The notes under the pieces: model-generated | What the model was told of the DNA's origin: nothing | Seen by the model: the letters and a program-made list of their open reading frames with translations, nothing else | Database searches by the model: none | Program-made: the position numbers and the translations under genes | Source of the DNA: Pseudomonadota bacterium | GTDB lineage: Bacteria > Pseudomonadota > Gammaproteobacteria > JAADHS01 | Length of the DNA stretch: 64,000 bases | Assembly: GCA_021821045.1 (NCBI GenBank) | Contig: JAKACW010000019.1 | Coordinates: 1-64,000 of the forward strand | Direction of reading: 5' to 3' | In this document: piece after piece, positions 1 through 64,000 of the stretch | Layout: each line of letters begins with the position of its first letter | How positions within the stretch are numbered: position 1 is the stretch's first letter

Positions 1-6
1 CTTCAT
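1..6 (-). CDS. start of a gene running off the left edge
   Basis: Only the first two codons (Met-Lys) lie in the window. The complement of positions 4-6 is ATG, and a strong Shine-Dalgarno (AAGGAGG) lies 7 nt upstream on the minus strand at about 14-20. It follows the TPR gene in the same direction with a gap of about 100 bp, so it may be the next gene of the RND operon. Nothing can be said about its product. Confidence 0.55.
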
Positions 7-109
7 CGCGGACCCTCCTTACTCTGTTTCAGATGAAATTCACATTCTCATCTTGGCCCAATTTTAGAGGCCGTTTAAGAGAAGGACGGGTCCATTTCAT
101 TTCCTACGG

Positions 110-2845
110 CTAGAAATTGGCGCTGATTCCGAAGTTCACCAGCGCCTTGGAAAAGTCGCCCAGCGAAGCGTTCTGCACCGCCACTCCGATAAAATCCTCG
201 CTGCTTAGCGGCTCGCACACGTTTGTTTCGAAATTACACTTGAACACAGGCAGGTTCGAGTCGTTCTTTTGGTAACTCACGCTGGCAAAAATGCGAATTT
301 CGTCGTTGAGTCGGTAGTTCAACGATGCTGAAACACTATAGTTGACGTTCTCACGAATCGTCTCCGCCAAGTTGACGAATTGCGCATAGACATCCTCGTA
401 ACGGTATCGCGTGTAGCCCAGACTGCCGGTCAACCCGGCAAAAATATTGCCGGACAGCCACTTTGTCCCTTGGTAGCTAAATGTCACGCTATCGAACGCC
501 GCGCTCTTGTTTTCTTCACTCTTGTTTACGTTCGACGCCACGCTCACGCTGAACACATCGCCATAACCCCCGGCAAGATTGCGCGACAGTGAACCGGACA
601 GTGTATAGGTTACCGTGTCGAAGAAGTTCGTCGTGGCCGCCGCGTAGTCCCGCATTGAGAGGCTGTAGTTTAGTTTCTCGTCTCGGGCCCAATCCCAACT
701 GCGGTCGAAAGACCAGGTTTCCGTCTCGTTAACGCTCTGCTCGAGTAAAACACCGCTCAACTTGTTGTAAGAATAACGAAGCGTATACAAATCGCTGGGA
801 TCCCCGTAGGTGACAAACGGGTTGTAGTAGTCATTCAAAAAGTCGTAATTGCCGCGGTGAAATGTCACGTAGGATGGATTCCACACAAACCCAAGACGGG
901 TACGGTCGCTGTATTTATAGCGATAAGTCAGACTGAACGACGCATTGCCCGTGTACTCCTCAGCAGGATCCGTCGCGCTGTAATTGCTGTTCGAATCGTA
1001 GCCGATCGAATAACCGACGCTCGTGCTCACGCCGTTAATGGATCGCTGCAAGGCCACCGCGCGTTTCTCGGCGTTCTGTCTTGCGACGGCATCCTCGGTG
1101 GACAGCGCGATGCGCTTGTACTCCGTCAGTGCCTCCTGCTCCTTGCCGAGTTGCTCATATAGGAAAGCCAGTTGTTGGCGCGCGCCAAGATGGTTCGGAA
1201 CGAGTTCAGTTACCTTCTCGAGATCCTTTGTCGCCTCTTCGAGCTGGCCCAGTCGGGCCAGGATGACGCCCGAATAGAAGTGTGCCGCCGGGTCGTTGGG
1301 AGTAAGTTCCAGAAGACGCTGGAACTGGTCATAGGCAGGCCGCAGTTGATTCCGCTCAAATAGCATGGAACCGAGAATATTGGCGTACAGCGGCGCCACG
1401 GATTCCACCTCTTGCGCGCTGGGCTCCAATGCGACGTACACGGACATGGCTTCCGCGGCGGCTTCGAACTTGCCAAGCTGAGTATTGAGCCGCGCAAGAT
1501 TGAGGTAAGTGCGCGGGATGGTCGGGTCGATGGTCCGAACGGCTTCGAATGCGGTAAGCGCTTCGTCGAACAGGCCTTGCTGCATGTAGATGACGCCCAG
1601 ATTAAACTGCGCTTCGACATCACTGGAATTCATCAGCAGCCGGCTCTTAAACGCGTTCTTGTTGGCGGCGACCGTCCGCATTTCGTTGACTTGCGCCCCG
1701 AAAGACTGCGTCAAACGGTCCAAAAACAGCGCGGCCTGGCCGGCCTGGGGCGTGTTGGGACCGTCCCGGACAACCCTGTCCAACTCCCAGACGGCGTCCA
1801 CGTAGTTGTTGCGATCCAGAAACAGCGTTCCCAGTTTCAAGCGGGCATCGAGATTGTTCGGCATCACCCGCAAGGCATGCTCCCATGCCCGCTGCGCGTC
1901 GTCGAGTTGACCGAGCTGTTTGAAAATGTCGCCGGCGAGATTGTTCGCGACAACACTGTCCGGAGAGACTTTCAGCACATCATCCACATACGCTTTAGCT
2001 TGTTCGAGGTTTCCCTCGCGGGTGGCTTGATAAGCTCGCAACAATCCTGATCTCACCCGCGCTTCGTTGTACTTCGGGCCTTCCCGAACCAGCTCCATCA
2101 CCTTTTCCAGCGCCTCGATGGCGTGAGAGTGATCGCCCATTTGTTCGTAAACGTTCGCAAGGTTCAGATAAGCCGTGTCGCTGTTGGGCTCACGCTCAAT
2201 GACTTCCTGGTACACGGCGATCGCCGGTTCGAAACGGCGGGCCAGAGAATAGGCAAAACCCAAATGCTGCAAAACCCGCGTGTCGTCCGGATGATCTTCC
2301 ACCAGCGACTGGAGCAATTGCAGCGAAGTATCCAGATCGCCTCGGGCGGCATAGTCCTTCACCAACACGAGATTCAGACGCTTTTCCGCCTCGATTCCCT
2401 CCGGCGTGTTTGGCGCCGCGTCGGCGACGTAACGATAGTGCGTCAGCGCCTGTTCGACCTGACGGAACTGCTCGAAGAAGTTCCCCACCGACATGCGCAA
2501 TGAAAAATTGTCCGGCGCCAGTTCAACGCTGCGCTGCAGATAGCCGAGCGCTTCTTCGATTGCGTTGCGTTGTAACAATAAGGTTCCCAAACGGTAGTGG
2601 GCTTCCACGTTGGTCGGATCCAGCGCAGTGGCCTGGCGGAACGCTCGCTCCGCCACCGCCGGCTGGCCGGAATCGAAGGCCGCCTTGCCTTGAGCAAGAG
2701 CGTTCAGAGCGCCCTGCTTGTCCTCCGCCGGAGCGAGCTGAGCCTGCGCGACGGGCATCGCGCTCCACCACAAGCCACCCAAAGCCAACGCCAGGCAACT
2801 GGCAAGCACTGCGGAGGGAAAGGCGTTTGTTTTCGTGGCGCTCAT
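110..2845 (-). CDS. TPR protein with C-terminal outer-membrane barrel-like domain
   Basis: 911 residues. A signal peptide ends near residue 36 (hydrophobic run, then AQAQ). Residues about 45-600 are a long series of tetratricopeptide repeats (recurrent A/Y-x-LG and P-x-N/D turns). From about residue 605 the sequence turns into alternating polar/aromatic strands and ends in phenylalanine, the usual BAM signal of outer-membrane barrels. The layout (periplasmic TPR then barrel) recalls export porins such as PgaA, although the barrel here is only about 300 residues. The ATG lies 2 nt after the stop of the preceding outer-membrane protein gene with no clear ribosome site, suggesting translational coupling. 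Probably the exit component of the RND operon; the substrate is unknown. Confidence 0.75.
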   Translation of the reverse strand: MSATKTNAFPSAVLASCLALALGGLWWSAMPVAQAQLAPAEDKQGALNALAQGKAAFDSGQPAVAERAFRQATALDPTNVEAHYRLGTLLLQRNAIEEALGYLQRSVELAPDNFSLRMSVGNFFEQFRQVEQALTHYRYVADAAPNTPEGIEAEKRLNLVLVKDYAARGDLDTSLQLLQSLVEDHPDDTRVLQHLGFAYSLARRFEPAIAVYQEVIEREPNSDTAYLNLANVYEQMGDHSHAIEALEKVMELVREGPKYNEARVRSGLLRAYQATREGNLEQAKAYVDDVLKVSPDSVVANNLAGDIFKQLGQLDDAQRAWEHALRVMPNNLDARLKLGTLFLDRNNYVDAVWELDRVVRDGPNTPQAGQAALFLDRLTQSFGAQVNEMRTVAANKNAFKSRLLMNSSDVEAQFNLGVIYMQQGLFDEALTAFEAVRTIDPTIPRTYLNLARLNTQLGKFEAAAEAMSVYVALEPSAQEVESVAPLYANILGSMLFERNQLRPAYDQFQRLLELTPNDPAAHFYSGVILARLGQLEEATKDLEKVTELVPNHLGARQQLAFLYEQLGKEQEALTEYKRIALSTEDAVARQNAEKRAVALQRSINGVSTSVGYSIGYDSNSNYSATDPAEEYTGNASFSLTYRYKYSDRTRLGFVWNPSYVTFHRGNYDFLNDYYNPFVTYGDPSDLYTLRYSYNKLSGVLLEQSVNETETWSFDRSWDWARDEKLNYSLSMRDYAAATTNFFDTVTYTLSGSLSRNLAGGYGDVFSVSVASNVNKSEENKSAAFDSVTFSYQGTKWLSGNIFAGLTGSLGYTRYRYEDVYAQFVNLAETIRENVNYSVSASLNYRLNDEIRIFASVSYQKNDSNLPVFKCNFETNVCEPLSSEDFIGVAVQNASLGDFSKALVNFGISANF

Positions 2846-2847
2846 AG

Positions 2848-3837
2848 TTAGTAGTAAATGGTCACTCGCAGAACCGCCTTCCAGCCGTCAAAGCGTAGTT
2901 TCATCTCCTGCCAAGGTGGTGGTGGAACAGACCCCGCGGGAACGTTGCCGTCCGCATCCGGCACGGCCCAGTTCTGATTTGGGTCGGTATTGCCAGGAAA
3001 TGCCCCAAGGGGAAGCCCCTCGCCTTCCGGCGACACCGGCAGAAAAACAGAACTCTGGTCCCCCACGGGAAAGTTATTGTCCTGCGAGGTCGACGTGAAC
3101 TGAAATGGCTGCTCCGATAACAAACTGCTCGCTTCAAACCCAATGGAGATGTTTTTTTTCAGAAAATACTCCGCTCCGAGACCAAACTGAAACATCAGAA
3201 CGCCCGTTGTCTGCCCTTTCGCGGCAACGATTCGCTTGACGTCATCGAGCGGACCACCCTGGATCGTAAACACGTGCTCGTCGCGAAAATCGATATCGAA
3301 AAACTCATTCAGCGAGAAGCGGCCATAAAAACGATACTTGTCCGGCTTGCTCTTAAACGTTCGCTTCCAGCCGAGGTAGAATTCGTTGTAGGAGACGTAG
3401 GCCCGGCGCTGATAAATCACATCATGGAACGAGCCCTGAGCCGGCAACGTGCCCGTCGTCGTTCCGAACGACGTCCCCTCCCAAGTGCTCGCGCCAATAA
3501 TGAGACTGTCCTTCGAGTTTTGGCGCCACTCAAATTCAAGACCCGCATTGGCCTCTCGATCGATCGGATCCAGAGGGTTGGAAAAGCCGAAGGGCTCGCT
3601 CACCACGGGATTTTCCGCCTCCGGGTCAGGCACGTCGGTGTCAATTTGACCGGTGCCGATGGTCGGCGCTTTCAACGCCTCGCGATTGAGCGCCTCGAGG
3701 CTGGCGCTATGCACCCCAAGATAAGGCGTGACGCTCCAGCGATAACCTAGATCTTGCGCCCGCGCGGCACCGCTCGCGGCCGCCAAGACCGCGATGAGAA
3801 ACGCTCGCAGAAGCAATTTAGGCTTCTTCTGTCTCAT
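2848..3837 (-). CDS. putative outer-membrane protein of the RND operon
   Basis: 329 residues with a clear signal peptide (basic start, hydrophobic run, ARAQ near residue 28). The mature part is rich in short amphipathic strands and ends with Tyr-Tyr, which fits an outer-membrane beta-barrel. I do not recognise a named family. Its first 20 nt overlap the end of the RND transporter gene, and its stop is 2 nt before the TPR gene, so it is the middle of a tightly coupled operon. A role as a barrel partner for the transporter is inferred from position only. Confidence 0.6.
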   Translation of the reverse strand: MRQKKPKLLLRAFLIAVLAAASGAARAQDLGYRWSVTPYLGVHSASLEALNREALKAPTIGTGQIDTDVPDPEAENPVVSEPFGFSNPLDPIDREANAGLEFEWRQNSKDSLIIGASTWEGTSFGTTTGTLPAQGSFHDVIYQRRAYVSYNEFYLGWKRTFKSKPDKYRFYGRFSLNEFFDIDFRDEHVFTIQGGPLDDVKRIVAAKGQTTGVLMFQFGLGAEYFLKKNISIGFEASSLLSEQPFQFTSTSQDNNFPVGDQSSVFLPVSPEGEGLPLGAFPGNTDPNQNWAVPDADGNVPAGSVPPPPWQEMKLRFDGWKAVLRVTIYY

Positions 3838-6382
3838 CCCGGGGAACTCGCTTGGCGAACGCTGCGAAGAATGCCGGCAGCAGCACTAGCGCCGCGACAC
3901 AACTGACCACCATGTAGGCGGCAACGAAATAGCCCAATTTGGCGTGCGGCGGAAACAACGACCAGAACAAAACCGCAAAGCCGCCAGTAACGACCACCGC
4001 GTTGAACACGATCGTCTTACCCACCCCGCGCATTGCCTCGCGCGTCGACTCCGATTCGTCGCCCGTTTCGCGCCAGGCGCGCAAATAGCGGAAAATAAAA
4101 TGCACGGCATAATCGACTCCGACGCCGATAGCCACACCGGCCGCCAACGCGGTGGACACATCCAGCGGAATGCCCGCCGCGCCGCTCACCCCGGCAATAA
4201 TTAGCGTGGTAACGGTCACCGGAATAACGACCATGAAGCCCAAGAGCAACGAGCGGAATAACATGGTCGCGAGCAGCAAGATGCCGATCTTGGACACCAC
4301 GATGGCCGTTGTCTGGCTGTCGATCAGCAGATCCGCCCACAGGTACGAGTTATTTCCCGATCCCGCCAGGTTGACGTCGACGTCCAGTCCGGCGAAGCGT
4401 TCGGCGACAAAGCCGTTGATGCCGTCGATGATGGTCTTGAGCGCCGCCGTGTGGTCCGAGCGAATCTGAACATTGATGTTGGCTTGGCGATAGTTGTAGT
4501 CCACGACTTCGTCCAACTCTTCCGGCCGTCCCGATATGGAAAACAAAAACAGAAACTCGGCGATTTGCTCCTCGGTCGGGGGCAGCACATCGAACGCCGG
4601 ATCGCCTGCGTTGAGGTTCTTGTTCATGGTCTTGAGGTAGTCGACCATGGAGATCGAGTCGCCGACATGGGGCAGCGTGCCGACATAGGCCTGCAGGTCT
4701 TCCATCGCCCGCAGCACCTCGGGTTTCTTCAATGCGCCGTCGCGCTTGCCGTCCACCACCACGTTGAGATTGATCGTGCCGGAAAAACGCTCATTGATGA
4801 GATTGTTGGCGATGGTCAGTTCATTGTCATCGCGAAAATCGCTCATCCAACTCGAATCGACATGCAGCCTGCTGGCCGCGGCCAGCGCAACGCCGCCGAC
4901 CACGACAACCGCAACCAGAACATTGCGGTGGTTCGCGGTTAACCACTCGCCCATGTCGGTGAGCGTCTTGACCAGGCGGCTTTGCTCACTCGTAACGCGC
5001 ATGCTCTGGCGCTTCTGCAAGTAGCCGCCGACTTTGGGCCGCAGCATGGACAGCGTGGCGGGCAGGAACGTCATGGACAGCAGCCAGCAGTAGAAAATAC
5101 CGAGCACCGTAAACAAACCGAACACCTTGAATGGCGGCATTTCGGCGAACCACAGCGACAGGAAGCCGATTGCGGTAGTAGCCGACGTCGTGATGAGCGG
5201 GGCGCCTAGATTCTCCATCACGTCGGAAACAATGCTTTTGCTGTCGCGATGAGGATCCTTGAGCACGTTGTCGTAATAGTGACTCATCACGTGGATGGCG
5301 TCACCGATGCCCACCGCGACGAGGATGACCGGCAGCATAGTGGAAATGGTGTACATCGGCACATCCAACAGCGCCATGGTGCCCATGGTCCACACGATTC
5401 CCGCCGCCATGACCGTCATCGGCAGCGCCACGCCGCGCCCGGTGCGAAACACCGCGAACAACATCGCAGCCAGGACCAGCAACAAGAGCGGCACATTGCG
5501 CTGCACATCCTTCATGGCCTCCAAACCCGCCGTCACCTCGATGACCGGTCGCCCGGCGAGATAGAACTTATCTTTGATGGCCGCACCGGCGGACGGAGCG
5601 GCGCCGGATTTCCCGCCCCACTGATTACCGCCCCAACCTTCCCCACCGCCCGCCGGCCACTTCTGACCGGCTTCGGATTGCGAATCGGCCGGAGCGTCCG
5701 ACGCGGCGATGGACGGCGCTTGTTCGGTCGCCGATTGCTTGTCGCCGCTGTCCCATGACTTATCGTCCGACCACCAACCGTCGCTCCAAGTCCAGTCGCC
5801 GGTCTCCTGGGAGATGATGCGGCGAATGGCGAAGTAAGTCTCGTAGCGAGTTTTCGCGCCCTCTTTCAACTTCGCTCGGATCATCGCCGCCTTGCCGTCG
5901 GCCGACACGATGTTGCCGACGAACAAGTCGGCGTTGTCGAACACTGTCTTGCGCAGCGCGGCGATCTCAGCCTCCGATGCAGGAACCGACGGCATAAGTC
6001 GCTGGGCTCCGATTGCGGTCTCGGTGCCGACAAACAAGCTCACTGTCGACAGTGAGGCGACATCGATCAATCGATTGGCCATGACGCCGGGCAACGCGGC
6101 CACTTGCTCGGTCACTCGCGCGATCCGGGCCAGGGTCTCGGCGTTAAACACACCTTCCTCGTCATTGACCAAGCTGATAATTATGGAATCCTTCGCGCCG
6201 AATATGTGCTCGACTTTCTCGTCATAGATGATCGCCGGATGCCCCTTCGGCATGTACACCCGGGCATCGGTTTCCCAGCGGATCTTCGAAAATTGAGAAG
6301 CGAAGAACACGGTGAGCAGAAGGGTCAGCACAACCGTGACGCGGGCGTGCTGGACGGCGAACGAGTAAATTTGGCGAATCAT
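3818..6382 (-). CDS. RND superfamily transporter (MMPL/HAE3 type)
   Basis: 854 residues. One N-terminal membrane helix (about 14-32), a periplasmic loop, a helix bundle near 295-450, a second loop, and a final helix bundle near 690-840. Both bundles carry the Gly/Asp-rich helix expected for proton-driven RND proteins (VGIGDAIH in the first, VGVDYAVHF in the second). The single-gene HAE3/MMPL class often moves lipids, hopanoids or other hydrophobic compounds. Residues about 195-270 of the first periplasmic loop are an unusual low-complexity Trp/Gly/Ser/Asp-rich insertion. A ribosome site (AGGA) precedes the ATG; the DUF1302 gene ends 16 nt upstream. Substrate unknown. Confidence 0.88.
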   Translation of the reverse strand: MIRQIYSFAVQHARVTVVLTLLLTVFFASQFSKIRWETDARVYMPKGHPAIIYDEKVEHIFGAKDSIIISLVNDEEGVFNAETLARIARVTEQVAALPGVMANRLIDVASLSTVSLFVGTETAIGAQRLMPSVPASEAEIAALRKTVFDNADLFVGNIVSADGKAAMIRAKLKEGAKTRYETYFAIRRIISQETGDWTWSDGWWSDDKSWDSGDKQSATEQAPSIAASDAPADSQSEAGQKWPAGGGEGWGGNQWGGKSGAAPSAGAAIKDKFYLAGRPVIEVTAGLEAMKDVQRNVPLLLLVLAAMLFAVFRTGRGVALPMTVMAAGIVWTMGTMALLDVPMYTISTMLPVILVAVGIGDAIHVMSHYYDNVLKDPHRDSKSIVSDVMENLGAPLITTSATTAIGFLSLWFAEMPPFKVFGLFTVLGIFYCWLLSMTFLPATLSMLRPKVGGYLQKRQSMRVTSEQSRLVKTLTDMGEWLTANHRNVLVAVVVVGGVALAAASRLHVDSSWMSDFRDDNELTIANNLINERFSGTINLNVVVDGKRDGALKKPEVLRAMEDLQAYVGTLPHVGDSISMVDYLKTMNKNLNAGDPAFDVLPPTEEQIAEFLFLFSISGRPEELDEVVDYNYRQANINVQIRSDHTAALKTIIDGINGFVAERFAGLDVDVNLAGSGNNSYLWADLLIDSQTTAIVVSKIGILLLATMLFRSLLLGFMVVIPVTVTTLIIAGVSGAAGIPLDVSTALAAGVAIGVGVDYAVHFIFRYLRAWRETGDESESTREAMRGVGKTIVFNAVVVTGGFAVLFWSLFPPHAKLGYFVAAYMVVSCVAALVLLPAFFAAFAKRVPRDETEEA

Positions 6383-6398
6383 GTTCTGTTCCTATTCT

Positions 6399-8033
6399 CT
6401 AGAATGAATACTTGAAATCCATGTACACCCGGTCGTTGTTATGGAAGTTACCAATGAACTGGGCTCGGGCGATGGACGGATCGAACGTGCTGCTGCTGGA
6501 TTGAATTGCCTGGTTGACGCCGAAGTCCGACGTCCGGCCAAAGAACAGATCGAAGCCCACACCCATCTGAAACCGATCGTCGATTTGAAAGGTCATCTTG
6601 GGCTTCAACAAAAACTCTTCGAGATTGACGAGGTAGATCGCCAACATTTGAAACACGGCGGCCTGCGCCGGAAGCTCCTTGCGCACAAATAGATTCACAC
6701 TGCTGTCGTACTTGTCCTGCATCATCGATTTGTCGTGATTGAGGATGATCCACTGCGTCACGCCGGGCGCAATATCCATCCCGCCGATGTTGAACTCAAT
6801 GCCCAAACCCCAGCGAATGTGGTCGCGAGGAACAACGCCATCGTGATCAACGAAGAGGTTGTTATCTTCATCGACGGTGTTCTTGATGCCAAAGTACTTA
6901 TCCAGAACATAGGCGAATTCGCCTTTGAGAATGTAGCGCCCCATCTGGCGAACGCCCGTTGCGCCAAACATGTGAATGCGGGTGTAAGTGGGGAAGAATG
7001 CGGGATTGACGCACTGCGGGTCGTCTTCACCTTCGCTTTGGGTTCCGCACAGCAAAGTCGTGTCGGTGGGAATCGCGCGAAACAGAACGGGGAAGTCGTC
7101 CCATGTATAAAAATAGCTCAGCGTCAGCTCAGTGTCCCATTTGTAGGTCTCGAACCGCACGCCGACTTCCGAATCTTCGATCGTCCATGAGTCAGGTTCC
7201 GATTCCTGGCAAATGATTTCCGGCGCCTGGCCTACGCAAACGTTCTGCAACAGTTCCCACTCCGAACCGCGCGGCGCAGGCTTGTGGAACCTCAGATCGG
7301 GTATCCAGATGAATTGGTAGGTGTTGTCACCTTGAAACCAATCCAACTTCGCCGACCACAGAGGAATGCGATAGTCCAGCAAGTCCGGCAGGATCATCTC
7401 GCGAAAATCCATCGGGTTGATTTCGTCGACAATGCGCACCCCTTCCAGCACGCCCCAGATGATGTACTGTTTGCCCACGCGCAGGTCCGCACCCTCGAGA
7501 AAGACGTCGGCATAGAGTTCTCTGATCTCCGCCACATTGGAATCTTCCTCCTCGCCGAGCCGCTCGATAAACACCAGCGGCTCCTGTTCATCGCGCTCGT
7601 AGCGGCCGCTGATCGTGTCGTAGCCGAACAAATCGTAGGCGTGATCGTAGTAGTACCAACCGGCGAAGTTAAACTTCAGCGTGTCGCTGTGAGGATAGCG
7701 GGCGTTGAGGTAAGCAATATTGCGCAGCTTCGTGATCGCGCGGGGCTCATGGAAACGATAGGCCGTTTCGTTTTTGAGATAGCCGTTCCAGCTCACCTCT
7801 GACCAAAATTGAGACCAACGCGAAGGCTCTTCTTCCTCCGGCTGCGCAGGCTGACCGAAGATATCGGCGGCGGCGGGATCGAAAAACGTGCCGCTCGAAT
7901 CGGCGTCGGTTTGCGCTTTCGCCTCGGCGAGAAACAATGACGCCGCAACCAGAAGTACGAGGCCGAGGGTCATACGCCGCAAGGGGCGGCGATCCAAACG
8001 CGACGAAGGTACCCCTGGCATCAGATGGGCCAT
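6399..8033 (-). CDS. DUF1302 family outer-membrane protein
   Basis: About 544 residues from the chosen ATG. The N-terminus has a basic region followed by a hydrophobic signal and AKAQ. The long acidic and aromatic body (WNGYLKNE, DLRVGKQYIIWG, PLWSAKLDW) is typical of DUF1302 proteins, predicted outer-membrane barrels that regularly sit beside RND/MMPL transporters. The reading frame is open up to 8231, but a longer form would overlap the ribbon-helix-helix gene that ends at 8077. Other starts are 8021 and 7973; none has a good ribosome site. Likely works with the transporter just downstream on hydrophobic or steroid-like compounds; this is inference from family company. Confidence 0.78.
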   Translation of the reverse strand: MAHLMPGVPSSRLDRRPLRRMTLGLVLLVAASLFLAEAKAQTDADSSGTFFDPAAADIFGQPAQPEEEEPSRWSQFWSEVSWNGYLKNETAYRFHEPRAITKLRNIAYLNARYPHSDTLKFNFAGWYYYDHAYDLFGYDTISGRYERDEQEPLVFIERLGEEEDSNVAEIRELYADVFLEGADLRVGKQYIIWGVLEGVRIVDEINPMDFREMILPDLLDYRIPLWSAKLDWFQGDNTYQFIWIPDLRFHKPAPRGSEWELLQNVCVGQAPEIICQESEPDSWTIEDSEVGVRFETYKWDTELTLSYFYTWDDFPVLFRAIPTDTTLLCGTQSEGEDDPQCVNPAFFPTYTRIHMFGATGVRQMGRYILKGEFAYVLDKYFGIKNTVDEDNNLFVDHDGVVPRDHIRWGLGIEFNIGGMDIAPGVTQWIILNHDKSMMQDKYDSSVNLFVRKELPAQAAVFQMLAIYLVNLEEFLLKPKMTFQIDDRFQMGVGFDLFFGRTSDFGVNQAIQSSSSTFDPSIARAQFIGNFHNNDRVYMDFKYSF

Positions 8034-8076
8034 CAACAATCCATGTTCAATCCAAATCGGCCGGAACCGCCTGACC

Positions 8077-8544
8077 CTACACGGCGGCTCTGCATCGCCC
8101 GCACAGCACGACCGGCGCGCCGCCCGAAGCGGAAAAACCCAACGCGGCCGCGCTGCCCGCAGGCAACGCCACGGCGCAACTGGCGCACGTTGTTGGTTTG
8201 TGGAGCGTGATGCTCTCCCAACCGAGCACATCGGGAAAGCGGGCGCCCGTTTTCGGCTGTGCCAATGATACCTGATCTGGCATTGGATTTTGGGCCCGGG
8301 ATGGAGCGGCTTCTGCCTCGGCGCGGAACGCTTCCTCGAGTATGCGGCGGATCAAAAGTGACGCCGGAATGCCTTCGGCTTCGGCGCGGCGAAAGATCTT
8401 CTCCCGCAGATCCAACGGCACCCGGGCGCCGATGAACTCCTCCTTGCGCCGGCGCGCCTCGGCTTGGGCTTTGACGCGGGCGGATTTGGCGCGCTCGGCA
8501 GGGTGTTCGGAGGCGTGACGCGGGGGTCTGGGTCTTGGAACCAT
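8077..8544 (-). CDS. ribbon-helix-helix protein with C-terminal Cys-pair motif
   Basis: 155 residues from the ATG at 8544, chosen because a GAGGAG ribosome site lies 7 nt upstream; the frame is open to 8649. After a basic Pro/Arg-rich start, residues about 35-75 (FIGARVPLDLREKI, then SLLIRRILEEAF) fit a ribbon-helix-helix fold: a short strand followed by two helices. The C-terminus has two Cys pairs, CASC and CGRC, separated by about 20 residues, a likely zinc ribbon. It sits 43 nt upstream of the DUF1302 gene in the same direction and 43 nt downstream of a triple 11-bp repeat, so it is probably an autoregulator of the transporter operon. The family assignment is mine and not checked. Confidence 0.65.
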   Translation of the reverse strand: MVPRPRPPRHASEHPAERAKSARVKAQAEARRRKEEFIGARVPLDLREKIFRRAEAEGIPASLLIRRILEEAFRAEAEAAPSRAQNPMPDQVSLAQPKTGARFPDVLGWESITLHKPTTCASCAVALPAGSAAALGFSASGGAPVVLCGRCRAAV

Positions 8545-8586
8545 GGTTGTGCTCCTCAGTTTGGGATCGGCCGGCGGCGGATCAAT

Positions 8587-8629
8587 ATGTTTAACATCTT
8601 CGTATATGTTAAACATCGTTGTTAAACAT
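8587..8629. promoter_or_regulatory. triple palindromic operator
   Basis: Three near-identical 11-mers of the form ATGTTNAACAT occur at 8587-8597, 8606-8616 and 8619-8629 (the last starts with T). Each is itself a palindrome. They lie 43-85 bp upstream of the ribbon-helix-helix gene start, the expected place for binding by a small dimeric repressor. Clustered short palindromes are typical ribbon-helix-helix operators. Confidence 0.6.
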
Positions 8630-8697
8630 TTCAACCCTGATTTCCGCACCGAACCAACCGGCCCTCAATGGGCAGTGTGTGGGATCGCTCGTTTTAG

Positions 8698-8713
8698 TGT
8701 GTGAAATCACACA
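8698..8713. promoter_or_regulatory. palindrome, probable activator (UAS) site
   Basis: TGTGTGAAATCACACA is a perfect inverted repeat with a 4-nt centre. A second half-like copy (GTGTGTGGGA) lies at about 8675-8684. The pair sits 60-100 bp upstream of the -24/-12 element at 8775, where enhancer-binding proteins of the NtrC/PspF type normally bind. The spacing between half sites does not fit CRP. Confidence 0.5.
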
Positions 8714-8774
8714 GTTGATGCACTCGGCGAGGCGCCCTTTCCGACAATTTGCTGATTTTTCTCATTTTTATTCC

Positions 8775-8790
8775 TTGGCACAAGAATTGT
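8775..8790 (+). promoter_or_regulatory. sigma-54 (-24/-12) promoter of the tlpA operon
   Basis: TTGGCAC-N5-TTGT at 8775-8790 matches the sigma-54 consensus (TTGGCAC-N5-TTGC) at all but the last base. Transcription would begin near 8802, leaving a leader of about 45 nt before tlpA. A sigma-54-dependent activator gene closes the same gene run at 13266-14231. Confidence 0.65.
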
Positions 8791-8845
8791 AATCCTTTAG
8801 CGAGGGTAATCTCCAAAGCGCTAACTACGAGAAGACGCGAAACCT

Positions 8846-9355
8846 ATGACGCACTCACAGATTCGATCACTCATCGGCGCTATTGCATTGGGCGCCGCGA
8901 CGACTGTTCACGCAGTAGAAGTCGGCCAACCCGCGCCGGCGTTCGAACTGCCGAGCTTGGCGGGAGAGTCCATCAGCCTCGAGGCCCATGCCGGCAAAGT
9001 CCGCTTGGTGAACTTCTGGGCTAGCTGGTGCGAACCGTGCCGGCATGAGCTTCCCGCCTTGGATGCCATGCGCAACCAATACAGAGAACAGGGCTTCGAA
9101 ATCATCGGCATCAGCGTCGACAAGGAACCCGAAAACGCCAAAGCGTTTCTCGACAAGATCCCCGTGAGTTATCCGGTGGTTTTGGACAACGATTTCCAAA
9201 CCGCGAAAACCTACGACGCCCAAGCGATGCCCATGTCCTACATTCTGGATCGCGACGGCAAGGTTCAAGCCGTGTTCACGGGCTACTCAAAGAAAAAGCT
9301 GCCCGCCATCACGGCCGCGGTCGAAGCCACCATCGAGAACGGCTCCACACAGTGA
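8846..9355 (+). CDS. TlpA-like periplasmic thioredoxin
   Basis: 169 residues. A signal peptide of about 24 residues (ends VHA) is followed by a thioredoxin-like TlpA/AhpC-TSA domain. The redox motif WCEPC sits in FWASWCEPCRHELPAL, and the cis-proline stretch is AMPMSYIL. Such proteins reduce or isomerise disulfides in the periplasm and often serve cytochrome or metal-centre assembly. It is first in a five- or six-gene run with a DsbD-like membrane protein that could feed it electrons. Controlled, on present evidence, by the sigma-54 promoter just upstream. Confidence 0.85.
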   Translation: MTHSQIRSLIGAIALGAATTVHAVEVGQPAPAFELPSLAGESISLEAHAGKVRLVNFWASWCEPCRHELPALDAMRNQYREQGFEIIGISVDKEPENAKAFLDKIPVSYPVVLDNDFQTAKTYDAQAMPMSYILDRDGKVQAVFTGYSKKKLPAITAAVEATIENGSTQ

Positions 9356-9363
9356 GAACAACA

Positions 9364-9579
9364 ATGAAAGCACGCGCCGTCACTTTAGTTTGTAGTTTGC
9401 TTGTTCTGTCTGCGGGCTGCGTCAACGTCGCCCCCTATGAGCGCGAACACTTGGCCGACCCGATCGTCGAGATCAACGATCGCGAATCGGCGGCCTACGA
9501 AGAACACATGCACCGCGCCCTTTCGCAAGGCCTCATCGGTCCACCGCGAGGCGGCGGGGGCTGTGGATGTGAGCAATAA
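9364..9579 (+). CDS. DUF4266 small lipoprotein
   Basis: 71 residues from the ATG at 9364; a GTG at 9352 overlapping the tlpA stop is an alternative. It has a lipobox (VLSAGC), so it should be a lipid-anchored protein, and ends in a Gly/Cys cluster (RGGGGCGCEQ) characteristic of DUF4266. In many Proteobacteria DUF4266 genes lie between a TlpA-type thioredoxin and a DUF3570 gene, as here, but the function of the set is not established. The terminal Cys pair could be the substrate of the neighbouring thioredoxin. Confidence 0.75.
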   Translation: MKARAVTLVCSLLVLSAGCVNVAPYEREHLADPIVEINDRESAAYEEHMHRALSQGLIGPPRGGGGCGCEQ

Positions 9580-9624
9580 GCCAACCAACCTTTTCTGCTA
9601 AACCAACACCTCGAGGGGATAGAT

Positions 9625-11217
9625 ATGACGTTCAAACGTACGAAATTGAGCCTGGCCATGGTCGCGGCCTTGGCGCTGGGCGCTTGTGGGAGCGATGATG
9701 ATACGAGTGCGCCGCTTGCCAACGCGCCGACACCGCCGACGGTCGAGACGGCCAAGTACTTGGTGTTCGCCGTTGACGGCGAAGGCTATGTGAACACCTA
9801 CGCCAATGACGGGGGTAGCCAAATTGTCCCAGTCGGAACCGCGCAGCAACCGAAAAACAGCGCCGACGGTCTACTCACGTTGGGCGAGATCCACTTCAAC
9901 GGAGCCAAATCTCGTGCGTTCATTGTCGTGCAGGACGGTTTCGTCGACGGCAGCAGCAATCCCTCGGGTGGCGGCGTTATCGAGATTGACACCACAAACG
10001 GTGAGATCATCCGACAGCTCAATCTGCCCAGCACGAAGACGCCCAACATTTCGCGACTGGTCCACAGCTACGTGAGCCCGGATGGAAAGTATCTTTGGAT
10101 CAATAACGACGGTCCCAGCGGCAATACGGACAACGACTCTGTGTTCCGACTGAATATCGATCCAACGGACACCACTGATTCCGACGGCGACACGTCCTTC
10201 GTTGACGACAAATACCTCGACTTCGTCGAAATCGTAGTCGGAAACGGCCACAAGAAAGGCGCACATGCGTCCGGCCAAACCAATGCGGGCGCCGATATAC
10301 GTCCGCTGTTCGTGACCCATAACTTATCCGCTCGAACCGTGTCGGTAATCGACAACGATCCGAACTCGCCCACGTTCTTGACCGTCATCAAGACGGTCGA
10401 ACTCGGCAGCGGCAATACGCCCCACGGGATGGCATTCTCCCAGTACGGCGGCCATGTTTACACTGGCATCTTATCCGGGGACAACGCTGACACTGCGCTG
10501 TCGATCCTTGACGCTACAAGCCCCGATCTCACCGTGACGAGAATCGAAGCTGGGATGGGTGCTAACCAGATCCCGGCGGCCGGCTATGTCAAAGCATTTC
10601 ATAGTCACCATGCTGAAGAAGAGGGTCGGTGGATCTTTACCGCCGGTCACAAAGACGGCAAAGGCTACCTCAGCGTCGTTGACGCCCAAACGAACCAGGT
10701 CAAGTCCGTCATCGACATCGGCGATACGCCGACGTCCAGCTTCGTAACCACCGAAGTGGAGCATGATGGGGAAGAACATACGCTGGTATTCCTCGGCAGC
10801 ACCGGCGGAAAGACCAACATGGCCGTGGTTCACATTAACAACGAGACCGGCGAAACAGTCACCGGCGCAACGATTGTCCAGGCCCATGTGGGCGCCGGGC
10901 AATCCCACCGCAACGGCAAGGCGACCGACGACGGGGAACACGTCTTCATGCCCAACGGCGGCGACTGCGCCAATCCCTCGGCTACTCCTCCGGTTACCAC
11001 GAACGGGCCGGACTGCAAGACCATTGCGGTCTATGACGCTCGTACCGGCGGCGTGATGAAAATCGAAACCGCGGGCGTCAAGCCGGGTTCGATGGCCGTG
11101 CTGAAACTGCGCGATACGGCCGGTGTTTCGTCCGGTCCCATCCCGCATTCGGACGGGGACGACCACGACCATGACAGTTCAACGGGCGGCTCCAGCTCGG
11201 GCGGTCACACGCACTAA
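9625..11217 (+). CDS. lipoprotein with beta-propeller-like body and His-rich tail
   Basis: 530 residues. Lipobox LGACG near residue 20. The body repeats patterns such as VFRLNIDP, VSVIDNDP, LSVVDAQTN and IAVYDARTGG at roughly regular distance, suggesting a YncE-like beta-propeller of six or seven blades. An internal HSHHAEEEG motif and a C-terminal tail rich in His, Asp and Gly suggest metal binding. A GAGGGG ribosome site precedes the ATG. It lies inside the tlpA-DUF4266-DUF3570 run, a place where I know no such protein, so the context hints at metal handling or redox enzyme maturation in the envelope. No defined family recognised. Confidence 0.65.
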   Translation: MTFKRTKLSLAMVAALALGACGSDDDTSAPLANAPTPPTVETAKYLVFAVDGEGYVNTYANDGGSQIVPVGTAQQPKNSADGLLTLGEIHFNGAKSRAFIVVQDGFVDGSSNPSGGGVIEIDTTNGEIIRQLNLPSTKTPNISRLVHSYVSPDGKYLWINNDGPSGNTDNDSVFRLNIDPTDTTDSDGDTSFVDDKYLDFVEIVVGNGHKKGAHASGQTNAGADIRPLFVTHNLSARTVSVIDNDPNSPTFLTVIKTVELGSGNTPHGMAFSQYGGHVYTGILSGDNADTALSILDATSPDLTVTRIEAGMGANQIPAAGYVKAFHSHHAEEEGRWIFTAGHKDGKGYLSVVDAQTNQVKSVIDIGDTPTSSFVTTEVEHDGEEHTLVFLGSTGGKTNMAVVHINNETGETVTGATIVQAHVGAGQSHRNGKATDDGEHVFMPNGGDCANPSATPPVTTNGPDCKTIAVYDARTGGVMKIETAGVKPGSMAVLKLRDTAGVSSGPIPHSDGDDHDHDSSTGGSSSGGHTH

Positions 11218-11245
11218 TCTCGACCCAGAGCAATCCGGAGACGAC

Positions 11246-11274
11246 AACGTGGGGATCGCAACGATCCCCACGTT
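11246..11274 (+). terminator. intercistronic hairpin
   Basis: A perfect 13-bp stem (11246-11258 with 11262-11274) closes a 3-nt CAA loop just after the His-tailed lipoprotein gene. No T-run follows, so it may act as an mRNA 3'-end stabiliser or partial terminator that lowers expression of the DUF3570 gene rather than a full stop. Confidence 0.6.
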
Positions 11275-11308
11275 AATCCGACCGACAACACAAGAAGAAC
11301 CTACTTGA

Positions 11309-12427
11309 ATGAATACTACAATCGCGCGCAAAACTGGATTCGTACTGCTTGTAGCAAGTCTGCTCGCCGCGAGCGAGCTACTTGCAAAGGACGATGTCGA
11401 GCTTTTCTACAGCTACTACGAAGACGACGCTCGATTGGAAGTGAAAAGCCCCAGCATCATCATTCAGAAAGAATTGCGACACGACACCAACGTCGCGGCC
11501 AAGTACATTCACGAAACATTCAGCAAGAGTGCGCCGGACAGTTCCGTTGACGCGGTTAGCGGCGCGACAACTGTTTCGGGAGGCACCGGCAGCGGCTTCA
11601 AAGAAACCCGTAAGGAAGCTGCGCTGAGCGGCTCGCACAAACGCGGCGACCACGAGTTTGCCGCCGGAATTGTTCGCGGCGATGAGCCAGACTATGAATC
11701 AACCGCCGTTTCAGTGGCCTACACGCGCGAGCTTTTTCAGAAGAACCTAAGCGTTTCCGCGCTATATGGATTTACCACCGACGACGTATACAAACTCGAC
11801 GCGACGCCGGACGAAGGTTTTCCGAAAGACAAAGACACGCACGCGCTCACTCTCAGTTTCTCGCAGATCCTCTCGCCGACGCAGATCATTTACGGTGGAT
11901 ACAGCTACGCGGCCATGGACGGTTACTTGAGCAACCCAACTCGCAGAGTCGCGGTCACCCGCACCATTCCCGGCGGCAGCGTGCAGACGATCTACGATGA
12001 ACGGCATCCCGAGACGAGGGATCGTCACACGCTGTTCGTTCGCGGAACCAACTACTTCGCCAACCGAGCGTCGCTCGACCTCAACGTCGCGCTCTACACA
12101 GACGACTGGGGCGTAAATTCGCAGTCGGCGGAGGTACGCCTCTACAAGTATCTCGGCTCCAACTGGATCGGGCGTCTACGCTACCGGTACTACACCCAGG
12201 CCGAAGCGGATTTTTACAAACCACTCTATACACAGGAGGAGGACATCATGACGGCCGATTCCCGTTTGCGCGCCTTCGACAGCAGCCTTTACGGCGTCCA
12301 GCTAACCTACTCGCTGCGCAGCTTCGTCCGGGGCTCGTCTCTTACCGGCACGTACGACAAGTATGACGAAACCGACGACGGCGTATCGGCGGATGTCTAT
12401 CAGCTTTCCGTGGTTATCCCGTATTAG
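11309..12427 (+). CDS. DUF3570 family protein
   Basis: 372 residues with a signal peptide (ends near LLAK, residue 26). The body has the DUF3570 hallmarks: YYEDD near the start, a conserved VDAVSGAT segment, then many amphipathic strands with aromatic girdles and a terminal VVIPY. It is probably an outer-membrane barrel. DUF3570 genes typically accompany TlpA and DUF4266 genes, as seen here, and sometimes an FMN transferase, which is absent from this window. Its role is unknown. Confidence 0.8.
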   Translation: MNTTIARKTGFVLLVASLLAASELLAKDDVELFYSYYEDDARLEVKSPSIIIQKELRHDTNVAAKYIHETFSKSAPDSSVDAVSGATTVSGGTGSGFKETRKEAALSGSHKRGDHEFAAGIVRGDEPDYESTAVSVAYTRELFQKNLSVSALYGFTTDDVYKLDATPDEGFPKDKDTHALTLSFSQILSPTQIIYGGYSYAAMDGYLSNPTRRVAVTRTIPGGSVQTIYDERHPETRDRHTLFVRGTNYFANRASLDLNVALYTDDWGVNSQSAEVRLYKYLGSNWIGRLRYRYYTQAEADFYKPLYTQEEDIMTADSRLRAFDSSLYGVQLTYSLRSFVRGSSLTGTYDKYDETDDGVSADVYQLSVVIPY

Positions 12428-12550
12428 TGGTTTAGGTTAAATCGCCTGTTTCTGGGCAACAGGCCACAGCGGTAAAATAAGCAAGCAAAAACAAACGGCC
12501 GCCGCCGGCCTGAAATGGGCGGCGGATATCCTTGGCATCTTCGGTGGCTC

Positions 12551-13294
12551 ATGGAAATAACCTTCGTCGCGGCCTTTGTCGCCGGCATCATCAGCACCGT
12601 CCACTGCTTCGGCATGTGTAGCGGTATCGTCGGGGCGCTGACCCTGAGCCTGCCCAATACCATACGTGAACGCCACAATACCGCCCTCCCCTACCTATTG
12701 GCCTACAATTTCGGACGCATCGCAAGTTACACAGTCTTGGGTGCAGCGATCGGGTTTCTGAGCCACGCCTTGGTGGATACATTGAACCCGTACTACGGGT
12801 CACAAATCTTCCACGTTCTGGCCATAACCACGATTCTTGCCGTAGCGCTCTATGTGGGTGGCTGGTTTCCAAAACTGGCCTATGTGGAGCGGTTGGGACG
12901 GCCGGCGTGGCGGTATCTCGAACCGATAGGTCGAAAACTGCTGCCGGTACGTTCCCTGTCCCAGGCCTTCCTGTTTGGAAGTATCTGGGGATGGCTGCCC
13001 TGCGGGCTGGTGTACACGATGCTGCTATGGACCGTTACGGCGGGCAGTCCTCTCGCGGGGGCCGGCATCATGCTGGGTTTCGGTTTGGGCACGCTTCCCG
13101 CGGTGATTTTGGCCGGGCTTTATGTGCGCCACGTGGTGGCTTACGCGAAAAAGCCCTGGGTACGCCAGACCGCTGCCGTAATGTTGATCTCCATGGCGTT
13201 AATTGATGGGTACAAATTCAGCAACACCCCCACATTTGACGGGGTGAGCGCCGGGGAGATGACGCATGACCACGGGATCCTACACATCCACTGA
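12551..13294 (+). CDS. DsbD-like / TauE-SafE family membrane protein
   Basis: About 247 residues from the ATG at 12551 (the frame opens at 12515). Six or so membrane helices. HCFGMC in the first helix and WLPCGLVYT in a later one are the Cys signatures of the DsbD_2 type membrane domain often labelled sulfite exporter TauE/SafE. In DsbD/CcdA relatives such Cys pairs carry electrons from cytoplasmic thioredoxin to periplasmic partners, so it may reduce the TlpA protein of the same run. The C-terminus is His-rich (HDHGILHIH). The last 29 nt overlap the sigma-54 activator gene. Confidence 0.75.
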   Translation: MEITFVAAFVAGIISTVHCFGMCSGIVGALTLSLPNTIRERHNTALPYLLAYNFGRIASYTVLGAAIGFLSHALVDTLNPYYGSQIFHVLAITTILAVALYVGGWFPKLAYVERLGRPAWRYLEPIGRKLLPVRSLSQAFLFGSIWGWLPCGLVYTMLLWTVTAGSPLAGAGIMLGFGLGTLPAVILAGLYVRHVVAYAKKPWVRQTAAVMLISMALIDGYKFSNTPTFDGVSAGEMTHDHGILHIH

Positions 13295-14231
13295 CCACTT
13301 AGTCGGATCATCGCCGGTATTTCAAGCCCTTCTCCGTTCCGTCCGAATCGTCGCCGCCACCGAAGTCGCCGTGCTCCTGCTGGGCGAAAGCGGCACCGGC
13401 AAAGAATTGTTGGCCCGAGAAATCCACCGCTCCAGCCCCCGCGCCGATCAGCCGTTCATCAGTTTGAATTGCGCCGCATTGCCCGAGCAATTGGCGGAGT
13501 CGGAGCTGTTTGGCCATTGCAAGGGCGCGTTTTCCGGCGCCGACCGTCACTACGACGGGCGAATTCGCGCCGCCGAGAAAGGCACCGTGTTTCTCGACGA
13601 AGTGGGCGAGTTGAGCCTCCCCATCCAAGCAAAGTTATTGCGTTTCCTCGAGTGCAGGGAATGTCAGGCGGTGGGGGAAACACGACCGCGCACCGTGGAC
13701 GTCCGGGTGATCGCGGCAACCAATCGCGATCTGAGCGAGATGGTGCAGCTCGGCCTGTTCCGCAAGGATCTGTACTACCGGTTGAATATCGTGCCGCTGG
13801 AATCGCCGAGCCTTAAGGAGCGGTCGGGCGATGTGCCGTTGTTGATGAACCACTATATGAAGCAACTGGCGGAGCAGCACAACCTGCCGTTGCCCGCCGT
13901 CACCAAGGCCGCCATGGCCTGCCTAAACCGCTACAACTGGCCGGGCAACATCCGCGAGCTACGCAATGTTTGCGAACGATTGGTCATTCTGCGCGCGGGG
14001 CAACAAGTCGATGTCACCAATTTGCCGCTGGAAATCCAGTGTGGCGCGGCGGCCATGAAGCAATCCGAGAATTTGGCGAACGGCTCGCTCAAGGACATGG
14101 AAGTTCAACTCATCACCGACGCGCTGCATCGCACCCGCGGCAACCGCACCCACGCCGCGCGCCTACTGGGCATCACCCGCGATACGTTGAACTATCGGCT
14201 GAAGAAGCACGCGCTGGCGGAAGCGCACTAA
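13266..14231 (+). CDS. PspF-like sigma-54-dependent activator without sensor domain
   Basis: 321 residues. The AAA+ domain begins almost at the N-terminus: Walker A GESGTGKE, a sigma-54 contact loop reading GAFSGA instead of the usual GAFTGA, Walker B VFLDEVGELS, arginine finger region FRKDLYYRLN. A Fis-type helix-turn-helix closes the protein (THAARLLGITRDTLNYRLKK). There is no receiver, GAF or PAS domain, as in PspF, so control must come from another protein or from expression level. It overlaps the DsbD-like gene by 29 nt and has a GGGGAG ribosome site. The sigma-54 promoter before tlpA is the obvious target. Confidence 0.88.
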   Translation: MTTGSYTSTDHLVGSSPVFQALLRSVRIVAATEVAVLLLGESGTGKELLAREIHRSSPRADQPFISLNCAALPEQLAESELFGHCKGAFSGADRHYDGRIRAAEKGTVFLDEVGELSLPIQAKLLRFLECRECQAVGETRPRTVDVRVIAATNRDLSEMVQLGLFRKDLYYRLNIVPLESPSLKERSGDVPLLMNHYMKQLAEQHNLPLPAVTKAAMACLNRYNWPGNIRELRNVCERLVILRAGQQVDVTNLPLEIQCGAAAMKQSENLANGSLKDMEVQLITDALHRTRGNRTHAARLLGITRDTLNYRLKKHALAEAH

Positions 14232-14289
14232 CAGTCCTTGCCATAACTCGGCCCTGCCCGCCTGGACGGTAGTAGGGCGGCACCGTCAG

Positions 14290-15513
14290 TTAATTGCGGT
14301 CGGCGCCAAGTGCCGTCAACATCCCGCTGAGCGGTGTCGCCGTTGCTGCAGACCCGAGCGGATAAACCACTTCAGACCGACAAACCACATACCTCCGCCC
14401 CGGCTGTATTAGGTATCGCGATTTTGCCGGAAACAGGTCGGCAGCGACCGCCTCCATGGCTTTAGCAGCCGCGATGTCCGGTTGCGTCGTCCATTTCACC
14501 TCAATGAAGTCGAGATGATTGCGGTGCTCAACAAGAAAATCGACCTCGCGCGCCCGGTTGTCGCGGTAGAACCAAAGCTTACTATTGAGGCCGCGATTTT
14601 TTTCGACTTTGCGTAACTCGGCAAAGCAGTAGCATTCCCACATCGCTCCGACGAACGGAGACTGAAGAATGTTTGCCTCGTCGAGACCGAGCAGGAAACT
14701 CAGCAAACCGACTTCGCAGAAATACAACTTCGGCGTCTTCACGATGCGCTTTGTGGTGTTGATAAAGTACGGCTCTAACAACGCGATCTGATTGGATGCT
14801 TCCAACACGCTGAGCCACTGGTTAGCCGTATGCGCGCTTACACCGACGTCTTTCGCAATTTCGGATTTGTTCACCAGTTGGCCGCTGCGCGCGGCGCAAA
14901 CCCGAATGAATCGTTCGAAGTCCCGCAGACTCGCGATGTTCAGGATCTGGCGGACGTCGCGCTCTAAATACGTCGCCAAGTAGGATCGATAGTAGTCCGT
15001 CGCTGACAGTTCGGGCCGAGCCCACAACTCAGGCTGCGTGCCTCGAGTTAAAATGCGGGCCAATACGTCGAGGGCACTGGAATCGATCCCTGCCTGCGTT
15101 AATTCCGGTAAAGAAAGACCCTCAAGTTCTAACCACACACAACGCCCAGCCAGGCTGTCCGACACCTCTTTCATCAAGTTGAATTTTTGCGAACCCGTAA
15201 GAATAAAACGCCCCGGCTCGCTGCGATTTTGGTCGATGGCGATCTTAAGGTGCCGAAAGAGTTTTGGGGCGTACTGCGCCTCGTCGACCAGGACCGGCGG
15301 CGGATAGTTGGCAAGAAAAGCCTGCGGGTCATTTTCGGCCAGTTCGGCGGCCGATGGTAAATCAAGGGTGACGTAGGCGTGGTTGGGAAAAAGCTCTCGT
15401 AGCAGCGTCGTTTTGCCCGTCTGCCGCGCTCCGGTCAAGATAAGCGCCGGGAATTGGCGTACCAAATCGGCAATTCTAGATGAAATTTCCCTTTTAAATC
15501 TTATAGTTGACAA
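14290..15513 (-). CDS. AAA ATPase with DUF4143 domain
   Basis: 407 residues. Walker A (GARQTGKTT, about residues 28-36) and Walker B (VLVDEAQ) belong to an AAA_14 domain, followed by a winged-helix-like middle (NKSEIAKDVGVSAHTANQWL) and the C-terminal DUF4143 with a nuclease-like DNRAREVDFLVE-IEVKW pattern. These ATPases are common, mobile and of unknown role. The only available start is TTG at 15513, which lies within a perfect 7-1-7 inverted repeat (15503-15517) that could serve autoregulation. Monocistronic. Confidence 0.8.
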   Translation of the reverse strand: MSTIRFKREISSRIADLVRQFPALILTGARQTGKTTLLRELFPNHAYVTLDLPSAAELAENDPQAFLANYPPPVLVDEAQYAPKLFRHLKIAIDQNRSEPGRFILTGSQKFNLMKEVSDSLAGRCVWLELEGLSLPELTQAGIDSSALDVLARILTRGTQPELWARPELSATDYYRSYLATYLERDVRQILNIASLRDFERFIRVCAARSGQLVNKSEIAKDVGVSAHTANQWLSVLEASNQIALLEPYFINTTKRIVKTPKLYFCEVGLLSFLLGLDEANILQSPFVGAMWECYCFAELRKVEKNRGLNSKLWFYRDNRAREVDFLVEHRNHLDFIEVKWTTQPDIAAAKAMEAVAADLFPAKSRYLIQPGRRYVVCRSEVVYPLGSAATATPLSGMLTALGADRN

Positions 15514-15517
15514 CTAT
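15503..15517. promoter_or_regulatory. inverted repeat over the ATPase start codon
   Basis: ATAGTTG-A-CAACTAT, a perfect 7-bp inverted repeat with a 1-nt centre, contains the TTG start of the AAA/DUF4143 gene. It could be an operator or simply chance in an AT-rich stretch. Confidence 0.35.
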
Positions 15518-15638
15518 GTAACTCACATCTCGACATTTCCTGGCTATAAGTTAGCAGATTTTCTGGGGTTGCTCCAGGCTGAACATGGGACGCGACGTCG
15601 ACGCGCATTGGGCTCACGCTGGACTCGGTGGCTGGAAA

Positions 15639-15696
15639 AATCGCGGTAGGACGCCGCTCCCACATATCAATGTGGGAGCGAATCATTCCGCGATTC
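15639..15696. repeat. REP pair (REPIN-like), GTGGGAGCGG family
   Basis: Two copies of the local REP unit face each other: one at about 15639-15663 in minus orientation and one at about 15671-15696 in plus orientation, 7 nt apart. Each unit is GTGGGAGCG, a variable centre, then CCGCGATT. The arrangement is that of a REPIN and can fold into a long hairpin. It lies between the ATPase gene start and the 3' end of the LolA-like gene. Confidence 0.75.
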
Positions 15697-15706
15697 TTTT
15701 TCGGGA

Positions 15707-16522
15707 CTAACGCTTATACCCTGTCTTCAGCGTGCGCTCGGTAAAAATCTCGTCGTCCAAACCGACGTTGACTTCCGCGTCGTCCACTTCAAACACCGAG
15801 CGGTGCTTCGTTTGAACGTTTTCAACTTCGACGCGCTTCCACAGCCAGGCGTCGCCGACTTGCTGCCAAGTCAGGGATTGTTTCTTGAGCAGCAGACCCT
15901 TGGTGTCGTAGTACTGAACTTGCGTCTTATGGCACGAGTTCCAGTCGCCCTTGGTAAACCAGGAAACTCGCTTGCTGTACAGCGGTGCCGACTCCTTGGG
16001 GGTGCTTTCGATAACGTATTGTTCGGCGCCGTCCTTCGTTTCTGTTTTGAGAATCTTGTGCTCGTCTTGGTCGACGCTGCGACCGCTGATGTCGGCGTAA
16101 GTCAAATCAGAGCCGAGGAAACTGTCGCCGGGATCGCGAATCGCCACGCGGCGCGTCTTGCGCAGCACGGGCAGATAAATCCACTGGTCGGCGTTTTTGT
16201 CCGCTTCCGCAGTGAAAGCCCAGCGCATGAATCCCGAGCCGCGGGCGTCCGGCGGGTACTCGGTAAATAGCACCATCTTGTCAGCCACCTGCTCCTTGCC
16301 GCCGTAGTCTTTCCACAAGCGCAGATAGACGTTCTTGCGCTCGTTGCCATCCTTGTCGATCAAGGTGATGGTCAGCTTGCTGCGTTGATCCGTGCCGGGA
16401 TTCTTGTAATCGCAGTTCTGGACAATCTCCTGCGCCGACGGCTCTTGCGCCTGAGCGGCGAAGGGCAATGCTCCGAAGACGATTAGAAGGATGCCAAGTT
16501 TCCGCGCAAAAAATCCCACCAT
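15707..16522 (-). CDS. LolA-like outer membrane lipoprotein-sorting protein
   Basis: 271 residues. Signal peptide (ends AQAQ, near residue 26). The mature part (KLTITLIDKDG, SGFMRWAF, WIYLPVLRKTRRVA, SFLGSDLTYADI, WFTKGDW) matches the family of periplasmic LolA-fold proteins that accompany MMPL/RND transporters. Such proteins are thought to shuttle lipid between membranes. Here it stands alone, about 9 kb from the RND operon, with a GGGAGAG ribosome site before the ATG. Confidence 0.8.
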   Translation of the reverse strand: MVGFFARKLGILLIVFGALPFAAQAQEPSAQEIVQNCDYKNPGTDQRSKLTITLIDKDGNERKNVYLRLWKDYGGKEQVADKMVLFTEYPPDARGSGFMRWAFTAEADKNADQWIYLPVLRKTRRVAIRDPGDSFLGSDLTYADISGRSVDQDEHKILKTETKDGAEQYVIESTPKESAPLYSKRVSWFTKGDWNSCHKTQVQYYDTKGLLLKKQSLTWQQVGDAWLWKRVEVENVQTKHRSVFEVDDAEVNVGLDDEIFTERTLKTGYKR

Positions 16523-16747
16523 GCCGACTCTCCCACAAAATTGACAGACATAACTCTATGAATTCAAAGCCGGATGTTACTGTCTCCCCGGCCATCAGGC
16601 AATAGGATTGTTCCCGTTGGCGTATTGGCTATGGAACTCGACTATAAGCGGAAAGGAAACCCATCGTGGCATTAGAGGGTTTTCGATTGTGCGCTCGTCG
16701 CCAAACGTTGGCGTGGCGCGATCGCTGGCGGTCGCAGGTGGAAAGGG

Positions 16748-16815
16748 AATCGCGAAAGGAATTCGCTCCCATAGCAAGAGCAGCCAGTTTCGTGGGAGCG
16801 GTTTCCTACCGCGAT
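16748..16815. repeat. REP pair before the beta-CASP gene
   Basis: A degenerate REP copy in minus orientation (16748-16772) and a full copy in plus orientation (16792-16815) form another inverted pair. They fill much of the 319-bp gap between the divergent LolA-like and beta-CASP genes, which otherwise holds no gene I can support. Confidence 0.7.
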
Positions 16816-16841
16816 CTCTTCGAGACGTCTAATATCTCAAA

Positions 16842-18254
16842 ATGGCTTATTCAATGATGTCCATCAAACACCACGGCGCCGTGAACGGCGTGACGGGCTC
16901 CTGCCACGAGTGGTCTTACCGACCCGATGCGTCAGTGTTGGTCGACTGCGGATTATTCCAAGGCGCGGAGACTTCGCCGGATCGAGCGGGCGCCGATAAC
17001 CTCGCCATCGACTTTCCCATCGAACACGTGACGGCATTGATCGTCACTCACGTTCACATCGATCATGTGGGACGCATTCCGTATCTGCTGGCGGCGGGGT
17101 TTCGCGGGCCGATTCTGCTCACCGAACCGTCGGCCATACTATTGCCGTTGGTAATCGAAGATGCGTTGAAGGTCGGCGCTACGCGCGACGAGGCGTTGGT
17201 GACACGGGTGCTCGGGCAATTGCGCAAACAGATGGTTGCGCTGCCCTATGCCAAATGGCACAGCGTTCCGGGATCGGGCGACGAAGCGTGGCTACGCTTT
17301 CAACCCGCGGGGCACATTCTCGGATCCGCCTATGTCGAATTCCGGGCCGGCCCCAAGAACACGAACCCCATCGTCGTGTTCTCCGGCGATCTGGGCGCGC
17401 CGTGGTCGCCGTTGCTGCCGGCCCCCAAGTCGCCATGGCGGGCCGACACGCTGGTGATCGAAAGCACTTACGGCGATCGCGATCACGTCGGTCGGCGCGA
17501 GCGGCAAAAAAATCTGCGCGACATTTTGGTCAAGGCGGTGCAGGATTCGGGCACAGTGCTCATTCCGGCGTTCTCCATCGGCCGCACCCAAGAACTGCTG
17601 TACGATCTCGAAGAAATCCTGCATCGCGAAAAGGGCGGACGACTTACGCGCCAACTGAACTGGGCCGACCTCGCCATCATCGTCGACTCGCCGTTAGCCC
17701 ATCGCTTCACGGAAGTCTATCGTCGACTGCGGCCATACTGGGATAAAGAAGCAAAACAGCGCGTATCGCGCGGCCGCCATCCGTTATCGTTCGAGCAACT
17801 GATCACCGTCGAACACCACGAAGATTCAATGCGCTTCGTCAATCACCTTGCGACGACCGGTCGACCCGCGGTGGTGATCGCCGCCAGCGGCATGTGCACC
17901 GGCGGCCGCGTAGTGAATTACTTGAAAGCGATGCTCGGCGATCCGCGGCATGATGTGGTCTTCGTTGGTTACCAAGCCCGCGGCACCACCGGCCGACAGA
18001 TCCAAACCTACGGCCCCCGCGGCGGCTACGTCGACCTGGACGGCGAACGCATTACGATCCGCGCCCGCATACACACGTTAAGCGGCTACTCCGCCCACGC
18101 CGGTCAAAGCGATCTGATTCGATTTGTCAAAGGCATCCGCAAACCACCAAGCCAGATTCGAATCGTGCATGGTGATGACGAGGCGAAGGAAACGCTGCGA
18201 AGCAAGCTACGCGTACTGCTACCGGATTGCGATATTGTGATTCCCTCTTCGTAG
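16842..18254 (+). CDS. metallo-beta-lactamase / beta-CASP nuclease-like protein
   Basis: 470 residues. The metallo-beta-lactamase half has HVHIDHVGR (HxHxDH zinc motif), a second His in PAGHILGSAY and Asp in FSGDLGAP. The beta-CASP half shows ESTYGDRDH, a VIAASGMCTGGR motif and the C-terminal SGYSAHAGQ motif. Proteins of this build (YSH1/KsgA-neighbour type, COG1236) are RNA endo/exonucleases. All metal ligands appear present, so it should be active. ATGs at 16842 and 16854 are both possible; neither has a good ribosome site. Monocistronic. Confidence 0.87.
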   Translation: MAYSMMSIKHHGAVNGVTGSCHEWSYRPDASVLVDCGLFQGAETSPDRAGADNLAIDFPIEHVTALIVTHVHIDHVGRIPYLLAAGFRGPILLTEPSAILLPLVIEDALKVGATRDEALVTRVLGQLRKQMVALPYAKWHSVPGSGDEAWLRFQPAGHILGSAYVEFRAGPKNTNPIVVFSGDLGAPWSPLLPAPKSPWRADTLVIESTYGDRDHVGRRERQKNLRDILVKAVQDSGTVLIPAFSIGRTQELLYDLEEILHREKGGRLTRQLNWADLAIIVDSPLAHRFTEVYRRLRPYWDKEAKQRVSRGRHPLSFEQLITVEHHEDSMRFVNHLATTGRPAVVIAASGMCTGGRVVNYLKAMLGDPRHDVVFVGYQARGTTGRQIQTYGPRGGYVDLDGERITIRARIHTLSGYSAHAGQSDLIRFVKGIRKPPSQIRIVHGDDEAKETLRSKLRVLLPDCDIVIPSS

Positions 18255-18305
18255 GAGGCGGGTGTGTCGGCGATTGACTCGGTGAAGGCGACGATTCCAG
18301 CAAAG

Positions 18306-18330
18306 AATCGCGGTAGGAAACCGCTCCCAC
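18306..18330. repeat. single REP unit
   Basis: One copy of the GTGGGAGCGG...CCGCGATT unit in minus orientation, 50 bp after the beta-CASP gene. The rest of 18255-18622 holds no gene I can support, only the leader of the LuxR-type gene. Confidence 0.7.
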
Positions 18331-18622
18331 GAATACGGCCGCCGAAACTGGGCGAGCAATCCACTTGTTGACTCCCCCGCAATGGCGGTGATACAAACAT
18401 CAAAACCGTGAGCGTTGCGACGAAACTGTCACAAACACTAACTATTATCGACAGTCGCACGTTGATGTCTGGTTACGCCGTCCTCGTCGAAGTCGGCCGG
18501 CATTTAAAACAAAAAGCATATTGCAGGGGGCAATAAGAACGGCAAGGGGCCTGTATTGGCGCGCCACGCGTCTGCAATGGTCAGCCTGCCGAATTACACC
18601 CAAGCAATACGGGGAGGGAACC

Positions 18623-19360
18623 GTGTTCGAGTCAAGAGCGGGCACGCGGCTGTACGTCGTCGCCGTGTGTGACAGCAGTAAGATCGATGGCAAGCACATT
18701 GCCGAAGTTATAGACAATCTCCCCAACATCGCCTCAGTGACCGTGCGCCGCTGCATTGGCACAGCAGTCCAATCCGAGCCTCCCGAACTCGCCCCCGACT
18801 TCATCGTGCTGGATCTGTGTCACGGGGCCGGCGACGAACAGATCGACATGATTCGACGCATCCGCCAGGCCTCACCTGCGACCCACATCATCGCCATCAA
18901 CACCCGCGAAGATGACGAACTGCTGTTCCAAGCCATTCGCGCGGGGGCGACAGGCCACCTGCTGGTCAGCGACCTCACCGCCGAAACGCTGCAACGCGCC
19001 ATCGATGAACTCATCACCCACGGCTCGTACTTCAGCAAACGCGTTTACCGCCAATTGATGGAGGCCCTGCGCGAGCCGCCAAAAAACGCGACTCCACCCG
19101 TCGATCTCGGTCAGCTAACCTCCAAGGAAGGCATCGTGCTCGAAGGGCTGGGCCGGGGATTGCGGCCGAAGGAAATCGCGAAACAGGCGGGTATGGCTTA
19201 CGAAACCGTGCGGACGCACCAGAAGAACATCTACCGCAAGCTCGGCGTGCGCTCGGTGGTGCAGGCTATCGTGGCAGTGCGGGGGGGGGGAGCAAGGGCA
19301 CCGATGGCCGTTCTTAACTTTAGATGTGGGAGAACGCCCGTAGTCTATCTCTATTGTTGA
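18623..19360 (+). CDS. LuxR/NarL-type response regulator-like protein
   Basis: 245 residues from a GTG at 18623, chosen for the GGGGAGGGAA ribosome site just upstream; the frame opens earlier at 18521. The N-terminal half resembles a receiver: the phosphorylatable Asp would be in FIVLDLCHG, but the acidic pair is incomplete (VAVCDSS) and the conserved Lys is replaced (HLLVSDLT), so phosphorylation may not be used. The C-terminal LuxR helix-turn-helix is clear (LTSKEGIVLEGLGRG, then AYETVRTHQKNIYRKLGV). A run of ten G at 19281-19290 lies at the end of this domain and determines an odd 24-residue tail. No sensor kinase nearby. Confidence 0.75.
   Translation: MFESRAGTRLYVVAVCDSSKIDGKHIAEVIDNLPNIASVTVRRCIGTAVQSEPPELAPDFIVLDLCHGAGDEQIDMIRRIRQASPATHIIAINTREDDELLFQAIRAGATGHLLVSDLTAETLQRAIDELITHGSYFSKRVYRQLMEALREPPKNATPPVDLGQLTSKEGIVLEGLGRGLRPKEIAKQAGMAYETVRTHQKNIYRKLGVRSVVQAIVAVRGGGARAPMAVLNFRCGRTPVVYLYC
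19281..19290 (+). repeat. G10 homopolymer in the LuxR-type gene
   Basis: Ten consecutive G encode Gly-Gly-Gly near the C-terminus of the regulator. Loss or gain of one G would give different short tails in the other frames, all after the DNA-binding domain. It may be a phase-variable tract, a recent frameshift or an assembly error. Confidence 0.6.
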
Positions 19361-19400
19361 CGCAACACCCGCTGCCAGAATAGACTAGACGTAGACTAGT
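19357..19400 (+). promoter_or_regulatory. promoter and operator of the toxin-antitoxin pair
   Basis: TTGACG (19357-19362), 18 nt, then TAGACT (19381-19386) form a sigma-70 promoter. The heptamer TAGACTA occurs at 19381-19387 and 19392-19398, and inverted at 19341-19347; ACTAG-N7-CTAGT (19384-19400) is an inverted repeat over the -10. This fits negative autoregulation by the antitoxin or the complex. Confidence 0.6.
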
Positions 19401-19415
19401 TTAAAAGGGTCCACT

Positions 19416-19658
19416 ATGACCGAGATTGGCGCGTATGACGCAAAAACAAACCTGAGCAAGCTCCTCGAGCGGGTCGAAAAGGGGGAACGTTTCGTCATTA
19501 CCAAACATGGCCGCCCGATCGCGGAGTTGGCGCCGGTGTCGACCCGCGATCCCCACCTTATTGAGCGCGCTATAGAGGAATTGAAATCGTTTCAGCAGAA
19601 ACATTCGCTCAAGGGGGACTCAATCCGAGATTTGTTGGAAGAAGGGCGTAAATACTAA
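19416..19658 (+). CDS. Phd/YefM-type antitoxin
   Basis: 80 residues. IGAYDAKTNLSKLLERVEKG and FVITKHGRPIAEL are the Phd/YefM N-terminal DNA-binding signature; the C-terminal third is acidic/basic and would wrap the toxin. Its stop overlaps the ATG of the PIN-domain toxin by 1 nt. The operator repeats just upstream support autoregulation. It should neutralise the neighbouring toxin. Confidence 0.9.
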   Translation: MTEIGAYDAKTNLSKLLERVEKGERFVITKHGRPIAELAPVSTRDPHLIERAIEELKSFQQKHSLKGDSIRDLLEEGRKY

Positions 19659-20068
19659 TGCCATTTGTCCTTGACTGCTCGGTGACCATGGCGTGGATCT
19701 TTCCGGATGAGGCAAACTCCGTAACCAATTCGCTGCGTGATTCCCTTGCAACAGACAGCGCAATCGTTCCGGAATTGTGGGCCGTTGAAGTTGCGAACGT
19801 CTTGGCCGTCGCAACGCGCCGCGGCCGCATTCTGCAGAGCGACTGGCCCCTGCTTCAAAACGCACTCGGCGTACTGCCGATCAACGTCGATCGCGAGACA
19901 CATAGCCGCGCCCTGGTCGCTTCCCTGCCCCTAGCGTTCGAACATGGCCTTTCCGTCTACGATGCCGTTTATCTTGAACTAGCGCGCCGCACACGCCTGC
20001 CGCTCGCCACACTCGACAACAAACTTCGGTCGGTTTGCGAAAAATTGGGACTTGAACTGGCGCAGTAG
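19658..20068 (+). CDS. vapC: VapC-type PIN-domain toxin
   Basis: 136 residues. The four acidic PIN residues are present: Asp in VLDCSVT, Glu in PELWAVEVANVL, Asp in SVYDAVYLELA and Asp in LATLDNKLR. VapC toxins are ribonucleases that cut tRNA or rRNA. The antitoxin is of the Phd family rather than the classical VapB, a common mix. The gene ends 11 bp before a RAYT-type transposon remnant. Confidence 0.9.
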   Translation: MPFVLDCSVTMAWIFPDEANSVTNSLRDSLATDSAIVPELWAVEVANVLAVATRRGRILQSDWPLLQNALGVLPINVDRETHSRALVASLPLAFEHGLSVYDAVYLELARRTRLPLATLDNKLRSVCEKLGLELAQ

Positions 20069-20079
20069 CGTAGCGGGCA

Positions 20080-20524
20080 GGGTCAGGTCTTTACCCGTGC
20101 AGCGCTAACCACTCGACTCACCGTTGAGTAATGAAGCCCAAAGTGGCGCCCAACCTCAGTTACCGCGTAGCCATAGTGGAGGTACGCCATCGCAACTGCG
20201 TGGTTTCGGAAACGAACTTCCCCGTGCCGAATATCCTTAAATAGTTCCGATCGCCGCGGTTGAAGCGCAATGCGTAGACGCCATTCAACTGACGCGTGCA
20301 GAAGCCAACGATAGCGAGATTGCACGTGCGCCATCACGTGGTATAGCCCGCCTGGAACCTCTAGGCGCATTGGTCGTGCCATGGATTGCCAGCGGCGCCG
20401 GCGGCATGACTTGCGGGCCAATCGCGAGACCTGACCCCTTGAGTGACTCATCTTCACTGAAGCACCGCATGCTTAACTTCTACTCCACGGCATGCGTTCG
20501 TGGCACACAGAGACCTGACCCCAT
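20080..20524. mobile_element. remnant of a REP-associated (RAYT) transposon
   Basis: The segment is bounded by GGGTCAGGTCTTTAC (20080-20094) and, inverted, AGACCTGACCCC (ends near 20524). A further inverted copy lies at 20427-20439. Between them is a shrunken RAYT gene on the minus strand. This looks like an internally deleted, non-autonomous element. It fills most of the 563-bp gap between vapC and the next gene. Confidence 0.6.
20083..20382 (-). pseudogene. internally deleted RAYT transposase
   Basis: 99 residues remain. The first 20 (MARPMRLEVPGGLYHVMAH) are the typical start of REP-associated tyrosine transposases. The end (AVAMAYLHYGYAVTEVGRHF, then HYSTVSRVV) is the C-terminal helix-turn-helix found in many of them. 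The middle, with the rest of the HUH site and the catalytic Tyr, about 130 residues, is gone although the frame stays open. It cannot be catalytically active. It may be linked historically to the REP units in this window. Confidence 0.65.
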
Positions 20525-20631
20525 GATCCTCTAAGTGGAATAACCCAATTGCGGTATTTCTGCGCAAACTGCGCCCTAGTAGGTTGTTGTCGACAAGTCA
20601 AACTTTAAAACATTTTTATACAGGAGGAAAT

Positions 20632-21126
20632 ATGAAGTTTCGTAAACCATACCTGATAAGTATGCTCATTGTGTCGGCGACCACGATCGCTGCAGTTGAA
20701 ACCGCAAGCGCCGCGAAAGTCCGAATGTCCGGATCCGGGTGTCTGGCGATGTTGAATCAGAGCACCGAGGCATCAAAACTGGTGCGAAACAACGACAACG
20801 TTACGAACAATGGGACGACAAATCTTTCGATCAGTTGTCCGTTACCGAATACCTTCACTGCAACCACAACCGTGACGCCTTTCGTCGAGTGGTCTGACGG
20901 TTCAACCTCGACCGAGGTTGGTTGCGGAATGCGGCGGATGGCGAATAGCGCTTACGAGTACGTGGGTGGCACTCAATCGTATAAGACGACCGGTGTTGCA
21001 TCAACTTTGGGCCGCACCAAGAAGGTGTTGCCCAGTGGAAGCGTATATGCGGGCGATGCCCTGGCGATGGAATGCATTCTTCCGCCCAACCAAAAAGGCA
21101 ACGTTTACCACTACGGCTACGAATAA
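20632..21126 (+). CDS. secreted hypothetical protein
   Basis: 164 residues from an ATG with an excellent ribosome site (AGGAGG, 5 nt away). Signal peptide of about 28 residues (ends ASA). The mature protein is Thr/Ser/Asn-rich with four Cys (GSGC, SISC, VGC, MEC), probably forming two disulfides in the periplasm or outside. No family recognised. Codon use is AT-richer than in the surrounding housekeeping genes. The leader contains a perfect palindrome TTGTCGACAA at 20587-20596. Confidence 0.65.
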   Translation: MKFRKPYLISMLIVSATTIAAVETASAAKVRMSGSGCLAMLNQSTEASKLVRNNDNVTNNGTTNLSISCPLPNTFTATTTVTPFVEWSDGSTSTEVGCGMRRMANSAYEYVGGTQSYKTTGVASTLGRTKKVLPSGSVYAGDALAMECILPPNQKGNVYHYGYE

Positions 21127-21214
21127 TATCCGTTGCCTGGAAATTGCGACGGTGCGGTCCTGTTTCCTAAACGAAATAGGATCGCGCCGTCATTTATAGA
21201 AGCGAGGAAATTCT

Positions 21215-21925
21215 GTGCGGCAGCTGGTTTTCACGGCAATTGTTTCAAGTATTGTATCTTCATCGACGGTGGTCGGGGTCAACGCGATCTCCGAAGGATT
21301 CGCCGAAAAATCGCGTCCTTTCACCCGCGATGATTCTATTTTGTCGGCAAGATCCGATTACTTTGCGAAGCGAGAAGAAGTGTCCAATAAATTACCGGCG
21401 AACGCAGGAAACGACTCCGCCAGAAACGAAAAATTGGAAATGCGCCTGGTAGAACTAGAAATCGAACTGCAAAAAATGCGAGCGCTTGGCGAGAACCTGA
21501 CGACGAGGATCGAAGAATCGGGTCCCGTTGCGCACGTGACAAATTTGTTATCCGATTCACCCTTTGATAGTCTCGCTCAATCCGAAGCTCCTACCGTGGA
21601 AGAGGAAGTTCTCCGCCTGGAAACCGAGTTTTCGACCGGCGAAATTGATCCGCGCAACAGCCAATATTGGGCGGAACAGATAAACACCCAAATTAACGGG
21701 TTCTTGAGTCCCGATAGTGTCGTTGTGGACGTTGAGTGTAAGGCTCAAAAATGTCGGGTCGATGTGCAACACGAAAAACTGTCTGACGCGCAGTCGCTAA
21801 TTGGTCAACTTCCATCGGCCATAGCGATGAGCGGTGCGATGCATCCCGGGGCGGCATTTCTGGAAGAGGATCCTAATGGAAAATTTGTGAGGTCGCTCTT
21901 CTTTTTCGATATACCCGTGATGTGA
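21215..21925 (+). CDS. exported hypothetical protein with coiled coil
   Basis: 236 residues from a GTG with a GAGG ribosome site. The N-terminus is a short hydrophobic segment (signal or anchor). Residues about 65-100 (MRLVELEIELQKMR) form a coiled coil. The C-terminal domain (about 130-236) has a Cys pair in VECKAQKCRVDV and ends FFFDIPVM. Such W-E-x-N...C-x(4-5)-C domains occur in uncharacterised envelope proteins. It follows the preceding secreted gene by about 90 bp and may share its transcript. Confidence 0.6.
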   Translation: MRQLVFTAIVSSIVSSSTVVGVNAISEGFAEKSRPFTRDDSILSARSDYFAKREEVSNKLPANAGNDSARNEKLEMRLVELEIELQKMRALGENLTTRIEESGPVAHVTNLLSDSPFDSLAQSEAPTVEEEVLRLETEFSTGEIDPRNSQYWAEQINTQINGFLSPDSVVVDVECKAQKCRVDVQHEKLSDAQSLIGQLPSAIAMSGAMHPGAAFLEEDPNGKFVRSLFFFDIPVM

Positions 21926-22680
21926 TTTGCCCACTCCGCCGGGATTGAACGAGGAAAACGAACGGTACCGACATTCAATCCAGGCTCTAAGATTTCCGGA
22001 AAAGTCGTTCACGTCCTGGCGGACAATGACGCCTGGGATAGTATGTACATCTAAGCCCGGTCGGATTCGATCGCGCCGGTCAGATTGGAGTGAAGTCGAA
22101 AGTTCGTTGTCCCCGTGTAAGACCCACAGAGCCGTCGCTGGCCGGGAGTTCCATTTCGTCGGGAATTCCGCATCCGACGCTGTGCGCAAGACAATCACTC
22201 GAATGGGTTAGATCCCACTGCTTGGCTTTGCACGATTCACGTCTAGGTCTCTTGGGCCGATGTTGCATGTCGTCGTCCGCATGGAAAAACTGACGCGGGC
22301 GTGAATTGCTGGATTCCGATTCAAACGTTCTTTCGGTTTCACTCCAAAACGCTGATCGGCCTCGCAGACAAGGAGCCGGTCGCTCGTGGTTGCCCACGGC
22401 GGCGCATATCATTTTCACCGGAAACGGGGCGGATCCCAACTGCCTGTTGCGAATTGCGGTTCACTCAGCTTTTCCAGTCAGCGTCAAACCATGCTCGAAT
22501 TGGGTGTGATTGGGTCGGCAGAAGCTATTCTGTCTCGCCGCGGCAAGCACCGACACTTGCTGCAAACGATTCCTGAAAGAACACTCTCTGCTGTGCAAAA
22601 GCAGACGACTCGCTCAGCCGAAGCTGCTCCGTCGCCAGAAATGATCCGCGAGAAATAAGTGAAATAGAACGGTGTTCGAA
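21926..22680. other. long stretch without a supported gene
   Basis: About 750 bp with only short reading frames that lack ribosome sites, recognisable motifs or consistent codon use. It may be a decayed gene or a recent insertion scar; I see no repeat or RNA signature. Confidence 0.5.
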
Positions 22681-22681
22681 A

Positions 22682-22709
22682 AAAGGGAGGAGCATTCCTG
22701 CTCCTCCTT
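22682..22709 (-). terminator. Rho-independent terminator
   Basis: GGAGGAGCA (22686-22694) pairs with TGCTCCTCC (22699-22707) around a 4-nt loop. On the minus strand a run of six T follows the stem. It ends transcription of the secreted protein gene at 22742-23668. Confidence 0.8.
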
Positions 22710-22741
22710 CCTAGGCTTTGCTTGATGCGTAACTATTTAAC

Positions 22742-23668
22742 TTAGAACAGCGGGGGCGTGCCTTGGTTGAACTCGGCGTTCCACAGCCACGGACCGGGTG
22801 CCGCAAGATCCGTCAGTGAAGTGAAGTTGGGTGTTCCTGCATTGTTGGCCGTGACATTGGTGACAGTCTGGGTGCCGAACTGCGGGGTGCCCGCTACTTG
22901 TTGGCCCGCCCATACTACTTGAATCACCTCACCTGCCGCCCACGTGGCTCCGTTCCCACGAACCGTACCTGTTCCGACAGTAGCGAGATCCGAGCTACCG
23001 GCGTTAGCCGCTTGTTTGATTTCGGTGTAGAAGCGCTGTTTGTCAGTGCTTCCAGCCGCGCCGCCTAAGCCTACAGTTTGGTCAGCTGACAAGGCATTGA
23101 GTGTATTCGTGTTGGTCGCAGCGTTAAACGACGTGTCAACGCTGAACTGCGTATCGAAGCCAAGGTTGGTAGCCGCTTGCGTGTTGTCCGTAATCTGCAT
23201 GTCGATCACTGCCCGCGCGTCACCACCGTTGACCGCCCAGCCGGATTGGATATTCGAGGTTGAGACGAAAAAGTTGTCGTTACTCACTGCATCACGAACA
23301 GTCAATTGCGACATAATACCTTGCACACTGCCGCCCGGGACATTGGCGTTGTTGAACCGAACGAAATCTTCAGAAGCGAATCCTTGACCCGCCCCCGTTA
23401 AAGCACCGTCATTAATGATGGTCTGAATGAACCGCTCCGTCCCGACTCGCACTTCGCGCTGCATGAAACCCGCCTCATTGGCAATTGGCGCCGAACACAC
23501 CGCACCAGCCGCGACGTTGTTACAAGCACCGCCTGTCGGCGCATCCGTCGGCAAGCCATTGGCGTCCAAAGTCGTACTGCCCAGCGTCGGAAGCTGAGCA
23601 AAAGCCCCACCGCCCAACATCAAGGCCGCGGAACCGAAAGAAATCGCTAATTTAGTTACCTTACGCAT
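22742..23668 (-). CDS. secreted hypothetical protein
   Basis: 308 residues from the ATG at 23668, preceded by GAGGAGG. Signal peptide of about 24 residues (ends AFA). The mature part is rich in Asn, Thr, Gly, Ala and Gln with few charges (for example DMQITDNTQAATN), like surface or matrix proteins of predicted beta structure. Two Cys near the start (GACNN, VCSA). No family recognised. It has its own promoter with two CRP-type boxes and its own terminator, so it is a regulated single-gene unit. Confidence 0.65.
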   Translation of the reverse strand: MRKVTKLAISFGSAALMLGGGAFAQLPTLGSTTLDANGLPTDAPTGGACNNVAAGAVCSAPIANEAGFMQREVRVGTERFIQTIINDGALTGAGQGFASEDFVRFNNANVPGGSVQGIMSQLTVRDAVSNDNFFVSTSNIQSGWAVNGGDARAVIDMQITDNTQAATNLGFDTQFSVDTSFNAATNTNTLNALSADQTVGLGGAAGSTDKQRFYTEIKQAANAGSSDLATVGTGTVRGNGATWAAGEVIQVVWAGQQVAGTPQFGTQTVTNVTANNAGTPNFTSLTDLAAPGPWLWNAEFNQGTPPLF

Positions 23669-23747
23669 TGCAAAAGCCTCCTCAGTCATTTTTATCTCAC
23701 TGGAGATGGCAACTCCTTTCGCCACCCCTCCCTTGGATTCTAATTAA

Positions 23748-23763
23748 CGTGAACTATCTCACA
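23748..23763. promoter_or_regulatory. CRP-type box over the promoter
   Basis: CGTGA-ACTATC-TCACA matches TGTGA-N6-TCACA at nine of ten positions. The N6 core is the complement of the predicted -10 hexamer (GATAGT) of the minus-strand promoter, so binding here would repress. Confidence 0.5.
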
Positions 23764-23782
23764 CACTGAAACATAATGTCAA
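23753..23782 (-). promoter_or_regulatory. sigma-70 promoter of the secreted protein gene
   Basis: On the minus strand: TTGACA (complement of 23777-23782), 18 nt, GATAGT (complement of 23753-23758). Transcription would begin near 23746, giving a leader of about 77 nt. Confidence 0.55.
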
Positions 23783-23933
23783 CAATGTGAGTACCCCAAT
23801 TGGGATGCTCGCTTTTCCGTATAGCCGTGCCGTTCAAACAAAAAACACTCGAAAAAACAGATTGATACAAACTAGCACTAAAAATGTGCTTCTTATTGCT
23901 CACGCCTGACGACACCGATTTGGTGTTCCGTTC

Positions 23934-23949
23934 TGTGACGCAGTTCACA
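23934..23949. promoter_or_regulatory. perfect CRP-type box
   Basis: TGTGA-CGCAGT-TCACA is an exact match to the core CRP/Vfr/Clp consensus. It lies about 195 bp upstream of the predicted start of transcription of the secreted protein gene. The Crp/Fnr protein at 53650-54342 does not have the CRP recognition helix, so the binder is probably encoded elsewhere. Confidence 0.55.
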
Positions 23950-24052
23950 TTTTTATGATGCCGCCTATTCCACCCGAACTTTCGGCGGGATGCAAGTGGA
24001 ATTTTTGTCCATTTGCAATGTGATTTAATCAGGGAACAGTTCATTGAGTTTC

Positions 24053-24679
24053 TCAGTAATTTCGAATATTCAAAAACATCAAATTGTTCTGCGACCGCCC
24101 GAAATCGATGCGGGTGAGAGACGCGTTATCGACCGTGACGCGGCGGTAGTAAGGCACCGGCAAGCCAATGGCATCGGCAACGAAAGCGCGGATTGGGCCG
24201 ACGTGGGTGACAACCGCGACCGTGCCGCCGTGGTATTTGGCCAGGATCGCATCACGGGCCGCCTGGAGCCGTTCCAGCATTTGGTAAATGGTTTCACCGC
24301 CCCGGGGAGCGAAACCGGCGTTGTCGGTCTTCCATTGGCGATGCTCCTCCGGGAATTTCGCCATTATTTCGTGGAAATAAAGCCCTTCCCAGATACCGAA
24401 ATGGCGCTCGGTCAGACGGTCGTCCAGGGCAGGGTCCAGGCCAAGCGCTCGAGCGATGGGCTCAGCGGTTTGCCGGGTACGCAAGGTTGGGCTGCAGTAG
24501 AGGGCATCCAACTGAATGCCGGCCTTGGTTAACCAATCCGCCGCCGACTGCGCCTGCGTGCGACCGGCGTCGTTCAGCGGCGGGTCTTCACGGTCATCGC
24601 AATATATGCGGTCTTCGGGGAAATCCGTCTTACCGTGGCGGATGAACAGGAGAGTGGTGCTTTTTTCTTTTTCGCGCAT
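24053..24679 (-). CDS. histidine phosphatase family protein
   Basis: 208 residues. The RHG motif (FIRHGKTDF, about residues 13-16), a second Arg in SPTLRTRQTAEPIA, Glu in DDRLTERHFGIWEG and the second catalytic His in AVVTHVGPIRAF define the phosphoglycerate-mutase/phosphatase superfamily. Cobalamin phosphatase (CobC) and general phosphatases share this pattern; I cannot pick the substrate. It is the last gene after moaE (39-bp gap), so it may be co-transcribed with the molybdopterin genes. Confidence 0.85.
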   Translation of the reverse strand: MREKEKSTTLLFIRHGKTDFPEDRIYCDDREDPPLNDAGRTQAQSAADWLTKAGIQLDALYCSPTLRTRQTAEPIARALGLDPALDDRLTERHFGIWEGLYFHEIMAKFPEEHRQWKTDNAGFAPRGGETIYQMLERLQAARDAILAKYHGGTVAVVTHVGPIRAFVADAIGLPVPYYRRVTVDNASLTRIDFGRSQNNLMFLNIRNY

Positions 24680-24718
24680 GGTAACCAGCCGTGCTACTAA
24701 TCCGCGCTATTGGCGCGA

Positions 24719-25201
24719 TTAGGCCGACTTCACAACCTTCTTCACCGCCGCCGCGGCGCCCGGATCTTTGGTGTTGTGCTCGACCCAGCGTTGTTTGCCA
24801 TCGCGCGTGGTTTCGCATTTCCAGAACGGGGCGCGCTCTTTGAGGTAGTTGATGATGTAACGGCAGGCATCGAAGGCATTGGCGCGGTGCGCCGACCATA
24901 CAACGACCAACACGATGGGGTCGTTTGGTTGCATGTCACCCACGCGATGCACGACCAACGAATCGATGATTTCCCACTTCTCGGCGGCTTCTTCCATGAC
25001 GCGCTCGATGTGCTTTTCCGTCATGCCGGGATAGTGATCCAGACGCATGGCCGAGACGTCGTGCCCGTCGTTGAAATCGCGCATGGTGCCGACGAAAGAC
25101 ACCGAGCCGCCGGTTTTACCGGGTGGCAGCGTCTGCTCATACGCCGTGAGTTCTTTCCACGGATCGAAGGAGTTTTCGCAGATCAACACTTTCATGTTCA
25201 A
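24719..25201 (-). CDS. moaE: molybdopterin synthase large subunit
   Basis: 160 residues. MoaE signatures: SFVGTMRDFNDG, LDHYPGMTEKHI, VHRVGDMQPND, VVWSAHRANAF and the active-site lysines in LKERAPFWKCE. With MoaD it puts two sulfurs on cyclic pyranopterin monophosphate to give molybdopterin. Its start overlaps the moaD stop by 4 nt, so the two subunits are made together. A short Ala/Lys/Val-rich tail extends past the usual end. Met1 or Met3 could be the start. Confidence 0.95.
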   Translation of the reverse strand: MNMKVLICENSFDPWKELTAYEQTLPPGKTGGSVSFVGTMRDFNDGHDVSAMRLDHYPGMTEKHIERVMEEAAEKWEIIDSLVVHRVGDMQPNDPIVLVVVWSAHRANAFDACRYIINYLKERAPFWKCETTRDGKQRWVEHNTKDPGAAAAVKKVVKSA

Positions 25202-25434
25202 CCTCCGGTAACCGGCGGGAAAAACGCGACTTCATCGCCGTCCTTCACGACGGCGTTGTTGTCGGTGTATTCCATGTTAATGGCGATAAGCGTGCTTTCC
25301 GGCATGGGCGCGCCGTTCGCCGCCTGCTGCCATACATCAGTGACGGTCATTTTCGCGCCGGAGAAATTCACGGTTGCGTCGCCCTTGCCCATGCGGTCGC
25401 GCATGCTGGCGAAGAATCTTACTTTTATGGTCAT
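25198..25434 (-). CDS. moaD: molybdopterin synthase sulfur-carrier subunit
   Basis: 78 residues, the usual length. Ubiquitin-like fold starting IKVRFFASMRDRMG and ending VAFFPPVTGG; the C-terminal Gly-Gly is the site adenylated by MoeB and then converted to thiocarboxylate. It overlaps moaE by 4 nt. The partner MoeB is encoded at 28695-29462 on the other strand. Confidence 0.95.
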   Translation of the reverse strand: MTIKVRFFASMRDRMGKGDATVNFSGAKMTVTDVWQQAANGAPMPESTLIAINMEYTDNNAVVKDGDEVAFFPPVTGG

Positions 25435-25496
25435 GACTTAACTCGCTATTCGAACATTTGTTGACTCATATTGCGCAAACAGAAAACGTCATCACT

Positions 25497-25576
25497 GTGG
25501 GAGCGGATCATTCCGCGATTTAAATCCGCTATTGCGGCGATTCCAACGAAAAATCGCGGTAGGAAACCGCTCCCAC
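25497..25576. repeat. REPIN between moaC and moaD
   Basis: A plus-oriented REP unit (25497-25520) and a minus-oriented one (25552-25576) face each other across 31 nt that also holds a GCTATTGCGGC remnant. The 154-bp gap inside the moa operon is nearly all REP. The hairpin may separate mRNA stability of moaA-moaC from moaD-moaE. Confidence 0.75.
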
Positions 25577-25588
25577 AATGACCGGCGT

Positions 25589-26074
25589 CTACTTCGCTTC
25601 GCGCGTCCAGGTGCCGGACTTGCCGCCGGATTTTTCCAGCAGCCCGATCTCGGACATGACCATGCCTTTATCGACGGCTTTGCACATGTCGTAGATCGTC
25701 AGCAGCGCGATTTGCACGCCGGTGAGCGCTTCCATCTCAACGCCGGTCTGCCCGCCGCAACCGACAGTCGCGCGACAGTGCACGGAATTCGAATCGGGCT
25801 CGGGCGTAAGCTGCAAATCAACCGACGTGACGTTAATCGGATGCGCCAGCGGAATCAACTCCGGCGTTTTCTTCACCCCCATGATGCCGGCAACGCGCGC
25901 GATGCCGAGCACATCGCCCTTCTTGTGGCCGCCCTGCATGATGAGATCGAGGGTGGATTTGTTCATATAGATGCGACCTTCGGCGGTGGCTTTGCGTTGG
26001 GTAACCGCTTTGTTCCCCACGTCCACCATGTGCGCTTCGCCGGAGGCGTTGAAATGAGTGAGTTTGTTATCCAT
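25589..26074 (-). CDS. moaC: cyclic pyranopterin monophosphate synthase
   Basis: 161 residues from the ATG at 26074 (GGAGAA ribosome site), the standard MoaC length; the frame opens at 26125. Signatures: [45 protein letters not shown], and [10 protein letters not shown]. It converts the MoaA product (3',8-cyclo-dihydro-GTP) to cyclic pyranopterin monophosphate. It lies directly after moaA. Confidence 0.96.
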
Positions 26075-26160
26075 GTTTAAAACATTCTCCATCGAAAATA
26101 GTAAGCGTGGCGACATTCGCGCCACGCTTTCCTGAGATCAAAATCAAGAGCGAACGAGTG

Positions 26161-27291
26161 CTATCCGCCGATTTGAGTCATGCTGACGCGGCCAATGTCC
26201 GAGACCTTGACCTTTTTAGCGGCCGATTGCTTCTTCGATTCAAAGCCGTCTTTGGCTTTTTCCGCGAAGGCCTTGCGGAAAAGAGCGATCATATCGTCGT
26301 CGCTTGCGCCGGCGCGCATGGCATCGCGCAGATTGTATTCCAGATCGGAGTACAAACAATTGCGAATACTGCCGTCTGCCGTGACGCGAATACGCGAGCA
26401 GTTGCCGCACAGGCTGCGGGTGAACGCCGGGATAACGGCGATCTTGCCCTTGTAACCGGGGGCCTGGAAGGTGTGATGTTCGGTGCGGGTGCCCGGCGCG
26501 TTCTGAATGCCGGGATAAAACTCTTCGATTTGATGCACGAGACTTTCGGCGCTGGCGAAGTGGACGCCGCTTTCCCAAATCTGGTGCGCGTCGAACGGCA
26601 TGAACTCAATGAAGCGCACCGTAACGGGTTTTTCTCGGGTCAATTCGGTAAATTTATACAGCTCATCCTCATTGAAGCCGCGCATGAGCACGACGTTAAT
26701 CTTGACGCGGGGCATGCCCACTTCAATGGCCATATCGATCGCCCGCTGCACCGTTTCAACGCCGGCGCGACGGGTGATGGTTTGGAAGCGCTCGGGATCC
26801 ATCGTGTCCAGGCTGATGTTCACGCCAGTCAACCCGGCTTCGCGCAAATCTTTAGCGTAGCGATCGTACAGAATGCCGTTCGTCGTGAGGTGAATGCCTT
26901 TGATGCCGGGCGTCTGAGCCGCGCCCTCCACGAGCTTGACGATTTCTTTGCGAACCAGGGGTTCGCCGCCCGTGAACCGCACTTTTTTGATCCCAATGGA
27001 TGCCAAGACGCGAATTAAGCGCAAAATCTCGTCGTCGGTAAGAATCTCGTCTTTGGTTTTTAATGCAACGCCCTCTTCGGGCATGCAGTAAGTACAGCGC
27101 AGGTTGCATTTTTCGGTGATCGCGATGCGCACGTAGTCGAACGTGCGGCCGAATCGGTCCTGCAATGGCGGCAAATTCGATGGCGTCGAAACAACGGACT
27201 TCTGCTCTGATCCTGAGCTTTTGACAGGCACGTCGTACTGCGTTTCGTCTTGGAGCACGGTAACACCCCCGGCTTGTTGTAATGTATTCAA
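26161..27291 (-). CDS. moaA: GTP 3',8-cyclase, radical SAM
   Basis: 376 residues as drawn. Radical SAM cluster CNLRCTYCMPEEG, then RFTGGEPLVRKE; the second iron-sulfur cluster is bound near the C-terminus (LCGNCSRIR and a further Cys in IRNCLYS). The protein ends in Gly-Gly, needed for activity in MoaA. It catalyses the first step of molybdopterin synthesis from GTP. The first codon is TTG with AAGG just before; a GTG at 27258 with GGGGG upstream is an alternative and would remove 11 residues. Even so there are about 45 residues before the core, with a further 10-20 beyond the usual end, somewhat longer than E. coli MoaA. First gene of moaA-moaC-moaD-moaE. Confidence 0.95.
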   Translation of the reverse strand: MNTLQQAGGVTVLQDETQYDVPVKSSGSEQKSVVSTPSNLPPLQDRFGRTFDYVRIAITEKCNLRCTYCMPEEGVALKTKDEILTDDEILRLIRVLASIGIKKVRFTGGEPLVRKEIVKLVEGAAQTPGIKGIHLTTNGILYDRYAKDLREAGLTGVNISLDTMDPERFQTITRRAGVETVQRAIDMAIEVGMPRVKINVVLMRGFNEDELYKFTELTREKPVTVRFIEFMPFDAHQIWESGVHFASAESLVHQIEEFYPGIQNAPGTRTEHHTFQAPGYKGKIAVIPAFTRSLCGNCSRIRVTADGSIRNCLYSDLEYNLRDAMRAGASDDDMIALFRKAFAEKAKDGFESKKQSAAKKVKVSDIGRVSMTQIGG

Positions 27292-27306
27292 TACCTTAGC
27301 GCTTTA

Positions 27307-27350
27307 GTCAGGTATTAAACTGACAATCACCACGTTGATTGACCTGGTGA
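27307..27350 (-). promoter_or_regulatory. possible structured leader of moaA with competing hairpins
   Basis: Close to the moaA start three short stems can be drawn: GTCAG/CTGAC (27307-27311 with 27320-27324), CAATCA/TGATTG (27324-27329 with 27336-27341) and TCACCA/TGGTGA (27327-27332 with 27345-27350). The last two exclude each other. I do not see the known molybdenum-cofactor riboswitch core. The rest of the 459-bp gap 27292-27750 holds only the kelch promoter. Confidence 0.3.
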
Positions 27351-27695
27351 CTGCTCCCTCTGCGCGGCAATATACCATATCGGCTTCACTAAAAACCAAT
27401 AGACAAACTTCCGCAGAAACAATCACTAACCGTCATCAACCGCCGCGAGCGACGCCATCCGGGCGAACCTCATACTCAAAGTTTAGTGCGGCACTAATGA
27501 CCACGCAGTAGGTGCGGGTACATATCCTCCACCCCGCAATCCCTACCTCTATGTTATCCATAGCATGGTCATGGCATATGAGTTATCGACCAACAATTTG
27601 TCCAGCTTGAATTTTTACCGCTCGGCGCGGGTGGCCCGCAGCGGATTTTGTGACGTCCACCAGCAAGTTAATACTTTCTAATGAGTTTTCGGTAT

Positions 27696-27724
27696 TTGAC
27701 AAGCGCAGGCCGCTTGGGTAAACA
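27696..27724 (+). promoter_or_regulatory. sigma-70 promoter of the kelch-moeB operon
   Basis: TTGACA (27696-27701), exactly 17 nt, TAAACA (27719-27724). Start of transcription near 27731, about 20 nt before the kelch ATG. Confidence 0.65.
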
Positions 27725-27750
27725 CGAGAGTTTTTCACAAGGATTTCCTA

Positions 27751-28698
27751 ATGAACCCATTGGAACCGGAACACCGCGGCCGCTGGCGCACACTCGCCAA
27801 ACTCGACCAGCCGCGCTCGCATACACCGACCGTCGCCATCGACGGCAAGATTTACATTTTCGGCGGCGGCGGCCACCAATTCGCCAGCCTCGATGCGAGC
27901 AGTGTGTACGATCCAAAAACCAATCGCTGGGAGATGTTGCGCCCGATGCCAACGCGACGCTCCGGCACGATCGGCTGCGTCGTCGACGGCAAAGCCTACG
28001 TCATCGGCGGCGGGTTCAAACAACCGAACGGCGAATTCAAATTTCTCCCCACCGTGGAAATCTACGACCCAGCGACGGATCAGTGGGACGCAGGCTCGGA
28101 TATGCTGCAGCCGCATGACTACCCCGGCGGCCTAGTGCTCGGCGAGTACATCTACATTCTTGGCGGCCATCATCCCGACGCAACCAAAGGCGGGCCCAAG
28201 ACCGACCCCGGCTTCGCATTCTGCGAACGCATGAACATCAAAACCGGGCGCTGGGAAGAAATCGCCCCGCTGCCCACGCCGCGATTCGCGCTCAGCGCGG
28301 TAACAACAGACGGCAAAATCCTCGCCATGGGCGGCGTGGCATTTCGGCCCGAAGGCTTCAACAATTTCACCACCATCGAAGAGTTCGATCCGAGCACCGG
28401 ACGCTGGCATATTCGCAGCGATTTCGCGTTGCCGTGGCCGGCGGCAGGCCAAGCGAACTGCATTTTTCACGGCGATTTGTACACATTCGGCGGTTACAGC
28501 GGCGATGGCATTCATCCGCGCGCGGCACGCTACGACGCCGGTGTCGGCCACTGGTTTCAGTTGCCGGACATTCCCGCGCCGCGCGCCGCAACGGGCATCG
28601 CGACCCTCGGCAACACGATTTATCTCGTGGGGGGATGGGCCGATGACGGGCGAACGCCACAAGATTCTTTCTTCTGCTACGAGCGTGACGCGTCGTGA
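27751..28698 (+). CDS. kelch-repeat beta-propeller protein
   Basis: 315 residues, no signal peptide, so cytoplasmic. Five or six kelch repeats with the double-Gly strand: YIFGGGG, YVIGGGF, YILGGHH, LAMGGVA, YTFGGYS, YLVGGWA, each followed at regular distance by a Tyr/Phe-Asp-Pro and a Trp (VYDPKTNRWE, IYDPATDQWD, EFDPSTGRWH). It should fold as a six-bladed propeller. Its stop overlaps the moeB GTG start by 4 nt, an unusual pairing, and suggests a job linked to sulfur-carrier activation or to a molybdoenzyme. Confidence 0.82.
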   Translation: MNPLEPEHRGRWRTLAKLDQPRSHTPTVAIDGKIYIFGGGGHQFASLDASSVYDPKTNRWEMLRPMPTRRSGTIGCVVDGKAYVIGGGFKQPNGEFKFLPTVEIYDPATDQWDAGSDMLQPHDYPGGLVLGEYIYILGGHHPDATKGGPKTDPGFAFCERMNIKTGRWEEIAPLPTPRFALSAVTTDGKILAMGGVAFRPEGFNNFTTIEEFDPSTGRWHIRSDFALPWPAAGQANCIFHGDLYTFGGYSGDGIHPRAARYDAGVGHWFQLPDIPAPRAATGIATLGNTIYLVGGWADDGRTPQDSFFCYERDAS

Positions 28699-29462
28699 AC
28701 GACGAAGAGCTGAGCCGTTACAGCCGCCATTTGTTGTTGCCCGAGTTCGACTACGTCGGGCAAGAGAAACTGAAACAATCCACAGTGCTCATCGTCGGAC
28801 TCGGGGGTTTGGGCTCGCCGGCAAGCATGTACTTGGCGGCGGCCGGCGTGGGCAAGCTATTGCTGAACGATTTCGACCGCGTTGATCTGGGCAACTTGCA
28901 GCGCCAAATTGTCCACGGCACGGCGGATGTCGGCCGCCCGAAGGTCGAATCCGCGGCTGAGACGCTCAACGAACTCAATCCCCTCGTTCGCGTGGAAACA
29001 TTCGATGAAAAACTCGACGACCGCGAGTTGGAGCACCTGGTGCGCCGCGCCGACGTGGTCATAGACGCCAGCGACAACTTCGCAACCCGTCATGCGCTCA
29101 ATCGGGCCAGTGTCGCAGCCCGAAAGCCCCTCGTATCCGGGGCCGCGATTCGCTTCGAAGGCCAGTTAACCGTGTTTGACCCCGGAAGTCCTTTCTCGCC
29201 CTGTTATCGCTGTTTGTACGATGACAGCCCCGAAACCGCCGAGTCGTGCTCACGTTCCGGCGTGTTTTCCCCGATCGTCGGCATGATCGCTTCAGCGCAA
29301 GCCGGCGAGGCCATTAAACTATTGACTGGAATAGGAAAACCGCTCGTTGGGCGGCTCTGGCGCATCGACGGCAAGGACTTGACCCAAAAGACTTCGCGGC
29401 TGCAACGTGACCCCCGCTGCCCGGTCTGCGCGCATCAATCCCATCTACCCCGACAAGCCTAA
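28695..29462 (+). CDS. moeB: MoeB/ThiF-type adenylyltransferase
   Basis: 255 residues. Begins [13 protein letters not shown], with the nucleotide loop [20 protein letters not shown], the [13 protein letters not shown] segment with catalytic Arg, [13 protein letters not shown], and two zinc Cys pairs (CYRCLYDD and CPVCAH). There is no C-terminal rhodanese domain. It adenylates the Gly-Gly end of MoaD (or ThiS). GTG start overlapping the kelch gene. Found opposite the moa operon, it completes the sulfur-transfer step; ThiF cannot be excluded but no thiamine gene is nearby. Confidence 0.9.
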
Positions 29463-29575
29463 AATCCGCCCCAATCCGTCAGCCTTTACATAAAATCAGC
29501 GGTTCCGATAGAATACGCGGGCTTTGTGGACCGAGAACGGTCCTTTTGTTATTGGTGCCGCAACAAGGAGACTAC

Positions 29576-29791
29576 ATGCCGAGCGTCCGTGTTAAAGAGA
29601 ACGAACCATTCGAAGTCGCATTACGCCGTTTCAAACGGACCTGCGAAAAAGCAGGTGTATTGTCCGAAATCCGTCGCCGCGAGTTTTACGAAAAGCCCAC
29701 GTCTGTTCGCAAGCGCAAATTGGCTGCTGCGGTTAAGCGCCACTTGAAGAAGCAGGGTCGCGATTCCTCTACCCGCCGCAAGATGTATTGA
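29576..29791 (+). CDS. rpsU: 30S ribosomal protein bS21
   Basis: 71 residues, the standard length. [20 protein letters not shown] and the basic C-terminus ([15 protein letters not shown]) are diagnostic. It helps 30S subunits select mRNA. AAGGAG ribosome site 6 nt before the ATG. First gene of the classical rpsU-dnaG-rpoD macromolecular synthesis region, here with yqeY inserted. Confidence 0.98.
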
Positions 29792-29827
29792 TAGCGTTTT
29801 CAGCTCCCTCGGCATTCTTCCGCCTTC

Positions 29828-30280
29828 ATGTCTGACTCCATCAAACAGCGTCTACAAAGCGATATGAAAGACGCCATGCGTGCGCACGATAAAGCGCGGC
29901 TTGGCGTTATTCGTTTGATCAACTCGGAAATCAAACGCAAGGAAGTCGACGAGCGCATTTCGGTCGACGACGCGCAAACGCTCGCCATCCTCGACAAGAT
30001 GCTCAAGCAACGGCGGGATTCCATCAGTCAATTCGAAGCCGCCGGGCGCACAGATCTCGTCGAAAAAGAAAGCTTCGAAGTAACCGTCATTCAAGACTAC
30101 ATGCCAAAAGCATTATCCGACGCTGAGATCGACACAGCCATTGCCAACGCGATATCCGCCAGCGGTGCAACATCCGCCAAGGACATGGGCAAAGTCATGG
30201 CCGCCCTCAAACCGATGGTGCAAGGCCGCTGCGACATGACCGTGGTCAGCCAGCGGGTTAAAGCCAAGCTCGGCGCCTGA
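29828..30280 (+). CDS. GatB/YqeY domain protein
   Basis: 150 residues. IKQRLQSDMKDAMRAHDK, VIRLINSEIKRKEVD and the C-terminal KDMGKVMAALKPMVQGRCDM are typical of YqeY proteins, which resemble the tail domain of GatB and probably bind tRNA. It sits between rpsU and dnaG, its usual place in many Proteobacteria. The exact role is unknown. Confidence 0.93.
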   Translation: MSDSIKQRLQSDMKDAMRAHDKARLGVIRLINSEIKRKEVDERISVDDAQTLAILDKMLKQRRDSISQFEAAGRTDLVEKESFEVTVIQDYMPKALSDAEIDTAIANAISASGATSAKDMGKVMAALKPMVQGRCDMTVVSQRVKAKLGA

Positions 30281-30362
30281 AAAACCACCCAAATCTCGAA
30301 CTGTTTTGCAGAAGCAGTTTCAACCGCGATCCTTCGGTGACATCTTGCTTGGCCCGGTTTCA

Positions 30363-30384
30363 TCGCGGCTGAAGCCGCTCCTAC
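30363..30384. repeat. REP unit of the GTAGGAGCGGC family
   Basis: TCGCGGCTGAAGCCGCTCCTAC is a compact palindrome, the classic Pseudomonas/Xanthomonas-like REP. It lies between yqeY and dnaG and differs from the GTGGGAGCGG units elsewhere in the window. Confidence 0.7.
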
Positions 30385-30411
30385 GGGCGACTTTTCATTT
30401 AGAATGCCCCA

Positions 30412-32190
30412 ATGGGCGGACGCATACCAAAACAGTTTATCGATGATCTGCTCGCCCGCACGGACATCGTGGAGGTGATCGATCACTACGTGCCTCTAAA
30501 AAAGGCCGGCAGCAACTACACCGCGCGCTGTCCTTTCCACCAAGAAAAAACACCCTCATTCACCGTCAGCGCGGAAAAACAGTTTTATCACTGCTTCGGC
30601 TGCGGCGCCCACGGCTCGGCCATCGGCTTTGTGATGGCGTATGAACGGCTCGATTTCGTCGATGCGGTCCATGAGCTGGCGAAACGCCTGGGCCTGCAGG
30701 TGCCAACGGAAGCGAGCACGAGTGCCGCGAGCCCGGACACGCGCGCTCAGCGCGACAAACTGTATGCCGTGCTCGCGCTCGCGGAACAGTTTTATCGCCG
30801 CCAGCTAAAACACCATCCATCCGCATCCGAGGCGGTGAGCTATTTAAAAAATCGCGGACTAAGCGGCGAAATTGCCGCCGCGTTCGGCATCGGCTTCGCT
30901 CCGCCCGGATGGGACAACTTGCTGCGCCACTGCCGCGAGCACGGTTTCGACGAGATGGCATTGCTTGCCGCCGGGCTGATCATCAAGCGGGAAAATGACA
31001 GCGGCTACTACGACCGGTTTCGCCACCGGGTCATGTTTCCGATTCGTGACCACCGCGGACGGGTCATCGCTTTCGGCGGTCGCGTCTTAAACGACGAACT
31101 GCCCAAGTACCTCAATTCGCCGGAAACCGACGTGTTCCACAAGGGTCAGGAGCTGTACGGCCTGTATGAAGCACGCAGGGCGCTGCGTGAGCTGGATCAA
31201 GTCATCGTAGTCGAAGGTTACATGGACGTGGTGGCCCTAGCCCAATTCGGCGTCCAAAACGCCGTGGCGACCCTGGGCACCTCGGCGACGACGGCTCATC
31301 TGGAGAAGCTGTTCAAGATCACGCCGCAAGTCGTGTTTTGCTTCGACGGCGATCGTGCCGGTCGAGACGCCGCTTGGCGGGCGTTGGAACATGCGCTGCC
31401 GGTCGTGCGCGAGGGCATCGAAGCCCGCTTCATGTTTCTGCCCGAGAGCGAGGATCCGGATTCGCTGGTGCGCAAAATTGGCAAAGACGCGTTCTTGGAG
31501 CGCGTCGCCGCCGCGCAGCCATTTTCCACTTTTCTGCTGGACACATTAAGCCACGGCATCGATCTGGGCAGCTTGGACGGCCGCGCGCGACTGGTGGAAA
31601 TAGCCCGGCCGCTGCTCGCCAAAATTGGCGAAGGCATCTTTAAATCGATGCTGGTCGATGAACTGGCTCGGCGCGCCCAGACAGCCCCGCAACGCCTCGG
31701 CCTGTCGAAGGGTTCTGCCGCGACGTCGGCCCCTACCCCTCCCGCGTCCAAACCGGCGCCATCGGGTGCAAGAACCTTAGTCCGCAGCGTGATTGAACAA
31801 CTGCTGCATCGCCCCCAACTGGCGTTCTCGGCGCAGGACACCTCGTCCCTGCGTCAAGGACACCTGCCGGGGCTAGATTTTCTATGCGATTTGCTTGATT
31901 TTCTGAAATCTCGACCCAACATTACTACAGGCGCGATTGTTGAGCATTGGCGTGACAGCGAGTACGGCCCGTACCTGGATCGGCTGGCGCAAAAATCACT
32001 CCTCGTGGCGGACACGAACCTTGATAGGGAGTTTACGGATGCCATTGACAGAATTCGTGACCGGGTCTATTCCAAACGTGTCGAGGCACTTTTGCAGAAG
32101 CCGCTGGAGGCCCTGACGGAGCAGGAACGTGAGGAGTTACGTGGAATATCGAAAATGCGAACGGCGGCGAATAATTCCACAGCTTCGTAA
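30412..32190 (+). CDS. dnaG: DNA primase
   Basis: 592 residues. N-terminal zinc-binding domain (CPFHQEKTPSF, then FYHCFGCGAHG), the RNA polymerase core with GFAPPGWDNL and FPIRDHRGRVIAFGGR, and the Toprim motif VVEGYMDVVAL with the acidic DGD in CFDGDRAGRDA. A Pro/Ala-rich linker near residue 440 leads to the helicase-binding C-terminal domain. It makes primers for the lagging strand. Lies before rpoD as in E. coli. Confidence 0.97.
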   Translation: MGGRIPKQFIDDLLARTDIVEVIDHYVPLKKAGSNYTARCPFHQEKTPSFTVSAEKQFYHCFGCGAHGSAIGFVMAYERLDFVDAVHELAKRLGLQVPTEASTSAASPDTRAQRDKLYAVLALAEQFYRRQLKHHPSASEAVSYLKNRGLSGEIAAAFGIGFAPPGWDNLLRHCREHGFDEMALLAAGLIIKRENDSGYYDRFRHRVMFPIRDHRGRVIAFGGRVLNDELPKYLNSPETDVFHKGQELYGLYEARRALRELDQVIVVEGYMDVVALAQFGVQNAVATLGTSATTAHLEKLFKITPQVVFCFDGDRAGRDAAWRALEHALPVVREGIEARFMFLPESEDPDSLVRKIGKDAFLERVAAAQPFSTFLLDTLSHGIDLGSLDGRARLVEIARPLLAKIGEGIFKSMLVDELARRAQTAPQRLGLSKGSAATSAPTPPASKPAPSGARTLVRSVIEQLLHRPQLAFSAQDTSSLRQGHLPGLDFLCDLLDFLKSRPNITTGAIVEHWRDSEYGPYLDRLAQKSLLVADTNLDREFTDAIDRIRDRVYSKRVEALLQKPLEALTEQEREELRGISKMRTAANNSTAS

Positions 32191-32303
32191 CAATAAAAAC
32201 AAATACTTAAAACAATATTAGGCGTAAATAGTGGTTGTTAGGAGGACCGGCCTAGGCAAGTCGGACGGGAACCTTTTCGTTAGCGGTGACGTCTCTTTTG
32301 ACA

Positions 32304-32309
32304 TATAAT
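32304..32309 (+). promoter_or_regulatory. candidate -10 element before rpoD
   Basis: A perfect TATAAT lies 75 bp before the rpoD ATG; the best -35 (TTAGCG, 18 nt upstream) is weak. The 193-bp gap after dnaG thus may hold a separate rpoD promoter, as known in E. coli. Confidence 0.4.
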
Positions 32310-32383
32310 GGACCGTTTGATTTTCAGAGCAGCTTCCCGGTGGTGAAAAACGTTTGAGGTCGTTAGGGCCCGCGAAGGTATTT

Positions 32384-34231
32384 ATGACGCAACATGACCA
32401 GAAATCACAATTAAAAGAACTTATCGCGAGGGGGAAGGAACAAGGCTATCTGACCTTCCGCGAAGTCAATGATCATTTGCCCGACGACATCGTCGATCCG
32501 GAGCAAATCGAAGACATCATTGCGATGATCAATGATATGGGCATCGCTGTACATGAATTTGCGCCCGATTCCGACTCTTTGATCCTGAGCGACAATGTCG
32601 CTGCGGATGAAGATGCCGCCGAGGAAGCCGCCGCCGCGCTGGCGACGGTGGACGGCGAGTTCGGCCGCACCACCGACCCCGTGCGCATGTACATGCGCGA
32701 GATGGGCACCGTGGAACTGCTGACCCGCGAAGGCGAAATCAAAATCGCCAAGCGCATCGAGGACGGCCAGAATCAAATGCTGTCCGCCTTGGCCCTCTAC
32801 CCCGAAACGATTACGCGCATCCTCGCCGATTTCGACAAGTCGGAGAAGGGCGAAGGACGCATTACCGACATCATCCGCGGCTTCGCCGATCAAGACACCG
32901 AGGAAGTCAACCTCGCGGCCGCCAATGACGAGAGCGCTACCAAGGCGGCGGCGGATGTCGACAGCGACAGCGACGAGGAAGACGAGTCAAGCGGCACCTC
33001 CGACGATTCCGACGAAGCGGTCGGAATCGATATCGAAGAAGCCCGAGTTCGCTTTGCCAAGTTGCGCGAAACCTTCGACGCCATGACGGCGGCGGCCAAG
33101 AAGCACGGCCGCAGCAATGCCAAATGCGCCAAAGCGCGCAAGGACATGGTCGAAGCGTTCATGCAGTTCAAGCTGATTCCGCAACTGACCGACGAGTTGA
33201 TCCGCAACTTGCGTGATTTGGTTGAGCGCATTCGCAGCCACGAACGCGTCATCATGGACATCTGCGTGTCCAGAGCGCACATGCCGCGCAAAGACTTCAT
33301 CACCTCGTTCCCGGACAACGAAACCGACTTGGGATGGCTCGATAAGCAAATCAAAGCCGGTCACAGCTATTCAACGGTGCTGGCGGGCTGCAAGGAAGAC
33401 ATCCTGAAAGCACAAGGCAAGCTGGTGCAGATTCAGGACGAGACCGCCTTGTCGATTTCCGAGATCAAGGAAATCAACCGCAAGGTGTCCATCGGCGAAG
33501 CCAAAGCTCGTCGCGCCAAAAAGGAAATGGTGGAAGCGAACTTGCGCTTGGTGATTTCCATTGCCAAGAAATACACCAACCGCGGTTTGCAGTTCCTCGA
33601 TTTGATTCAGGAAGGCAACATCGGCCTGATGAAAGCCGTGGACAAGTTCGAATACCGCCGCGGTTACAAGTTCTCGACGTACGCCACGTGGTGGATACGC
33701 CAGGCCATCACGCGTTCGATCGCGGATCAAGCGCGCACCATTCGTATTCCGGTGCACATGATCGAAACCATCAACAAGCTCAACCGCATTTCGCGGCAGA
33801 TGCTGCAAGAGATGGGCCGCGAGCCGACGCCGGAAGAACTGGCCGAGCGCATGGAAATGCCGGAAGACAAAATCCGCAAAGTCCTCAAAATCGCCAAAGA
33901 GCCGATCTCCATGGAGACGCCCATCGGCGACGACGAAGATTCGCACTTGGGCGACTTCATCGAGGACACGGCCGTATTGTCCCCGACGGATGTAGCGACG
34001 TTCGAAAGCCTCAAAGAAGCGACTCAGCAGGTTCTGGAAAGCCTTACCGCAAGGGAAGCCAAAGTCCTGCGCATGCGCTTCGGCATCGACATGAACACCG
34101 ACCACACGCTGGAAGAAGTCGGCAAGCAGTTCGACGTCACCCGCGAACGCATCCGGCAAATCGAAGCCAAAGCGCTGCGCAAGCTGCGTCATCCGAGCCG
34201 TTCGGAGCCGTTGCGTAGTTTTCTTGACTAA
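32384..34231 (+). CDS. rpoD: RNA polymerase sigma-70 factor
   Basis: 615 residues from the ATG at 32384 (GAAGG site); the frame opens 30 nt earlier with TTG. Region 1.1 ([21 protein letters not shown]), region 1.2 ([21 protein letters not shown]), an acidic non-conserved region, regions 2.1-2.4 ([36 protein letters not shown]), region 3 ([16 protein letters not shown]) and region 4.2 ([20 protein letters not shown]) are all intact. Primary sigma factor. Its stop overlaps the end of the convergent HNH gene by 4 nt. Confidence 0.98.
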
Positions 34232-34689
34232 TCTTTAGAAAAATTTCGCGAGGTGTCATGGTATGCATCCATGGCACCTCGCTGCTCCGGCGTTTGCTCC
34301 TGCAACACACACTCGGGGTTGTGCTCCTCGGAATGGCAATTGGAGCACAGCAGTACGCACTTGGATGCCTCCTCCATGACCGCCTGCCAGGTTCGATTCG
34401 ATAGCGACCGCAAATCGAGCTGAAATGTCTTTTCCGAAGGTTCCAGATGATGGAACTCAAGCGCCGCGTAGTTCCTCGCATACCCGCAGCGCCGGCATTT
34501 ACCCCCAAGCGCTTTTATAAGTTCGAGCTTCCTACTACGACCGCGCTCTTGCTGAGCCAAGTAGCTCTGATAATGAACATTATTGACGGCGTTCTTGCAA
34601 GCAACCGAACAGAATTTTGACTGGCGGCCGACTAGCGGCCTTGCGCATCCAATACACTTTTTCACTGTCGTCCCGATCACCGCTGTCAT
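34228..34689 (-). CDS. HNH endonuclease-like protein
   Basis: 153 residues from the ATG at 34689. It begins with a Cys cluster (CIGCARPL, then FCSVACKNA), a likely zinc finger, and then an HNH core: [17 protein letters not shown] and CSNCHSEEH, with Cys pairs binding a structural zinc and His-His as the catalytic site. The 3' end overlaps rpoD by 4 nt and its start lies about 107 bp from the intron-split tRNA on the other side. HNH proteins include group I intron homing enzymes, but free-standing ones have many roles, so a homing link is only a possibility. Confidence 0.8.
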
Positions 34690-34726
34690 CAATTAATTGC
34701 GGCAGTATAAGCGATCAAGAACCTGC

Positions 34727-34758
34727 CACCACCCGCCGGACTATCCGGCCGGGCGGTG
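34727..34758. repeat. GC-rich imperfect hairpin before the tRNA
   Basis: CCACCACCCGCCGG and CCGGCCGGGCGGTGG can pair around a 3-5 nt loop with one or two mismatches. It lies between the divergent HNH and tRNA genes; an extragenic palindrome of unclear role. Confidence 0.4.
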
Positions 34759-34795
34759 GTAAAGCGCGCCGTCAACGATTAGAATTGGTCGCCTT

Positions 34796-35106
34796 GGGCC
34801 TGTAGCTCAGTCGGTTAGAGCAGTGGACTCATCAAAATGGTGCGAGCGCGCCGAAATGCGCGTTTTGAACGGGATGAATTCAGGGAACCCTTAACAGTTC
34901 GGCTGATGGCAACCCTGAGCCAAGCCAGGAGTGCACTCCTGGACGGTGCAGAGACTACCTGAGAACTTAAGCGTTCTTAATAACAGGCATGAGCGTCCCG
35001 CGCCCTAGCAACCCGGTTGAGGGCGATGAGATAGTCCGCTCCCGATAGAAATATCGGGGACACGTGAATCCATTGGTCGAAGGTTCGAGTCCTTCCGGGC
35101 CCACCA
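34796..35106 (+). tRNA. tRNA-Ile(CAU) interrupted by a group I intron
   Basis: Exon 1 is 34796-34832 and exon 2 is 35067-35106; joined they give a 77-nt tRNA with encoded CCA. The 7-bp acceptor stem (GGGCCTG with CGGGCCC, one G-U), D arm (GCTC/GAGC), anticodon stem (GTGGA/TCCAT) and T arm (GAAGG/CCTTC) all pair. The anticodon loop is CTCATAA, anticodon CAT. Position just after rpoD matches ileX of E. coli, so the minor isoleucine tRNA (lysidine-modified by TilS) is favoured; elongator methionine tRNA is the alternative. The split is directly after the third anticodon base. Confidence 0.9.
34833..35066 (+). ncRNA. self-splicing group I intron (Azoarcus-like)
   Basis: 234 nt. Helices readable by eye: P1, exon CAU with internal guide GTG at 34840-34842 and the required U-G pair; P2, 34846-34851 with 34858-34863; P3, CGGGA with TCCCG (34870-34874, 34996-35000); P4, TTCAGGG with CCCTGAG (34879-34885, 34913-34919); P6a, CCAGGAG with CTCCTGG (34925-34942); P7, GACTA with TAGTC (34953-34957, 35032-35036); P8, CGCCCT with AGGGCG (35001-35006, 35020-35025); P9, CCCGATA-GAAA-TATCGGG (35041-35058). 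The last intron base is G (35066). The 3-nt guide GTG and the insertion in a tRNA-Ile(CAU) anticodon loop are as in Azoarcus BH72. No internal open frame encodes a homing enzyme. Confidence 0.92.
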
Positions 35107-35290
35107 AATGAATTGAACCCCAGGCCCCTCAGGCCGCCTCCGGAAATTCCACACCCCAATTGTAACGCCTTGTAAAATGTGCGGCGAAACCCTTCAATGC
35201 CACTCCCTGAATGTCGATTTCCTAGCCACGCAATCAGGCTGATGCCGCCCGAAGTCCGGGACCAACGCTAACGAGACGGGGAAAGCCGCC

Positions 35291-35698
35291 ATGCCAACAC
35301 CAACCTCATCTGACACCCCCTCATTGAGCAATCGGCGCGACCATTGCCGGGTGGATGTGGCCACCCGAGCGATGGTGCTGATCTCGGACCAAGTCTCGCT
35401 CAGCGGGACGACAACCGATGTGAGTTTTCGCGGCGCATCGATCACGCTGGACGCGCCACCGGAGGTTCGATTGCCCAGCCACTGCCGACTCGTGCTCGCG
35501 CTGGACGAAAATGACACGACGGCGATCGAAATTCACGCCAAGATTGAGCGCGCCATGCATAACCATGTTGCCGTTCAATTTCTCGCTACTGACATCAAAG
35601 GCTACAATCACTTGCGCAACCTGCTCTTGCTCGGCACCCGCACGCCGCAGCAACTACTCAGAGAACTTGCCAGTCGCCCTGGTGTTGCCGTCGCTTAA
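35291..35698 (+). CDS. PilZ-domain protein
   Basis: 135 residues. The cyclic-di-GMP binding signatures RRDHCRVD (RxxxR) and TDVSFRGASI (D/NxSxxG) are present at about residues 16-23 and 42-51, with the usual barrel (HVAVQFLATD) after. It should bind c-di-GMP and signal to a partner. It is followed 133 bp downstream by a large conserved protein that has a PilZ-like tail, pointing to c-di-GMP control in this region. Confidence 0.8.
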   Translation: MPTPTSSDTPSLSNRRDHCRVDVATRAMVLISDQVSLSGTTTDVSFRGASITLDAPPEVRLPSHCRLVLALDENDTTAIEIHAKIERAMHNHVAVQFLATDIKGYNHLRNLLLLGTRTPQQLLRELASRPGVAVA

Positions 35699-35831
35699 TC
35701 CGGCTTGTCGTTTATCACGATCACGCTCTGGTCTAAATTAGGCTAACATTGGTTATTGAACTGTTCCAAGGCGGGAGCGTTGATGCGAAACAAGGTAGGC
35801 GGCAGGAACATCCATCGACGAGAGGCAGACC

Positions 35832-37649
35832 ATGTTTGCGCCTAAGCTGACAGTCCCTCCGAAACAGGACGGCCGTCCTCAAGATCTGCTCGAACCGCGC
35901 CACGAAAAGATCAAGGCGTGGCTCGACGACCTTCCCCTCGCCAATCCGTTTGATAGTCTGCGTTTGGTGGGACATCAGATCGAGCAGTGGAATCGCGTTA
36001 GCCTGCCTTTTGAAAAGCGCTTTGTCGCCATGGAATTGGTGCTTCCGCTAGTTGAGGAGCTGGCGCCGGCCGTGCGCCGTGAATACACCGATGCCCAGAT
36101 TCCACTGACCGACCGCAAGAAGCAGCGATCCGTGTTGATGCAAAAACTCTGGACGGAGGCTGCCCATGGCTACAAAAGCATCATCATGGAAATGCTGCTC
36201 ACCGCTAAGGCGATCACCAACCCCCATGAGATTCTGATTCCGTCGGTATATCGCGCAATCGGCGCGTTGTGCGAAGAGCTGCTGGAAACGTATCTCACGT
36301 TCGCGCCGCCCGCGCCGAGCACCTGGCTGGAGCTGAATCAACTGTACCAATTCGCCCTGACCCACTCGCTCGCCGACACGCCGGTAGTCAAGGCAAACCG
36401 CAAGGACAACCGCGAAACCACCATCAATCAAGCCTACCGCCAAGCGCTGCTGTTGCACCTGTCGGATCCCTATCACCTGCTGCCCGGCGAGGCGATAAAA
36501 CTTTTTGACGAACTGCTGGCGTGGACGGACTTGTGCGAACTGGCGACTATCACCAATGCGGCGCCACCCATCGGCATGCATTTCGTCGACACCGCGGCCG
36601 ACAGCGGGCCTCTGTTCGCCACGCCGGAGCAACACAAGCGCGTCATCGCAAATGGGCTCGTTGTCAAAACAGACAAGCTGTATGCGGCGGTCAAACAGAA
36701 ACTGGACAGCCAGACAGACTTCAAACCCGGAACGACGAAGCAGACGACACTGGGCGAAAGACTGTTGCGCGAACGCTATTTGCGCCTTGCTCGGGCCTGG
36801 ACTCCACGCAAGGAGCGCAAGACGCCCCGCCAACCCCAACAACAACAGATCATGTTGGCCAGCGGAATGAACGCCTGCTATCTTCATGCCGCCGGTGGTC
36901 GCGCCTTTCAACCCGAAAAAGATGAATCGCGCATTCAAGAGGCCACGCAACATCAGGCCATGTTGGACGACCTTGAGGTTCTGTCCGATGATGACGCCCC
37001 GTGGCTGGATGAATCGAAATTGGCCGACATCGCATCCGATGCGGGTCCGGCAAGGTCCGCGCACTTCGAAGGTCACGCTCCCCAGGGCCAAACAAGCGAT
37101 TGGAGCAACCTTATCTACAGCGGATCGGAAGCCGCGCGGCTAAACGATTTGGATATTGCGAAACTCGATCAGACGAGTGCGCTTTGCACCGCCCTCGATG
37201 CAAGCGACAACGGCGTGAGCGTCTCCTATTCCCTTTCCGCCGCGAAAATGCAAGCCCGCGTCGGGGATCTCATTACGCTGCGCGAACTGGGCTCGTCCGA
37301 AAGCGCGGCGTCCTCGACCTGGCGCATCGGGGCGATCCGCTGGCTGCGCTGCAACGATGACCGCGATGTCGAACTGGGCATCGAACTCATCGCCGATGAC
37401 GGCCTGCCCGTGGGCACACGAGCGCTCGAGGGCGTCGGCCGCGGAACGGATTACTTCCGTGGCTTGATCATTCCGAAACGCCACCCAAAAGGCGGGCAGA
37501 CCACGATCCTCACTCTGCCGTCCGTATACGACGTCGGCACGGTATTGCTGGTGAATACGAGCAATGAACTGCTCAAGGTGCGCTTGCTGCATTTGGTGGA
37601 GAGCACGAGTTCGTTCGCCCGCTATGATTTTCGTTTACTAGAGCCTTAG
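35832..37649 (+). CDS. large conserved protein, PilZ-like C-terminus
   Basis: 605 residues, no signal peptide or membrane helix. GAGAGG ribosome site. The N-terminal 300 residues are mainly helical (VLPLVEELAPAVRREYTDA, SIIMEMLLTAKAI). The last 130 (about 475-605) look like a PilZ-type barrel: GDLITLRELG, WRIGAIRWLRCNDDRDVELG and IELIADDG, although the RxxxR arginines are not obvious. I recall similar proteins annotated only as hypothetical or molecular chaperone. It precedes the pentapeptide gene by 8 bp. Function unknown; a c-di-GMP-linked scaffold is a guess. Confidence 0.6.
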   Translation: MFAPKLTVPPKQDGRPQDLLEPRHEKIKAWLDDLPLANPFDSLRLVGHQIEQWNRVSLPFEKRFVAMELVLPLVEELAPAVRREYTDAQIPLTDRKKQRSVLMQKLWTEAAHGYKSIIMEMLLTAKAITNPHEILIPSVYRAIGALCEELLETYLTFAPPAPSTWLELNQLYQFALTHSLADTPVVKANRKDNRETTINQAYRQALLLHLSDPYHLLPGEAIKLFDELLAWTDLCELATITNAAPPIGMHFVDTAADSGPLFATPEQHKRVIANGLVVKTDKLYAAVKQKLDSQTDFKPGTTKQTTLGERLLRERYLRLARAWTPRKERKTPRQPQQQQIMLASGMNACYLHAAGGRAFQPEKDESRIQEATQHQAMLDDLEVLSDDDAPWLDESKLADIASDAGPARSAHFEGHAPQGQTSDWSNLIYSGSEAARLNDLDIAKLDQTSALCTALDASDNGVSVSYSLSAAKMQARVGDLITLRELGSSESAASSTWRIGAIRWLRCNDDRDVELGIELIADDGLPVGTRALEGVGRGTDYFRGLIIPKRHPKGGQTTILTLPSVYDVGTVLLVNTSNELLKVRLLHLVESTSSFARYDFRLLEP

Positions 37650-37657
37650 GATCAGCC

Positions 37658-38017
37658 ATGGCCACGACAACACTGCAAATGAAACACAACGACCCGTTGT
37701 ACAGCCTGCTGCGCGACGGAAAGATCCAAGACTTCAATGACGCGATCACCAAAGGCCAACGCAGCGATTTGACCAACTGCGATTTCCGCGGCCTTTCATT
37801 GCGCGGCCTCAATGCCGACGGTCTCGACTTGCGCGGCTGCTATTTTCGCCAGTCTGATCTGCGCGGCATCGACTTCAGCAATTGCAACCTCGACGGCGCG
37901 AGCATCAATGGCGCAAAAATCTCGGGCACCCTCTTTCCGCCGGAACTCTCGCCGGAGGAAATCACCTTGTCTCTGCTGCACGGCACGCGCATGAGGTACC
38001 GCGCATCTTCGTCATAA
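37658..38017 (+). CDS. pentapeptide-repeat protein
   Basis: 119 residues. About ten pentapeptides of the form A/D-L/F-x-x-x (LTNCDFRGLSLRGLNADG, LRGCYFRQSD) span residues 37-88 and form a short right-handed beta-helix. The last 30 residues (LSPEEITLSLLHGTRMRY) are helical. Such short proteins often act as protein-protein contact modules. It lies 8 bp after the PilZ-like protein and 10 bp before the ligase gene, in one operon. Confidence 0.8.
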   Translation: MATTTLQMKHNDPLYSLLRDGKIQDFNDAITKGQRSDLTNCDFRGLSLRGLNADGLDLRGCYFRQSDLRGIDFSNCNLDGASINGAKISGTLFPPELSPEEITLSLLHGTRMRYRASSS

Positions 38018-38027
38018 AAAGCGCCTG

Positions 38028-39461
38028 ATGGGCCAAGAAATCGACACGATTCATTTTCAGAGCCGGGATTTCCAGCGCTTTCATGACCGACTTGAGCAAG
38101 AAACGCTCCTTTTAGCGGAATGCCTTACCGATGCCCGCATGTCGCGACGCGCGCACACCGCGGGATTGGAAGCGGAAGCGTGGCTCACCGACAGCGACGG
38201 CCGAGCTCTGGCCGAGAATGATCGCTTCCTCGCAGCCCTCAAGGAACCACTAGTCGTTCCGGAACTGGCGCGCTTTAACATCGAACTCAACGTGCCGCCG
38301 GCCAATCTCGCCGGCCTTGGCCTTGACAGTCTCGAGCAGGCGCTGGCCGCGTTATGGCGGCGCTGTCAGGCCCTCGCGCGGGACATGGACGCGATGACGC
38401 TGCTGATCGGCATCCTGCCGACTCTGCGCAACAGCGATTTGAGCCTCGCGAACATGTCACCTTTGAATCGCTTCAAAGCGCTCAACGAACAAGTGCTGCG
38501 TGCCCGGCTGGGACAACCACTCGTACTCGACATTACCGGACAGGAACATCTTCACCTGCAACATCACGATGTCATGCTGGAATCCGCCGCGACATCGTTT
38601 CAACTGCACTGGCAATTGCCCGCTGACCTCATCCCCCGCTACTTCAACGCCTCCATCGCAATGTCGTGCGCGACGGTCGCCGTTGCCGCCAATTCGCCTT
38701 TTTTGTTCCAAAAGTCACTATGGGAGGAATCCCGCATCCCGCTTTTTGAGCAGGCCGTCGAGGTAGGCGGCTTCGAGGGCGCGGCGCGCGGTCCGGTGCG
38801 ACGGGTGACGTTCGGCGCCGGTTATGTGAAACACTCCCTGCACGAGTTGTTCCGCGAAAATCTGGAGCACTACCCGGCACTGCTGCCGATCTGCGCCGAT
38901 ACGCCCGCCGAGCGGTTCGTGCACGCGCGCCTGCACAACGGCACGATATGGCGCTGGAACCGACCGCTGATTGGATTCGACGACGACGGTTGCCCGCACA
39001 CCCGTATCGAACATCGCGTGATGGCCGCCGGCCCGTCGATTGTCGACCAGATAAGCAACGCGGCGTTCTACTACGGCGCCACTCACTGGCTGACGCAAAA
39101 TATAGACGACCTCGAAGCGAGGATTCCGTTTTCCGCTGCCAAGCTCAACTTTTACGCCGCCGCGCGCCGCGGATTGGACGCCCATGTGCAATGGCTCGAT
39201 GGCGACTCGCTGAGTTTAAAGAAAGTCATATTGGACCGCCTCCTGCCGGCAGCGGAGCAAGGATTGCGGGACTTGAACGTTGACGACGCTCTTATATCGA
39301 AGTATTTGCACACGGTCGAAACCCGTATCCGCCGCGAGCGCACGGGAAGCCACTGGCAGCGCGCGTTCATCGACAAACATGGCAAGGATTTTCGCGCCAT
39401 GACGCTCGTTTACGCGCAGCATCAGGCAACCGGAACGCCCGTTCACGAATGGGACATTTGA
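38028..39461 (+). CDS. GCS2-type carboxylate-amine ligase
   Basis: 477 residues. Glutamate-cysteine-ligase fold, class 2: the GLEAEAWLTD strand carries the metal/substrate acids, followed by NIELNVPP, LLIGILPTLRNSDLS, FQLHWQLP and a TIWRWNRPLIGFD block. Family members join an amino acid carboxylate to an amine using ATP; not all make gamma-glutamylcysteine. The product is uncertain. Placed 18 bp before a metallo-hydrolase of the aspartoacylase type, which could cut the same kind of bond. Part of the pentapeptide operon. Confidence 0.75.
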   Translation: MGQEIDTIHFQSRDFQRFHDRLEQETLLLAECLTDARMSRRAHTAGLEAEAWLTDSDGRALAENDRFLAALKEPLVVPELARFNIELNVPPANLAGLGLDSLEQALAALWRRCQALARDMDAMTLLIGILPTLRNSDLSLANMSPLNRFKALNEQVLRARLGQPLVLDITGQEHLHLQHHDVMLESAATSFQLHWQLPADLIPRYFNASIAMSCATVAVAANSPFLFQKSLWEESRIPLFEQAVEVGGFEGAARGPVRRVTFGAGYVKHSLHELFRENLEHYPALLPICADTPAERFVHARLHNGTIWRWNRPLIGFDDDGCPHTRIEHRVMAAGPSIVDQISNAAFYYGATHWLTQNIDDLEARIPFSAAKLNFYAAARRGLDAHVQWLDGDSLSLKKVILDRLLPAAEQGLRDLNVDDALISKYLHTVETRIRRERTGSHWQRAFIDKHGKDFRAMTLVYAQHQATGTPVHEWDI

Positions 39462-39479
39462 GCCGCGAAACAGCGAACT

Positions 39480-40496
39480 ATGCTACAAATCATAGACCAC
39501 ATACCCGCAGGCCTCGCCACCGTCGCTCAATCCGACCTGGGCACCCTTTTCAACGGACCCACGTTGATGCACTTGGAAGGCCGCAAACCGGAACGGCTGT
39601 TCGTCGCCGTCCTGCAGCATGGCAACGAGGATGTGGGGCTCCGCGCCGTGCAGAATCTGTTGATTCGCTACCGCGATCGCGAGCTACCAAGAAGTCTGAG
39701 CGTTTTTTTCGCCAATATCGAAGCGGCGCGCCTCAATCAGCGCCGGCTCCCCCACCAACCGGACTATAACCGCGTCTGGCCCGGCGGCGAATCAGAGCCT
39801 TGTCCGGAAAGTGACATGATGCGCAAAGTCGTCGAGACAATGTCGCGCGGACCCCTGTTCGCAAGCGTCGATCTGCACAACAACATTGGCCTCAATCCGC
39901 ACTATGCCTGCATTAATCGCACCGACCATCGCTTCCTGCAGCTTGCCACCCTATTCAGTCGAACGGTCGTTTATTTCACTCAGCCGCGGGGCGTGCAGTC
40001 ACTGGCATTTGCCGCGCTTTGCCCGGCTGTAACGCTGGAATGCGGACAAGCTGGCAACGAGCATGGCATCGACCACGCCACGGAATTTCTGGACGCCTGC
40101 CTCCATCTCGAAAGCATTCCGGAACATCCTGTCCACGACCGTGACATCGATTTGTTTCATACCACGGCGGTGGTAAAAGTCCATGCGCAAGCGCGCCTTG
40201 GCATCGGCAATGAAGACGGCGACATCGTGCTGATTCACGACTTGGAGTTCTTCAATTTTCGCGAGCTACAGCCGGGCACGGTGTTCGGCACGGTGAAGAC
40301 GGGGCGCGACGACTCGCTGCTGGTCATCGACGACCGTGGCCGCAACCGGGTCGAAGACTACTTTGAAGTCGAGAACAGTCAGCTGCGGCTGCGCCGGACC
40401 GTCATGCCGTCCATGCTCACGGTCAACAAGACCGCCATTCGGCAGGACTGCCTGTGCTACTTCATGGAGCGTTGGCCGCTGACTAAATCCGACTAG
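39480..40496 (+). CDS. AstE/AspA-type zinc carboxypeptidase-like protein
   Basis: 338 residues. Zinc ligands of the succinylglutamate desuccinylase/aspartoacylase family: VLQHGNEDVG (His and Glu), SVDLHNNIG (third ligand His) and the catalytic Glu in VTLECGQAG. A C-terminal beta domain (FNFRELQPG, VIDDRG) follows. These enzymes hydrolyse N-acyl amino acids or amide bonds. With the ligase just upstream it may form a make-and-break pair. No arginine-catabolism (ast) genes are nearby, so AstE itself is unlikely. Its 3' end faces amgK. Confidence 0.78.
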   Translation: MLQIIDHIPAGLATVAQSDLGTLFNGPTLMHLEGRKPERLFVAVLQHGNEDVGLRAVQNLLIRYRDRELPRSLSVFFANIEAARLNQRRLPHQPDYNRVWPGGESEPCPESDMMRKVVETMSRGPLFASVDLHNNIGLNPHYACINRTDHRFLQLATLFSRTVVYFTQPRGVQSLAFAALCPAVTLECGQAGNEHGIDHATEFLDACLHLESIPEHPVHDRDIDLFHTTAVVKVHAQARLGIGNEDGDIVLIHDLEFFNFRELQPGTVFGTVKTGRDDSLLVIDDRGRNRVEDYFEVENSQLRLRRTVMPSMLTVNKTAIRQDCLCYFMERWPLTKSD

Positions 40497-40506
40497 CGTT
40501 GCCCCG

Positions 40507-41511
40507 CTACTTGGTCAAACGCGGCACAACCTCTTGCTCGAGGTATTTCGTGAATTCGGGGAATAAGCCATAGCGGGGCAGCGCATCCAGAACATAGGAC
40601 AGTGTGCGCGGAATATCGGCCAAATAACCGGGTTTGCCATCGCGCCAATTCAAGCGCGCAAAGATGCCGATGGCCTTCAAGTGGCGCTGCACACCCATTA
40701 AGTCGAACCAACGCAAAAACTGCTCGCGGCTGACGCCGGGATGTCCGGGCCGCCACGATTCATAAAACTGACCGACCCACTGCTCGACGCGCTGCCGCGG
40801 CCAACTGATGTAGCAGTCCTTGAGCAAGGATACGAGATCGTACGTGACCGGCCCGACCACCGCGTCCTGAAAATCCAGCACACCCGGGTTATTCCGTGGC
40901 GTCATCATTAAATTACGCGAATGATAATCGCGATGAACCCAAGTCACCGGCTGCGCGAGCGCCTCCTTCGCCAGCCCGGTGAATACATCGTCGAGCAACT
41001 TGGCCAAGCCGTCGCTTACCGCAATTCCGAGATGGCGTCCCATGAACCACTCGCGAAACAGCTCCATCTCGCGCCACAGCAACGCGAGATCGTAGGGCGG
41101 CAGGGTCAGCGCCGACGGATCGGCGCCTCGTTGCAGAACCAGCAGGCTGTCGATGGCGTCGCCATACAGGCCATCGGCGGTATCGTCGTTCAAGCGCCCG
41201 AGATAGAGCGCGGTGCCGAAGTCCGTCAGCAACAAAAACCCATTGTCCACGTCCGAATGGAGCACTTCCGGCACGTTGACGCCGATGGCGTGAAACGCCC
41301 GCGCGATTCGCACGAAGGGGCGGCAATCCTCATGGGGAGGCGGCGCGTCCATGGCCACGTAGGTCCGGCCCGAGGCCTCAATGCGAAAATAGCGCCGAAA
41401 ACTCGCGTCACTGGAGGCCGGCGCGATCTGGAAAGGCTGAGCCGGCAGCACCATGGCGATCCATTCTGAAAGTTGCTTAAGCCGGCTGTCCACTTCTCCA
41501 AACGCCCTCAC
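40507..41511 (-). CDS. amgK: cell-wall sugar kinase of the AmgK type
   Basis: 334 residues. Aminoglycoside-phosphotransferase fold: SSDASFRRYFRIE, WVHRDYHSRNLM (catalytic Asp) and VLDFQDAVVGP (metal Asp). AmgK phosphorylates N-acetylmuramate/N-acetylglucosamine at the anomeric carbon in the peptidoglycan recycling route and is usually encoded beside lptD, as here; its partner murU is normally adjacent but is not seen. Start GTG at 41511; another GTG at 41493 is possible. Divergent from lptD across 78 bp. Confidence 0.85.
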   Translation of the reverse strand: MRAFGEVDSRLKQLSEWIAMVLPAQPFQIAPASSDASFRRYFRIEASGRTYVAMDAPPPHEDCRPFVRIARAFHAIGVNVPEVLHSDVDNGFLLLTDFGTALYLGRLNDDTADGLYGDAIDSLLVLQRGADPSALTLPPYDLALLWREMELFREWFMGRHLGIAVSDGLAKLLDDVFTGLAKEALAQPVTWVHRDYHSRNLMMTPRNNPGVLDFQDAVVGPVTYDLVSLLKDCYISWPRQRVEQWVGQFYESWRPGHPGVSREQFLRWFDLMGVQRHLKAIGIFARLNWRDGKPGYLADIPRTLSYVLDALPRYGLFPEFTKYLEQEVVPRLTK

Positions 41512-41589
41512 TTCTATACCATTACGCCACTATGGACCTATCAGCGTGCGCGACCGGCGCTTTGAGTATCGTACTATAGTGAAAGCGCC

Positions 41590-43794
41590 GTGGAAAAACG
41601 AGCCAATCTAATCGTCAAACTGCTTTTGCTTCTGGTTTTAGCGGTTCCGGCCCATGGCGCGCAATGGCCGCATTGCCGCATCCACACCATTATCTCATTG
41701 CCGCAACTGCCGCGGGCACTCAACCCCGCCGACGCGCAAACCTACCTTTACTCCGATGAGGCGGACGCGCAAGCCAACGAGCGCTATGACCTGAAAGGCA
41801 ACGTCGCCATTCAGCAGGGACAGCTGTGGCTCGAAGCGGACAACGCCACATTCTGGCGGTCGACCCAGGAAGTCAAAGCCACCGGCACCGTCAGACTCGG
41901 CGACCTTGGCATGGCCGTTTCGGGGGGAGAAACGTTCTACAACTTGAACACCAAGAGCGGATATTTGTTGAACGGCAGCTTCAATCTGTTCGAGCAGCAT
42001 GCTCACGGGAGTTCGCCATCGGTCGTCATCGAGGGCCCGTCATTGGTCACCTTGCACGATGCAACGTACACCACATGCGACCCCGACGATCGACATTGGC
42101 AATTGCACTCCAGCTCCATACGCTTGAACCGCGAAACAGGCTTCGGATCCGCGTCCTCGAGCTACCTTACCGTATACGATGTGCCGGTGATGTTTTTTCC
42201 GTATTTCTCATTCCCGATCAGCGATGCTCGAAAGTCCGGCTTGCTTGTTCCCGGCTGGGGCACCTCGTCGATCAACGGCACGACGTTCCGCGTTCCTTAC
42301 TACTTGAACCTGGCGCCCAATTACGATGCAACCATCACCGGCGTCAACATGTCACGCCGCGGCTTCATGGTCCAAACCGAGGCACGCTACCTTACCGCCA
42401 AGAGCCAGGGCCGATTCACGGGCGAACTACTGCAGAGCGACGACATTTACGGCAAGGATCGATATTACATGTCCTTGAATCACAGCGGCGTACTGAACCG
42501 GCGCTGGCGCGAGCGCGTCGATTTGAATCATGTCTCCGACAAAGATTACTTCTACGACTTCGGCAACGCATTGAGTCGGGCGGCCACCAATCAGCTCAAC
42601 GAAGAATTCACCATGGATTACGCCTATGGCTCTACAAGCGCAAGCGCCAGTTTGCAGGGCTACTACACCGTTGACCGCAGCATTCCGCCGCCAGCCCGTC
42701 CGTATTGGAAACTGCCGTCGCTCAACGTTGCGACAAATGTGCCTCTCCCGTCCCGCGCGTTGCGACTGGACGTGCCCGCGGAGTATGTCAACTTTTACCA
42801 AAACGATCGAGTGAGCGGTCACCGTTTCGACTTCTCGCCCACATTGAGCGCGCCCTTCGAGAGAGCGGCGGGATTCATCACCCCGGCCATCACGCTGTTC
42901 CAAACCAACTATGAACTGAGCAACACCGAGAGCGGCGCAGCTCCCGCCTCGCAGAATCGCACACTGCCCGCCGTCGCGCTCGACTCGGGGCTGTTTTTCG
43001 AACGCGAGTTTCTGTTCGGCGAACGAGCCTTCCTGCACACCATCGAACCGCGGCTCTTTTACGTCAATATCCCGTACAAGGACCAGACTGACATTCCGAT
43101 CTTCAATACATCTGAGACCAGTTTCAGTTATGGTCAGTTGTTTCGAGTAAACCGCTTCGCCGGCCCCGATCGCGTCGGCGACGCCAACCAGCTGACGGTG
43201 GCGCTGACCAGCCGCTTCTTGGATGACGACAGCGGCGCCACCTTAGCAACCGTCAGCATCGGCCAGCTGTTTTACAACCGCGACCGCGTCGTTAAGATCG
43301 ACAACTCTGCGCCGGAGACGCGGTCGCAGTCGGACATCATCGGCGAGTTCGCGTTCAGCCCAATTGAACTGTTCACGATGCGAGGCGACCTGCTGTGGAA
43401 CAGCCACACCGATGTGATCGACAAAGGAACGGTCCAGACCCAATTCAATTTCGGCCAAGGACGCGTCTTCAACGCCGCCTACCGCTACAACCGGGAGCAA
43501 ATCCTGGAGCAGGACGACTATTCCTTCGCCTGGCCTCTCGGTCCGCGCTGGAAAGCCTTCGGCCGCTGGAACTATTCCCATCCCGATGACCTCCCATTGG
43601 AATCGATGGGTGGAGTGGCCTACGACAGCTGCTGCTGGGCGCTGCGGATCCTCCATCATCGCTTCTACCGGGCCGACGCCGAGGATTTCAACGAATCCAT
43701 CATGGTAGAATTGGAGCTCAAGGGCTTGGGCGGTATCGGCGACCCAATCGAATCCCTGGTCGGCACCAACGTCCCAGGGTTTACCGGATTCTAA
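41590..43794 (+). CDS. lptD: LPS-assembly protein LptD
   Basis: 734 residues from a GTG. Signal peptide (ends AHGAQ, near residue 24). An N-terminal OstA/jellyroll domain (YDLKGNVAIQQGQLWLEAD, GTVRLGDLG) and a large C-terminal barrel (PVMFFPYFSFPI, SGLLVPGWG, SYGQLFRVNRF). Cys residues near 29, in YTTCDPDD and in DSCCWALR can form the inter-domain disulfides. It inserts LPS in the outer leaflet with LptE. Precedes surA, the chaperone for its own folding. Confidence 0.95.
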   Translation: MEKRANLIVKLLLLLVLAVPAHGAQWPHCRIHTIISLPQLPRALNPADAQTYLYSDEADAQANERYDLKGNVAIQQGQLWLEADNATFWRSTQEVKATGTVRLGDLGMAVSGGETFYNLNTKSGYLLNGSFNLFEQHAHGSSPSVVIEGPSLVTLHDATYTTCDPDDRHWQLHSSSIRLNRETGFGSASSSYLTVYDVPVMFFPYFSFPISDARKSGLLVPGWGTSSINGTTFRVPYYLNLAPNYDATITGVNMSRRGFMVQTEARYLTAKSQGRFTGELLQSDDIYGKDRYYMSLNHSGVLNRRWRERVDLNHVSDKDYFYDFGNALSRAATNQLNEEFTMDYAYGSTSASASLQGYYTVDRSIPPPARPYWKLPSLNVATNVPLPSRALRLDVPAEYVNFYQNDRVSGHRFDFSPTLSAPFERAAGFITPAITLFQTNYELSNTESGAAPASQNRTLPAVALDSGLFFEREFLFGERAFLHTIEPRLFYVNIPYKDQTDIPIFNTSETSFSYGQLFRVNRFAGPDRVGDANQLTVALTSRFLDDDSGATLATVSIGQLFYNRDRVVKIDNSAPETRSQSDIIGEFAFSPIELFTMRGDLLWNSHTDVIDKGTVQTQFNFGQGRVFNAAYRYNREQILEQDDYSFAWPLGPRWKAFGRWNYSHPDDLPLESMGGVAYDSCCWALRILHHRFYRADAEDFNESIMVELELKGLGGIGDPIESLVGTNVPGFTGF

Positions 43795-43814
43795 CCAAAC
43801 GACTTACACGGAAA

Positions 43815-45107
43815 ATGTTAAAAGGCACTCTAGTTGCAGTTTTGCTGTCCTGCCTGGCGCTAACGTGCCACGCCGCGGCGGTGCCCCTCGATCGCATCGT
43901 TGCTGTGGTCAACAACGATGTCATCACCGAAACCGAGCTCGGACAACGGGTGGAGGTGCTCGGCAAACAGATCGTTCAAAGCGGCGCACGGCTGCCACCA
44001 CCGTCGATTCTGCGCAGCCAAGTTCTGGAGCGGATGATCTCGGAAAGGCTGCAACTCCAGCTGGCCGACTCCACCGGCATACGCATCGATGACGATACGC
44101 TGAACCAAACCCTGCGACGTATCGCAGACGACAATAAGTTGTCGCTGGGCGAGTTCCGACGCGTCCTGGAAAAGGACGGCTTTTCATTCGAGGTCTTCCG
44201 GGAGGACATTCGTCGCGAACTCACCTTGCGGCGTCTGCACGAGCGGCAGATTCAACAGCGCATCGTCGTCAGCGAGCAGGATGTCGACCAGTTTCTCCAA
44301 TCGCAACCTGCCGATGGCGCAACCACCCAATATCGTCTGGGCCACATTCTCGTGGCGCTTCCGGAAGCAGCCACGCCGGAACAAACCGCCGCGGCTCGGG
44401 ACAAGGTCAACGACATCATCGAGAAACTCAACGCAGGCGCCGATTTCGGCGAAACCGCCATCGCCTACTCGGACGCGCAGAATGCGCTCGAAGGGGGCGA
44501 CATCGGTTGGCGCGGCAGCAACGAGCTTCCCACACTGTTCGCCGCGGCGGTTCCCAAGCTCGACGTCGGAAAATTCAGCGAACCCATCCGCGGCCCTAAT
44601 GGTTTTCACATTATCAAGGTGGTCGACAAACGGGGCGACCGCCGCATCATCACGGAGGAAACACTTGTTCGCCACATTCTATTGAAGACCCACAGACTGC
44701 GGTCCGACGAAGTAGCCGAGAAGGAACTGACCCAGTTGAAATCCCGCATTGCGGCCGGCGAGGACTTTGCCGCCATCGCCAAATCGATCTCGGAAGACTC
44801 GGGGAGCGCGCTAAATGGCGGCAGCCTGGATTGGGTCAAACCCGGCGACACCGTCCCGCCCTTCGAGCAAACCATGAACCAGACAACAAAAGGCGAAATT
44901 TCCGAGCCGTTTCAAACTGAATTCGGCTGGCACATTTTGCAGGTGCTCGACCGTCGCGAGACGGACACGACTGAAGCGGCGCGGCGCGACGAGGCGCAGC
45001 GCGTCTTGCGCCAACGCAAGGCCGACGAAGAAACCACTCAGTGGCTGCAGCGTCTGCGGGACGAAGCTTTCGTCGAAGTCCGGCTGGAACAAGACTCCGG
45101 CGCGTAG
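43815..45107 (+). CDS. surA: periplasmic chaperone SurA
   Basis: 430 residues. Signal peptide of about 22 residues. N-terminal chaperone domain (VPLDRIVAVVNNDVITETEL, ILRSQVLERMISERLQLQLA) and two parvulin domains: YRLGHILVALPEAA and VRHILLKTHRLRSD each open one, ending FHIIKVVDKR and WHILQVLDRRE. It guides outer-membrane proteins such as LptD to BAM. 20 bp after lptD. Confidence 0.97.
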   Translation: MLKGTLVAVLLSCLALTCHAAAVPLDRIVAVVNNDVITETELGQRVEVLGKQIVQSGARLPPPSILRSQVLERMISERLQLQLADSTGIRIDDDTLNQTLRRIADDNKLSLGEFRRVLEKDGFSFEVFREDIRRELTLRRLHERQIQQRIVVSEQDVDQFLQSQPADGATTQYRLGHILVALPEAATPEQTAAARDKVNDIIEKLNAGADFGETAIAYSDAQNALEGGDIGWRGSNELPTLFAAAVPKLDVGKFSEPIRGPNGFHIIKVVDKRGDRRIITEETLVRHILLKTHRLRSDEVAEKELTQLKSRIAAGEDFAAIAKSISEDSGSALNGGSLDWVKPGDTVPPFEQTMNQTTKGEISEPFQTEFGWHILQVLDRRETDTTEAARRDEAQRVLRQRKADEETTQWLQRLRDEAFVEVRLEQDSGA

Positions 45108-45160
45108 GGCCGCGTCGCGCTCGCAGCCAATCCGACGAGCAACTGCGTCCTCCGTCCGAC

Positions 45161-45182
45161 GTAGGAGCGAGCATGCTCGCGA
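45161..45182. repeat. REP unit of the GTAGGAGCGAGC family
   Basis: GTAGGAGCGAGCATGCTCGCGA, a compact palindrome of the Pseudomonas-like type, lies between surA and pdxA. Together with the copy at 30363 it forms a second REP family in this window. Confidence 0.7.
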
Positions 45183-45214
45183 AAAATCTCAATTGAAAGC
45201 GTTCCCATAAAATC

Positions 45215-46222
45215 ATGCACAGCGCAATCGTACCCCGCCTTGTCGTCACCCCTGGAGAACCTGCGGGCATCGGGCCGGACATTTGCGTACGGGGGGCGCA
45301 ACTGGCGTTTGCCGCGGAATTGGTGGCCATCGCCGATCGTTCGCTCCTCAGCGACCGTGCAAGGCAACTAGGCATCGCGCTTACACTGAAGGAATTCGAT
45401 CCCGCTGCTCCGCGGCAGACTCACCGCCCTGGAACGCTGAACGTCCTTCACTGCCCCCTGCGCAAGCCCTGCGCCGCCGGACAACTCGACCGCGACAACG
45501 CGGCGTATGTTTTGGAAACGCTGCGGCTGGCCACCGCGGGCTGCCTCGACGGCCGCTTCGACGGCTTGGTGACCGGCCCCGTTCACAAGGGCGTCATCAA
45601 CGACAGCGGCGTCGCCTTCAGCGGCCATACCGAATTTCTCGCCGAATTGAGCGCAACACCGCAAGTGGTCATGATGCTGGCGGCGAAGGACTTGCGTGTT
45701 GCCTTAGTCACAACCCACGTGCCGCTCGCCCAAGTCAGCGGCCTGATCACCCGCGAGAGGGTCGAAGCCGTGTTGAGAATCTTGCTCGCGGACCTGCGCA
45801 CCAAGTTTGGCATCGCCTCGCCGCGGGTCCTGGTGTGCGGCCTCAACCCTCACGCCGGCGAGGACGGTCATCTCGGTCGCGAGGACATCGACGTGATTGT
45901 GCCGGTGCTGGAGAAACTGCGGCGCGAGGGCGCGATGCTCATCGGCCCCATACCCGCCGACACCGCGTTCATTCCCAAAAGGCTGCAAGACACCGATGCG
46001 GTGCTGGCCATGTACCATGATCAGGGGCTGCCGGTGTTGAAGTTCGCCGGGTTCGGCAACGCGATCAACATCACCTTGGGATTGCCCTTCATCCGCACGT
46101 CCGTCGACCACGGCACGGCGCTGGAGTTGGCCGGGACCCCGCACGGCGACCCGAGCAGCTTGATTGCAGCGATCAACGCCGCCGTCAGCATGGTTCACGC
46201 CTCCCGCGAGGTATCCGGATGA
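45215..46222 (+). CDS. pdxA: 4-hydroxythreonine-4-phosphate dehydrogenase
   Basis: 335 residues, the family length. [13 protein letters not shown] at the start, [30 protein letters not shown], and [12 protein letters not shown] give the metal His and substrate sites. It works in the DXP-independent step to pyridoxal phosphate. The last 4 nt overlap the rsmA start. A REP unit separates it from surA. Confidence 0.96.
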
Positions 46223-47019
46223 GGCCGCCGACCATGCGCGCGAAGAAGCACTTCGGTCAGCACTTTCTGCACGACCCGAGCGTCATCGACAAAATTCTCT
46301 TGGCGCTCTCGCCGCGACAGGGCGAGGCCGTGGTCGAAATCGGCCCAGGCCGCGGTGCCCTGACCCGTTCGCTGCTGGCGGCCGTCGGCGAACTCGACGT
46401 CGTCGAAATCGATCCGGACGTGCTGCCCGAATTGGAGTCGCGCTGCGCCGGTCTGGGAACACTGCGTATTCACCGTCTGGATGTGCTGCGCTTCGACTTC
46501 GCCGAATTGGCGCGCCAGCGCGGCACGCTGCGCATCGTCGGCAATTTGCCCTACAACATTTCCACACCGCTTTTATTTCACATCCTCGACCAGCGCGGCT
46601 GCATGCGCGACGCGCATTTCATGCTGCAAAAAGAAGTGGCGGAACGCTTGGCCGCGGAACCGGGGGGAGGCGACTACGGCCGGCTGAGCGTCATGGTTCA
46701 GTACCACTGCGCGGTCACGTCGTTGTTCAACGTGAAGCCGGGCGCATTCTCGCCGCCGCCGCGGGTGGATTCCAGTGTGGTGAGGCTCGTTCCGTACGCT
46801 TCGCCACCTCACCGGGCGGACGATGAAAACTGGTTCGGCCTGGTCGTCAACACGGCGTTCCAGCAACGTCGCAAGACCTTGCGTAACGCCGTCAAACGTC
46901 TGATGGATGCCGAGACAATCGAGAAGGCGGGACTTGACCCGAACCAGCGCCCCGAAACTTTGTCGGTGGCGAACTTCGTCGCACTCGCCAATTGCGCCAA
47001 GCGCATAGAGGACAATTAG
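46219..47019 (+). CDS. rsmA: 16S rRNA dimethyladenosine transferase
   Basis: 266 residues. [21 protein letters not shown]-binding [12 protein letters not shown] and the NLPYNIS catalytic motif are diagnostic of KsgA/RsmA, which dimethylates two adenines in helix 45 of 16S rRNA. ATG at 46219 overlaps the pdxA stop; an ATG at 46234 is an alternative. In many relatives apaG and apaH follow; here a PqqD-like operon does. Confidence 0.96.
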
Positions 47020-47072
47020 ATCTCTAATTGATCAGCGGCCCCTCGAGAAACTTGTTCTATAATCGTCACCCC

Positions 47073-47354
47073 ATGACCAACGAATCCAACACCACCCGAC
47101 GCGAACCCTTGATTGATGCCAAGCTGGTGCAGCGGCTGGCGGTCAGCGACTCGGGGTTCGTCTTCGATCCCGTCAGCGGTCACAGCTTCTCCGTTAATGA
47201 GACCGGGTTGCGTATCCTGCGCTTGCTCAAGGAGGGACAAGATCTCCCCTCGGCGGTTAAGGCGTTGTGCGATGAATTCCTTGGCAGCGCCGCTGACATC
47301 GAACGCGACGTGCTTGAATTCGCCGGTTTGCTGCGCAAGCAGTTTCCCGCCTGA
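47073..47354 (+). CDS. PqqD-like / RRE-domain small protein
   Basis: 93 residues from the ATG at 47073 (the frame opens at 47028). LVQRLAVSDSGFVFDPVSGH, SVNETGLRILRLLKEG and VKALCDEF, then IERDVLEFAGLLRKQ is the PqqD winged-helix pattern (also called the RiPP recognition element). PqqD-like proteins hold a peptide or small substrate for a modifying enzyme. TATAAT at 47058-47063 lies 9 nt before the ATG, so the mRNA may be leaderless if used. It is 10 bp before an ATP-grasp ligase. Confidence 0.8.
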   Translation: MTNESNTTRREPLIDAKLVQRLAVSDSGFVFDPVSGHSFSVNETGLRILRLLKEGQDLPSAVKALCDEFLGSAADIERDVLEFAGLLRKQFPA

Positions 47355-47364
47355 GCCTACGATC

Positions 47365-48408
47365 ATGGTAACGGTCGCCATCTCCGGAATGAATGCGCGC
47401 CCCGATAATCCGGGTCCCGGCGTCGCCGTCGCCCGCTGCCTGCGCGAAGCCGCGGATCTCGACGCGCGAATCATCGGTTTCGGCTACGATGCCCTCGATC
47501 CCGGCCTCTACCTCACGGATTACTGCGACGCGGGCTACTTGCTGCCCTATCCGTCCGCCGGCGATCAGGCGCTGGCGGAGCGGCTGGAGGAGATTCACAA
47601 GTCCGATCCCTTTGACGTCTTCATCCCGTGCCTCGATGCGGAACTGCCCAATGTGCTGCGCATTGAGCAGCAGTTGAAAAAGCTGGGTGTGCGCACCTGG
47701 TTGCCCAGCGAAGACCAACTGAAGTTGCGCAGCAAAGAGCGCTTGAACGAACTGGCGGCCCATGCCGAAATCGCTTGTCCGCGCACCCGCGGCATCACCC
47801 AACCGGATTTTTTTCAGCGCTGCGACGATGAGGGCTGGAAGTATCCGTTGGTGGTCAAGGGCGTGTTCTATGATGCCTACGTGGCACACTCTCCCGCCGA
47901 TGCCGCAGTGGCCTTCAATCACATCGCCCGCACCTGGGGCTACCCGGTGCTGGTGCAGGAACACATCAAGGGTGAAGAATATAATCTCACCGGCGTGGGC
48001 GACGGCGAAGGAGGATTGCTCGGCGCCGTAATGATGAAAAAAACCGGGCTGACGGACAAAGGCAAAGCCTGGGCTGGCGTCGCGGTTTCCGATCAGGCAC
48101 TGCTGGACGCGGCGCAAAAACTCATCAAAGCCACGCGCTGGCGCGGTCCGTTGGAAGTGGAAGTCATCAAAAGTCCAAGCGGAACGTATCACTTGGTCGA
48201 GATCAACCCGCGTTTTCCGGCGTGGATTTATCTCTCGGCGGGAGTGGGCGTCAACCTGCCCCATGCCTTGGTCAACTTGGCCCTGTCGCGCCCGTTGCCG
48301 GCGTTCGGCGAACCACGCGCGGGCACCATGTTTATTCGCTACGCGCTGGAAACCATCGTTGACCTTGGCCAGTTCGAATCGATCATTGTCAACGGTGTTC
48401 GGGAGTGA
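47365..48408 (+). CDS. ATP-grasp domain protein
   Basis: 347 residues from ATG 47365 (the open frame is longer, to 47113, but overlaps the PqqD-like gene). An N-terminal Rossmann-like part (VAISGMNARPDNPGPGVAVAR) is followed by an ATP-grasp fold: YPLVVKGVF, VLVQEHIKGEEYN, LEVEVIK and the metal-binding VEINPRFPAWIYLS. It resembles the carbamoyl-phosphate-synthase-like ATP-grasp subgroup, enzymes that join a carboxylate to an amine or thiol. The gap to the decarboxylase gene is 4 bp. Substrate unknown. Confidence 0.85.
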   Translation: MVTVAISGMNARPDNPGPGVAVARCLREAADLDARIIGFGYDALDPGLYLTDYCDAGYLLPYPSAGDQALAERLEEIHKSDPFDVFIPCLDAELPNVLRIEQQLKKLGVRTWLPSEDQLKLRSKERLNELAAHAEIACPRTRGITQPDFFQRCDDEGWKYPLVVKGVFYDAYVAHSPADAAVAFNHIARTWGYPVLVQEHIKGEEYNLTGVGDGEGGLLGAVMMKKTGLTDKGKAWAGVAVSDQALLDAAQKLIKATRWRGPLEVEVIKSPSGTYHLVEINPRFPAWIYLSAGVGVNLPHALVNLALSRPLPAFGEPRAGTMFIRYALETIVDLGQFESIIVNGVRE

Positions 48409-48412
48409 AACG

Positions 48413-49804
48413 ATGACTGACAACACAACTGCCGACAAACCCGTGTGGATCAAACCGACCTTGCGCGCTCACCGCAGCGGACTGTTGAACAAGTTCGGCG
48501 CCGTACCCAGTCGACAGTGGCAAGATGAATTCGAAGATGTTCCCGTCGCCGATCTGATTCATCAATTCGGATCGCCGCTGTTCGTGATTTCCGAGCAGCG
48601 TTTGCGCAAGAACGTGCGCCACCTCACTCGCGCGTTCAGCGCCCGCTATCCCCGCGTCCAATACAGTTGGTCGTATAAAACGAATTACTTAAACGCGGTT
48701 TGCGCCATCGCGCATCAGGAAGGGGCTTGGGCGGAAGTCGTGTCGGCATTCGAATATGAGAAAGCGCGGAACCTTGGCGTGCCCGGCGAAAAAATTCTGT
48801 TCAACGGACCGCACAAACCGCGGGCCATACTCGAACGGGCCATCAAGGAAGGCGCGCACATTCACGTCGATCACCTCGACGAACTGCAACTGATCGACGA
48901 GATCGCCCGCGCAACGGCGCAGAACGTCGAGATCACCCTGCGGCTGAACTTCGATACCGGCGTGACGGAACCGTGGAGCCGGTTCGGCTTCAACGTCGAA
49001 TCGGGCCAGGCGCTGGATGCGGCGTGGCGCGTGGCCCACAGTCCCAACCTCAAACTCACCGGTTTGCACAGCCATATCGGCACATTCGTCATGGACACCC
49101 GCGCCTACCGCGCCCAAGTTAAGACCATGTGCCAGTTCATGGAGCGGGCCGAGAAGGACACCGGCTGCCAAATCGACTGCATCGACGTCGGCGGCGGATT
49201 TGCTTCGCGCAACGCGCTGCAAGGCGTTTATCTACCGCCGGAACAGGTCGTGCCCAGCATCGATCAATACGCCGAAGCCATTTGCGATACGCTGCTCGAG
49301 GCCACCCATGGCCGCGAGCGCGAAGGACGGCCGCGCCCCCTGCTGTTACTCGAAACCGGTCGCGCGGTCGTCGACGACGCGGAGATTCTCTTGACCTCCG
49401 TGGTGGGCAACAAACGGCTACCCGACGGCCGACGCGCCACGATTGTCGATGCCGGGGTGAATCTGCTTTTCACCGCGTTCTGGTATCACCATAACGTCAA
49501 ACCCACTCGCGAGCTGTCCGGCGTGGCCGAAGAGACCGTGCTGTATGGCCCGTTGTGCATGAATATCGACGTCATGCGCGCGTCGATCCTGTTGCCCCCG
49601 CTGGACGTGGGCGACGTGCTCATGTTCTCGCCCGTGGGTGCGTACAACAACACTCAGTGGCTGCAGTTCATCGAGTACCGCCCCAATGTCGTGCTGGTTC
49701 ACGACGACCGGCAGGTCTCGATCGTGCGCGCCGCCGAGGACCTCCAAGCGGTAACGGCTCAGGAGCGGCTGCCGGACCATCTGCGCGACGTTAGCCCGCG
49801 CTAG
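48413..49804 (+). CDS. PLP-dependent decarboxylase, fold type III
   Basis: 463 residues from ATG 48413 (GGAG 8 nt upstream). Alanine-racemase-like barrel with the Schiff-base Lys in YSWSYKTN (Lys89), the LTGLHSHIGTF His loop, the Gly-rich phosphate site in DVGGGFASRN, ETGRAVVDDA, and the second-domain Cys-Asp motif GPLCMNIDVM that lends the catalytic pair in LysA/ornithine decarboxylase relatives. It may decarboxylate a diamino acid, a D-centre or an amino-acid derivative made by the ligase. No lysine-biosynthesis genes nearby, so LysA proper is unlikely. Confidence 0.85.
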   Translation: MTDNTTADKPVWIKPTLRAHRSGLLNKFGAVPSRQWQDEFEDVPVADLIHQFGSPLFVISEQRLRKNVRHLTRAFSARYPRVQYSWSYKTNYLNAVCAIAHQEGAWAEVVSAFEYEKARNLGVPGEKILFNGPHKPRAILERAIKEGAHIHVDHLDELQLIDEIARATAQNVEITLRLNFDTGVTEPWSRFGFNVESGQALDAAWRVAHSPNLKLTGLHSHIGTFVMDTRAYRAQVKTMCQFMERAEKDTGCQIDCIDVGGGFASRNALQGVYLPPEQVVPSIDQYAEAICDTLLEATHGREREGRPRPLLLLETGRAVVDDAEILLTSVVGNKRLPDGRRATIVDAGVNLLFTAFWYHHNVKPTRELSGVAEETVLYGPLCMNIDVMRASILLPPLDVGDVLMFSPVGAYNNTQWLQFIEYRPNVVLVHDDRQVSIVRAAEDLQAVTAQERLPDHLRDVSPR

Positions 49805-49814
49805 CTCGTCGGTC

Positions 49815-52031
49815 ATGCTGCCACCTAAACTCAAATCGGCGTCGAGTCACCTCGAAGGCTTCGGGCGCGCCTACGCCACCATTCTGTTTTCCCGCCACCG
49901 GATTTCCGGCGCGCTGTTTTTTCTGGCCACGCTGGCCTATCCCAACATCGGCCTCGCCGGATTGCTCGCCGCGGTCGTGGCGTCCATCACCGCGACCCAA
50001 CTTCGCCTGCCCAATCTCGATGGCGGTTTGCATGTCTTCAACAGTTTGTTGGTCGGGCTGTCCCTTGGCGCGGTCTACCAGTTGGACGCCTATCTTGCGC
50101 TGTTAATCGCCATCAGCGCCGCGTTCGCCGTATTCGTCACGGCAGCGACGGCCAACGTGCTGTGGCGACTCGGCGCGTTACCGGCGCTCAGCGTGCCGTT
50201 CGTCATGGTGGCGGTGGCCGCGGCGCTGGCCGCCAAAGGCTACGGCAACTTGGAACTCTACCTTGCGCCCTATTTGCCGCGCGAGGATTGGTTCGGCGCC
50301 GTGCTGGATCGATTCTTCATCAGTCTCGGCGCCGTGTACTTCAGCACCCATCCGGCCGCCGGACTCTTGCTGTTCCTCGGCATCGTATGGCAATCGCGCT
50401 ATGCCGCGCTGCTGTGCATCTGCGGTTACGCCGTGGGACGGCTCGTCTTCGATCTTTTGTCGGGAAGCAGCTACGACGCCATCGCCGACTGGAACGCGTT
50501 CAACTACGCCTTGACCGCGATTGCCCTGGGTGGAATTTTCTGCATTCCCAGCGTCGGCGCGTTCGCGCTGGCGATGATCGGCGCGGCCTGCTCCGCTTTT
50601 TTGACCGCATCCATGCAATCCTTGTTCTTGCTTCATCAACTGCCGGTCATGGCCTTCCCATTCCTGTTTACGACCTTGACGTTTCTGTTCGCCCTTTCCC
50701 TGCGCAGTGCGCCCGGAAAGCCGTGGCTGGTTTTGACCAATCCCGCAACACCCGAGGTCAACTACGAGCGGGCACGGCTCGCTCAAGCCCGCAGCGGCGG
50801 GCTCAACAGCGTACCCTTGCACGCGCCGTTTTTCGGGACGTGGAATGTGTATCAAGGTTTCAACGGTCCCCACACTCACCAGGGCTTGTGGCAGCATGCG
50901 CTGGACTTCTTCATCTCCCATGACGGGCGCAGCTTCGAGGACAAGGGCGCGGCGTTGACGGATTACCACTGTTTCGCCCTGCCGGTCGTTTCGCCGGCCT
51001 ACGGCCGCGTGGTGCGCATTCGCCAAAATATCCCGGACAATGCGCCCGGCGAGGTCAACGTCCAGTACAACTGGGGCAATTTTGTCTTGCTGCGGCTGGA
51101 GAACGGTCTGCATGTGCTGATTGCTCATCTGTTGCAGAACAGCATCAAGGTAAACGAGGGCGATTATGTATACCCGGGAACGCCGTTAGGCGCCTGCGGC
51201 AATTCGGGACGCTCCCCGCAGCCCCATGTGCACATGCAACTGCAACGGGACGCCCGCCTAGGCAGGCCGACGCTGCCTTTCCACTTGGCCAACGTCATTC
51301 ATTTCCAATCCGGCGAGTCGGGGCGCTTCTGCCTGGCAACCCTGCCCAAGGAAGGCGACTCGATTCGAGCGGCGGACCGCGATCCCAGGCTTGCCAATCC
51401 GTTGCATTTGCCGGTCGGGCGCACGCTGACGTATCGGGTCGAGGACTCGCACCGCGGTACAAGGCAAATCACCTTCCGGGTTGAACTGACTTTGTTCGGC
51501 CGGTTTCGACTCGTATGCAACGGCGGCGCAAGCTGCGCGATCCAGGAGACCGACTATGTGCTTGCCTGCTTCGATCGCACAGGCCCAAGGGAACCGGCGC
51601 TTGCCCTGTGGATGCTGGCCGTCGGACTCACGCCGTTTTCGGCGCAAGCGGACCGCTGGAGCGATGCGCCGGCGGCGGATCTGCTGCCGCTGTCGCCGAT
51701 GCAACGCTTGGTCATGCACGGGCTATTCCCGTTGGGCGCCGGACTCGACAGCGAATATCAACGCACCTGGGACAAAGCACATTCGGTATGGCGGCAGCGC
51801 GCCAATCACGTTTTGAAGATCGGACCGCTGAACTGGCAGGCCGCCACGGAAGCGGATTTGTGTCCTGACGTGGGATTCAGGCGCCTTGCGCTGCGCTGCG
51901 GCACGCGCGAGATTGAAGCGACGCTCACCGACGTCGGTCTGAGCGAGGACGCCGGCGTTCCCGAGAAACGACAGTCGCTCGAGGACGCTGCGCCAGGCCT
52001 CACGCACACTCGGGACAATGCCAATCCCTGA
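49815..52031 (+). CDS. urea transporter fused to M23 peptidase-like domain
   Basis: 738 residues. The first 300 form some ten membrane helices with the urea transporter signature (LPNLDGGLHVFNSLLVGLSL early and FNYALTAIALGGIFCIPS later). From about residue 340 to 480 there is an M23/LytM fold: HTHQGLWQHALDFF (His...Asp zinc ligands), and GNSGRSPQPHVHMQL (HxH). The last 250 residues are unassigned. A transporter of urea or a related small amide tied to a peptidase or peptidoglycan-type hydrolase is unusual. 10 bp after the decarboxylase gene. Confidence 0.82.
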   Translation: MLPPKLKSASSHLEGFGRAYATILFSRHRISGALFFLATLAYPNIGLAGLLAAVVASITATQLRLPNLDGGLHVFNSLLVGLSLGAVYQLDAYLALLIAISAAFAVFVTAATANVLWRLGALPALSVPFVMVAVAAALAAKGYGNLELYLAPYLPREDWFGAVLDRFFISLGAVYFSTHPAAGLLLFLGIVWQSRYAALLCICGYAVGRLVFDLLSGSSYDAIADWNAFNYALTAIALGGIFCIPSVGAFALAMIGAACSAFLTASMQSLFLLHQLPVMAFPFLFTTLTFLFALSLRSAPGKPWLVLTNPATPEVNYERARLAQARSGGLNSVPLHAPFFGTWNVYQGFNGPHTHQGLWQHALDFFISHDGRSFEDKGAALTDYHCFALPVVSPAYGRVVRIRQNIPDNAPGEVNVQYNWGNFVLLRLENGLHVLIAHLLQNSIKVNEGDYVYPGTPLGACGNSGRSPQPHVHMQLQRDARLGRPTLPFHLANVIHFQSGESGRFCLATLPKEGDSIRAADRDPRLANPLHLPVGRTLTYRVEDSHRGTRQITFRVELTLFGRFRLVCNGGASCAIQETDYVLACFDRTGPREPALALWMLAVGLTPFSAQADRWSDAPAADLLPLSPMQRLVMHGLFPLGAGLDSEYQRTWDKAHSVWRQRANHVLKIGPLNWQAATEADLCPDVGFRRLALRCGTREIEATLTDVGLSEDAGVPEKRQSLEDAAPGLTHTRDNANP

Positions 52032-52058
52032 CGAGCCTTTCCCGGTTAGAATACGGCC

Positions 52059-52964
52059 ATGTTCAAGAGCAAGATGTTCATCGCCGGCGGGACGATCTTA
52101 TGGACGCTAACCGCCCAAGGACAGTCGACTGATACGTGGAAACTTACCGCGGGCGCTCAAGCATTGGCGGGGGACTACCAGCAATCCGTCGAAAGAAAAT
52201 ATATTGCGTCCGCGGGTTTTGTACTGTCCGCCGAGCGGGCCTCGGCAGGTGGCGTCAGCCTGATCTACAACCGCAACTGGATTGACTTCTACGCGGCAAA
52301 CGCCGACCTCGAGGAAAACAACTGGTTCTTGAGCGGCCACAAATATTTCCTCGCGGACACGGGCGGAACCTGGACCATGCGTCTCGACGGCTATCGGGTC
52401 GACAATAGCGAGCAAGCCGAAAGTGAAAACGACGTGTGGGCGGCGGCGCCCCAAATGTCGTTCCTCAACGGCAGCCGCACCGTTTATCTCGACGTCGGCG
52501 TGGCGTACTCCGTCTACGGCGACAGCGCGACATTCCCGGACGATCTCAACGTCGTTCAGCTCACGCCCACGTTGGGCTTGGGCACATCGGCGTTCACCGA
52601 TTGGTTCCAATTTCGCGGCTACTTCATTCGGCCCTCCAACGCGGACCGGGCGCAATCGCAGGAGAACACCGCGGCCCTGGAGGTGAAATACACCCATTGG
52701 TACGTCGACAGGCCGCTGGGCCTGTATTCACTCCAAGCCGGCGTTCTTGCCGGCGAGCGCGTCTACGCGGTCGACCACGACGCCGCGGCGGTCTACAATC
52801 TGGCCGACCTCCAAACGGGCGGTGTGACACTCAGCGGTCAGTGGGAGTGGTTTCGCGACACCATTGTGATCACTCTGCTCGGTCACGATCAGTTCGAAAA
52901 CCAGTTGATCGGCGACAAGTATCGCAGGTCATTCTTTTACTTGGGGATAAGTCGATCATGGTAA
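52059..52964 (+). CDS. putative outer-membrane barrel protein
   Basis: 301 residues. Signal peptide (ends GQS, near residue 23). The mature part is a string of short strands with aromatic residues at both edges (GFVLSAERAS, MRLDGYRVDNS, VYLDVGVAYSVYGD) ending in Trp, consistent with an outer-membrane barrel. No named family recognised. It follows the transporter/peptidase gene by 27 bp and overlaps the TPR gene by 7 nt, so it is part of the same operon. Confidence 0.6.
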   Translation: MFKSKMFIAGGTILWTLTAQGQSTDTWKLTAGAQALAGDYQQSVERKYIASAGFVLSAERASAGGVSLIYNRNWIDFYAANADLEENNWFLSGHKYFLADTGGTWTMRLDGYRVDNSEQAESENDVWAAAPQMSFLNGSRTVYLDVGVAYSVYGDSATFPDDLNVVQLTPTLGLGTSAFTDWFQFRGYFIRPSNADRAQSQENTAALEVKYTHWYVDRPLGLYSLQAGVLAGERVYAVDHDAAAVYNLADLQTGGVTLSGQWEWFRDTIVITLLGHDQFENQLIGDKYRRSFFYLGISRSW

Positions 52965-53566
52965 GAATCACCCTTTTCGCACTTGGAGTGTTGTTTGGCT
53001 TGAGCGGGCCGGTCTTTGCCGCGAACGATGCTTGGGCAAAAAGCTACGAACTCGAGGCCAAAGGCCAATATCTTCCCGCCGCGGCCGCGCTCGATGCCCT
53101 CGCCAACAAGAGGCCGGCCAACGAGTTTGTCTTGTTGCGCCGCGGTTGGCTGCTTTATCTTGGCGGCGCGTTCGACGAATCGATCAAGGAATATACCCGC
53201 GCCATGAATCTCAATTCGAAATCCCTCGATGCCCGCTTGGGCCTGACGCTGCCCTTGCTGGCGATGCAAAAATGGGATGACGCCGCTCTATACGCGCGAC
53301 AAGTACTCGAGGTCGCGCCCTGGCAATACTACGCCCACGTGCGACTGTTGGTGTGCGAAGAGGCGAAGCGGGATTGGAACACCGTGTACCGCCATGCCCA
53401 GGAGGTGGCGCAACGCTATCCGTCCGATCCCACCCTGCAGGTTTATTTGGCTCGGGCGGCCGTCAATCTCAAAAAGACGTCGGAGGCACGAGCAGCGTAC
53501 GAGCGGGTTCTCGAGCAGGTTCCGGGGCACATCGAGGCCACGCAGTATTTATCACGGGGCGGTTAG
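52958..53566 (+). CDS. periplasmic TPR protein
   Basis: 202 residues from ATG 52958, which overlaps the previous gene by 7 nt (GGGGAT ribosome site); the longer open frame upstream is spurious. Signal peptide of about 21 residues (ends VFAAN). About five tetratricopeptide repeats follow (AFDESIKEYTRAMNLN, DDAALYARQVLEVAP, SEARAAYERVLEQVP). It probably forms a periplasmic contact surface for the outer-membrane protein or the M23 domain. Last gene of the PqqD-ATP-grasp operon. Confidence 0.75.
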   Translation: MVRITLFALGVLFGLSGPVFAANDAWAKSYELEAKGQYLPAAAALDALANKRPANEFVLLRRGWLLYLGGAFDESIKEYTRAMNLNSKSLDARLGLTLPLLAMQKWDDAALYARQVLEVAPWQYYAHVRLLVCEEAKRDWNTVYRHAQEVAQRYPSDPTLQVYLARAAVNLKKTSEARAAYERVLEQVPGHIEATQYLSRGG

Positions 53567-53572
53567 TCGATG

Positions 53573-53617
53573 GTGGGAGCGGCTTGCTTAAAAATCGCGA
53601 TAGGAAACCGCTCCCAC
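53573..53617. repeat. REP pair closing the PqqD operon
   Basis: Plus-oriented (53573-53599) and minus-oriented (53593-53617) REP units overlap so that GTGGGAGCGG and CCGCTCCCAC can pair as the base of one hairpin. It stands 6 bp after the TPR gene and before the convergent Crp/Fnr gene, and may serve as a terminator. Confidence 0.7.
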
Positions 53618-53649
53618 AACGACCGACAAAGCATGGTGATCCGCTACGA

Positions 53650-54342
53650 CTAGGCGTGAGCCAACTCTTCAGGGCGCACCAAGGTAAGACATCCCCGCTG
53701 CGATTTGATCAAGCCCTCGTTTTGCCAGTGCCGTAGGTGAGCCGACACCACCGACGCGGGCACGCCGGCAATTTCGCTCAGTTCCCGTTCCGAAAATGCC
53801 AGTTCGATGTGCAAGCCCTCGCGGGTGTTTTTGCCGTAAGCGTGGGCCAACTTGCGCAGGGTATCCGCCAGCCGGGTGCCAACGTTGCAATACAAAGATT
53901 CCTTGATAAAGTCATCTGAACGACGCAAGCGCTGCGACATGGCGGCGAGAATTTGAATGGCGACCTGAGGATGGGCCAACAGAAAACCGCAGAACGGCTC
54001 CCGCTCAAGAACATAAAAAGCACTTGGCTCCAGCGCAGTTACGGTCGCGGTCCGCGGCATGGCATCGAACAAGGCGATTTCTCCAAACGCGTCGCCCGGT
54101 AACATCTCGCCGATTACGATCTCCTCGTCGTCCGCGAGGTTGATGGTCACTTTGACGCGACCCTTGGCGATGAGATACATGTCGGCACCAACATCGCCCT
54201 GTCGAATGACCGTCTCCCCGGTGGAAACGGCTTTGTTTTTCGTCAGCGCGACGAGATCCCTGAGATCGTTGGCCGATAGCTGCTTGAACAGGGGCGTCGT
54301 GCCCCAAAACATGGACTTCTCGAGAAGAGGCGTCGTGGTCAT
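53650..54342 (-). CDS. Crp/Fnr family regulator
   Basis: 230 residues. A cyclic-nucleotide-type effector domain (TVIRQGDVGADMYLIAKGRV, PGDAFGEIALFDAMPRTATVTAL), a dimer helix and a winged helix-turn-helix (FSERELSEIAGVPASVVSAH). There are no N-terminal Fnr cysteines. The recognition helix lacks the RE-x(3)-R set of CRP, so it should not bind TGTGA sites. The RTATV segment suits cyclic-nucleotide binding. GGGAGG ribosome site. Target unknown. Confidence 0.85.
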   Translation of the reverse strand: MTTTPLLEKSMFWGTTPLFKQLSANDLRDLVALTKNKAVSTGETVIRQGDVGADMYLIAKGRVKVTINLADDEEIVIGEMLPGDAFGEIALFDAMPRTATVTALEPSAFYVLEREPFCGFLLAHPQVAIQILAAMSQRLRRSDDFIKESLYCNVGTRLADTLRKLAHAYGKNTREGLHIELAFSERELSEIAGVPASVVSAHLRHWQNEGLIKSQRGCLTLVRPEELAHA

Positions 54343-54506
54343 CGATCCTCCCGAAGACTGTGGACTCAGGGTAACTGAATGATAGTCCTCGGTCGGAGCA
54401 AAACCAAATCGGCCTGCCTACTTGGCTTGCCTAGCCGATCAAAGTGGACAATCGATAAGATAGCGCGAGCCCGAACCGCGGGCCCGCGCCTGGACTGCGT
54501 TTGGAG

Positions 54507-55073
54507 TTAGGGTTTGACGCCTTCCGCACCGATGTGCAGCGTCATGTCGTCGCCAATGGCGGGTAACCCATAGGTAATGCCGAAGTCGGAGCGCTTAATC
54601 GACGCCTTGGCATCGAAACCGCACACTTCCTTCTTGTTCATGGGATGCACGCCGCAATTGATTGATGTCACATCCAGCTTCACCGGTTTGGTGGTGCCCA
54701 TGATGGTGAGATTGCCGTCCACCGTGGCTTTGTTCTTACCATTGAAGGTCACTTTGGTGGACTTGTAGGTGATCTCGGGAAATTCGGCAACATTCAGAAA
54801 ATCCGGTGACCGCAAGTGGTCATCGCGTTTTGCCATGGCCGTATCGACGGATGCCGCATTGATGACGATGGAAACCGCCCCCGTCTGCTTTTCCAGATCC
54901 ACATCGATCGTGCCCTTGGTTTCGTTGAAACGGCCGCGCATGGTGGAAAAACCCAGATGGCTGATTTCAAACGACGGATAGGTGTGGACGGGATCAATTT
55001 CGTAGGTGGCCGCATACGCGCTCGGCAACAACAAACTTCCCACGACAACCGCTGACGTAACAAACTTCGACAT
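54507..55073 (-). CDS. YceI family periplasmic protein
   Basis: 188 residues from the ATG at 55073 (AAAGGAG upstream); the frame is open further. Signal peptide (ends AYA). YceI lipocalin-like fold: YEIDPVHTYPSFEISHLGFS, GRFNETKGTI, HLRSPDFLNVAEFPEITY, GNLTIMGTTKPV and VCGFDAKASIKRSDFGI. YceI binds polyisoprenoids such as ubiquinone precursors in the periplasm. Monocistronic. Confidence 0.93.
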   Translation of the reverse strand: MSKFVTSAVVVGSLLLPSAYAATYEIDPVHTYPSFEISHLGFSTMRGRFNETKGTIDVDLEKQTGAVSIVINAASVDTAMAKRDDHLRSPDFLNVAEFPEITYKSTKVTFNGKNKATVDGNLTIMGTTKPVKLDVTSINCGVHPMNKKEVCGFDAKASIKRSDFGITYGLPAIGDDMTLHIGAEGVKP

Positions 55074-55159
55074 CTGCATCTCCTTTGTTGAGGATCGAAA
55101 AATCATTGAATGAGATAACACTAAGCCGCTATGGTTCCGAGGCAGGATCGTAAACAATG

Positions 55160-55981
55160 TTAAAACGGCGGCGGCCCGGACATTTTCCATGCGATCGCCA
55201 AGGCTACCGCCGCCAGCGCGCCCATCAATGCCGCAAGCACAATGCGATAAATGCGCGGCGACAATTCCGCCTTGCGCGGAATCGCGGCAACCCACGGGAT
55301 AAGCAGCAAGGGGATAACACAATAAAACGGCAGGGTGGAATAAGCGATCGCGCCAACGCCCAGCAAACCGCATAAGGCCATCACGGGATAGGTGACGACC
55401 CGGCTCATGATGACCGCCCCGCCCAACAGCGTCAGCAGCGCTGCTGCGCCGCTCGCCGCCCCGGCCGCCAAACCAAGTTGGCCGTATAACGCAGTCGCAC
55501 CCAACAACGCCGCGCCACCTGTCCCTAATGCATACGCACTGAGGGCGATGCTCGCCCCATCAAATCGACTGCGCAAAAACTCGGCGGCGGCGCAACTGAG
55601 TGCGACGTAACCCGCCGCCAACGCGCCTTGCCACCACGCCCATCCGCCCGATTCGCGAATCAGCAACGGCCACAGCACCCAGACGGCCGCCCCGGCGCCC
55701 GCCGCGGCCACCGCGATCATCAAGCCCCGTCGCCACGGCAGAATTTCGACCGCCAGTCCGATGGCCGTCGCCGCGGTCGCGACAGCGAGAATTTTTCGGG
55801 TGCTGTTGAGGGGAGTAAATTGAAATCCGGTAATCAAATAGGCCGCCGCACCCAGGCCGACGATCACACCCCAACTGCTCCAGGTGCCCCCCAATCCGCG
55901 CAGTACCAAGGCAATGATGATCGCCAGGATAAACGGCACCGCCGCAGATTGAACTTCAGGGTAGGTTAACCAAGCTTCCAT
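55160..55981 (-). CDS. hypothetical polytopic membrane protein
   Basis: 273 residues with about nine hydrophobic helices and very high Ala/Gly/Leu content (AAVPFILAIIIALVLRGLGG, AVAAAGAGAAVWVLWPLL). No conserved charged motif that would name a transporter family. The N-terminus (MEAWLTYPEVQSAAVPF) is outside the first helix. A REP unit lies just upstream. Function unknown. Confidence 0.7.
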   Translation of the reverse strand: MEAWLTYPEVQSAAVPFILAIIIALVLRGLGGTWSSWGVIVGLGAAAYLITGFQFTPLNSTRKILAVATAATAIGLAVEILPWRRGLMIAVAAAGAGAAVWVLWPLLIRESGGWAWWQGALAAGYVALSCAAAEFLRSRFDGASIALSAYALGTGGAALLGATALYGQLGLAAGAASGAAALLTLLGGAVIMSRVVTYPVMALCGLLGVGAIAYSTLPFYCVIPLLLIPWVAAIPRKAELSPRIYRIVLAALMGALAAVALAIAWKMSGPPPF

Positions 55982-55997
55982 GCTCTGTGTCCACCTC

Positions 55998-56022
55998 GTG
56001 GGAGCGGATCATTCCGCGATTT
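55998..56022. repeat. single REP unit between membrane protein and plsC
   Basis: GTGGGAGCGG, ATCATT, CCGCGATTT in plus orientation, nearly the same as the first unit at 25497. It sits in the 47-bp gap between two minus-strand genes. Confidence 0.75.
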
Positions 56023-56028
56023 GCGGCT

Positions 56029-56778
56029 CTATGCAAATCTCTTGGACGCGATGTCGGAGTTCATATTCTCTTTTGGCATCAACAAGGCCTCATTGGCACG
56101 AATCCATCGCTCCGCCTCTTCGTTGATTTGCTTCGCGGACTTGTTTTGCACATCGATGGTCGGCCCTATAACGAGCCTGATCGTTCCGGGCTTCTTGAGG
56201 AAGCCGTGACGCGGCCAATAATAGCCGGCGTTGTGCACGATGGGCACCACGGGATATCCCGTATCGTGGGCCAGCTTCGCTCCACCGACATTAAACGGTT
56301 TGTGCTGGCCCGGCGCAACCCGCGTGCCCTCGGGGAATATGACAACCCACCGTCCGTTAGCTAGACGCTGTTTTCCTTGATCGATAAGTTGCTTCAAGGA
56401 TTTTCGCGCCTCGCTGCGATCGATCGCGATGGGTTCCAACATGGCCAGCCCCCAGCCGAAAAACGGGATCCATAACAACTCCCGTTTCAACAGCCACACT
56501 TGCGGCGGCAAGATTTCCTGCAATGCCAGCGTCTCCCAGGCGGATTGATGCTTGCACAGCACCACCGCCGGACCGGGCGGCAAATGCTCCTTGCCTTCGA
56601 CGACGTAGCTCAATCCGCAGGCAATTCTCACCCACCACAAATTGAGACGCGCCCACTTCGAAATGAACCCATAGCGCACGCTGAAAGGAAACGGCACAGT
56701 GAAAACCGCCAGCAGCGCAAAAACAATGGTCGAGGCGATTTGCCCCAACAGGAACAAAACGGAGCGTAAGTGAATCAT
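56029..56778 (-). CDS. plsC: 1-acyl-glycerol-3-phosphate acyltransferase-like
   Basis: 249 residues from the ATG at 56778; the frame opens at 56940 inside gmhB. A membrane helix opens the protein. The catalytic block reads LCKHQSAWETL: His is present but the HX4D Asp is Glu, as in a subset of proteobacterial PlsC/YihG-like proteins. FPEGTR and PVVPIVHNAGYYWP are intact. It would add the second acyl chain in phospholipid synthesis or remodel it. 4 bp after gmhB. Confidence 0.88.
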   Translation of the reverse strand: MIHLRSVLFLLGQIASTIVFALLAVFTVPFPFSVRYGFISKWARLNLWWVRIACGLSYVVEGKEHLPPGPAVVLCKHQSAWETLALQEILPPQVWLLKRELLWIPFFGWGLAMLEPIAIDRSEARKSLKQLIDQGKQRLANGRWVVIFPEGTRVAPGQHKPFNVGGAKLAHDTGYPVVPIVHNAGYYWPRHGFLKKPGTIRLVIGPTIDVQNKSAKQINEEAERWIRANEALLMPKENMNSDIASKRFA

Positions 56779-56782
56779 GTTG

Positions 56783-57328
56783 TTAACTTTGCTTTTCCCG
56801 CAACAAAACCTCCACCGCCATCGCCAGATCGTCATATACCTCGACGCCGGACAGACCGTCTTGTCGCGCAACGGTGCGTTGTCCCTTGCCCGTCTTGACC
56901 AGAATCGGGCGCGCGCCCACGGCCCGTGCGGCGTCGACATCCCGCAGCGAATCGCCGATGGCCGGGACGCCCGAGAGATCCATCCTTAAACGCGTGGCGA
57001 TTTCTTCGAACATCCCCGGCTCGGGTTTACGGCACTTACAACCGTCGGTGGGGCCGTGCGGACAGAAGAAAATGGCCTCCACCACGCCGCCGGCCTCAGC
57101 GACGTGATGCAGCATTTTGTCGTGAATACGCGTCAGCATATCGTAGTCAAATAGGCCGCGCGCCAGCCCGGATTGGTTGGTGGCGATGACCACGCGATAA
57201 TCGGCGCGATGCAGTTTTCCAATCGCTTCCAAACTTCCTGGAATCGGGATCCACTCCTCCGGATTCTTGATGAACGCATCGGAGTCCTCGTTAATCACGC
57301 CGTCGCGATCCAGAATAACCAGGCGCAT
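56783..57328 (-). CDS. gmhB: heptose-1,7-bisphosphate 7-phosphatase
   Basis: 181 residues from the ATG at 57328. HAD phosphatase: LDRDGVIN (nucleophile Asp), VIATNQSG, and the Cys/His zinc site FFCPHGPTDGCKCRKP typical of GmhB, then GDSLRDVDAA. It makes D-glycero-manno-heptose-1-phosphate for LPS core. Lies 5 bp after glyS and before plsC, the normal gammaproteobacterial order. Confidence 0.94.
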   Translation of the reverse strand: MRLVILDRDGVINEDSDAFIKNPEEWIPIPGSLEAIGKLHRADYRVVIATNQSGLARGLFDYDMLTRIHDKMLHHVAEAGGVVEAIFFCPHGPTDGCKCRKPEPGMFEEIATRLRMDLSGVPAIGDSLRDVDAARAVGARPILVKTGKGQRTVARQDGLSGVEVYDDLAMAVEVLLREKQS

Positions 57329-57333
57329 GGACG

Positions 57334-59427
57334 TTAACCCTGCAGACACGAGATATCCGCCACGCGCAGAAACATGTGGTACAACGCTGCCAGCAACGCC
57401 AGTCGGTTGTCGCGCAGGGCCTTGTCATCGACCATCACCATCACGGCGTCGAAAAAGCCGTCGACCGGTTCTTTCAACGTTGCCAGACGCGTTAGCGCTT
57501 GCTCGTAGCGGTGGTCGCGCCACAACGGTTCAATCTCGTCGCTCAAGCGCGCGATGAGCTTCCACAGCGCTTTTTCAGCCGGTTCGGTGAGCTTCGATTC
57601 GTCCACCGCACCCGCCGTCTCGATGCCGGCCTGGCGCAGAATATTGGCGATGCGTTTGTTGGCGGCGGCCAAACTGGCGGCTTCGGGAAGGCGTTGAAAG
57701 CGGCTGACGGCTTCGATGCGGCGGTGAAAATCGCTCGGCACCGTGACGCGGCGCACCAGCACGGCCTCGAATACATCCGGTCTTACTCCGACGTCTGAGT
57801 AATACGCCCGCAACCGCTCCATCATGTAACGGAATACCGCGTCCACCACCTCGTGGGCGGGCGTCTTCTTGCCGCCGGTTGCCGGCAGATGGCGCACGGC
57901 CTCGTTTAGCAACGCGCGCAGGTCCAATTCCAACGGGCTTTCGATCATGATCCGCAACACGCCGAGGGCGGCGCGGCGAAGCGCGAAGGGGTCTTTGTCG
58001 CCGGTTGGGATCATGCCGATGCTGAAGATCCCGCACAAAGTATCGAGCTTGTCGGCAATCGCCACCGCCCTACCCACCGCCGTGACGGGCAATTGGTCGC
58101 CGGCAAAGCGCGGCAGATAGTGCTCGAACATCGCTTGCGCCACATTCGGCGATTCACCTTGGCGTTCGGCGTAGTGCCGCCCCATGATGCCTTGCAACTC
58201 GGGGAACTCGCCGACCATGCTGGTGAGCAAGTCGCACTTGCAAAGCCGCGCCGCGCGATGGACTTCATCTCGGGCCGGGCCGTCGAGACCAAGCTGCTGC
58301 GCGATATAGCCGCTGAGCGCGACAATGCGCTCTGTTTTGTCGTGCAGCGTGCCAAGCTGTTTTTGGAAAACGACGTTCTTCAATTCGGCTGCGCGGTCGA
58401 CTAAAGGCGCGGCGAGGTCGCGCTGGAAGAAAAACATTGCATCTTCGAGCCGCGGACGAATGACGCGCTCGTTGCCGGCCCGCACGACATCGGGGTCTTT
58501 GCTCTCGATATTGGCGATGGTGATGAAATAGGGCAGCAGCTTGCCGTTGCTTCCCCGCACGGCAAAATAACGCTGGTGACCTTGCATCGTGGAAACAAGC
58601 GCCTCTTCGGGTACATCCAGATAGCGCTCGTCGAACTTGCCGCGCACCGCGCTCGGCCATTCTGTCAGCGCCGTTACTTCGTCGAGCAAATCATCCTCGA
58701 TGACGGCCTTGCCGCCACAGGCCCGTGCCGCTTCCGTGACCTGCGCGAAAATCGCCTCGCGGCGAGCCGCGAAATCCGGCATGACATGGCCTTCCGTTTC
58801 CAACAACGGCAAATAGGCGGCCGGCTCGGCAACGAACAACGGTGCGGGATGATGAAAACGGTGGCCGCGCGTTTCCTGACCGGCGCGAACGCCCAAGATC
58901 GTCGCGTCGATGGACCGATCGCCCCAGAGCAGCAGCACCCAGTGCACCGGGCGCACGAACTCAGCGTCGAGATTCGCCCAGCGCATGCGCTTGGGAATGG
59001 GCAGACCGGCCAGCGCTTTGTGGACAATATCGGGAATCAACTCAGGCGTGGCGGCACCGGGCTGAACGCTGCGAAACACCAACCACGATCCCTTGTCGGT
59101 TTCCAGCCGCTCCAGGCGCTCGACCTCGACACCGCATGAGCGCGCGAATCCTTGCGTGGCTTTGGTCGGCATGCCATTGGCGTCGAACGCGGCGGACAAC
59201 GCCGGTCCGCGCCGCTCGGTCGCCTTGTCGGGCTGGCGCGCGAGCACATCCTTGACGAAAACCGCCAACCGGCGCGGCGCCGCGAACCCGCGCACCTCGC
59301 CGTGGGAAACGCCGGCGTCGGCCAGTCCACCGACGACGCCTGAAGTGAAACTGTCGCTCAGCTTCTTGAGCGCTTTGGGCGGGAGTTCTTCGGTGCCGAT
59401 TTCCACCAGCAAGTCTTGCGCCGACAC
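57334..59427 (-). CDS. glyS: glycyl-tRNA synthetase beta subunit
   Basis: 697 residues from a GTG at 59427, chosen because GGAGG lies 5 nt before it and the protein then starts MSAQDLLVEIGTEELPPKAL like E. coli GlyS; a GTG at 59442 overlapping the glyQ stop is also open. HYAERQGE, ALRRAALGVLRI and a C-terminal DALR-like anticodon domain are as expected. Works with GlyQ as an alpha2-beta2 enzyme. Confidence 0.96.
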   Translation of the reverse strand: MSAQDLLVEIGTEELPPKALKKLSDSFTSGVVGGLADAGVSHGEVRGFAAPRRLAVFVKDVLARQPDKATERRGPALSAAFDANGMPTKATQGFARSCGVEVERLERLETDKGSWLVFRSVQPGAATPELIPDIVHKALAGLPIPKRMRWANLDAEFVRPVHWVLLLWGDRSIDATILGVRAGQETRGHRFHHPAPLFVAEPAAYLPLLETEGHVMPDFAARREAIFAQVTEAARACGGKAVIEDDLLDEVTALTEWPSAVRGKFDERYLDVPEEALVSTMQGHQRYFAVRGSNGKLLPYFITIANIESKDPDVVRAGNERVIRPRLEDAMFFFQRDLAAPLVDRAAELKNVVFQKQLGTLHDKTERIVALSGYIAQQLGLDGPARDEVHRAARLCKCDLLTSMVGEFPELQGIMGRHYAERQGESPNVAQAMFEHYLPRFAGDQLPVTAVGRAVAIADKLDTLCGIFSIGMIPTGDKDPFALRRAALGVLRIMIESPLELDLRALLNEAVRHLPATGGKKTPAHEVVDAVFRYMMERLRAYYSDVGVRPDVFEAVLVRRVTVPSDFHRRIEAVSRFQRLPEAASLAAANKRIANILRQAGIETAGAVDESKLTEPAEKALWKLIARLSDEIEPLWRDHRYEQALTRLATLKEPVDGFFDAVMVMVDDKALRDNRLALLAALYHMFLRVADISCLQG

Positions 59428-59438
59428 GTTTGCCTCCG

Positions 59439-60326
59439 TCACACCGGTTCAGTGGCGCCGTACTTGGCGAAATAGGCTTCGGCAACGGCGCGAGCCATCG
59501 CCCTAACGCGCAGAATGTAACCTTGGCGCTCGGTCACGGAGATGGCCCGCCGCGCGTCCAGCAAATTAAATGAATGCGACGCCTTGAGCACCATCTCGTA
59601 TGCGGGCAAGGGCAGCGCATTCTCGACCAAGCGCTTGCATTCGCTTTCGCAGCGGTCGAACCAACCCAAAAACGCTTCCACGTTCGCGTGCTCGAAGTTG
59701 TATGCGCTCATTTCCTTTTCGTTGGCAAGATAGACATCGCCGTAACTGACCTCGCCCTGCGGACCGCGCGCCCACACGAGCTTATAAACATTGTCCACGC
59801 CCTGCAGGTACATGGCGATGCGTTCCAAGCCGTAGGTAATCTCACCGGTAACCGGCCGACAGTCCAAACCGCCGACTTGCTGAAAATAGGTGAACTGCGT
59901 GACTTCCATGCCGTTGAGCCACACTTCCCAGCCCAACCCCCATGCGCCAAGCGTCGGTGACTCCCAGTTGTCCTCGACGAAGCGAATGTCATGCACCAGC
60001 GGGTCGAAGCCCAGGGCGCGCAGCGATCCGAGATAAAGCTCCTGAATATCGAGGGGCGACGGCTTGAGCACGACTTGGAACTGGTAGTAGTGTTGAAGTC
60101 GGTTGGGATTCTCGCCGTAACGCCCGTCGGCGGGGCGACGAGATGGCTGCACGTATGCGGCCCGCCATGGCGCGGGACCGATGGCGCGAAGGAACGTGGC
60201 CGGATGGAAAGTGCCGGCGCCGACTTCCATGTCCAGGGGCTGCAACAATACGCAACCCTGCTGCGACCAGTAGTCTTGCAGCGCAAGAATCAAGCCTTGA
60301 AATGTGGATAAATCGAGCTTTGACAT
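59439..60326 (-). CDS. glyQ: glycyl-tRNA synthetase alpha subunit
   Basis: 295 residues from the ATG at 60326; the frame is open to 60545. [60 protein letters not shown] and [20 protein letters not shown] are hallmarks of GlyQ, the catalytic class II subunit. First gene of glyQ-glyS-gmhB-plsC; only 11 bp separate it from glyS. Confidence 0.97.
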
Positions 60327-60451
60327 GAACCGCAGCGTATTCGAGTTAATTATAGAAGCGAGCGGCCGACAGTATAGCGCGTCAGCGTTGGCCGGAACAG
60401 CCCGCACTCGCAGCAAGGATTCAAAGAACAACGACCGATCAGGAGCATGGA

Positions 60452-61408
60452 ATGCCACTACACCGCACCACCGCCCAACTCGTCGCGATCCTTGGCATCG
60501 CCGCATTTTGCGCGACTGCGTCGTCCGCGGCGGAGCAACCGACATTCACCTTCCAGCTCGAACCGGGCTTTCGCATCGACGATGTGAGCTGGAATATCTC
60601 GGATTCGGACGGCGACCCAAACGTTTTGTCGGAGGTAAGTTGGAACCGGCTGGAGTCGCCGCAAGTCGGCCTGTTGGCGCAAGTGCACGACGGGAAACGC
60701 ACTCGGATTCGCGGCTACGTCGCTTATGCCGAGGTGACCTCGGGCGTGAATCATGACTCGGATTACCTGAGCAACAATCGCGCGGATGAATTCAGCCGCA
60801 CCGACAATCGAGCCGACGGCGATTTGTACGACATCGAAATCAGCGTCGGGGTGTCATATAAACTGCCCGATCCGAAACTCAAAGGCTCGATGCAGGCGAC
60901 GCCGCTGTTCGGCTATGCCCACTACGAACAACAACTCACGATGCGCGACGGCAATCAGGTTGTGTCCAATCCGCCTTCGGCGATGCCCTTGGGTCCGTTC
61001 GATGGGCTAAACAGCAGCTATGATACGCAATGGAACGCGTTCTGGTTCGGCGCCGAACTGCATTGGCAATACACGCCAAGGTGGGGATTCGAGTTCACTT
61101 ACCAACGGTTCGTGAACGGGAAGTTCAACGCGTCGGCCGATTGGAATCTGCGTGCCGACTTTCAGCATCCGGTCAGTTTCATACACACGGCTAACGGCGA
61201 CGGTCACAGCCTGCGCGCCGGCGTGACCTATGTATTGAATTCGAGATTATTCGTGACGGGCAGGTTGGTGCACAACAATTTCAAGGCGCACACAGGCACC
61301 GATACTACGTTCAACGCCGACAACACCACCTCGAGCACCAACCTCAACGCGGTCTTCTGGCGCGCAACGGCGGTCAGCATCGGCATCGGAACGCGCTTGC
61401 CGTTTTAA
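60452..61408 (+). CDS. putative outer-membrane protein, paralog A
   Basis: 318 residues. AGGAG ribosome site. Signal peptide (ends SSAA, near residue 26). Barrel-like strands with Asp-rich loops: [59 protein letters not shown], and a C-terminal phenylalanine. The same blocks occur in the next, convergent gene, so the two are paralogs. The layout recalls omptin-like or Protochlamydia-type outer-membrane proteins, but I cannot assign a function. Confidence 0.7.
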
Positions 61409-61421
61409 CCGTTCTCGGCGG

Positions 61422-62411
61422 TTACCACAGCCGCAGCACCAACCCGAGCGTGAACAGCGATGCGTCCCAGTTCGCTTCGTTCAACTTTGTGGACGCCGTC
61501 GTGCCGTTGCTGATGTAGGTCACGTCGAGACCATCTTCGGCGCTGTAAACGAACCGTTGATAGTCCAGATAGACATTCAACGATTTCGTCCAGTATTGGC
61601 TGATGGTGAATTTGAAATTGACGCCGCGGCCGTCCGCGTCATGGGTGTAACTCACCGGATGCTGCAAATCGGCTCGCAAATTCCAATCGGCGTCGGCGTG
61701 ATAATCCAAATCGGGGTGATACATGAGTTCGACGCGAATTTCCGTTTTGTTGTGCGTGCTGGCATCCAACCCCAACCCAACGAATGGCCCCGTCCATTGC
61801 GCGTCGTAGCTGCTGTTCAGCCCGTTGAATTCACCGGTCGCGGGAATGACTTGGTAGCCTTCGGTCATGGACAACCACTGCCACTGCCCGCCATAGCCTA
61901 ACCACGGCGTCAAATAGAACGGCCGCATCACGCTGCGATCGAATAGCGTGAACCGATAGCCTACGGCCCCGCTCAGTCCCGCCACCTCGCCGCCGGCTTC
62001 ATTTTCCGAACGAGAAAATTCCAGGGTCCGGTTGTTGCCGTTGTAATCCGAATCGACGTTGTCACCGCTGGCGATCTTGCCGAAAACACCGTCGACACGA
62101 ACGCGCAGCCGCGACACTTCCCATTCCGCCGCCGCCGCGACAAACGGTGTGCGCATGTCGTTCCAGTGCAGTTCGGAAAGCACGTTGGGACTGCCATCGG
62201 AATCGGCGATATTCCAGTCGAAATCGTCAAAACGGATGCCGGCGCCCAGGCTCACATAGCCATTGTTGATCGGCGTGACCGCTTCCGCTTCCTGCGTCTG
62301 ACCCCAAACGGTCGGGCAAATCAGCGCCACAATGACCCCCCATCCCAGACCGCGCCGTCGCGCCGCCCCTATGTTTCCAGCACTCTCGCCGTCACTGTGC
62401 CAATTTGCCAC
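61422..62411 (-). CDS. putative outer-membrane protein, paralog B
   Basis: 329 residues from a GTG at 62411 (AAAGGA about 8 nt upstream); the frame opens at 62435. Signal region RRRGLGWGVIVALICPTVWG. Shares DFDWNIADSDGSPNVLSE, DSDYNGNNRTLEFSR, GLNSSYDAQW and [20 protein letters not shown] with the gene facing it 13 bp away and ends in Trp. Likely an outer-membrane barrel. A small AACCG/CGGTT hairpin lies between the two 3' ends. Confidence 0.7.
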   Translation of the reverse strand: MANWHSDGESAGNIGAARRRGLGWGVIVALICPTVWGQTQEAEAVTPINNGYVSLGAGIRFDDFDWNIADSDGSPNVLSELHWNDMRTPFVAAAAEWEVSRLRVRVDGVFGKIASGDNVDSDYNGNNRTLEFSRSENEAGGEVAGLSGAVGYRFTLFDRSVMRPFYLTPWLGYGGQWQWLSMTEGYQVIPATGEFNGLNSSYDAQWTGPFVGLGLDASTHNKTEIRVELMYHPDLDYHADADWNLRADLQHPVSYTHDADGRGVNFKFTISQYWTKSLNVYLDYQRFVYSAEDGLDVTYISNGTTASTKLNEANWDASLFTLGLVLRLW

Positions 62412-62542
62412 TTGATGAATCCTTTCGCCGACCACTTGATTTTTCTACGTCATCCTAAGCATAGTAGATTTTCCGATTAAACATGGTCGGCGCCGCGACC
62501 GATACCTTTACTGAGAGTTGTTTGCAGGCAAATGGTGGCAAC

Positions 62543-63127
62543 ATGGCGCGAACACTGGTAATAGAGCCCACGACGACGAGTCAATGGCACGCGCTCGTGC
62601 AGGAAGCGCAGGATGCAGTCCAGCGCCACCTGGACGAATCCTTGGAAAGCTACCTGGTTTTCCTTCTCATTCGATTCACCAACCGTCCCGACATCGCGCA
62701 GCGGATTCTCGCCCTGGATTACTTGGAAAGTCTCTGTCAATCAGGATCAGTGCGCGGTGAAAAACTGCGGGATGTCGGCGATCATTGCCTGCTCATCAGC
62801 GGCCTGTTTCCGCAACGCGCATCGCGCCGTCGGGTAAAGATAAGCTATTTCGTCGAGATGGGCCGATCCGCCTATCATGAGCTGGGGCACAGCTTAACGC
62901 GCGCCACCGGCGAGCTGTACAACCACCTGTCGCAGGATTTCGTGTCGTTGATGGACGTCTTGCAGACCATGCGCGGAATGGAAGCCGCGGTACAGACCTT
63001 TTCCCCGCTGGATGCGCACGATCTGTGGCAGGACACCGGCAGCCAAGTCGCGTTCCGCTCGCTACGCCACCACAGCCCGGATGCCATCCCGGTACCGATC
63101 GATCCCGACGATCCGACATTTCAGTAA
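62543..63127 (+). CDS. conserved hypothetical cytoplasmic protein
   Basis: 194 residues from the ATG at 62543; an ATG at 62483 in the same frame is also possible. No signal or membrane helix. Mostly helical (YLVFLLIRFTNRPDIAQRIL, VKISYFVEMGRSAYHELGHS, LYNHLSQDFVSLMDVLQTM), ending in a Pro/Asp-rich tail. No domain recognised. Followed by a strong terminator-like palindrome. Placed between the outer-membrane paralogs and a PP-loop gene. Confidence 0.65.
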   Translation: MARTLVIEPTTTSQWHALVQEAQDAVQRHLDESLESYLVFLLIRFTNRPDIAQRILALDYLESLCQSGSVRGEKLRDVGDHCLLISGLFPQRASRRRVKISYFVEMGRSAYHELGHSLTRATGELYNHLSQDFVSLMDVLQTMRGMEAAVQTFSPLDAHDLWQDTGSQVAFRSLRHHSPDAIPVPIDPDDPTFQ

Positions 63128-63135
63128 ATTTACTG

Positions 63136-63180
63136 GGGGTCAGGCCTCTAATTAGAGGCCTGACCCCACCGGCGTTTTTT
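63136..63180 (+). terminator. perfect 32-nt palindrome with T-run
   Basis: Positions 63136-63167 form a perfect palindrome of two 16-nt arms that begins GGGGTCAGGCCTCT. Seven nt later a run of six T follows (63175-63180), so it should work as a Rho-independent terminator for the preceding gene. Its arm resembles the GGGGTCAGGTCT end of the RAYT remnant at 20080-20524. Confidence 0.65.
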
Positions 63181-63228
63181 GTTAGGATAGCGCCACTCCG
63201 TAGCTCTGCTTCGCAATTACATCTCGTC

Positions 63229-64000
63229 ATGACTCAGCCACGCAAAGCCGTCGCCTTGATTTCGGGTGGCCTCGACTCCATGCTCGCCGCGCGAGTGATT
63301 CAAAACCAAGGCATTCACGTCGAAGGTTTGAATTTCTACACCGGCTTCTGCGTCGAGGGTCACACTCACGCCATCCGCGCCAAGGACCAGCGGGCGCAAA
63401 AGCGCAACAACGCGCTGTGGGCAGCCAAGCAACTGGGCATCAAGCTGCACATCATCGACGTCGTAGAACCCTACAAGGACGTGCTGCTCAATCCGAAGCA
63501 CGGCTATGGCGCCAACATGAACCCGTGCCTGGACTGCAAAGGCCTCATGGTCGGTCAAGCCATGGCGTGGATGCAGGAGAACGAGTTCGATTTCATCATC
63601 ACGGGCGAAGTCATCGGCCAGCGACCCATGTCCCAAGGTCGAGAAAAGATGCCCGTCGTTTCCCGTGAGTCGGGCGCGGGCGAACTGTTGCTGCGACCGC
63701 TGTGCGCGCAATTGTTGCCGCCGACGCTGCCCGAGAAAAACGGCTGGGTCGACCGCGACAAGCTGTTGGCGTTCAACGGTCGGTCGCGCAAGCCACAGAT
63801 CGCCTTGGCGGCGGAATTCGGTTTTGATGACTATGCCCAACCGGCCGGCGGATGCTGTTTTCTTACCGACGAGCGTTACTCCGCCAAACTGAAAGATTTG
63901 TGGCAAGGTCGCGGCAAGCGCGACTATGAACTGGATGACATCATGTTGCTGAAAGTCGGGCGCCATATTCGTCCGCGGCCGCATTTCAAACTGATCATCG
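63229..64000 (+). CDS. PP-loop ATPase, tRNA-thiolation type (cut by right edge)
   Basis: 257 codons are visible and open to the edge. KAVALISGGLDSMLAARVI has the SGGxDS PP-loop for ATP. NMNPCLDCKGLM and PAGGCCFLTDE supply Cys residues like those of MnmA/ThiI-type sulfur-transfer enzymes, and FIITGEVIGQRPMSQG is a conserved block of the MnmA-like family often annotated tRNA methyltransferase or ThiI-like. Such enzymes adenylate tRNA uridine for thiolation. The C-terminus is missing, so the exact subgroup cannot be fixed. Confidence 0.8.
   Translation, partial: MTQPRKAVALISGGLDSMLAARVIQNQGIHVEGLNFYTGFCVEGHTHAIRAKDQRAQKRNNALWAAKQLGIKLHIIDVVEPYKDVLLNPKHGYGANMNPCLDCKGLMVGQAMAWMQENEFDFIITGEVIGQRPMSQGREKMPVVSRESGAGELLLRPLCAQLLPPTLPEKNGWVDRDKLLAFNGRSRKPQIALAAEFGFDDYAQPAGGCCFLTDERYSAKLKDLWQGRGKRDYELDDIMLLKVGRHIRPRPHFKLII

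Follow-up and report, generated by a model that had tools for sequence, protein, structure and literature searches.

It is difficult to explain how tRNA introns without an open reading frame spread between bacteria, since such introns have no endonuclease of their own. This question is raised by the locus described here. In the window, by which we mean the whole stretch of 64,000 nucleotides that was analysed, a tRNA-Ile(CAU) gene is split by an intron of this kind and a free-standing ORF of the HNH type lies beside it. We ask what the intron is, whether it could be spliced, to which known introns it is related and whether the neighbouring gene could have contributed to its spread.

The split gene has a length of 311 nt. 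The preliminary description of this DNA stated that 234 nt directly after the CAU anticodon have to be removed for the tRNA to fold, and the coordinates of this segment are exact (Table 1). Neither in the window nor in the unspliced 311 nt does ARAGORN detect an ordinary tRNA; the joined exons are folded by the same program as a 77-nt CAT tRNA, the product that had been foreseen. The intron is thus located between tRNA bases 36 and 37, directly 3′ of the anticodon. With introns allowed, ARAGORN proposes a tRNA-Gln(CTG) with the junction moved by two bases, and it makes odd assignments for the split tRNAs of the relatives as well. We reject the Gln(CTG) reading. In group I introns the 5′ exon ends in U, a rule which this reading violates, and the uninterrupted orthologues disagree with it as they read GACTCAT/AATC at the junction (the slash marks the intron position). 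Therefore the CAU anticodon is the right one.

Several observations agree with a tRNA-Ile(CAU) that is a substrate of TilS. The acceptor stem of the spliced tRNA has the pairs C4-G69 and C5-G68, which are TilS marks on the tRNA-Ile2 of Escherichia coli. A TilS-family protein is present in the genome, and the two other CAT tRNA genes are those of the elongator and the initiator tRNA-Met. An intact second tRNA-Ile(CAU) gene, in combination with the lack of a spliced product from this one, had been named as an observation that would refute the proposal, and we find no such gene among the 42 tRNA genes of the genome assembly. This absence is not absolute, since the assembly (140 contigs, 98.5% complete) also lacks genes for Ile(GAU), Ala(UGC) and Trp(CCA), and a second copy could sit in a gap.

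Table 1. Features of the split tRNA-Ile(CAU) locus; positions refer to the window.
Feature	Position	Strand	Description and evidence
rpoD, conserved gene upstream of the tRNA	32354..34231	+	ORF; also upstream in carriers and at control loci
Free-standing zinc-ribbon/HNH ORF	34231..34692	-	154 aa from TTG at 34692, or 153 aa from ATG at 34689; divergent
5′ exon of tRNA-Ile(CAU)	34796..34832	+	37 nt, anticodon CAT at its end; spliced product folds; agrees with relatives and intronless orthologues
Group I intron	34833..35066	+	234 nt, last base G, without ORF; RF00028 72.3 bits, E = 2.1e-16; covariation on 75 relatives
Guide GUG	34840..34842	+	Forms P1 with the CAU anticodon, with a U.G pair at the splice site; P1 pairing counts
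P3, 5′ strand	34870..34876	+	Partner 34994-35000; 99.2% of cells paired
P7, 5′ strand GACUA, guanosine-binding helix	34953..34957	+	Partner 35032-35036; invariant in 75 sequences
P7.1 and P7.2	34958..34987	+	P7.1 34958-34961/34984-34987; P7.2 34963-34966/34973-34976; 100% of cells paired
P9.0 and P9, followed by the terminal G at 35066	35038..35065	+	Compensatory changes in both
3′ exon of tRNA-Ile(CAU)	35067..35106	+	40 nt, CCA encoded; spliced fold and relatives

The interrupting sequence is a group I intron, as had been proposed. The covariance model RF00028 (Intron_gpI), suggested earlier as a check, matches positions 34820-35058 over its full length and clearly above the gathering score of 50. 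This is the sole Rfam match in the window, and the split tRNA-Ile intron is the only group I match in the genome of 4.5 Mb. For the secondary structure we aligned 75 introns of tRNA-Ile(CAU), each flanked by five exon bases at either end, and named every helix, giving 71 pairs. Standard pairs are formed in 97.3% of the cells. In 42 of the 71 pairs both sides have changed, compared to 25.6 pairs in shuffled alignments, none of 500 of which reached the observed value, and when the partner is slid by one column pairing falls to about 40%. P1 is unpaired in four rows, which are alignment shifts. The core helices P3, P4, P6, P7 and P8 are all present in the related sequences; P4 is nearly and P7 fully invariant so that no covariation is obtained from either.

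In the window copy 69 of the 71 named pairs form, the two mismatched ones being located in P9.0 and P2. The 5′ exon ends in a U which is paired with a G of the guide, and the last intron base is a G; the GUG guide, the G-binding P7 and the terminal G had all been recognised correctly before. The helices P1 to P9 listed in the preliminary description are likewise complete; the list had, however, overlooked two further helices, P7.1 (CCUG/CAGG) and P7.2 (GAAC/GUUC), both located in the segment that separates the 5′ strand of P7 from the 3′ strand of P3. None of the 75 aligned relatives lacks these hairpins, and compensatory changes are strong in P7.2 (for example GC in 49, AU in 22 and CG in 4 of the introns). 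Close to the 3′ end, P9.0 (35038-35040/35063-35065) encloses P9 (35041-35047/35052-35058), which is capped by a GAAA loop. The insertion point is the same in the 131 orthologous introns whose boundaries were found; none of these introns, all at most 360 nt long, contains an endonuclease gene.

The split tRNA-Ile(CAU) is almost certainly a host gene interrupted by a group I ribozyme, and judging from the sequence we predict that it splices itself to the 77-nt tRNA. Group I splicing follows a two-step pathway which is initiated by guanosine. After transcription the intron would fold into P1 to P9 plus P7.1 and P7.2. The guide would pair with the anticodon, and a guanosine held in P7 would attack after U36. 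The freed U36 would then attack after the terminal G, whereby the exons would be joined, and C34 of the resulting tRNA could subsequently be modified by TilS. We infer these two steps and their efficiency from the established chemistry of group I introns. Alternatively, the ribozyme could be decayed and defective in splicing, and the organism could rely on another tRNA-Ile(CAU) gene that is missing from the assembly. The tRNA genes lacking from the assembly and the two mismatched peripheral pairs would fit this explanation, but we regard it as very improbable as the core elements are all intact and under covariation, the exons still form a complete tRNA and the assembly, nearly complete as it is, holds no second copy.

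To which introns is this self-splicing candidate related? It had been described as naturally related to the Azoarcus ribozyme, to be placed in subgroup IC3. The tRNA-Ile(CAU) IC3 intron of Azoarcus sp. BH72 is indeed alike in the host tRNA, the site after the anticodon, the GUG guide, the small size and the lack of an ORF. We made the sequence comparison through the tRNA-Ile(CAU) intron of locus L141, which we regard as being of the Azoarcus type; it has the same insertion point and the same guide and is devoid of P7.1 and P7.2. In contrast, the window intron carries both hairpins, belongs to another clade and shows no blastn similarity to L141. Queried with the L141 intron, blastn leaves the window intron undetected, and in the 369 genomes of the class it returns only short core matches, in six genomes. 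In the phylogenetic tree L141 groups with introns of tRNA-Leu(UAA) and tRNA-Arg(CCU), whereas the window type forms a separate clade with a support of 95/97, although the tree has long branches which make its deepest split provisional. Because of this separate clade and the two hairpins which L141 lacks, the proposed kinship with the Azoarcus ribozyme is not upheld. Since L141 and the window type fall into separate clades, at least two intron lineages appear to have settled in the same tRNA-Ile site.

The clade of the window intron also holds introns in tRNA-Thr(UGU) (loci L002, L095, L097 and L099) and in tRNA-Lys(CUU) (L007); a further member (L133) probably resides in a tRNA-Arg(UCU) gene. 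ARAGORN misplaces these junctions, and the hosts of the non-Ile introns were read by eye from the exons. The introns in tRNA-Thr(UGU) and tRNA-Lys(CUU) are also inserted after base 36, with guides altered to fit the anticodon. Within this clade the guide has thus changed together with the anticodon of the host.

The assignment to subgroup IC3 is doubtful as well, since P7.1 and P7.2 are present, the clade is separate and such hairpins are described for introns of other kinds. Introns of subgroup IC3 have no P7.1 and P7.2 between P7 and P3 and group with the tRNA-Leu, tRNA-Arg and Azoarcus-like introns; the window type has these hairpins and groups elsewhere, the latter provisionally in view of the long branches. 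P7.1 and P7.2 together with P9.0, P9.1 and P9.2 have been described for IA2 introns (PMC4227781), and the cyanobacterial rRNA intron L2593, which has a short P2, carries P7.1 and P7.2 too (PMC1995217). The window intron shares the two hairpins that mark subgroup IA and has no extended P9 of the IA2 type (P9.1 and P9.2), as P7 is followed only by P9.0 and a single P9 hairpin. The IA2 introns of phage Twort and of the IStron as well as L2593 are thus alike in having P7.1 and P7.2 between P7 and P3, a likeness taken from published descriptions (PMC4227781, PMC1995217), but their hosts are protein or rRNA genes. The cyanobacterial and proteobacterial introns of tRNA-Leu(UAA) and tRNA-Arg(CCU) are likewise ORF-less and inserted in the anticodon loop of bacterial tRNA genes, but they differ in host, guide and clade and are without P7.1 and P7.2. 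At another locus (L132, G611:C13) we noticed a group I intron which also has extra helices after P7 and which apparently interrupts a protein-coding gene rather than a tRNA gene.

It could be argued that the window intron is a classical IC3 intron of the Azoarcus type which acquired the P7.1/P7.2 insertion secondarily. The insertion point and the GUG guide common to L141 and the window intron, and the GAAA loop in P9 and usually also in P2, would be in line with such a history. We consider it unlikely: in the tree L141 groups with the Leu and Arg introns and apart from the clade of the window type, the deep split not being beyond doubt owing to the long branches, the L141 query does not detect the window intron, and a shared guide is explained by two independent occupations of one site. 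In our view an intron lineage distinct from the Azoarcus-like one is the better reading.

This lineage is widespread and patchy. Using the 311-nt gene as query, we found the split tRNA-Ile in 23 of the 369 class genomes, distributed over 17 families and including the window genome. The matches of the carriers are full-length with 72-100% identity, and many other genomes of the class have the uninterrupted gene. RF00028 matches are present in 55 of the 369 genomes and exceed the cut-off in 40. An exact pattern is matched by at least 120 named records; among the matches listed are Lysobacter, Luteimonas, Rhodanobacter, Dyella, Dokdonella and Variovorax and further Azonexus, Woeseiaceae, Granulosicoccus and Algiphilus. 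The named carriers are Gammaproteobacteria with betaproteobacterial lineages. Thus the organism does belong to the class of the named carriers, as stated before, but with so many carriers the copy is no notable extension of the known range. Group I introns in tRNA-Arg and tRNA-Leu genes of Gammaproteobacteria are already in print (PMC4853749). Those of Maribeggiatoa and Thiomargarita, in tRNA-Arg(UCU) and tRNA-Leu(UAA), reside in other tRNAs than the window intron, and structure and subgroup were not determined in that paper. An earlier publication on the present intron was not found in a literature search which had most subscription papers outside its reach. The split gene also occurs in a metagenome-assembled record titled Actinomycetes (L190), which has the gammaproteobacterial type and is probably mis-binned.

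Much of the history of the intron looks vertical. The preliminary description correctly placed the tRNA gene downstream of rpoD. In 98 of 131 carriers rpoD is located upstream on the same strand. The same holds for the upstream position at 37 of the 44 loci used as controls, among which 42 have an intact uninterrupted tRNA-Ile gene, so that the place downstream of rpoD is the ancestral one of this tRNA gene. Intron distances and rpoD distances are correlated (Spearman 0.55; none of 500 permutations as high), which suggests that much of the descent was vertical and that losses recurred; horizontal moves may have occurred in addition. In the two relatives from the same family, G001 and G002, the tRNA-Ile(CAU) gene is intact; G002 carries a related intron in tRNA-Thr(UGU), and G001 has an intron in tRNA-Leu(UAA). 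In viral contigs no match to the exact pattern was found that would point to a viral source. One genome with a full copy has elsewhere a second, truncated copy (L021, G003:C149, about 1655-1823), which consists of the 3′ half of the intron, starting inside the P7.1 region, and the 3′ exon; an integrated element may end at this point.

The divergent ORF between rpoD and the tRNA gene, which lies 104 nt from the latter, was missed in the preliminary description. It matches the HNH endonuclease family phrog_2255 of PHROG (E = 9.4e-23), and the match to Pfam HNH stays below the cut-off (E = 0.0015). The predicted structure has a mean pLDDT of 87. Its matches in the PDB are weak (E of 0.13 or higher), Cap5 and T4 endonuclease VII being the best of them, and a firm structural relative was found in the PDB neither by structure nor by sequence search. 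A search of plasmids returned one weak match. Homologues adjoin 20 of the 124 intron-bearing tRNA-Ile loci whose flanks are long enough to show them, the window and remnants included, and none of the 42 intact intronless loci (Fisher 0.0024, a test that ignores shared descent). Among the 369 whole genomes only two have homologues, the window genome and G310; both are carriers, and the 346 non-carrier genomes have none (Fisher 0.0037, again ignoring shared descent). All 18 orthologues that could be measured have the same position and are divergent, at 25-231 nt from the tRNA. The longer homologues are 46-65% identical, the catalytic and zinc-binding residues are conserved, and pN/pS is about 0.16 for the closest intact pair. 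Other copies are fragments or contain stop codons; such a mixture of intact and decayed copies is the expected cycle of a homing endonuclease.

The family has relatives in viruses. A tRNA gene is found within 1.5 kb of the homologue in 69 of 80 viral contigs, at a median distance of 35 nt; in 53 contigs the spacing is 150 nt or less. Among 35 of these contigs, 22 have this spacing of at most 150 nt, where tRNA density would lead one to expect about 5 (an upper bound, the clustering of tRNA genes being ignored). In Felix O1 related HNH genes (35% identity) are likewise found inside a tRNA array, but its annotation indicates no interruption in these tRNA genes. The placement in viruses thus ties the HNH family to tRNA genes in general; in the chromosomes analysed here it is tied to the intron-bearing tRNA-Ile in particular. 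Two other RNA elements were seen in viral contigs. L346 has a group I intron (1002-1218, minus strand; RF00028, 59.4 bits) at a distance of about 280 nt from an HNH homologue, with an apparent 3′ half of a tRNA after the intron, and L337 has a match to permuted tmRNA (2086-2337, minus strand; RF04321, 53.8 bits) inside a tRNA array.

What could be the role of the HNH gene? As the most likely reading, although we would place it slightly below an even chance, we suggest that it encodes a homing endonuclease able to cut intronless alleles of tRNA-Ile. The intron would protect the donor allele from cutting, and the repair of the cut allele would copy intron and HNH gene together. On the other hand, the HNH gene may have nothing to do with the intron and may be a phage-derived free-standing endonuclease that was inserted beside a tRNA gene, the link reflecting shared descent in a few lineages. 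We consider this a real possibility, if a less than even one. The phage homologues do lie beside many different tRNA genes, most of them uninterrupted, and the HNH distances fit the intron distances (rho 0.78) and the rpoD distances (rho 0.76) about equally. A chance neighbour, however, does not readily account for the contrast between intron-bearing and intronless loci, the lack of homologues in all non-carrier genomes and the identical position and orientation in every measurable orthologue.

The homing reading can be framed more specifically. To our knowledge collaborative homing has so far been described in phages. The known case is F-CphI together with the psbA intron of cyanophage S-PM2, for which cleavage was shown (PMC6083498, PMC3984707). 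There, as in the window, a free-standing endonuclease gene adjoins an ORF-less intron and is tied to the intron-bearing allele; the absence of the HNH gene from the intronless loci and from the non-carrier genomes conforms to this pattern. The two cases differ in that F-CphI is an Endo VII-type enzyme whose target is a phage protein gene, whereas in the window a chromosomal tRNA gene and a putative HNH endonuclease are involved. We tentatively propose, with somewhat less than even confidence, a chromosomal form of collaborative homing in which a tRNA-targeting HNH enzyme shared with phages, blocked by the ORF-less intron, helped the intron to spread through the Gammaproteobacteria and decays after fixation. 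An earlier report of an HNH gene beside a tRNA intron was not found by a literature search, most subscription papers lying outside its reach.

In summary, the intron itself adds a new member to a group that is already known and common, and it is the pairing with a tRNA-associated HNH gene that sets the locus apart. The clade to which it belongs illustrates how changes in a short guide adapt one ribozyme scaffold to several tRNAs, and it offers a natural set for studying ribozyme specificity and the function of P7.1 and P7.2 in a compact tRNA intron. With the locus and its orthologues, moreover, an enzyme and a target are both specified, and genomes with and without the intron occur in natural pairs, so that the question how such introns spread becomes directly testable.
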